Source: a virus | DNA length: 22,312 nucleotides | IMG/VR virus record: IMGVR_UViG_3300046517_002499 | Location: 1 to 22,312 of that record | Reading direction: 5' to 3' (one strand) | In this document: piece by piece, positions 1 through 22,312 of the stretch | Layout of the letters: each line of letters begins with the position of its first letter | Numbering within the stretch: the first letter of the stretch is position 1 | Made by a program: the position numbers and the translations under genes | Notes under the pieces: model-generated | What the model saw: the letters and a program-made list of their open reading frames with translations, nothing else | Told to the model about the DNA's origin: nothing | Databases searched by the model: none

Positions 1-628
1 TGTCGCCGTAGCGCTTGTTGAACCAGTCGTTGAACTTCGCCTCGCAGCGCTGCATGCCGTCGGGGCTGTGGAGCAGCAGCTCCTTGAAGCCCTGCAGCCA
101 GAGCGCGCGGCGGGTGATGTTGGCCTGGAAATAGACGTGGTCGGAGACGCAGAGCTTCTGCCCGTCGAAGACCACTTCTTCCTTTGTCCACCATTCGGCG
201 CGATTGGGCCGGTGCGCGCCCTTTACCGGCAGAGTGTCGCGCTTGTTGAAGCGGACATGGTTGAGGGCGTTGCGCTGCATCAGATCGAGGCAGCGAGCGA
301 CGGGGACCTCACGGACGAAGTCGAAATCTTCCTGGGTGTAGAAGACGAACTCGGTGCTCGCCACCTCGAGGAGGCGCAGCATCGCGAGAGCCAGCCCCTG
401 GCCCGGGCGCGTCGGGATCAGCTCGGTGAGCACGATGTACTCGCGTCCGATCGCCGCCAAGATCTCCTCGGTACGACCCTCGACGACGGGCCGGCCGGGG
501 CGCGCGTCCTCGTGAACGATGATCCGCGTCGGCAGCTGGTCGACGCGGGAGAGCATCGAGCGGAGGGTGCGGTTGAGCAGGTCGCCGCGGTCGTGCACCG
601 AGGAGACGATCACGTCGTAGGGGATCAC
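1..628 (-). CDS. Glycosyltransferase, GT2/GT-A-like, C-terminus outside window
   Basis: This is a partial gene: the first 209 codons are visible and the frame runs open off the left edge. The GTG start at 628-626 overlaps the TGA of the upstream glycosyltransferase (GTGA), which fixes the start. The protein opens with a Rossmann-like strand (PYDVIVSSVHDRGDLLNRTL) followed by an Asp/Arg-rich turn (HEDARPGR, residues 39-46). An acidic cluster, QEDFDF at residues 99-104, sits after a hydrophobic strand (EFVFY) as the metal/nucleotide-sugar-binding DxD does in GT-A enzymes. No transmembrane segment or signal peptide is visible, so a cytoplasmic enzyme is expected. The sugar donor and acceptor cannot be read from the sequence. 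It is the third of three coupled glycosyltransferase genes at the distal end of the tail operon. Family-level call is fairly sure; substrate unknown. Confidence 0.8.
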   Translation of the reverse strand, partial: MIPYDVIVSSVHDRGDLLNRTLRSMLSRVDQLPTRIIVHEDARPGRPVVEGRTEEILAAIGREYIVLTELIPTRPGQGLALAMLRLLEVASTEFVFYTQEDFDFVREVPVARCLDLMQRNALNHVRFNKRDTLPVKGAHRPNRAEWWTKEEVVFDGQKLCVSDHVYFQANITRRALWLQGFKELLLHSPDGMQRCEAKFNDWFNKRYGD

Positions 629-1515
629 TTGAGAGCTCCTCGCCACATGTCGGCGTAGTTTTTCGAGAGGTCGCGCCACGACCAGGCGCGCTCGACGGTG
701 GCGCGCGCGGCCTCGCCCATCTGCGCGGCCCGCTTCACGTCGAAGGAGAGCGCCCGCAGCGCGCGGGCCATGCTCTCGGCGTTGCGCTCGACGAGGACGC
801 CATTCTCCCCATCGGCGATGAACTCGGGCATGTTGCCAATCCGGTTGCTCACCACCGCCACACCGCAGGCCGCAGCCTCGAGCGCGGGATTCGGCGTGCC
901 ATCCATGTCGGAGGCGACGCAGAGGACGTGCAGGTCCTGATAGAACTCGCGCATCGCCTCGGGGCCGAGCGCATCGCGGTAGGTGCGACCGACGGTACGC
1001 AGCTCGACGCCGGCGACCTTGCAGGCCGCGGCGACGATGTCCGATCCCTTGCGCGGGTTCGGCTTGCCAACCCAGCCGACCACCAGGTGCTTGTCCTGCT
1101 CGCGCTGCCGGGTGCGGCGGAAGAAGGTCTCGTCGACGCCGTTGGGGCAGTAGGCGATGGGACGCTGCAGGAGCGTCGCCATCTCGGCCTCGAGGAGCCG
1201 GCTGTTGGCGTGGAAGGCGCGGGCGGCCTCCGACCAGCGGCGGACCGTGCCGGCGCCGTGCTTCTGCTCCCACGTGGGCCAGACGTGCGCGGTCATGCCG
1301 GTGACGTAGGGCAGGCCCGAGGGAAGCTTCGACGCCTGGAAGACCTCGAAGGTGTTGTAGAGGTCGCGCCCGGGCGGGAGCGGATCGGGCCGCGAGCCGT
1401 AGAGGCAGGCGATGTCGATCTCGAATTCGTCGGAGAGGTAGCGCTTGAGCTGCTCGGCCTTCCGCGCCCATGCCCAATTCGGCACGTCGGCGAGGATCGA
1501 GACCCGCGGTCTCAC
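625..1515 (-). CDS. Glycosyltransferase, GT4 family (GT-B fold)
   Basis: The 296-aa protein has the two-lobed layout of GT-B glycosyltransferases. The N-terminal lobe ends near PIAYCPNGVDETFF (residues 119-132), and the C-terminal lobe begins with VVGWVGKPNPRKGSDI (145-160). The GT4 nucleotide-sugar signature is DGTPNPALEAAACGVAVVSN (205-224), with E213 in the usual acidic position, followed by MPEFIADGENGVLV. It would transfer a sugar from an activated donor in the cytoplasm; the acceptor is not known. The GTG start at 1515 overlaps the TGA of the preceding gene, so the long upstream open frame is not used. It ends in a GTGA overlap with the next glycosyltransferase. No membrane anchor is visible. 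Possible roles are decoration of virion proteins or change of host surface sugars; the context (directly after fibre genes) does not decide between them. Confidence 0.9.
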   Translation of the reverse strand: MRPRVSILADVPNWAWARKAEQLKRYLSDEFEIDIACLYGSRPDPLPPGRDLYNTFEVFQASKLPSGLPYVTGMTAHVWPTWEQKHGAGTVRRWSEAARAFHANSRLLEAEMATLLQRPIAYCPNGVDETFFRRTRQREQDKHLVVGWVGKPNPRKGSDIVAAACKVAGVELRTVGRTYRDALGPEAMREFYQDLHVLCVASDMDGTPNPALEAAACGVAVVSNRIGNMPEFIADGENGVLVERNAESMARALRALSFDVKRAAQMGEAARATVERAWSWRDLSKNYADMWRGALK

Positions 1516-2438
1516 GCGGCCCTCCGCGCGCCCACCAGCTGCTCGAGCGCGCCGGCGACCACCTCGGCGTAGGGGCGCAGGCTGAGCGGCTCGAGCTGGT
1601 GCCGCAGCGCGCCCTGCAGCGCCATCGCCCAGGCGAGCGGCGGCGCGCCGAGGGGCACATAGGAGGCGCCATCGAGCAGCGCCGCGCGCGTGGCCGGTAG
1701 GTCGGTGCAGACGATGGGGATCCCGCGCACCGCGGCTTCGACCAGGGTGAGGGGGTGGATCTCCTCGCGGGTCGGCGATAGGACCGCCCGAGCGCGCGCG
1801 AGGAAGGTCGCCGGCGGCACCAGGCCGGGCGCCACCTCGGCGTTGCGCAGCGCCTGCCAGGGCTGCAGGTCGTGCGCGGCATGCCGGCCGGGGAGGACGT
1901 ACCAGCGCAGCTCGGGACAGAGCTTGGCGACCTCGCGGGCGATGTAGCCGCCCTTGGCCGCGCCGGCCCCGGGGACGAGGATCGCGTCGCCGACCACTCG
2001 ATTGACGACCTCGGCGGCCCAGCTGGATGGCGGCAGCAGGAGCACGCTCCGCCATCCCTGGGCGCCGAGCACCGCGGGGCGGTTGAGGCCCGCCAGCATG
2101 CCGCCGAGGCCCTGCGGGACCGATCCGTGGTGATGCCAGAAGACCGTGCGGTCGATCGCTCCGGCCTTGGTGGCGTCGAGCGCCAGTCGCCGCCACTGCG
2201 GTTGAATCGTCGAGATGATCAGGTCGGCGCTGAAGTCGGCGGGGCCGTAGAGCGGCGAGCGCTCGCGCCACTCGATGCGCGGGTGCTTCCACGCGGGAGT
2301 CGCGCCGCCGCCCGTGTAGCCGCGTACCTGGTGGCCGAGCTCGGCGAGCGTAAAGGCGAGGTAGGCGGCCGCCATCGCCATGCCGTCAGGCGCACCTTCG
2401 GGACTTCCCCAGCGTCGAGCGATGACATCGACGATCAC
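1512..2438 (-). CDS. Glycosyltransferase, GT-B fold (GT1/GT4-like)
   Basis: The protein has 308 aa from a GTG start at 2438 that overlaps the TGA of the upstream fibre-region gene. The N-terminus shows a glycine-rich opening after the first strand and helix (RRWGSPEGAPDGMAMAAAYL), as in GT4 enzymes that bind the acceptor there. The C-terminal signature is TREEIHPLTLVEAAVRGIPI (residues 223-242) followed by VCTDLPATRAAL; E226 and E234 form the E-x7-E pair typical of retaining GT-B transferases. It is the first of three glycosyltransferases joined by GTGA overlaps, so the three are probably made together and at levels coupled to the fibre genes. Sequence similarity to its neighbour 625-1515 is low, so it is not a simple tandem duplicate. 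Donor and acceptor are unknown. No signal peptide or membrane helix is visible. Confidence 0.86.
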   Translation of the reverse strand: MIVDVIARRWGSPEGAPDGMAMAAAYLAFTLAELGHQVRGYTGGGATPAWKHPRIEWRERSPLYGPADFSADLIISTIQPQWRRLALDATKAGAIDRTVFWHHHGSVPQGLGGMLAGLNRPAVLGAQGWRSVLLLPPSSWAAEVVNRVVGDAILVPGAGAAKGGYIAREVAKLCPELRWYVLPGRHAAHDLQPWQALRNAEVAPGLVPPATFLARARAVLSPTREEIHPLTLVEAAVRGIPIVCTDLPATRAALLDGASYVPLGAPPLAWAMALQGALRHQLEPLSLRPYAEVVAGALEQLVGARRAA

Positions 2439-2950
2439 GGCAAGAACTCCAGCTCCCAGGACGCGACCACCGCCCCCGCGGGGACCGCAGCGCCGAGGGA
2501 GTCGCTGTAGTTCCAGGTCGAATAGGTGATCATCCCGACGTGGCAGGTGGTCGATGCGATCACCGGGAAGGTGCCGTCGGCGTTCGGGGTGGCGGTGGCT
2601 CCGGATTGCGGTTTCCAAAACGGAGGCGAATGCCACACGACCCCGATCGCCGCCTTGAAAGCGTCGGAGAGCGGGCGCAGGCGAACCTTGGTGACTCCCG
2701 CCGGAACGGAAATCGGATCGCTGAGGGATCCGTCGTCGGAGAGGATCAGCGCTTCATTCGAAGGATCCGGATCGGGAGGGCTCGCGATTCCACCAGTGGC
2801 GACGGTGGCGATCGGAAAGCTCGACCCTCCCGGTGTTTGCGCGGTCCACTTCCCACCCTCGACGGTGGCCACCTGCCCGTCGGCGAGCTTCGACGGATCG
2901 GGGAACGCCGGGGGGCGCTTCATGCCGCGAGGGCCGCGACTGAGACTCAT
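2435..2950 (-). CDS. Unrecognised beta-rich protein, probable distal tail-fibre/tip component
   Basis: This 171-aa protein is not one I recognise. The ATG at 2950 overlaps the TGA of the upstream gene (ATGA), so the longer open frame reaching 3430 is a read-back extension. The N-terminus is basic and Pro-rich (MSLSRGPRGMKRPPAFPDPS), followed by a short segment GQVATVEGGKWTAQTPGG (residues 24-41) of the kind seen in phage fibre linkers. The rest is Ser/Thr/Val/Gly-rich and strand-prone, with repeated Trp and Tyr near the end (TYSTWNYSD), resembling a small carbohydrate-binding or tip beta-sandwich. There is no signal peptide. Position between the fibre genes and the glycosyltransferases suggests a receptor-binding role or a substrate for glycosylation; this is inference from place and composition only. 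Confidence 0.72.
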   Translation of the reverse strand: MSLSRGPRGMKRPPAFPDPSKLADGQVATVEGGKWTAQTPGGSSFPIATVATGGIASPPDPDPSNEALILSDDGSLSDPISVPAGVTKVRLRPLSDAFKAAIGVVWHSPPFWKPQSGATATPNADGTFPVIASTTCHVGMITYSTWNYSDSLGAAVPAGAVVASWELEFLP

Positions 2951-3390
2951 CGGACGACACCGGAATGGGCGGTGATGTCGAGCGTCGCGAAGCTTCCACC
3001 GCCGCTCACCTTCACGTTGTGCATCACGACGAGGGTCCAGCCGGAGGGGATCGTCAAATCGATGTCGATCTCGTCGCTGGCGAAGGGACCCGGCAGCGCA
3101 TCGCCGGCGGCCACCGCAAAGGCGCCGACGATGTAGACGTAGCCGCCGTGGCCGTACTCCTCGTTCTTCAGGCCGACGACGATCTGGCCCGCTTCCGTCG
3201 AGTAGCTGTGCGCGCAGTAGCGCAGCGATTCGACAAGGATCGGCTCCTCGACTTCGAAGAAGAGCTCCTTCCAGTCGGCGAGCGTCGACGGGGGAAGGGT
3301 TCGCCCGAGGATTCCGAAGTCGGTCTCCGGCGAGATGATGGCCTGGTTGATGCCGACCCGCGGGTCGCGGATAAACAGGGGTCCACTCAT
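2947..3390 (-). CDS. Unrecognised beta-rich protein, possible tail-fibre segment
   Basis: The 147-aa protein starts at ATG 3390, preceded on its strand by a good Shine-Dalgarno-like GAGAGGA about 9 nt upstream. It begins MSGPLFIRDPRVGINQ and then alternates polar loops with strands (AGQIVVGLKN, GGYVYIVGAFAV, GWTLVVMHNVKVSG), a composition expected of a jelly-roll or galactose-binding-like domain. No family is recognised. It is the first minus-strand gene after the lipoprotein interruption and overlaps the next gene by an ATGA. With 2435-2950 it probably supplies the distal receptor-binding part that the short fibre adaptor at 3789-4292 lacks. No catalytic motif, signal peptide or membrane helix is seen. 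Confidence 0.72.
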   Translation of the reverse strand: MSGPLFIRDPRVGINQAIISPETDFGILGRTLPPSTLADWKELFFEVEEPILVESLRYCAHSYSTEAGQIVVGLKNEEYGHGGYVYIVGAFAVAAGDALPGPFASDEIDIDLTIPSGWTLVVMHNVKVSGGGSFATLDITAHSGVVR

Positions 3391-3538
3391 GATCTAGGTC
3401 CTCTCCGCGAGCGATTCGATCGCATCGCACCGACGGGAGCGCGCACGCTCACCGACGGGGGAAGTCGTAACTGCATGCTTTTGCATGCAAATCACCGACG
3501 GTGTTGACCGGCGCATGCTCGGAGATCCATCGTTGAGC
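3391..3538. promoter_or_regulatory. Divergent intergenic control region with repeats
   Basis: This 148-bp spacer separates the minus-strand fibre gene (start 3390) from the plus-strand lipoprotein (start 3539). It holds GAGCGATTCGA (3409-3419), CACCGACGGGAGCG (3428-3441), CACCGACGGGG (3450-3460), CACCGACGGTG (3493-3503), the 10-bp palindrome TTGCATGCAA (3481-3490) and the left arm of a 10-bp inverted repeat (3511-3520). TTGACC at 3504-3509 could be a -35 for the lipoprotein, but no convincing -10 follows. The first two motifs also occur in the other intergenic block at 19483-19691. Confidence 0.55.
3428..3503. repeat. Three CACCGACGG-core repeats
   Basis: Copies start at 3428, 3450 and 3493 (22 and 43 bp apart). 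The first, CACCGACGGGAGCG, is identical over 14 bp to the copy at 19577-19590. The array lies about 38 nt upstream of the minus-strand start at 3390, so in the direction of transcription it reads CGCTCCCGTCGGTG. Confidence 0.65.
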
Positions 3539-3542
3539 ATGC
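3472..3542. repeat. Cluster of four GCATGC palindromes
   Basis: GCATGC occurs at 3473, 3483, 3513 and 3537, four times in 70 bp, against only scattered single copies in the rest of the window. The copy at 3483 is inside the 10-bp palindrome TTGCATGCAA. The last two are embedded in the arms of the inverted repeat over the lipoprotein start. It looks like an operator array. Confidence 0.5.
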
Positions 3543-3544
3543 GC
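3511..3544 (+). promoter_or_regulatory. Perfect 10-bp inverted repeat covering the lipoprotein start codon
   Basis: GCGCATGCTC (3511-3520) and GAGCATGCGC (3535-3544) are exact reverse complements with a 14-nt spacer. In RNA the two inner G-U pairs could extend the stem. The AUG at 3539-3541 lies in the right arm and the only nearby Shine-Dalgarno-like GGAG (3521-3524) at the loop edge, so the hairpin would hide both. The same bases could instead be a DNA operator. Confidence 0.55.
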
Positions 3545-3781
3545 AAGTACCTCGCCTTCCTGGTTCTCCTCGTTGGCTGCGGAACCGCCGCCCTCCCCGT
3601 CAATCCCGCCGACGGCTCGATCGACGCCGATGCAGTCGACGCCGGCCCCTGCGGCGCGGTCGGCGAGCGCTGTTGCGCGCCGGCTGAAGCTGCGAAGGCC
3701 TGCGACGTCTTCTCGCCGTTCGGGTGTGGCGTCGAGGGCGTGTGCTGCGCCATCGGCGCCGGCGGCCACTGCATCGAATAG
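3539..3781 (+). CDS. Small Cys-rich lipoprotein, probable moron gene
   Basis: This 80-aa protein is the only supported plus-strand gene. From ATG 3539 it has a short lipoprotein signal: MRKY, a hydrophobic core AFLVLLVG and the lipobox L11-V12-G13-C14. In-frame ATGs at 3515 and 3485 would add a non-signal leader, so 3539 is preferred. The mature part has a linker (NPADGSIDADAVDAG) and eight further Cys at 38, 45, 46, 55, 63, 69, 70 and 78, with two CC pairs, suggesting a disulfide-bonded knot outside the cytoplasm. Gly at +2 gives no inner-membrane retention signal of the E. coli type. Its TAG lies 7 nt from the end of the convergent fibre adaptor gene, and it splits the fibre genes. Known phage lipoproteins often block superinfection; that role is inferred, not shown. 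It has strong coding features but its family is not recognised. Confidence 0.78.
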   Translation: MRKYLAFLVLLVGCGTAALPVNPADGSIDADAVDAGPCGAVGERCCAPAEAAKACDVFSPFGCGVEGVCCAIGAGGHCIE

Positions 3782-3788
3782 CCGCCTC

Positions 3789-4292
3789 TCATGAGAAGTT
3801 CTCCCACAGCCAGAGTCGATTCGCCGTCGCGTCGTCGAGGTCCTCGACGGTCGCGATGATCACCGAGGTATCGACGGTGAGCGCGACCGCGGTGACCGGG
3901 GAGTACTGGATCAGAATGCGGATGTACTCCTGCACCGAGACGCCATCGCCGACGAGCGTGGGCTTGTAGATGGGCGGGTAGCTGGCGATCGCGATCATCG
4001 CGCCGTCGCGGTCGAAGATGGCCGCTTCGCGAATCGTGAAGCCGCCGACGTTGGCCGGGATGAGGCCCTCGATGCGAATCGTCGTCGGCGAGTCCTCGGA
4101 GATCTCGACCTTGTTGATCGAGACTCGCGCCCGTTCGTTCACGAGCGACGTCATGCCGGCGTCGGGGGTGATGGGCGATCCGTTGCCATCGCCCACGGCG
4201 AGCTCATGGAATACAACCGGGTCTCCCGACATCGCCGCGGCGGCCAGGCGCGCGAGGCCCTCGGTGGTCAGAATGCTGTAGAACGTGGGCAT
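3789..4292 (-). CDS. Tail-fibre N-terminal adaptor (phage tail-collar fibre protein-like, gpH-like)
   Basis: The 167-aa protein begins MPTFYSILTTEGLARLAAAA and carries the features of the N-terminal baseplate-attachment domain of P2-like tail fibres: FHELAVGDGNG (residues 28-38), the turn VNERARVSINKVEI, and NVGGFTIREAAIFDRDGAMI (81-100). In P2-type phages this domain attaches the fibre to the baseplate next to gpI. Here the protein stops soon after it, without the long distal shaft and tip of typical fibres of several hundred residues. The distal function must come from other proteins, probably those at 2435-3390 beyond the lipoprotein gene. The ATG at 4292 directly follows the TAG of gpI. 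The stop lies within a 10-bp palindrome TCTCATGAGA (3787-3796). Family assignment is good; the short length is real in this sequence. Confidence 0.88.
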   Translation of the reverse strand: MPTFYSILTTEGLARLAAAAMSGDPVVFHELAVGDGNGSPITPDAGMTSLVNERARVSINKVEISEDSPTTIRIEGLIPANVGGFTIREAAIFDRDGAMIAIASYPPIYKPTLVGDGVSVQEYIRILIQYSPVTAVALTVDTSVIIATVEDLDDATANRLWLWENFS

Positions 4293-4871
4293 CTACGGCC
4301 CTCCGAAGGGGATGGTGGTGAGGCGCCCGACGGTGAGCGCGGGATAGGGGAAGAGCGGGCCGAGGCGATCTGATTCCACCGCCAGCTCCGAGATGTAGGA
4401 GCGCACCGGGGAGAAGCGCTCGAGGAGCTCGGGGATCTGGTCGAGCTGCTCCTGCGTTACGCCGGTGTCGGTGATGAAGATCCGAAGGCGGTAGCTGAAG
4501 GCCGGCGCGCCCTCTTCCCACCATTCGGTGAGCAGGCCAACGACCGAGACCAAGTCGAAGATGCGGCGCACCGCGAAGCGCGTGCCGGACTTCTTCCGGA
4601 TCGCGAAGAGGTTCACCAGCAGCGTGCGCTTCCCTGCGGTGGTCGCGCTGTCCCAGAGCTGCAGCTCGTTGAAGCGGCAGGCCCAGGCGATCTCGTTGAG
4701 GAGCGGATCCTCGAGCTCGGAAATGCGCGGCCAGATGATCGCCTCGATGATTGCCGCGCCGACGTCGCGCAGCTCGGGGTCGATCGCCAGCGAAAGGGCG
4801 ATGATCTCCGCATCGGAGGCGATCGACTCAGGGACGAAGTCGATGAGGCTGGCGTCGCGGAGATCAATCAT
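4293..4871 (-). CDS. I: Baseplate/tail protein I (P2 gpI-like)
   Basis: The 192-aa protein matches the phage tail protein I family in length and pattern. Residues near 14-43 read PESIASDAEIIALSLAIDPE, followed by LRDVGAAIIEAIIWPRISEL; the conserved middle includes LLNEIAWACRFNELQLWD and then TAGKRTLLVNLFAIRKKSGT, with RFAVRRIFD after it. In P2-like phages gpI is part of the baseplate wedge with gpJ and gpW and connects to the fibre protein gpH. Order J-I-H is preserved here. The ATG at 4871 lies inside the end of the J gene (8-nt overlap), and the stop abuts the fibre adaptor start. Nothing unusual is seen. Confidence 0.93.
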   Translation of the reverse strand: MIDLRDASLIDFVPESIASDAEIIALSLAIDPELRDVGAAIIEAIIWPRISELEDPLLNEIAWACRFNELQLWDSATTAGKRTLLVNLFAIRKKSGTRFAVRRIFDLVSVVGLLTEWWEEGAPAFSYRLRIFITDTGVTQEQLDQIPELLERFSPVRSYISELAVESDRLGPLFPYPALTVGRLTTIPFGGP

Positions 4872-6048
4872 TCTCGACCCCGCCGTAGGTGAGGGTCGCG
4901 TACCCGATGCGCGAGCACTGATCGCTCATCAAGGCCTCGAAGACGAAGGGCAGTGGGAGCACCACCCGCTTCGCGCCGGCGTTCACCAGGCGCGTGGTCA
5001 GCTCCGACGGGTTGATGTCGCGCCCGATCGCCTGCTGCCAGAGCACGTAGGCGTCGAAGGCCAGCGCGACCGCGGCCTGGATCTCGATGGCCGACTTCGA
5101 CCGGCTCTTCGCGATGTAGTAGGTCGCGTCGACGTCGAAGTCGCGGAAGATCGGTGTCTTCTCCACGACGTGGTCGGTGAGCGGACGAACGTCTTCCGCC
5201 GAAAGCGCGGCGCCGACGGTGGTGAGGAGCCCGGCGCTCGGCGTGGGGATCGTCGAGATCAACACGCCGTTGGCGTCGCGCGTGCCCTCGGTGAGGAAGA
5301 TCCACACGTCGCCGGCGGGCGGTGGCGGATTGCTCAACATGTCGGCGGCATCGCGCGCGCCGAGGGCGACGACATCGGCGACGGAGGCCGAGGCCTCGAG
5401 CGCGGCCGCCTCGTAGGCGATGCGCGGGCCGCAGGTCGAGCGGCTCTCGGGGACCAGGCGCAGGCGCTCGCGGAAGGCCTCGGTGGTCTCGATGTCGCGC
5501 CCCGAGATAGTCTCGGTGGTGTTGACGACGCCGGTGCAGCCGAAGATCGGGTCGACGAGGGTGTCGATCTGCCCTGGCGTGACACCGTTCGAAGTCGACC
5601 CGGGGACGGTACAGAAGACGGGCGCATCGAGGAAGGTGACGTTGCCAATGGACGAAACATCGCCGGAGCCGACTGCCCAGGTGTTCGTACCGTCGGTGAC
5701 CTTCGTGCCGTGGGGAATGGTCTGCGGTCCGGAGACCGCGAAGGAGAAGCGGATAGTGCAGGTTGAAGGCTCGGCCGGGAGTGGCTTCTCGCCCCAGAGC
5801 TCGGCGAGCGCCTGAAGGAAGAGCGCCTTCTCGATCGGCATGTTGAGATCGACGTAGCGCAGTAGGTTCTGCTTGCCGCTGTAGTCGATGAGCTGCCGCT
5901 GCTGCGCGAGCAGGAGCAGAAAGGCCTGCAGGTGCAGCCGTCTCGGATCGGCCTCGGCCAGGTGCACGCCGGTCTCTTCGAAGTAGATCTGCAGCGCCTG
6001 GGCGAGGACCGTCGCCGCGTCTTTTTCTGCGAAGGTGAGGGTGCTCAT
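4864..6048 (-). CDS. J: Baseplate wedge protein J (P2 gpJ-like)
   Basis: The 394-aa protein has the layout of the baseplate J family. An N-terminal helical region (EKDAATVLAQALQIYFEETG; DPRRLHLQAFLLLLAQQRQL) is followed by ALFLQALAELWGEKPLPAEP, a conserved feature, then a strand domain (FSFAVSGPQTIPHGTKVTDG), and the motif FRERLRLVPESRSTCGPRIA before AYEAAALEASASVADVV. It forms the baseplate wedge with gpW and gpI. Its ATG at 6048 overlaps the TGA of the gpW gene. The length is slightly above that of P2 gpJ, about 300 aa, because of an insert around residues 120-165. Confidence is high. Confidence 0.95.
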   Translation of the reverse strand: MSTLTFAEKDAATVLAQALQIYFEETGVHLAEADPRRLHLQAFLLLLAQQRQLIDYSGKQNLLRYVDLNMPIEKALFLQALAELWGEKPLPAEPSTCTIRFSFAVSGPQTIPHGTKVTDGTNTWAVGSGDVSSIGNVTFLDAPVFCTVPGSTSNGVTPGQIDTLVDPIFGCTGVVNTTETISGRDIETTEAFRERLRLVPESRSTCGPRIAYEAAALEASASVADVVALGARDAADMLSNPPPPAGDVWIFLTEGTRDANGVLISTIPTPSAGLLTTVGAALSAEDVRPLTDHVVEKTPIFRDFDVDATYYIAKSRSKSAIEIQAAVALAFDAYVLWQQAIGRDINPSELTTRLVNAGAKRVVLPLPFVFEALMSDQCSRIGYATLTYGGVEND

Positions 6049-6320
6049 GGGGCCTCGAGCTCGGCCGTCGCGACGAGCTTGCCGTCGGCGGTGGCGGTGA
6101 GTTTCACGTCGGCCACCGCGACGCGCGGCTCGTAGGTGCGGACGGCCTTGATCACATCGGCCTGCAGGCGTGCGCCGGCGGCCGACTCCGGCGTGTCGAC
6201 GGTGTCCTGCGGCGTGCCCATCGCCCGCGAGAGCGGGACCGATCCGACGTCGGTGACCAGGAGAGTGCGAACGTTCTGCACCACCTCCTGCACCGCATCG
6301 GGCGACCAGTTGATGGACAT
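6045..6320 (-). CDS. W: Baseplate protein gpW / T4 gp25-like
   Basis: The 91-aa protein fits the gpW/gp25 family of contractile tails, a lysozyme-like-fold wedge protein that joins the sheath to the baseplate. It contains QEVVQNVRTLLVTDVGSVPL, the signature of these proteins (a short helix, then an L-T-x-x-G-S-x-P turn), followed by a helical segment AGARLQADVIKAVRTYEPRV and the final strands (AVADVKLTATADGKLVATAE). The start ATG at 6320 shares a base with the TGA of gpU (TGATG), and its stop overlaps the gpJ start. Position directly before J is as in P2. Confidence 0.93.
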   Translation of the reverse strand: MSINWSPDAVQEVVQNVRTLLVTDVGSVPLSRAMGTPQDTVDTPESAAGARLQADVIKAVRTYEPRVAVADVKLTATADGKLVATAELEAP

Positions 6321-6709
6321 CAGGCGTACTCCTTCAGGGTCACGCGCACGATCGCCGTCTGGAGCCGGCCGTTCGCCTGGTGGCGCACCAGCTCCTCGTC
6401 GAGGTGCGGCACGACGAAGTCGCCGACGAGCTTTCCGCCGATCGTGAACTGCGAGATCGCCCCGGTGTCGCGCAGCAGGCGGAAGCGCTTCACCTCGTCG
6501 AGCGGCTCGACCCCGCGGTCGGCGTCGAACCGAATCGAGAGCATTATCGTATCGAGGCCGGGGCCGAGGAACTCAAGCGCGGGCTTGCCGGCGAAGACCA
6601 GGTGCTCCGACCAACGACCCTCGCCCGAGCGATCGGCCTTCGACCAGGTATAGAACTTGGTGTCTTTTACCTCGAAAGTGATGTCGTCGCCGAGCGTCGC
6701 GTAGCTCAT
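6320..6709 (-). CDS. U: Tail protein gpU (P2 gpU family)
   Basis: The 129-aa protein aligns by eye with P2 gpU: GKPALEFLGPGLDTIMLSIR (residues 41-60) matches the family's 'KRPAAQFLGVGDDSITLSG' type segment, followed by RFRLLRDTGAISQFTIGGKL and GDFVVPHLDEEL, and the closing strands RVTLKEY. GpU is a conserved minor tail protein of P2-like phages. Here it lies between gpV and gpW instead of between the tape measure and gpD as in P2, so the order is rearranged. ATG 6709 overlaps the TGA of gpV. Exact role in the virion is not resolved from sequence. Confidence 0.88.
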   Translation of the reverse strand: MSYATLGDDITFEVKDTKFYTWSKADRSGEGRWSEHLVFAGKPALEFLGPGLDTIMLSIRFDADRGVEPLDEVKRFRLLRDTGAISQFTIGGKLVGDFVVPHLDEELVRHQANGRLQTAIVRVTLKEYA

Positions 6710-7236
6710 TTGGCGCTCACCTTCTCGGCGGCCGGAGCATCGATCGTCGGCTTGAGCGGGAGCGCGGCGACGATCGTCGACTTCAGGCTCGCGCCGCCGT
6801 CCTGTGCGACTACGACACCGCCCTTGATCGCCGTGGCGATCCCGTCGGCATAGTCGAGCGCCTTCTGGATCTCGTCCTTCGTCGCCGGAGCGAGCGCTAC
6901 CTTGTCGCTGGCATCGGAGGCGCCGAGGCGCACGTCGTCGCCGGCGACCACGCGCCGAGCGCTGTCATCGGTCGGCGGCGCGTCGCTGTCGGTGTAGAAG
7001 ACGCCAAGGCAATAGCCTACGCCCTTGTACCCGTCGCCGATAAAGCAGAGGACCGGGTCGTCCTTCGCCGGCATCGAGTAGTCGCCTCGGCGGCTGAACA
7101 TCATCGGGAGATCGTCCGAGATGAAGCCGCCCTCGGTGTCGTTGTCGTCCTTGCGACCCTCGAAGAATCGCACCTTGACGGTGTGCTTCTTCCCGTCCAC
7201 CGAGGAGACGCGGCCCGATCGGATCTCGCCGCGCAT
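6706..7236 (-). CDS. V: Baseplate assembly protein V (spike-like, OB-fold)
   Basis: The 176-aa protein begins MRGEIRSGRVSSVDGKKHTV with the OB-fold strand pattern of baseplate protein V: KVRFFEG, then GFISDDLPMMFSRRGDYSMP and VLCFIGDGYKGVGYCLGVFY. In P2-like phages gpV is the central membrane-piercing spike under the hub gpD. After residue 100 the sequence is short and ends with an Ala/Lys-rich helix-prone stretch; the repeated polar strands and the HxH iron site found at the tip of P2 gpV are not seen. ATG 7236 is one base from the gpD stop; the open frame extending to 7338 overlaps gpD and is not needed. Family call is good; tip structure is uncertain. Confidence 0.87.
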   Translation of the reverse strand: MRGEIRSGRVSSVDGKKHTVKVRFFEGRKDDNDTEGGFISDDLPMMFSRRGDYSMPAKDDPVLCFIGDGYKGVGYCLGVFYTDSDAPPTDDSARRVVAGDDVRLGASDASDKVALAPATKDEIQKALDYADGIATAIKGGVVVAQDGGASLKSTIVAALPLKPTIDAPAAEKVSAK

Positions 7237-7237
7237 C

Positions 7238-8332
7238 TTAGTAGCCCTCCAGGCAGCGGCGGACGTCGAGCGAGGTGGTGTAGCCGCCACCGACCCGGTG
7301 ATCGGCGCGGGTGACGATGAACTTCCCGTCGAAGCCACCGGAGTTGGTGAGGTCGAAGATCACGCCGGCGACGAGGCCCGGGTCGCCGATGGTGGTTAGC
7401 TTGCCCTTCGTCGCGAAGCGGTTGGCGTTGCGCAGCAGCGCCTTGGCGCGCTTCGTGGCCTCGCCCTGCGACGAGACGGGGACGCGCAGCTCGAGCGTCT
7501 GGCCGTCGGGGTTGTTCTTGTCGACGAACTCGCCCTTCTGCTCCTTGCCGCTTTTCGGATCGAAGAAGGTGACGTGACAGGTCCCGTAGCGATCGCTGTC
7601 ATCGCCGTCGAAGGACCAGGCGAGGACTTTCCCGCCGATGAGATCGATCGTCCCGACCGAGTCCCCCTGGTCGATCGTCACCTCGTCGAAGACGATGATC
7701 TTGTCCTCGCCGACCTTGAGCGTGCGGCCAACCTCTTTGCAGAGCTCCTCGAGGAACTCGAGGTCGCTCTTGTCGACCTGCTGGGCATGGCCGTAGGCGT
7801 CGCCCTGGTCGCCGTCGAACTGCAGCGTGAGCCCGGCGCGGTCGGCGATGTCCTTCGCGATCTGATCGAGGCGCTGGCCGCGCCACACCCGGGTGCGCTT
7901 GCGGCGGCGCAGGCCGGTCGCGAGAGGTGCGGAAACGCACTTGAAGCTGGCGCGGTGCGGCGGCCCCGAGAAGCCGACGCTGTCGTGCGCGAACTTCCCG
8001 AGGCGCAGATCCTCGACGTCGGCGAACCAGCTCTCGGAAACCTCGAGGCGCGCGACGACCGAGTCGCCGAAGGTCGGGCGCCAATCGGTCGACCATTTCA
8101 TATCGCGATCCTGGATCTCGAAGGTGAGATCGTCGGCCGCGCCGGAGAGGTTGTCGGTGTAATCGAGCGAGATAAGGTTGGGACCGAGGTCGCGCGTGAT
8201 CCCCTTCGACTCCCAGGTGACCGCGAGCTTGGCGTGCCGCGCGATCTTCTTTCCCGGGTAGGGGTCGAGGATCTGCAGCGCCTGCGGATCGTCCGGGCGC
8301 GGGGTGAAAGGATCGAGGACCGGGTCGCTCAC
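7238..8332 (-). CDS. D: Baseplate hub protein, late control gene D family (gp27-like)
   Basis: The 364-aa protein starts at GTG 8332, with a clear Shine-Dalgarno GGGAGG five bases upstream; the much longer open frame to 9478 runs through the tape measure gene and is false. Family features include an N-terminal barrel strand set (DLGPNLISLDYTDNLSGAAD; DLTFEIQDRDMKW), the segment RRKRTRVWRGQRLDQIAKDI (residues ~149-168), DKSDLEFLEELCKEVGRTLK, and a C-terminal barrel with PVSSQGEATKRAKALLRNAN and the final GGYTTSLDVRRCLEGY. It is the trimeric hub that caps the tube and carries the gpV spike encoded next, one base downstream. The name 'late control' comes from P2 genetics; the protein itself is structural. 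Confidence 0.93.
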   Translation of the reverse strand: MSDPVLDPFTPRPDDPQALQILDPYPGKKIARHAKLAVTWESKGITRDLGPNLISLDYTDNLSGAADDLTFEIQDRDMKWSTDWRPTFGDSVVARLEVSESWFADVEDLRLGKFAHDSVGFSGPPHRASFKCVSAPLATGLRRRKRTRVWRGQRLDQIAKDIADRAGLTLQFDGDQGDAYGHAQQVDKSDLEFLEELCKEVGRTLKVGEDKIIVFDEVTIDQGDSVGTIDLIGGKVLAWSFDGDDSDRYGTCHVTFFDPKSGKEQKGEFVDKNNPDGQTLELRVPVSSQGEATKRAKALLRNANRFATKGKLTTIGDPGLVAGVIFDLTNSGGFDGKFIVTRADHRVGGGYTTSLDVRRCLEGY

Positions 8333-8418
8333 AGGAGCCTCCCGATCGTCGACCACCAGGCGAGGCGCACGAGATCGCCGACGGAGAAGTGCCAGCGCAC
8401 GAGCTGAAGGAGGCTCAC
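8329..8418 (-). CDS. 29-aa mini-ORF coupled between tail X and hub D
   Basis: A 29-residue frame (MSLLQLVRWHFSVGDL, then VRLAWWSTIGRLL) fills the gap between tail X and hub D exactly. Its GTG at 8418 overlaps the TGA of tail X (GTGA), and its own TGA at 8331-8329 overlaps the GTG of hub D in the same way. The peptide is hydrophobic and basic with four Trp. No family is recognised. The double overlap matches the coupling style of the whole operon and argues for translation; the peptide may be functional or only pass ribosomes on to gene D. The Shine-Dalgarno for D lies inside it. Confidence 0.45.
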   Translation of the reverse strand: MSLLQLVRWHFSVGDLVRLAWWSTIGRLL

Positions 8419-8627
8419 GCGACCCTCCACGGCGGCAGGCTCGCGGGGCGCACCGGATCGGGCAGCGCAGGGACATCGAGGACGACGCCGGCGTCGAAGC
8501 GCGCGACGTCGTTGTGCTGCGGGTTCTTGTCCAGCAGCAGGTCCATGTAGTTCTCGGTCCCGAAGACGCGGAAGGAGATCGCGTCCCAGGTGTCGCCGCT
8601 GCGCGTGGTGTAGGTCGGGCTAGCCAT
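8415..8627 (-). CDS. X: Tail protein X (LysM-like)
   Basis: The 70-aa protein contains a LysM-like fold across nearly its whole length: YTTRSGDTWDAISFRVFGTE (residues 6-25) and NYMDLLLDKNPQHNDVARFD, followed by GVVLDVPALPD. This is the tail protein X family of P2-like phages, a small protein of the hub/tail tip region. The ATG at 8627 lies inside the end of the tape measure gene (8-nt overlap); the open frame reaching 8786 is an antecedent of the real start. Its TGA overlaps the start of the 29-aa mini-ORF. Confidence 0.92.
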   Translation of the reverse strand: MASPTYTTRSGDTWDAISFRVFGTENYMDLLLDKNPQHNDVARFDAGVVLDVPALPDPVRPASLPPWRVA

Positions 8628-10725
8628 AGGAGAGCCGCCGCTTCTTCTTGGCCTCGGCCGCATGCGCGTCGAGGGCCGCCTTCTTCGCCTTGTGGTGCGC
8701 CGCGTCCATCTGGCGCTCCATCTCCTCGCGCGAGGTCCCGCTGCCGACGTGGTAGGTCGGGGAGAAGTGCAGGACCGCGCCGCCACCCTGTAGCGCCGCG
8801 GTGGGCTTGCCGCCGCGGAAGACGATGTCGGACGCTGCTGCGTAGGAGAGGCCCTGCTCCTTCATCAGCGACCGCAGCGCCGCCTGGTTGGCCGCGTGCT
8901 CGTCGCCGGCGCGGTTCGCCTTCTCGATCGTCTCGTCCCGCCCGGTGAGCTTGTCGAGCAGGCCGAAGGAGACGTTCTTGGTGAGACGGCCTTCCTTGTC
9001 GGTGTTGATCGCCGAGAGCTTCTCGGAGATCCCGAGCTTCTCGTCGATGAAGGTGCCGATCTGGTAGCCGACCAGGGCGGCGCTCGCTACCATCGCGGCG
9101 CTCGCCGCGTTGCCGATCCCCTTGCCGGTGTTTGCGGCCGCGGTGGGCGAGATGCCAGGGACGCCGCCACCGCCGGCGGCGTTCGCATCGTTGAGCGCCT
9201 TGGTGGCGGCGACGGCCGACCACTTCGCGGCGACGTACTGGCCGAGACCGACGGCGGCCTTGACCGCGTTGTAGCCGATTTCGACGATGGTCTTCGCCAG
9301 CGGCGCCAGGCGGATCGCGACGACAACGGCCGCGAGGTTGCCGAAGCCGCCGGTGAGCTCGGCGCCCTTCTGCACCAGCCAGATCACTTTCGAGGCGAGC
9401 GACTTGAGCTCGCCGCCGAAACTGATGATCGCGGGGATGGCCTTCTTTTCGACCCACACCGCGGTTTTTTCGGCCCACTCTTTGATCTGCCCGCGGTTCT
9501 CCGAGACGAACTTGGTGAACTTCCCGAGGACGTTCGTCACCACTGGGAGCAGCGCCGCGCCGAGGGTGTTTTTGACGCTGCCGATCGCGCCCTCTGCACC
9601 GAGGAGCGCGATGTGGAACTTCTTCGAATTCTCGATCGTGTCCTTCGACAGTAGGTTCCCGCTGGCGCGGGTCTGCGCGAAGAGCTCCTCGAGGCCGGCG
9701 CTCCCCTTTTCGATGAGCGGCAGCAGCGCGAGACCGCCGCGCCCGAAGATCTGCACCGCCGCGGCCGACTTCTCCGCATGCGTCCCGAGCTTGTTGATCG
9801 CGTCGGAGATCTTCGCGACCTGCTGCTCGGGCTGAAGCTTCGCGAGCTCCTTCGCCGAGAGGCCGATGTGCTTGAAGGGATCGGTCGCCGCGGTCTTCGC
9901 GCCGCCGACCTTCGTGCCGAGCAGCTGGATCTCGCCGACGCTGCCGACCAGGCCGCTCCCACCGCCGCCCTTCGGCTTCAGGGAGAGGACCTTGCCGAGG
10001 TTCACCTGCAGCTTACCGAGACCCTGGTCGAGCGATTCGACGTCGACGCCGGTCTTCTTGCCGGCCGAGCGCAGGAGCTGCAGGGCCGTCGTCGTGGTGC
10101 CGAGACGGATCGCAGTCTTCTCGAGGTCGACGCCGGCCTCGGCGGTCGACTTGGCGATGGCGAAAAGGCCCGCGCCTGCGGCGATGCCGACACCACCCAG
10201 GCGCGCAGCATCGGAGAGCACGCTCCGCACCTGGCCGCCGATCTTTGCCCCGGCCCGGGATAGGCCTGCGACGCCGCGCTGCATGCGCTCGGTCGCGCCG
10301 AGCTGGCGCGCCAGGCGCTCCTGCTCCTGGGTGAGCCGCGAGGTGGCGACGCCGGCAAGGAGAAGCGCCGCCTCTTCCTTGCTGGCCGCGTCGCGGGCCT
10401 TCAGGAGCGCGACCTCTGCCTGCTTGGTGGCGCGGGCGCCGGCGGCCATCCATTTCGTCGAGTCCTTCGTCGCGCCGCCGGCGGCGAGCTCGGCCGTCTT
10501 GAGTTGGCCCAGCGCGGCCGCCGCGGTCCCGTAGCGGGCCTCGGCGCGCTTCACTTCCTCGGTCAGCTGCGCGAACTTCTCGGCCGACCGCCCCGTCGCG
10601 GTGAGCTGCTTCGCCTGCTTACCGAGGCCCGCGAGTGCTGCGCTGGCCGAGTAGGTTTCGCGCGAGAACGTCGCCGAGAGCTTCGCGCCGATGGCGATCG
10701 CGAGCTCGTAGACCTTCCCGGCCAT
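8620..10725 (-). CDS. Tail tape measure protein
   Basis: The 701-aa protein is Ala-rich and mostly helical, as expected of a tape measure. The N-terminal ~150 residues are coiled-coil-like (KFAQLTEEVKRAEARYGTAA). Hydrophobic segments follow (LGGVGIAAGAGLFAIAKSTA, ~170-190; FGNLAAVVVAIRLAPLAKTI, ~450-470). The family signature is GLSAKELAKLQPEQQVAKIS, then INKLGTHAEKSAAAVQIFGR and GGLALLPLIEKG. At ~0.15 nm per residue it would set a tail near 100 nm, an estimate from the general rule. The C-terminus is basic (AHHKAKKAALDAHAAEAKKK). The ATG at 10725 follows immediately after the TAG of the frameshift extension of the chaperone gene, the usual place. No peptidoglycan hydrolase domain is visible. 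Confidence 0.94.
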   Translation of the reverse strand: MAGKVYELAIAIGAKLSATFSRETYSASAALAGLGKQAKQLTATGRSAEKFAQLTEEVKRAEARYGTAAAALGQLKTAELAAGGATKDSTKWMAAGARATKQAEVALLKARDAASKEEAALLLAGVATSRLTQEQERLARQLGATERMQRGVAGLSRAGAKIGGQVRSVLSDAARLGGVGIAAGAGLFAIAKSTAEAGVDLEKTAIRLGTTTTALQLLRSAGKKTGVDVESLDQGLGKLQVNLGKVLSLKPKGGGGSGLVGSVGEIQLLGTKVGGAKTAATDPFKHIGLSAKELAKLQPEQQVAKISDAINKLGTHAEKSAAAVQIFGRGGLALLPLIEKGSAGLEELFAQTRASGNLLSKDTIENSKKFHIALLGAEGAIGSVKNTLGAALLPVVTNVLGKFTKFVSENRGQIKEWAEKTAVWVEKKAIPAIISFGGELKSLASKVIWLVQKGAELTGGFGNLAAVVVAIRLAPLAKTIVEIGYNAVKAAVGLGQYVAAKWSAVAATKALNDANAAGGGGVPGISPTAAANTGKGIGNAASAAMVASAALVGYQIGTFIDEKLGISEKLSAINTDKEGRLTKNVSFGLLDKLTGRDETIEKANRAGDEHAANQAALRSLMKEQGLSYAAASDIVFRGGKPTAALQGGGAVLHFSPTYHVGSGTSREEMERQMDAAHHKAKKAALDAHAAEAKKKRRLSYG

Positions 10726-10896
10726 CTACTTGGAGTCCTCGGTGCGGATCCGGCTGACCGTGTCGAGCCACGCATAGGCCGTCGCTACGGGGAGCGAGAG
10801 CCAGTAGGGGATCGGGGTGTTGAGCGCCATGGCCAACCTCGCGGCGAGGGCTCGAATCGTCTCCGCGGCCGTCGCTACGGAGAGACCGAGCCCGTC
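10726..10896 (-). CDS. E': Tail chaperone frameshift extension (E'/T-like) reached by -1 shift
   Basis: In the -1 frame after the slippery site, 56 codons are open (residues begin DGLGLSVATA) and end at TAG 10728-10726, touching the tape measure ATG. The segment RLAMALNTPIPYWLSLPVAT followed by AYAWLDTVSRI is a compact hydrophobic block of the type found in the second half of tail chaperone fusions. It has no Shine-Dalgarno of its own; an internal ATG lies at codon 23. It would be made as a 111 + 56 residue fusion with the 10875-11228 product, as P2 E+E' and lambda G-GT are. The fusion protein coats the tape measure during tail assembly and is not part of the virion. Confidence 0.8.
   Translation of the reverse strand, partial: DGLGLSVATAAETIRALAARLAMALNTPIPYWLSLPVATAYAWLDTVSRIRTEDSK
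10777..10880. repeat. 14-bp direct repeat in the chaperone extension
   Basis: GGCCGTCGCTACGG occurs at 10777-10790 and 10867-10880, 90 bp apart and so in phase, encoding VATA twice in the -1 frame. The second copy overlaps the loop of the candidate frameshift hairpin. Confidence 0.7.
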
Positions 10897-10902
10897 AAAA
10901 AA
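10859..10902 (-). promoter_or_regulatory. -1 programmed frameshift signal: T TTT TTG slippery site plus hairpin
   Basis: On the minus strand TTTTTTG at 10902-10896 is in the correct phase (GCT TTT TTG) for the X XXY YYZ rule. Nine bases later GTCTCTCCG (10886-10878) can pair with CGGAGAC (10865-10859), with a two-base bulge and a 12-nt loop that contains the zero-frame stop TAG. Spacing and position are as expected for a stimulatory stem. Confidence 0.8.
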
Positions 10903-11228
10903 GCCTGGACGTTCGTCGCAACCTCCACGTAGTCGTTCGACGGGAGCTTCTTCAGCAGGTCCCGATCGACTCCGAGTGCCTTCGCCGCCATCTGCATGTG
11001 AAACTCGAGATCGGTAACGAGGACCTTGACGCTCTGGCCCGTCGCGCGCCCGGCCTCAGCGACGCAGAAGTCGACGTCGGCGCCGGTGAGCTTCGCGAGA
11101 TCAAGGGTGAGGAACTCGGCGACGACGGCCGCCTGCGGTGGATCTGCGGCCGCCGGCGAGATCTCGACGGTGCGACTGATCTTCTTCCCGCTCTCGTCGA
11201 GAAACGGCCTCGAGATGAGGACGTCCAT
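10875..11228 (-). CDS. E: Tail assembly chaperone (P2 gpE-like, TAC family)
   Basis: The 117-aa protein fits the tail assembly chaperone family of contractile phages. It has an N-terminal beta part (MDVLISRPFLDESGKKISRT) and a C-terminal helical part with the common pattern DLAKLTGADVDFCVAEAGRA and DLEFHMQMAAKALGVDRDLL, then KKLPSNDYVEVATNVQAFL. It binds and guides the tape measure protein in assembly. Near its end lies a -1 slippery heptamer, so a second, longer product of 167 aa is expected. ATG 11228 is one base from the stop of the tail tube gene; placement between tube and tape measure is diagnostic. Confidence 0.92.
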   Translation of the reverse strand: MDVLISRPFLDESGKKISRTVEISPAAADPPQAAVVAEFLTLDLAKLTGADVDFCVAEAGRATGQSVKVLVTDLEFHMQMAAKALGVDRDLLKKLPSNDYVEVATNVQAFLTGSVSP

Positions 11229-11229
11229 C

Positions 11230-11763
11230 TTACGCTTTGCCCAGGTCGGCGCGGGTGCTCGCCAGGAAGTCGGTGTCGCCGACGCGGTAGATCATGTTGA
11301 ACTTATCGAGCTCGATGATCTTCTTCGAGGCCATGAAGACGGAGATCGCCGAGACCTCCATCTGCGTCTCGGCGTCCATCTTCTTGCCCGGCTCGAGCTT
11401 GCCGAGGCCGGTGCTGTTGACCTGGCCCTTCGCGAGCACGCGGAAGGCGGTGGTCGTGAGCGCGCCGCTGGTGGGGTCCTGCACCTGGATCGAGCCGCGG
11501 ATGTCGAACTGCTGCGCCACCGGCGCGAGCAGCAGCAGCCCCTTCTCGGTGACCGCGAGCCAGGTGAGCTTGAGCTTCTGGCTCTTGAAGTGACCGAGCA
11601 CCACCGATTCGTACTCACCGGCGATGCCGACGCCGGCGATGCTCTCCGTCATGGCCTCGAAGTTCGGCAGCTCGCAGGTAGCGAGACCGATCTGCTCGAG
11701 CGACGCCGTACCGGAGTAGACGGCGAAGTTGACCAGTCTTTCGGGAACGAGCTTTACGGCCAC
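11230..11763 (-). CDS. Major tail tube protein (P2 gpFII family)
   Basis: The 177-aa protein matches the contractile-phage tail tube family in size and key segments: NFAVYSGTASLEQIGLATCE, LPNFEAMTESIAGVGIAGEY, and the C-terminal IIELDKFNMIYRVGDTDFLA. Stacked rings of this protein form the tube through which DNA passes, inside the sheath encoded just upstream. The ATG at 11763 is nine bases from the sheath stop, with an AGGAGGA-like Shine-Dalgarno (GTAGGAGGACACCGTG on the coding strand) within the end of that gap. Nothing is odd about it. Confidence 0.94.
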   Translation of the reverse strand: MAVKLVPERLVNFAVYSGTASLEQIGLATCELPNFEAMTESIAGVGIAGEYESVVLGHFKSQKLKLTWLAVTEKGLLLLAPVAQQFDIRGSIQVQDPTSGALTTTAFRVLAKGQVNSTGLGKLEPGKKMDAETQMEVSAISVFMASKKIIELDKFNMIYRVGDTDFLASTRADLGKA

Positions 11764-11772
11764 GGTGTCCTC

Positions 11773-13230
11773 CTACGCGAAGAGCGCGGCGAGGGCCGCG
11801 GGGTCGTACTCGACGATGAAGGTGATGTCTTCCGCCGGCGACGGCGGCGTGAGCGTGAGGTGGTAGACGATCTTCCCGTCGGCCAGGTCGGTGGTCGAAT
11901 TCTCGTCCTTGCGGAACTCGATCTTCCCGTCGACGAGGGCGCCGGCCGCGATGTAGCCGTTGATCAGGCTCTGGATCGTGCCGACCACGCCTTCGATCTG
12001 GCGCTTGTTGCCGGGCTCATCGACGTCGCGATCGGTGGTGAGGATGATCGTGTTCTCGATGAAGTTGAAGAAGCGGCGGATCGGGATGAAGGTGTCCTTC
12101 GGATCCGTCGAGCCCGGGTAGGCGCCGGTCCGGTTGCCCCAGAGCTTCCACCCGTTGAATCCGTTCAGCAGGGTCACGATGCCCTGCGCGTTGAGGCTGT
12201 TCGCCTGCGGCCTGGTGAGCAGGACCTCGGTCCCGTCGTCGAGCACCGCCGAGGTCGCGGTCACGCTCTTGTTCGACGGGCTCGCGAACGGCAGGCCGTC
12301 GTGCGCATCGTCGGTGAGCGCGGCGACGCAGGCCATGATCGTCGAGAGGTGATAGACGTCGTTCCCGCTCTTGCCCTTCGGCCAGAGCGGCACCTGATCG
12401 ACCGAGGTGAAGCCGTTGTCGGTCTTCCACGCGGGGGCGTCGGCGTAGGTGGCGATGAGGTACGGCTCGGTCGAGAGGTCGGTGAGCGCCTCGGCGCGGA
12501 AGCTGCCGTTGATGCTGTGGGCGATCGCCGCCATGCGAGCGGCGACGGTCGGCTGCTGGCTCCACTTCGGGGCCAGGATGAAGCAGGGCACGCGGCGCAG
12601 CTTCGGGAAGACCTGCTCGATCACCTCGAGGCCGGTGTAGGCGCCGGCGTTGTAGCCGCCGATGATGTCCGCCTCGTGGATCGCCTCGGGCTCGAGCGTG
12701 CTGTAGTCGACGGTGATCGTCGCCAGCGCGGCGATCGTGCCGCTCGAGACGCGCGACACCACCAGCATGCCGTCGCTGTCGAAGGCGAGGGTGTAGTCGG
12801 TGCCGAGCGCCTTCGGGGAGCCCGAGACCTTCACGACCACCGAGGACTTGATCGCCCCGAAGCGGTTGAGGGTGACCTCGTCGGTCGAGGTGAAGATGTG
12901 CGACTCACCGACGTGCGGGGTCTTGTGGCCGGCCTTCGACGGGTCGAGGACGTTGACGCAGACGATCGGGCCCGCGCCGTACACCGAGAAGTGCGCGCTC
13001 GCCGCCTCGTGCAGCGTGTAGCTGTCCCAGAGGCTCGAATCGACCTGGCCGAGCTCGCCGCACTTGGCCGCGAACTCCGCGAGGGTCGAGAAGAGGCCCG
13101 GGGTGTTGACGAAGCTCTCGTCGCCGAGGTTGACCGGGGCGGTGCCGACGTAGACCGGGAGGGCCGAATCGACCGCGACCGGGGGGACGACGCCGGTGGG
13201 CTGTTCTTCGATGTTTACGCCGTGGCTCAT
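11773..13230 (-). CDS. Contractile tail sheath protein
   Basis: The 485-aa protein begins MSHGVNIEEQPTGVVPPVAV, the N-terminal form of P2-like sheath proteins whose extended ends link neighbouring subunits. Later segments are typical: PKLRRVPCFILAPKWSQQPT, the C-terminal RQIEGVVGTIQSLINGYIAA, and WGNRTGAYPGSTDPKDTFIP before IRRFFNFIENTII. An Ig-like insert with strands (SSVVVKVSGSPKALGTDYTL) occupies ~residues 115-165. The protein contracts on infection to drive the tube. ATG 13230 overlaps the TGA of the upstream gene; the open frame to 13773 is an antisense-free read-back through that gene and is not real. Confidence 0.95.
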   Translation of the reverse strand: MSHGVNIEEQPTGVVPPVAVDSALPVYVGTAPVNLGDESFVNTPGLFSTLAEFAAKCGELGQVDSSLWDSYTLHEAASAHFSVYGAGPIVCVNVLDPSKAGHKTPHVGESHIFTSTDEVTLNRFGAIKSSVVVKVSGSPKALGTDYTLAFDSDGMLVVSRVSSGTIAALATITVDYSTLEPEAIHEADIIGGYNAGAYTGLEVIEQVFPKLRRVPCFILAPKWSQQPTVAARMAAIAHSINGSFRAEALTDLSTEPYLIATYADAPAWKTDNGFTSVDQVPLWPKGKSGNDVYHLSTIMACVAALTDDAHDGLPFASPSNKSVTATSAVLDDGTEVLLTRPQANSLNAQGIVTLLNGFNGWKLWGNRTGAYPGSTDPKDTFIPIRRFFNFIENTIILTTDRDVDEPGNKRQIEGVVGTIQSLINGYIAAGALVDGKIEFRKDENSTTDLADGKIVYHLTLTPPSPAEDITFIVEYDPAALAALFA

Positions 13231-13766
13231 TCTTTCGCCTCCGAGTCGGGATTGAGCGCCTCGACGCGACGGGGGCGCGGCAAGGTCCAATTGGTGGTGA
13301 CGATCGCCATCCACTGCGGACGGTGCTGCTCTTCGGGGACTTCCCACTTGAGCGGCCCGGTGTGCTCGTAGGCGGTGCCGTTGATCGTCGGCTCGGCGCC
13401 GAGGTCCTCGCGGATCGCGTCGATCACCTGCACCGCGTCGCGGAAGCCGTCGACAGTGTCGCTGTAAGTGCCGACGATCAGCTTGACCACCGCGAGCGCG
13501 TCCTGCTCGGCGCCCTGCTTCGAGTCCTCGCCGTCGGTGGGACGGACGATGATGAAGGGGAAGCGCTCGACGTCGTTGCTCGCGAGGAAGCCGAGCCAGC
13601 CGTCGATCACCTCGGGGGCGCGCTCGCCGGCGCTCTTCGTCTGCAGGAATTGGAACTTGTCGGCGACGACAGCCATGCGCGCGATAATCGCGGCGCGCAG
13701 GCCGTCGAGCGTTCCCGCCCGGGCCGCTTGGAAGCTCACCGCCTCGTCGCGCGTCGGATCGCTCAC
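13227..13766 (-). CDS. Probable tail terminator/neck protein
   Basis: The 179-aa protein starts at GTG 13766 in a GTGA overlap with the gpZ-like gene and ends in an ATGA overlap with the sheath. It has a helix-rich N-terminus, then FPFIIVRPTDGED (residues 69-81) and AVVKLIVGTYSDTVDGFRDA followed by VQVIDAIREDLGAE: the strand, strand, helix order of tail terminator proteins, which cap the tail and join it to the head. It ends with WMAIVTTNWTLPRPRR, another family-like strand. I do not recognise a precise family; the function rests on this pattern and on its place between head-tail joining genes and the sheath. Confidence 0.85.
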   Translation of the reverse strand: MSDPTRDEAVSFQAARAGTLDGLRAAIIARMAVVADKFQFLQTKSAGERAPEVIDGWLGFLASNDVERFPFIIVRPTDGEDSKQGAEQDALAVVKLIVGTYSDTVDGFRDAVQVIDAIREDLGAEPTINGTAYEHTGPLKWEVPEEQHRPQWMAIVTTNWTLPRPRRVEALNPDSEAKE

Positions 13767-14329
13767 GTCTCACCCAGGGCGCGCTCGATCTCGTGATCGA
13801 TGCGCTCGTCGAGGACCTCGAGGGCGCGCTGCTCGACGGCGGCGCGGACGCTGTCGGCGCCGAGCATCACCGCGATCGGCACCGAGTAGACCGAGGCGAT
13901 CGCCTGCTTGCCGGTCGCGGTCTTCCCGCCGGTGCGCAGCATCACTCGGGGAGCGCCGTTGATCGTCGCGATGAAGGCGCCGGGGAACGGCTTCGAACTG
14001 CCGCGGCGGACCTCGGCGCGCAAGATGGGGCGACCCGGGCCGCCGGTGCCGGGGCGAGCCGGCGAGTGCGGGAAGTAGCCGAGCGCCAGCGCCGGCGACT
14101 TCGCTTCGACGCGGACCTCGAGATTTTCGGGGGTCGCGGTCGAGAGGGTGATCTTCGAGCGGACGTCGCTCGACTTCACCGCGTAGCGCTCGCCGATCGC
14201 GGTGACCGCGGCCTGGCGGCCGGCCACCGCGGCGCGGTTGAGCGCGCGCGCCATCGCGCGAGCGGCCGCGCCCGGGAGCTCGCGCAGCGCCTCTTCGACG
14301 CGATCCGTCTGTGCGTCGGCGGTGATCAC
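13763..14329 (-). CDS. Z: Minor tail/connector protein Z-like (GPZ family)
   Basis: The 188-aa protein starts at GTG 14329, overlapping the TGA of the upstream gene; the open frame to 14554 is its read-back. It matches the prophage minor tail protein Z pattern: a charged start, then EEALRELPGAAARAMARALN and RAAVAGRQAAVTAIGERYAV, then KSSDVRSKITLS, followed by strands with GTGGPGRPILRAEVRRGSSK and FPGAFIATINGAPRVMLRTG. In lambda gpZ acts in the tail completion step that lets DNA enter the tail. Here it lies on the head side of a contractile tail module. Confidence 0.88.
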   Translation of the reverse strand: MITADAQTDRVEEALRELPGAAARAMARALNRAAVAGRQAAVTAIGERYAVKSSDVRSKITLSTATPENLEVRVEAKSPALALGYFPHSPARPGTGGPGRPILRAEVRRGSSKPFPGAFIATINGAPRVMLRTGGKTATGKQAIASVYSVPIAVMLGADSVRAAVEQRALEVLDERIDHEIERALGET

Positions 14330-14667
14330 GAGTCGAACCAGCGCAGGCGGATGACCCGCTCGTTGTGGATCGTGTTCGTGTGGACCACGATCACCGACTT
14401 CGAGCCACCGACGAGCGAGTCGCCGACCAGCTCGAAGCGCTGATCGATCACCGGCTCTTCGGGGAGGCTCGCCGCGGGGACGTAGAGGGTCGCGTCCCAC
14501 TCGCGCACGCCGTCGGCGCTCATGACGGGCGCGAGCTCCTCGTCGAGGATGCACGCCACCGCCGTCGCGCCGCTCTCCCCGACCTTGTTGATCGAGAGGA
14601 AGCGCGCGAACTCGTCGACGTTGTGCATCGACGAGAGATCGGCGGTGGCCTGGTCGAAGAAGTTCAT
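14326..14667 (-). CDS. Head completion / head-tail joining protein
   Basis: The 113-aa protein opens with MNFFDQATADLSSMHNVDEF, a short helix, and then is strand-rich: ATAVACILDEELAPVMSADG, REWDATLYVPAASLPEEPVI, KSVIVVHTNTIHNERVIRLR and WFDS. Length and strand pattern recall the lambda FII / Gifsy-2 ATP-binding-transporter-like head-tail joining family, which stays bound to the portal ring. The ATG at 14667 lies 13 nt after the capsid gene; the stop overlaps the gpZ start. The assignment rests on pattern and position rather than a clear motif. Confidence 0.82.
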   Translation of the reverse strand: MNFFDQATADLSSMHNVDEFARFLSINKVGESGATAVACILDEELAPVMSADGVREWDATLYVPAASLPEEPVIDQRFELVGDSLVGGSKSVIVVHTNTIHNERVIRLRWFDS

Positions 14668-14680
14668 CTTCGGGCTTGGG

Positions 14681-15823
14681 TTAGGAGAGGACCTGCACGG
14701 TGACGTAGGCGTCGTTCTGAACCGGCACCACCAGCGGCCGGCTCGACACCTTGAGCCAGCGCACCGCGGGCTCCTTCGAGACCCAGCTCTCGGGGATGCG
14801 CTTGCCCGAGATGATGTTGAGCTGGGCCTGGTTGTCGAGGCCGCTGGTCACGCCGACCGCGCCGTAGCGCATGACGGTGTAGCTCTTCGAGGATCCCATG
14901 AGGATCTTCTTCGCCGGGACCATCGGCTTCTCGACGCCGTCGGCGGGGTCGATGTACCACTCGTTGTAGGCCCAGATGTCGCAGCCGGTGCCCGCGAACA
15001 TCCCGAGGTAGGTGGCACCGCCCTCGCGGAGCTCGGGCTTGATCTGCCCGAGGTCGAGACGGAGGGTGTTGAGGAAGCCGGTGAGGCCGTTCAGCGACGG
15101 CGCGGTGAGCAGCGCGTCGGCCGCGTCCTCGCCGCAGATGATGTAGTCGGGCGAGAGGCCGGTGACCTTGGTGAAGATGCGCATCATCTGGCGGATCTGG
15201 GTCGGGATGTGCGCGCCCGACTGATCCCAGCGCTCGGCGGTGGTGATCTGGGTCGAGGTCGGCGACGAGGTCCCGAGTCCGTTGGGGGCCGAGGCCGCCG
15301 GGGCGGTGTCCATCAGGGCGGCGGTGCGGGGGAAGGTGATCGTGGTGCTGACGTCGTCGCCGCTGATCACCAGCTGCGAGCCGCCGGCCGAGAGGCTGGT
15401 CGCGAACGCCACCTGGGCGCACATCCATTCCTCGCGGCGGGTGATGTCCTCGTCGAGCTCGGCGAGATCCTGGCCGAGGAGCAGGGCGGCCCGCTCGTCG
15501 GGGGTCTGGGTCGCGTAGATGCTCTCGCCGACCGCGCGCTTCTCGAGGAGGTCGGGGACGGTGACCGGGCGCTTCGGCGCCAGCATCGGCGCGACGTAGG
15601 TCGCGGTCTGGAAGCCGATCCGGTCCATCACCTTGCCCGGGCCCCGGTTGGGGTTGACGAAGGGCGCGAGGCGGCGAGCGCCGACCTTGATGTCGACGTC
15701 GACCTTCTCGGTGACGGAGTACTCGTCGCGCCGGATCATCAGCTGGCGCAGGAAGGTCCGCGGCGGCTTCATCTGCAGCAGCGCCTGCTGCATCGCCCGG
15801 GGCTCGAAGATGTCGATGCTCAT
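14681..15823 (-). CDS. E: Major capsid protein (lambda gpE family)
   Basis: The 380-aa protein has the features of the lambda-type capsid family: FLRQLMIRRDEYSVTEKVDV, DIKVGARRLAPFVNPNRGPG, FQTATYVAPMLAPKRPVTVP (P-domain loop region), and LLGQDLAELDEDITRREEWM. Near the C-terminus come AYNEWYIDPADGVEKPMVPA and the 'RYGAVGVT' segment of the closing domain. It builds the icosahedral shell with the decoration protein encoded 34 nt upstream. Start ATG 15823 fits the family's N-terminus. Confidence is high. Confidence 0.95.
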   Translation of the reverse strand: MSIDIFEPRAMQQALLQMKPPRTFLRQLMIRRDEYSVTEKVDVDIKVGARRLAPFVNPNRGPGKVMDRIGFQTATYVAPMLAPKRPVTVPDLLEKRAVGESIYATQTPDERAALLLGQDLAELDEDITRREEWMCAQVAFATSLSAGGSQLVISGDDVSTTITFPRTAALMDTAPAASAPNGLGTSSPTSTQITTAERWDQSGAHIPTQIRQMMRIFTKVTGLSPDYIICGEDAADALLTAPSLNGLTGFLNTLRLDLGQIKPELREGGATYLGMFAGTGCDIWAYNEWYIDPADGVEKPMVPAKKILMGSSKSYTVMRYGAVGVTSGLDNQAQLNIISGKRIPESWVSKEPAVRWLKVSSRPLVVPVQNDAYVTVQVLS

Positions 15824-15857
15824 GGTGTCGCTTCTCCCGTTTGGGGCGAGGCCCCGG

Positions 15858-16229
15858 TTAGACGCCCGCCGTCGAGATGCTCTTGACGAGGTAGATCCCC
15901 ACGGCGTCGAGCTTGTCGCGCCAGTCGTCGGCGGTGTCGCCGTAGGGGAAGATGACGTTGTTCTCCGAGAACTTGCCCTCGACGAACATGTCGGTGACCG
16001 CCTCGGTGCCGGTGGTGGTGTCGATCGCCTCGGTGGTGATCCCGAACTTGTTGAAGCTCGACGAGCTGTCCTCGTCGAGCGTCTGCCACTTGTCGGTCGA
16101 GGTGAGGCGACCCATGAGGGTGCCGCGCGCCACCGACTCGTAGACGCGGACGGTGGCCTTCTCGGTCACCAGCGCCTTGTCCGAGCCGCCGATGAGGTTG
16201 TCGTAGGTGAGGCTGCCGCTGTCGCTCAT
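15858..16229 (-). CDS. D: Head decoration protein (lambda gpD family)
   Basis: The 123-aa protein matches the gpD family in size and in its ending, with LIGGSDKALVTEKATVRVYE near the start, ARGTLMGRLTSTDKWQTLDE in the middle and VGIYLVKSISTAGV at the C-terminus. Trimers of such proteins clamp the expanded capsid. The ATG at 16229 overlaps the stop of the protease gene. Order protease, decoration, capsid is that of lambda C-D-E. Confidence 0.92.
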   Translation of the reverse strand: MSDSGSLTYDNLIGGSDKALVTEKATVRVYESVARGTLMGRLTSTDKWQTLDEDSSSSFNKFGITTEAIDTTTGTEAVTDMFVEGKFSENNVIFPYGDTADDWRDKLDAVGIYLVKSISTAGV

Positions 16230-17401
16230 GATCCGTTTCCTCCTCGACGAGCGTTCCCGCCGTCGGCGATGGCTTTGATGACCCGGGCCCGTGCGGCCTG
16301 GTCGCTGTTCTCGACGACGCCGGGGCTGACGGCGGCGATCGGCCTGGATTCGATCTGGCGTCGCGCGAGCAACTCGGCGCCGGCGCCCTTCTGCGCTTTC
16401 ACGATCTCGACGGCGAGAGTCGGCGCATCGGTCGGCTTCTCGCCGTACTTCGCGGCCTGCACCAGGTCGGCGCAGCCCATCACCGGCAGCTCGTCGATCG
16501 CCGCGAGGCGCGCGCGCTCGGCGGCGACGCCGGCGGCGCGGCCTTCTTCGAGGATCGAGGCGAGGAGCGCGGGCTCGCGCTGCTCGAGCTCGGCGCGGGT
16601 GATCGGCGCGGGCGGCAGGAGCGGCGGCACCAGCGCGAGCACCGGCGCGGCCTCGGCAACCGGAACCGGCGGCGCGGGCTTTTTCGCCATTGCGACGATC
16701 TGCGCCGGCATCGACGAGCGCGGGAAAGAGACGCGGTTGAAGACGATCACCTCGCCGCGATCTTCCGGCGGCTCGTTCTCGTTGCCCTCGTTGGGGTCGT
16801 TCGGATCCGGCTCGGCGTCACCACCGGCGGCGTAGTTGGCGACCTCATCGGCGAAGCCCTTGGCGACCGCTTCCTCGGCGGTCATCCAAGTCTCTTCGTC
16901 GATCATCGAGTTTATCGCCTCGAGGCTCTTGCCTGTCTTCTCGGTGTAGATGCTCGCGAGCGCGTCCTGCACCTTGTCGAGCGTGTCGGCGAGCTTCCGC
17001 AGCTCGGTGGCGTTGCCATACAGCCCCGACGATGGGGGATGGATCATCATCATCGCGCCGCGTCCCATGACGGTCTTGCCGGCCATGGCGACGAGAGAGG
17101 CGGCGCTGGCGGCAAGACCTTCGACGATGCAGGTCACCTCGCCGGGGTGCGTCTGCAGCGCGGCATACATCGCGACACCGCCGAAGGCGCTCCCGCCGAC
17201 GCTGTTGATCCGGCAGCTCACCGTCTTCGCGTCGAAGTGATCTTGCAGGCTCTGCACGATCGGCGCGGTGGCGATCGCGTCGTCGCCCCAACCGCCGTCG
17301 ATCACCCCGTGAAGCTGGATGTCCAGATGCTTCGAACCGTCGGAGCCCTTCTTGACGGTGAGATTGCAGAACTTCGTCGGGCTGGTGGTTTCGATCTTCA
17401 C
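16226..17401 (-). CDS. Head maturation protease, S49/ClpP-like, with scaffold-like C-terminus
   Basis: The 391-aa protein has a ClpP-type serine protease domain in residues ~25-190: VSCRINSVGGSAFGGVAMYA (61-80), the nucleophile region EGLAASAASLVAMAG (94-108, probable catalytic S99), MMMIHPPSSGLYGN with H121, and SMIDEETWMTAEEAVAKGFA with D168 a candidate third residue. Residues ~190-391 are Pro/Ala/Glu-rich and helical (ERARLAAIDELPVMGCADLV), like the scaffold half of lambda C/Nu3. No Shine-Dalgarno is seen before the internal ATGs (M231, M238), so a separate scaffold product is not supported. The GTG start at 17401 overlaps the portal stop. It would cut portal and scaffold during prohead maturation. 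Confidence 0.92.
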   Translation of the reverse strand: MKIETTSPTKFCNLTVKKGSDGSKHLDIQLHGVIDGGWGDDAIATAPIVQSLQDHFDAKTVSCRINSVGGSAFGGVAMYAALQTHPGEVTCIVEGLAASAASLVAMAGKTVMGRGAMMMIHPPSSGLYGNATELRKLADTLDKVQDALASIYTEKTGKSLEAINSMIDEETWMTAEEAVAKGFADEVANYAAGGDAEPDPNDPNEGNENEPPEDRGEVIVFNRVSFPRSSMPAQIVAMAKKPAPPVPVAEAAPVLALVPPLLPPAPITRAELEQREPALLASILEEGRAAGVAAERARLAAIDELPVMGCADLVQAAKYGEKPTDAPTLAVEIVKAQKGAGAELLARRQIESRPIAAVSPGVVENSDQAARARVIKAIADGGNARRGGNGS

Positions 17402-19074
17402 GCTACTGCCTCCTTCGGGGCCGGTTCCTCAGCGACGGACGCCGGCGACGGCGATGCGCCCGAGGGCGGGATCACCTGGTCGGCGCGACGGAGCTTCTCC
17501 TCGCGAGCGCGCACGCGGTGGTTGCGCTCCCAGTTGCCGCCGGTGAGAGCCGCGGTCTCCTGGGTGCGCGTCGAGAAGCCGCCTTCGACGCGCTTCTCGG
17601 CGGCCTCGACTTCCTTCGTCGGATCGAGCTGACCCTGCGCCGGACCGGTCCACTCCGCGCCGCACCAGGCCGCGCGGGTGATCGGGTCGGCGAAGAAGCC
17701 CTTCGCCTCGATGTAGCCGCGGGCCACCGCCTCCTCGAGCCACTGCTCGTAGATCGGCTGGCAGAAGCGCGAAGCCATGCGGAGGCGGCCGACGGCGAAG
17801 CGCTTCCACGCCTCGAGGAGCGCGGCGCGGCTCGCCGAGTAGCTCGACGCGAACTCCATCTCGAGCAGCTCACGCGGCAGGCCAAGGCCCGCGCCGATGT
17901 GCCGGCAGATGGAGCGAACGAAGGGATCGAAGCCGGCATTCGGGCGCCCCGGGTTGACCGCCTCGAGCTTTTCGCCGGGGAGCAGGCCGAGCACCGCGCC
18001 GTTGCCGAGCTGGTAGCTGGCCGGATCGTCGGGGAGCTCCTGCACCTGCGCGCCGGGCGGCAGGACCTGCGCCGGCATCGGCGACGGGCGATCGCTGGTG
18101 ATCGCCGCGGTGAACATCCCCGAGACGACGGCCGCCATGATCTCGGCGTCGCTGTAGCGCGAGAGCTGCTTCAGGCGCTCCATCACCGGCGCGAGGATCG
18201 GGACGCCGCGGCGCTGGCCGGGGCGGTCCGATTCCATGATGTGCAGCACCATGCGCCGGCCCGTCGCTGCGCCGAAGGCCGGGATCTCGTCCCAGTGATT
18301 CCACTGGGCGCCATAGATGCCTCCCTCGATCATCGGCGGGATGGACACCGCGCCGTAGGCGTAGGCGCCATATCCGCCGTAGGTGCCGGGGAGAAACAGA
18401 TCGCCCGGATGAACGCGGGCGACGTAGTAGGAAATTGGCGCGCCATCCTCGTCGACCTTGACGCCGCCGAGGGTGTTCGTTCCGACCGGGTAGGGCCAGG
18501 GATCGGAGACGCGATCGGCCTCGAGGAGCTTGACCTTGAGGTCGTAGCGATCGCCCTGGCGCTGGATCGACGGCAGCATCACGAAGACGTCGCCGCTCAT
18601 GAGCTCCGAGAGACGCGCGAGGGCCTCGAGCTCGCCGAGGTTGCAGCGGCGCGACGCGTCGCAGGAGAGACTGTCGGCCCAGAGCGCGAACTCCCGCTCG
18701 GTGGCCTCTTCCCACTCGATCGCCTGGTCGTCGGAGAGGCCGAGGAACTTGGCGTCGATCTGCGAATTCAGCTTCAGGCCGGCGCCGATCTCGTTGGTCC
18801 GAATCGTCTTCAGCGCGCCGATCGCCAGCGGCTCGCCCATGCAAAGGTCGCGGGAGCGCTGGCGAAGGAGGTCGAGGTTGAGCGTGATGTCGGCGTCGGG
18901 CCCGCCCCGCGAGGTGAGCCACCCGGCCATGCTCTTGGTCTGGCGCGAGGCCCCGTGCTGCGAATAGCCCTGGTTCTTGATCAGCGCGGTTTTCTGGCGC
19001 GCGTGTTCGCGGCGCAGGCCCCATTCGGGGGCGAGCTGCTCGACGAAGCCGAGGGCGCGATCGATGAGTCCCAT
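17398..19074 (-). CDS. Portal protein (lambda gpB family)
   Basis: The 558-aa protein starts at ATG 19074 (MGLIDRALGFVEQL), sharing one base with the TGA of the upstream small gene; the open frame to 19215 overlaps that gene and is rejected. Lambda-portal features: SRDLCMGEPLAIGALKTIRT followed by NEIGAGLKLN (residues ~74-103), SGDVFVMLPSIQRQGDRYDL, KVKLLEADRVSDPWPYPVG, RRGVPILAPVMERLKQLSRY, and FVRSICRHIGAGLGLPRELL followed by EMEFASSYSASRAALLEAWK. It is the twelve-fold ring through which terminase packs DNA. The last ~70 residues are charged and flexible. High confidence. Confidence 0.95.
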   Translation of the reverse strand: MGLIDRALGFVEQLAPEWGLRREHARQKTALIKNQGYSQHGASRQTKSMAGWLTSRGGPDADITLNLDLLRQRSRDLCMGEPLAIGALKTIRTNEIGAGLKLNSQIDAKFLGLSDDQAIEWEEATEREFALWADSLSCDASRRCNLGELEALARLSELMSGDVFVMLPSIQRQGDRYDLKVKLLEADRVSDPWPYPVGTNTLGGVKVDEDGAPISYYVARVHPGDLFLPGTYGGYGAYAYGAVSIPPMIEGGIYGAQWNHWDEIPAFGAATGRRMVLHIMESDRPGQRRGVPILAPVMERLKQLSRYSDAEIMAAVVSGMFTAAITSDRPSPMPAQVLPPGAQVQELPDDPASYQLGNGAVLGLLPGEKLEAVNPGRPNAGFDPFVRSICRHIGAGLGLPRELLEMEFASSYSASRAALLEAWKRFAVGRLRMASRFCQPIYEQWLEEAVARGYIEAKGFFADPITRAAWCGAEWTGPAQGQLDPTKEVEAAEKRVEGGFSTRTQETAALTGGNWERNHRVRAREEKLRRADQVIPPSGASPSPASVAEEPAPKEAVA

Positions 19075-19235
19075 CAGAGACCCATCTTTCGATAGTCGTT
19101 GCCGCCCTCGATGATGAAGCGTTTCACCCGCTCCTTGGCGACCTCTTCTCGCAGCTCTTCCGGAGCGCTGGGAAGGCGCGGAATCGGATAATCGATTCGC
19201 GGCGGCGGCGGCCATGAGATCTTCCGCTGCAGCAC
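19074..19235 (-). CDS. 53-aa protein of unknown function between gpW-like protein and portal
   Basis: A 53-residue frame starts at GTG 19235, one base after the stop of the preceding gene, with GAGGGA about ten bases upstream on its strand. It ends TGATG, sharing a base with the portal start. The N-terminus is Pro-rich (SWPPPPRIDYPIPRLP, residues 7-22); the rest is a charged helix (PEELREEVAKERVKRFIIEG). I do not recognise a family. Tight coupling at both ends supports it as a real gene; it could be a small head-joining or packaging accessory. The longer frame to 19355 overlaps the neighbour and is not used. Confidence 0.68.
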   Translation of the reverse strand: MLQRKISWPPPPRIDYPIPRLPSAPEELREEVAKERVKRFIIEGGNDYRKMGL

Positions 19236-19236
19236 G

Positions 19237-19482
19237 CTAGAGGTCCCTCGGCATGACGCGGAAGATCGGAATCCCGGCGCGCTTGCCCGCGTTGATCTGG
19301 TCGACGGCCTGGTCGTACTTCGAAAACTGTTGCTGGACGTATTTCGCGTCGACACGGGTCAAGGTTCGACCGGCGATGGTGTAGCTTTGCCCCGTCGCCA
19401 AGGCCTGCAACGCCGCCAACCAGGCGGCGCGGAGGGCTTGGGCTTCTTCGAGCGACAGGGCCATCGCACGAAGAAAAGCCAC
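19237..19482 (-). CDS. Small head-joining protein, DUF6148/gpW-like
   Basis: The frame allows GTG 19482 (81 aa) or ATG 19464 (75 aa, MALSLEEAQALRAAWLAALQ). The second start gives the usual N-terminus for this family, although an AAGG lies upstream of the first. The core is QALATGQSYTIAGRTLTRVD, then AKYVQQQFSKYDQAVDQINA and a basic end (GKRAGIPIFRVMPRDL). That is the helix, beta-hairpin (x-Y-x-I-x-G-R-x-L-T), helix plan of lambda gpW, which plugs the portal after packaging and readies the head for tails. Its place between terminase and portal agrees with lambda order A-W-B. The 209-bp repeat block lies just upstream. Confidence 0.85.
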   Translation of the reverse strand: MAFLRAMALSLEEAQALRAAWLAALQALATGQSYTIAGRTLTRVDAKYVQQQFSKYDQAVDQINAGKRAGIPIFRVMPRDL

Positions 19483-19530
19483 AGCGCGATCAGCCTTGCC
19501 AGGGTTGCCCCTCGCAGTTTCGGAGGGTCT

Positions 19531-19655
19531 CAGCGACGGGAGCGATTCGAGGTGTATGACAGAAATTCGAGGCCTTCACCGACGGGAGCGAACTTTCGAA
19601 ACACCGAAAGTGTCATACGTTTTCGCGATTTTTCCGGCCGCCACCGACGGGGACG
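19531..19655. repeat. Three CA(C/G)CGACGGG boxes
   Basis: Boxes start at 19531 (CAGCGACGGGAGCG), 19577 (CACCGACGGGAGCG) and 19642 (CACCGACGGGGACG). The middle one is identical to the copy at 3428-3441. GAGCGATTCGA at 19540-19550, overlapping the first box, is identical to 3409-3419. Confidence 0.7.
19592..19611. repeat. 7-bp inverted repeat with 6-nt loop
   Basis: ACTTTCG (19592-19598) pairs with CGAAAGT (19605-19611) across AAACAC. The right arm runs into the first AGTGTCATAC box. There is no T-run after it on either strand, so it is more like an operator than a terminator. Confidence 0.5.
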
Positions 19656-19686
19656 GAGTGTCATACACTTCGAGGTCGATTTTTCC
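19609..19686 (-). repeat. Two tandem promoter-like cassettes
   Basis: In the minus direction GGAAAAATCG (19686-19677 and 19635-19626) is followed by GTATGACACT (19666-19657 and 19618-19609) at 10- and 7-nt gaps. GTGT and ACAC form half-sites about ATG, so each GTGTATGACAC-like box is nearly palindromic. Confidence 0.55.
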
Positions 19687-19691
19687 GCGGA

Positions 19692-19898
19692 TTAGGGGCC
19701 GACGCCGCGCGAAAACACGCGCCGGCGCGGAGCTGGCGCTACCGGGGCGGGTTTCTGCTCCTGCTCCATGATCGCGACTCCGCGCTGCATCGCGAGCCGC
19801 GCCGCCGTCGAGAAGTCCACGCCGAGCACGCGAGCCAGGGCCTCGAGGCGCTCGACGAGGCCGTCGGGCAGACGGATCGTTTTGGGCTTCGCGCTCAC
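19692..19898 (-). CDS. Ribbon-helix-helix protein with terminase-like C-terminal tail
   Basis: The 68-aa protein starts at GTG 19898 in a GTGA overlap with the large terminase, with a strong AGGGGG Shine-Dalgarno on its strand. Residues 6-45 (KTIRLPDGLVERLEALARVL, then GVDFSTAARLAMQRGVAIME) form the strand, helix, helix plan of CopG/Arc-type DNA-binding dimers. A Pro/Ala linker follows, then RRRVFSRGVGP (58-68). The large terminase just upstream ends in RRRVYSRGIG after a similar Pro/Ala linker. The codons for the shared motif differ at most positions, so it is not a recent DNA duplication. The protein may bind the repeats in the adjacent block and, through the tail, the same head partner as terminase. 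DNA-binding fold is likely; target and tail role are inference. Confidence 0.85.
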   Translation of the reverse strand: MSAKPKTIRLPDGLVERLEALARVLGVDFSTAARLAMQRGVAIMEQEQKPAPVAPAPRRRVFSRGVGP

Positions 19899-21733
19899 CC
19901 GATCCCCCTTGAGTAGACCCGTCGTCGAGGAGCTCGAAACGGCGCGGTAGCCGGCGCCGGCGATCCGCGGCGATTCTCCTCGGCCGCGGCGAGCTGCGCG
20001 AGGTAGGCGTCGCCGCCGTTCGTCGAGACCACCAGCTCCATCGCCGCCGTCGCATAGACCCGGCAGTCGAGGGGCTCGTTACGTGCGTACGTCTGCACCC
20101 ACCCGAGGACTCGGCGTCCGGCGCGCACCTTGGCCTTCCGTCGCTCCGAGACCAGGCCCTTGAAGTACTCGGCGTCGTAGCCGGTCTCGCGTGCGACCGG
20201 GAAGTGACAGGCACCCGGGCCCGGGAGCGCCAGCATCAGCCGCGAGTAGAGGACACCCTTCGCGCCGTCGACGCCGACCGCGAAGAGGTTCGCGCCCAGC
20301 TTGTTGAGCGTCGGCTTCCCGACGATTGGCCGGCCGTCGCCGGCGTAGCCTTTGATCGCGAAGACGTTGCGCGCCGTGCGATCGCGGCAGAAGGCGTAGA
20401 CCTCGTCGGTGCGGTGGCCGCCCGAGTCGACGCATGCGCACCAGAGCGGGACCTTCGACTCGTCGGGGCGCGACCAGGTGCGCGCGAGAAGCGCATCGAG
20501 TGCCAGCCACGGCGCCGGCGTCGAAGTGTCGCCCGGCAAGATCGCGTAGTGAATGCCCCAGGATTCTTTCGACGCGCCCCAGCCGACTACCTCGACCTCG
20601 AGGCGGTTGTCCTGCACGTCGACGCCGGCGACGAGGAGGAGGACGCCGTCGGGGATCTCGGCTTCGTACTCCTCGCGATTCTTCTCGAGCGCCTCGACGG
20701 TGATCTCGTCGCCGGCCTCCGACCAGGTCTCGCCCAGGCGCAGGTTGACGAACTCCTGCAGGCCGCGCTTGTCGCGATCGCGGTTGGCCTTCACCCACTC
20801 GGCGGCGAGCTCCGACCAGCGCACCCACGGTGAGTAGAGACCCGAGAGCTGATAGCCGCGGTAGGCGTGGCCCGGATTGTCCGCGCGCCACTCGCAGGCC
20901 TCGAGCAGCTCGGGGCGATCGCGCTCCTCGATGCGGCCTTTGCAGTGCGCGCAGCGGTAATGCGTCCCGGGGAGGTCGACGTCGCCGGCGGCGTTCTTGT
21001 AAATCACGTCGGACCACTCGAGCACCTGGTAGGCGCCGCACCGAGGACAGGGAACCCAGAGCCGGCGCTGGTCGGTGTCCTCGTAGAGCCGCTCGATCCG
21101 CGACTGGCCCTCGATGGTCGGCGTCGAGACCGCGACGATCTTCCGGTTGTGGAAGTTGGCGGTGCGCTGGCGCGCCTGCTCCCACGGATCGCCGTCGCGA
21201 CCGATTGCGTCGGGCCAGCGGTCGAGCTCGTCGCCGAGCACGACGCGGATCGGCCTCGAGGCGAGCGAGGCCGACGACGTCGCCCACGCCATCGCGAGGT
21301 AGCCGCCGGGGAACTGCCGCAGATAGACCGTGTTCGACGGATCGCGCTGGTGCTCGGAGAGCTTGCCGCGCAGCGACGGCGACTCGCGGAACGTCGGCTC
21401 GAGGCGCTCCTTCGAGAACGCGGTGGCCGCGCCCTCGGTCGACTGGATCAAGAGCATCGCCGACGGGTCCTGCGAGGCGTAGTAGCCGATCGCGTTCAAG
21501 AGCAGCTCCGACTTCGCGACCTGGCTGCCAGCCTGCACCACCAGGCGCTCGACGGCCGGGTCGGAGATCGCGTCCATCGGCTCGCGCAGGTAGGGGACGC
21601 GCGACGTGCGCCAGGGGCCAGGCTCCGGCGACGTGCCGCGCGGGATCACCCGATGCGCGTCGGCCCACTCCGAGACCGTGAGGTGAGGGCGGGTCACATA
21701 TGACGCCCCGGCGGCACCGCCCCAGAGGCTCAC
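19895..21733 (-). CDS. terL: Terminase large subunit (GpA family)
   Basis: The 612-aa protein is a GpA-type terminase. Residues 1-60 contain the family opening LTVSEWADAHRVIPRGTSPE. The ATPase has AGSQVAKSE (68-76, Walker A-like) and VVLGDELDRW (164-173, Walker B with D168/E169). A zinc-finger-like set C229, C232 (CPRCG), C261, C264 (CAHC) lies between the domains. The nuclease part has AGVDVQDNRLEVEVVGWG (369-386, D372), VDSGGHRTDEVY (435-446, D436), and GYDAEYFKGL (518-527, D520). It cuts concatemeric DNA and drives it into the prohead. The C-terminal segment APRRRVYSRGIG (601-612) matches the tail of the next protein; in lambda the gpA C-terminus binds the prohead portal. The ATG at 21733 overlaps the small subunit stop. 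Confidence 0.96.
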   Translation of the reverse strand: MSLWGGAAGASYVTRPHLTVSEWADAHRVIPRGTSPEPGPWRTSRVPYLREPMDAISDPAVERLVVQAGSQVAKSELLLNAIGYYASQDPSAMLLIQSTEGAATAFSKERLEPTFRESPSLRGKLSEHQRDPSNTVYLRQFPGGYLAMAWATSSASLASRPIRVVLGDELDRWPDAIGRDGDPWEQARQRTANFHNRKIVAVSTPTIEGQSRIERLYEDTDQRRLWVPCPRCGAYQVLEWSDVIYKNAAGDVDLPGTHYRCAHCKGRIEERDRPELLEACEWRADNPGHAYRGYQLSGLYSPWVRWSELAAEWVKANRDRDKRGLQEFVNLRLGETWSEAGDEITVEALEKNREEYEAEIPDGVLLLVAGVDVQDNRLEVEVVGWGASKESWGIHYAILPGDTSTPAPWLALDALLARTWSRPDESKVPLWCACVDSGGHRTDEVYAFCRDRTARNVFAIKGYAGDGRPIVGKPTLNKLGANLFAVGVDGAKGVLYSRLMLALPGPGACHFPVARETGYDAEYFKGLVSERRKAKVRAGRRVLGWVQTYARNEPLDCRVYATAAMELVVSTNGGDAYLAQLAAAEENRRGSPAPATAPFRAPRRRVYSRGIG

Positions 21734-22251
21734 GGTGCGCCCCCGGCGAAGGTGCTGTGCACCGAGGCGATCGTCGCTTCGACCTCGGAGGAGATCAGCG
21801 CCTCGACGGCGGCCGCACGCAACGGCGGCGCGTCCGGCCGGGCCAGAATTGATTCGACGGCGAGGGCGACGCGCGAGGGGATCTGCCGCAGCCGAGAGCA
21901 GATCGCGGTGTGCGTCTCGGTCGCGTCCTTCACGACCTCGGCGCGGCTAACGTACTCGCCGGACTTCTGGCGCAGCTCGAGCTCGCGCAGTTTTACTCTC
22001 TGCTCCCGCTCGGCGACCTGGGCTGCGAGGAGACGCGCCTCGTTTTCGCGCTCGGCCGTCGTTGCGGTCTCCTTCGCGCGCGCCTCCTCCTCGCGCAGCT
22101 TCCTGATCTTGTCGATCGACGACGGCGCGATCTTCCCGTCCGGGTCAGTCTCGAGTTTGCCGGCGGTGATCCAGCGGAAGATGGACGACGCCGACACACC
22201 TGCGCGCTTCGCAGCGGCGGCCTGGGAGAGGCCTTTGGGCGGCTTCTTCAC
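21730..22251 (-). CDS. terS: Terminase small subunit (Nu1-like)
   Basis: The 173-aa protein starts at GTG 22251 and has a winged-helix/HTH start: LSQAAAAKRAGVSASSIFRW (residues 8-27) followed by ITAGKLETDPDGKIAP, as in lambda Nu1, which recognises the packaging site. A long charged coiled-coil follows (RKLREEEARAKETATTAERE; VAEREQRVKLRELELRQKSG; residues ~50-100), then a C-terminal helical domain (THTAICSRLRQIPSRVALAV). It is the specificity subunit of the terminase and contacts the large subunit encoded next with an ATGA overlap. Shine-Dalgarno upstream is weak (GGGGCGGG, about 8-15 nt away). It is probably the first gene of the packaging operon. Confidence 0.92.
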   Translation of the reverse strand: MKKPPKGLSQAAAAKRAGVSASSIFRWITAGKLETDPDGKIAPSSIDKIRKLREEEARAKETATTAERENEARLLAAQVAEREQRVKLRELELRQKSGEYVSRAEVVKDATETHTAICSRLRQIPSRVALAVESILARPDAPPLRAAAVEALISSEVEATIASVHSTFAGGAP

Positions 22252-22280
22252 TCCACGACCCGCCCCGAAAACAGGGGCCC

Positions 22281-22303
22281 AAAACTAGAGCCAGCGCGGG
22301 CTC
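22281..22303 (-). terminator. Weak candidate rho-independent terminator upstream of terminase
   Basis: On the minus strand GAGCC (22303-22299), a six-base loop and GGCTC (22292-22288) are followed by TAGTTTT. The stem is only 5 bp and the T-run four bases, so this is marginal. It would end transcription of whatever lies to the right of the window. Confidence 0.3.
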
Positions 22304-22312
22304 GCTTCGCAC

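Follow-up and report, generated by a model that had tools for sequence, protein, structure and literature searches.

We identified a non-coding block of repeated sites (19465-19691, minus strand) between the gene for a small ribbon-helix-helix (RHH) protein and the gene for a gpW-like head-tail adaptor in a 22,312-base virus window, by which we mean the whole stretch of DNA analysed and the reference for all positions not assigned to another contig. The block is a real element, probably akin to control regions previously described in phages. We propose, with a probability of roughly 0.4, that it is a DNA-level array of binding sites at a moron-type junction and that the RHH protein is its most likely reader.

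The genes surrounding the block are transcribed from the minus strand in the order terS, terL (terminase large subunit, 19895-21733), RHH gene, block and gpW-like adaptor gene (DUF6148/phrog_118, 19237-19464), followed by the genes for a lambda-family portal, a ClpP-like protease, a decoration protein and capsid E, with sheath and baseplate J proteins encoded downstream. The gap was re-measured as 227 bp after moving the start of the gpW-like gene, which is probably the ATG at 19464 and not the GTG at 19482, because the homologue in the related contig L003 starts there with MALTLDEAQ (window: MALSLEEAQ). In the 19237-19482 region we saw no clear ribosome-binding site before this probable start. 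The sequence-only reading had described the block as the only long gap in the operon, a description that did not stand, as positions 3391-3538 (which contain copies of the C site defined below) and 10726-10874 are also open. The latter is a 149-base gap from the tail-assembly chaperone gene to the tape measure gene and is possibly a frameshift extension.

Every repeat reported earlier for the block is present. Read on the plus strand, CA(C/G)CGACGGG occurs three times (inside 19530-19540, 19576-19586 and 19641-19651), AGTGTCATAC at 19609-19618 and 19657-19666, CGATTTTTCCG at 19626-19636 and 19677-19687, and TTCGAGG from 19546, 19566 and 19669. Read along the minus strand, these repeats resolve into motifs A (GGAAAAATCG), B (GTATGACA) and C (CCCGTCGSTGA), arranged as A1 (19677-19686), B1 (19659-19666) and C1 (CCCGTCGGTGG, 19641-19651), then A2 (19626-19635), B2 (19611-19618) and C2 (CCCGTCGGTGA, 19576-19586), then an inverted B3 (19554-19561, plus strand) and C3 (CCCGTCGCTGA, 19530-19540). 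The claimed two-unit order was also seen, with GGAAAAATCG followed by GTATGACACT in both units; the third unit has no A, and its B is inverted. B1 forms the centre of an AGTGT-ATG-ACACT dyad, and both A1 and B1 are conserved in L003.

The block repeats are real and far above chance. Of 209 block bases, 91 fall within 10-mers that recur inside the block. Across 500 dinucleotide shuffles the mean was 1.3 bases and the highest value 22, and no slice of 209 bases taken elsewhere in the window (1085 slices) reached 91. Tandem Repeats Finder called nothing in the block, so we describe it as a set of interspersed sites and reject a simple tandem array.

Terminase and portal scans defined a small, close clade (L003, L004, L112, L113, L114 and L118); L112 starts inside the portal gene and stops short of the junction. 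In L003, whose terminase is 70% identical to that of the window, the block could be aligned over its whole length (score 159.5; shuffles 70.8 ± 6.9), and an ungapped comparison from C1 on showed identical C-site spacings of 65 and 46 bp. Identity between the window and L003 was 30 of 33 bases in the C sites and 35 of 89 bases between them (Fisher p 1.4e-7, a value that treats bases as independent and concerns C sites picked because they recur). The L118 block is rearranged, reading AAATCGAC-N8-GTGGGACA-N8-CCCGTCGGTGG, and also aligned above shuffles (83.5; shuffles 52.0 ± 5.7). For L004 and L114 the block alignment was no better than shuffles, with traces at the motif level only; L004 has the RHH gene, yet its block is shrunken and in part inverted, which counts against a simple pairing of gene and sites. 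In L113 the RHH gene, the C sites and all the repeats are missing, and a lipoprotein-like ORF fills the junction. The sequence-only reading had named, as one ground for its refutation, relatives that lose the repeats while keeping the gene order. The outcome is graded: the repeats are strong in L003, clear in L118, weak in L004 and L114, and absent from L113, where there is no RHH gene either.

Outside this clade, most relatives have terL and the gpW or portal gene tightly packed, with neither an RHH gene nor a C cluster. Other inserts occupy the terL-gpW junction in L144, L166, L187 and L201, some with ORFs that look helix-turn-helix-like by eye. The inserts at L166:2066-2621 and L144:2520-4512 include such ORFs, and terL is 51-53% identical in these cases. 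The junction thus has the feature expected of a moron site, a small gene inserted between genes that are adjacent in relatives, with inserts that vary. A search of public viral contigs with the A-B pattern returned 56 stretches, most of which look like chance matches, because only L059 (the L003 contig) also has exact C sites; the B-C pattern returned 5 stretches, and again only L059 also contained A sites. No DNA similar to the block was found in 50,697 phage records, profile scans with the zinc-ribbon, lipoprotein and RHH proteins recovered no further close relatives, and the portal profile scan recovered none above 54% outside the clade already found.

The gene directly before the block (19692-19898, minus strand) encodes a 68-aa protein that had been read as an RHH protein, and our analysis agrees with this assignment and makes it CopG/Arc-like. 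Its matches to RHH_1 and Arc-like repressor families are weak and below the curated Pfam cut-off, and they agree with one another. The structural model (mean pLDDT 76.7) has an extended N-terminal arm followed by two helices, as for an RHH monomer, and the folds most similar to it are those of CopG and RHH antitoxins, at E-values that are not significant.

The C-terminus of this protein repeats the tail of TerL (RRRVxSRGV) in the window, L003, L004 and L118. In the window, the RHH tail (APRRRVFSRGVGP, 19695-19733, minus strand) and the TerL tail (APRRRVYSRGIG, 19898-19933, minus strand) are identical at 7 of 9 residues, each of the 7 with a different codon in the two genes; in L003, L004 and L118, 5-6 of the 6-9 identical residues differ in codon. 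This suggests that selection has acted on the peptide, rather than that the DNA was recently duplicated. Similar tails end the TerL proteins of more distant phages. In other phages, such as D6E, the positively charged C-terminal arm of TerL is thought to meet the portal (PMC5727402). By likeness to that arm, the tail here may have a portal role, with the difference that in these genomes it is also found on a separate RHH protein, and its presence there suggests that the RHH protein may dock where TerL docks. One could extend this to a coupling of head-gene control to head assembly, in which the DNA-binding domain would sit on the block, the portal or proheads would draw the protein away by its tail, and the state of assembly would be read as transcription at terL-gpW; we regard this extension as very unlikely. 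Searching the literature for RHH proteins beside terminase operators turned up no case.

From these observations, we propose that the C sites, which run along late transcription, and the dyad B sites are most likely recognised by a DNA-binding protein of the phage. The leading candidate would be the RHH protein encoded directly upstream of the block, which would bind along the array as dimers and would thereby govern transcription passing through the junction or leaving it, toward the zinc-ribbon ORF where one is present (see below) and from gpW onward. Binding of the RHH protein to the block is plausible from their adjacency and co-occurrence, although the two could also have been co-inherited through one insertion without interacting. 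Also in favour of the proposal are the recurrence of the sites beside opposite-strand ORFs and the single orientation of all six C sites in the two blocks of the window (both described below), together with the tight terL-gpW packing in most wider relatives, which have neither block nor RHH gene. The arrangement resembles the operators of RHH repressors (Arc, CopG, NikR), where short repeated sites likewise accompany a small RHH protein. The start of B matches the NikR half-site, GTATGA. In the NikR operator the inverted half-sites lie ~16 bp apart, a spacing that B does not fit here.

Part of the sequence-only reading, that of a control block with regulator binding sites, gains indirect support from the fixed C-site spacing kept in L003, the element in L118, the second block described next and the loss of the sites in L113, which has no RHH gene. 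Its other part, a phage-specific promoter, was not borne out, as a search for -35 and -10 hexamers found no site in the block for the one promoter type covered, sigma-70. That reading had overlooked the second block, the opposite-strand ORFs that adjoin such blocks in relatives, and the TerL-like tail of the RHH protein. If the proposal is confirmed, phages of a lambda-like lineage would have a regulatory site array among their packaging and head genes, linked to a DNA-binding protein whose tail is borrowed from the packaging motor, and one could then ask directly whether the control of late genes responds to head assembly. Even with the RHH reading unconfirmed, the block clearly exemplifies how conserved, oriented sites mark the entry points of small genes in phage operons.

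The C motif recurs at a second block in the window (3391-3538, minus strand), which contains three C sites (3427-3437, 3449-3459 and 3492-3502) and a hairpin, TGCATGC-TTTT-GCATGCA, at 3472-3489. It adjoins an opposite-strand lipoprotein-like ORF (3539-3781, plus strand), a putative moron that is 93% identical in L139, the contig of L004; this contig retains both the ORF and the C cluster (18483-18558). No RHH gene lies near the second block, which weighs against reading by the RHH protein. The window has seven intergenic C-like matches. Six fall in the two blocks, all oriented along late transcription, and the seventh (295-304, one mismatch) lies in an unannotated stretch. All 3 C sites in L003 have this same orientation, and one site in L004 is inverted. 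C-to-C distances of 22, 43 and 65 lie near whole helical turns and 46 less so, which is weak evidence.

These features raise the alternative that the C sites are dispersed, oriented sites similar to stoperators, through which a separate immunity repressor encoded off the contig would silence late genes in the lysogen. In Cluster A mycobacteriophages, one orientation of the stoperators predominates (PMC6550527), and the 11-bp C site is likewise short, asymmetric and intergenic, keeps to a single direction with respect to late transcription (in the window, L003, L114, L118 and the moron block of L004) and occurs in gaps at two distant loci. Stoperators are numerous and genome-wide and have a cognate repressor, whereas we found only two clusters within 22-29 kb (the window and the L004 contig, both incomplete), in which the sites stand in threes with other elements, are unrelated in sequence to stoperators, include the inverted L004 copy and are accompanied by no known repressor and no repressor gene on the contigs. 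We therefore consider a stoperator-like role unlikely, while ranking no other alternative above it.

We give the same low standing to the possibility that the block serves a moron gene on the opposite strand as its promoter and operator, under regulation by host factors, and that the window lost the gene and kept the region. An opposite-strand zinc-ribbon ORF, 61% identical between L003 and L118, starts beside the main block in these two contigs, and the lipoprotein-like ORF starts beside the second block, which places C sites upstream of both ORFs. This ORF lies between the RHH gene and the block (L003:2687-2921 and L118:2634-2855) and combines a zinc ribbon with a glycine-rich, membrane-like character. 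Against a moron promoter are the missing sigma-70-like site, the conservation of C2 and C3, which extends away from the ORF, and the fact that the window retains no trace of the ORF. The morons of lambdoid and P22-like phages, with their control regions, are similar in that small extra ORFs (on the opposite strand in the present case) lie between conserved late genes beside their own non-coding region; the present ORFs differ in having no recognised sigma-70-like promoter or terminator pair and in being accompanied by repeated oriented sites.

It is more doubtful that the short repeats are boundaries at which recombination exchanges small genes, with no regulatory role. The inserts at the junction do vary (RHH, zinc-ribbon, lipoprotein-like in L113 and helix-turn-helix genes in L166), but the repeats lie on only one side of each opposite-strand ORF, and homologous exchange requires neither fixed spacing nor site-by-site conservation.

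It is very unlikely that the block acts within the late or the opposite-strand transcript as a structured RNA or a terminator. A hairpin plus T-run was scored at 19605-19625 on the plus strand, and strong hairpins occur in L003 and L118, but these differ in place and sequence among the relatives, and folding of the window block was no better than that of shuffles (z -0.05 sense, -0.47 antisense), with no match to an Rfam family. An RNA element was rejected on these grounds, the L118 hairpin (z -2.52) not being shared in place, and the lack of both a fold signal and an Rfam family favours a role at the DNA level, as in the binding-site array that we propose.

Least probable of all is that the block serves packaging, as a cos or pac site whose repeats bind terminase, although its nearness to terL and to a protein with a TerL-like tail might suggest this. 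The second block sits in the tail-fibre region, and the contigs of the window, L004, L113 and L118 share an end, GGTGC(G/T)AA, just upstream of terS, the position expected of cos, so this assignment was rejected. These four contigs begin with GGTGCGAAGCGAGCC or a close variant. As independent contigs that end at one place indicate a physical genome end, cos probably lies upstream of terS, where the conserved end GTGCGAAGCGAGCCC (22298-22312, minus strand) is its probable terminus in the window.

Follow-up and report, generated by a model that had tools for sequence, protein, structure and literature searches.

The packaging locus described here raises the question of why a small ribbon-helix-helix (RHH) protein should share its short C-terminal peptide with the large terminase subunit (TerL) that is encoded directly upstream of it. 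The window, meaning the whole stretch of DNA analyzed, corresponds to a 22,312-base IMG/VR virus record whose minus strand carries a lambda-like packaging and head block in the order small terminase subunit (TerS), GpA-type TerL, RHH protein, gpW-like adaptor, portal, ClpP-like protease, gpD-like protein and capsid protein E. TerS (21730–22251, minus strand; PHROG 57, 2.7e-15) is followed by the 612-residue TerL (19895–21733, minus strand; PHROG 15), which is GpA-type by definition, the GpA ATPase and GpA nuclease domains both being present (Pfam GpA_ATPase 2.5e-77 and GpA_nuclease 1.4e-89). The RHH protein of 68 residues (19692–19898, minus strand) begins at a GTG codon overlapping the TerL stop codon (GTGA), an overlap shared by three related genomes, L003, L004 and L287. 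Beyond it lie the gpW-like head-tail adaptor (19237–19482, minus strand; DUF6148, PHROG 118) and the lambda-family portal protein (17398–19215, minus strand; Phage_portal_2 8.2e-90), the presumed dock of the terminase. A weak tail-sheath match in the window suggests a contractile tail for this phage. One or more glycosyltransferase-like genes are located downstream of the tail genes (625–2636, minus strand; Pfam Glyco_trans_1_4, 4.9e-17 for 625–1515).

The peptide shared by TerL and its neighbor

An earlier note on this DNA, made from its letters, had reported that TerL ends PRRRVYSRGIG and that the adjacent 68-residue protein ends PRRRVFSRGVGP, and both ends were found in place. The tail proper covers TerL residues 602–612 (19898–19930, minus strand) and RHH residues 57–68 (19695–19730, minus strand), and both are predicted to be disordered. 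The TerL linker occupies residues 590–601, so the linker and tail described in the note exist but its boundary of about 591–602 had to be shifted. The codons of the two tails differ as had been claimed: the tails agree at seven of the nine motif residues, and at not one of these seven is the codon the same; recent DNA duplication is thereby ruled out as the origin of the match in the window, and selection rather than such a duplication would therefore maintain it.

The peptide match is far beyond chance. In 20,000 shuffles its ungapped BLOSUM62 score of 57 over 12 residues was never attained, and among 6,034 ORF tails of related loci a single one, apart from the TerL tail itself, matched that tail better and belonged to another TerL. 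The C-terminal pattern RR[VIM].S.G[VI] was carried by 18 of 13,144 ORF tails of related loci, every one of them a TerL or this RHH protein. When the ORF tails of loci fetched later were scanned, ranks 1 and 2 of 5,583 went to the RHH proteins of L280 (the same as L003) and L287, and in a DNA pattern search over 29 records the window and the contig of L003 were the only viral records in which the coded motif was located twice, in TerL and RHH. Copies of the tail were also sought on gpW-like proteins and none was found, the C-termini of these proteins being different. A programmed frameshift fusing TerL to the RHH protein was considered and rejected, as no conserved slippery site was seen at the junction when it was read by eye.

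On the terminase side, the RR[VIM]xSxG[VI] tail is an old feature. The motif ends 23 of 166 non-redundant GpA-type TerLs with complete ends, including all five that are more than 60% identical to the window TerL and several below 40%; the TerLs of the cultured Vibrio phage X29 and of E. coli relatives also have this tail. Across 16 aligned TerLs of 37–80% identity, chosen for having the tail, R604, R605, S608 and G610 are invariant, and the stretch that precedes the tail varies in length and sequence. In the AlphaFold model of TerL the last helix spans residues 576–589, and pLDDT is below 50 for residues 591–612 except 608.

Both proteins act on DNA and both peptides are arginine-rich, and it could be argued that the tails are merely basic ends which raise DNA affinity and have come to resemble each other by convergence. 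This is very improbable in our estimation, as the serine, the glycine and the two aliphatic positions are fixed as firmly as the arginines and no match beyond TerL and RHH proteins appeared among the 13,144 ORF tails; moreover, where a GpA-type TerL ends in a basic tail of another kind, its neighbors lack a matching end, one DNA duplication (L054) excepted. The L054 case, which obtained the top score in the tail scan, was set aside as a plain genomic duplication unrelated to the RHH case. There, the 3′ end of terL is directly duplicated over 158 bp (5767–5924 and 6710–6867; 88% identical), reaching past the stop codon and with other sequence between the copies.

The RHH protein and its orthologues

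The assignment of the small protein to the RHH fold stands below the Pfam cut-off by sequence and is supported by the predicted fold. The window protein matched Pfam RHH_1 with an E-value of 0.0068 and 16.8 bits (cut-off 20.5), the same family was matched by all three RHH members tested (best E 0.0014), and the PHROG Arc-like repressor match had an E-value of 0.0017. In the predicted model, an extended N-terminus is followed by helices at residues 12–25 and 29–47 and by a disordered end, giving the strand-helix-helix order of the fold, in which the strand pairs only in the dimer and the model is of a single chain. The top PDB fold matches were mostly CopG and other RHH proteins (best 1b01 and 2cpg), with weak E-values (0.2).

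Direct searches yielded no relatives of the RHH protein in IMG/VR and only chance matches in phage records, and relatives were reached through TerL and portal searches instead. An RHH profile had no match in six genomes reached through the loci, nor in 291, 5 and 47 genomes from three of their phyla, which are guesses at the host. In all, five RHH-bearing genomes were found (the window, L003, L004, L283 and L287), of which L287 and L283 came from a portal search blind to the tail and thus constitute an independent test. The comparison of both C-termini within each genome, as proposed in the earlier note, gave the following result: all five TerLs carry the tail, and so do the RHH proteins of the window, L003, L004 and L287, while the RHH end of L283 is unrelated. 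The core of the three tail-keeping orthologues is only about 40% identical to that of the window protein (39–43%).

In L003, TerL (70% identical to that of the window) ends RRRVLSRGVEW and the RHH protein RRRVLSRGVDS. In L004 the corresponding ends are RRRVHSRGVE (TerL, 81%) and QRRVLSPGVR; this pair alone is not strong, its score being reached by 492 of 20,000 shuffles, and its weight comes from homology. In L287, TerL ends APRRRVVSKGVDW and the RHH protein, with a core only 43% identical to that of the window, ends QRRRVLSKGVGF; both tails have lysine (SKG) at the position where most others have arginine, which fits a shared partner. The RHH variant of L004 (SPG, in RRVLSPGVR) resembles the TerL end of a further locus, L282 (RRILSPGVRW), and the changes seen in RHH tails (SKG in L287, SPG in L004) are ones that TerLs also allow. 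Covariation of the TerL and RHH tails within genomes is suggestive only: among 24 permutations of the pairing the within-genome one takes rank 2, a statistically weak result.

Between RHH orthologues, amino-acid change in the tail is low and synonymous change is high: from the window to L287, the tail has a pS of 0.87 and a pN of 0.25, as compared with 0.51 and 0.37 for the core. In L283, TerL ends APRRRVLSRGVQW and the RHH protein ADEVSRRGSA, the tail having been lost because the reading frame runs into downstream boxes and repeats (GTCATAC, GCCGTCGCTGA); this end looks as a deletion would leave it, and an RHH protein without the tail indicates that the tail is not indispensable.

The slot that separates terL from the gpW-like gene

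Accessory genes seem to be inserted at the position that rhh occupies. L282 has a lipoprotein-like gene in the slot (2850–3244) at the same GTGA overlap and without the tail, L006 has the gpW-like gene directly after TerL, and Vibrio phage X29 has three opposite-strand genes there; the slot therefore takes up varied accessory genes, and the tail is limited to RHH. These observations bear on the reading that the RHH tail is a relic, left when an rhh cassette was inserted at the 3′ end of terL and retained a copy of that end, one with no present function. The overlap of the rhh start with the terL stop, the exchangeable content of the slot (L282 and X29), the loss of the tail in L283 and the occurrence elsewhere of a DNA-level duplication of the terL end (L054) are all in line with it. 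Nevertheless, the peptide has persisted in four genomes in spite of heavy change at synonymous sites, the L282 slot gene has no such tail although it starts at the GTGA overlap, and no identical codon is left between the two tails of the window, and we regard a functionless relic as distinctly unlikely.

A non-coding region of 209 bp, region A (19483–19691), separates rhh from the gpW-like gene and contains an array of repeated boxes. The first box, CCCGTCGGTGG (CCCGTCGSTG type), is present in three copies (19641–19651, on the minus strand, 19576–19586 and 19530–19540) with spacings of 46 and 65, and the second, GTATGACA, likewise in three (19659–19666 and 19611–19618 on the minus strand, 19554–19561 on the plus strand), which hold the only TATGACA occurrences in the window. 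The array recurs at the same place in the L003 contig (L199, 13746–14271) and in L287 (2617–3004). The CCCGTCG-type boxes of L003 have spacings identical to those of the window (46 and 65) within surrounding sequence that has diverged to 55% identity overall. In L287, TTGTCCCACA boxes replace GTATGACA, and the ribbon residues of the L287 protein differ as well. Boxes were found in all five rhh genomes, in the slot or, for L283, at the 3′ end of rhh, and the slot of L282, which lacks rhh, has none. By this co-occurrence the array is a candidate operator of the RHH protein. Scans of region A for sigma-70 promoters and Rfam families returned no matches. Region A may alternatively be a cos site or cos-like element, the equally spaced boxes resembling cosB repeats; against this reading, the boxes accompany rhh, are missing from the L282 slot and recur at a second intergenic site.

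The second cluster consists of CCCGTCGGTG boxes with a TGCATGC palindrome (window 3427–3502; L200 18483–18558) and is conserved in L004. It lies within the tail-gene region, at the start of a plus-strand cysteine-rich lipoprotein-like ORF (3485–3781). The L003 contig (L199, about 14040–14269, plus strand) and the L287 slot additionally have, between rhh and the gpW-like gene, an opposite-strand gene for a zinc-ribbon plus glycine-rich membrane protein, which is absent from the window; the two copies of this zinc-ribbon gene are 59% identical to each other.

With reference to this arrangement, the RHH protein might be an ordinary local repressor of the neighboring accessory gene or of the head genes, its tail being a side feature with no docking role. 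The box array does lie upstream of the opposite-strand zinc-ribbon gene in L003 and L287, and L283 keeps the RHH protein without the tail. Retention of the tail in four genomes would be left unexplained, and a repressor of this ordinary kind is accordingly, in our view, quite unlikely.

A putative common dock at the packaging vertex

The function of the extreme TerL C-terminus has been established in lambda, where the Aam42 mutation removes the last five gpA residues, leaving nicking intact and blocking portal docking (PMC4856287, which cites Sippy and Feiss 1992 for the C-terminal prohead-binding domain of gpA), and where a suppressor of a gpA docking mutation lies in the connector (PMC2366019). 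Packaging motors show the terminase–portal contact itself at poor resolution (HK97 clip domain, PMC10359639). The lambda parallel drawn in the earlier note is sound for function, gpA being a GpA-family TerL whose extreme C-terminal residues serve portal docking; in sequence, the lambda tail ends ALSGEDE and lacks the motif. Lambda also has nothing in the slot, W being the next gene after A. Judged by position, the portal contact of the window TerL would be expected at its C-terminal residues SRGIG.

What is observed here is that the two proteins share a peptide, that it is conserved in four of the five orthologues, that the genes overlap and that a conserved array accompanies rhh. Comparison with related genomes strengthens the original observation, and the docking interpretation given in the earlier note is plausible and in part supported. 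The explanation we prefer, tentatively and at somewhat short of an even chance, is that the RHH and TerL tails share one dock, most likely the portal, while the RHH ribbon binds DNA. The RHH protein, probably made by translational coupling with TerL, would be a DNA-binding protein, dimeric as its fold implies, whose disordered C-terminus presents a copy of the TerL docking peptide RR[VI]xSxG[VI]. Since that tail copies the docking peptide of the terminase, both tails would bind one partner, for which the portal at the DNA-entry vertex is the likeliest candidate. The ribbon would bind DNA, and its likeliest target is the box array that follows rhh directly. The protein would thereby connect a site on DNA with the packaging vertex, either as a local regulator whose DNA binding is altered when free portals are present or as a packaging accessory that may aid the terminase in docking or leaving. 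Weighing against a shared dock at the portal, the choice of the portal as receptor is drawn from lambda, which has a different tail sequence; the basic tail could bind nucleic acid instead; and one orthologue out of five (L283) is tail-less in a set of five RHH members in all.

A related reading accepts the tail as a true shared docking peptide and places its receptor elsewhere. Examples would be TerS, TerL itself, a different protein of the head or a host factor, and the RHH protein would then control or compete for that partner. It draws on the same sequence evidence, and the lambda tail differs in sequence, so that the receptor cannot simply be transferred; on the other side, in the one case studied a GpA-type TerL contacts the portal through its extreme C-terminus, and TerS binds the opposite end of lambda gpA. 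A receptor other than the portal is thus unlikely, albeit a serious contender. Within the preferred reading of a shared portal dock, the RHH protein may act as a reader of assembly state, free portals drawing it to the dock, changing its hold on the repeat array and setting it in competition with the terminase, a more specific scheme that we consider unlikely. If true, it would tie packaging to gene expression through one short peptide.

Among known systems, CopG/Arc-type RHH repressors have the helix-helix core behind an extended N-terminus that is predicted for the window protein, and to our knowledge none of them carries a terminase-like C-terminal peptide or resides inside a terminase operon. 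RHH antitoxins of type II toxin-antitoxin systems combine an N-terminal RHH with a disordered partner-binding tail, a layout that the window protein shares. Unlike them, rhh has no adjoining toxin gene, its neighbors being the genes for TerL and the gpW-like adaptor, and its tail copies the end of a packaging enzyme. The nearest functional analogy is lambda gpFI, a packaging chaperone proposed to unite prohead, DNA and terminase through prohead and DNA binding (PMC4856287). It differs from the window protein in its reported targets, the capsid lattice (gpE) and non-specifically bound DNA (PMC4856287), and in gene position, the window protein being predicted as RHH and having no match to the gpFI family in Pfam or PHROGs. 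In keeping with the earlier note, which knew of no such protein, none was found in the literature searched (open-licence full text). An "Arc-like repressor" of Vibrio phage X29 (L198, 8510–8824), encoded after the capsid gene, is not RHH-like by eye and has no terminase-like tail.

A shared dock would constitute a case of two unrelated phage proteins using one short docking motif for the packaging vertex, and the RHH tail would provide a natural competitor peptide for mapping the terminase–portal contact. The RR[VIM]xSxG[VI] motif is common to a wide set of GpA-type terminases, which makes the contact open to direct mutational test. Other GpA-type TerLs end in ...FVSNW, ...YYDDW or ...RSxWM, and the TerL C-termini of loci L003 to L340 fall into a few recurrent short classes (RRVxSxGV, RSxWM, FVxNW and YYDDW), which could perhaps match different portal types.
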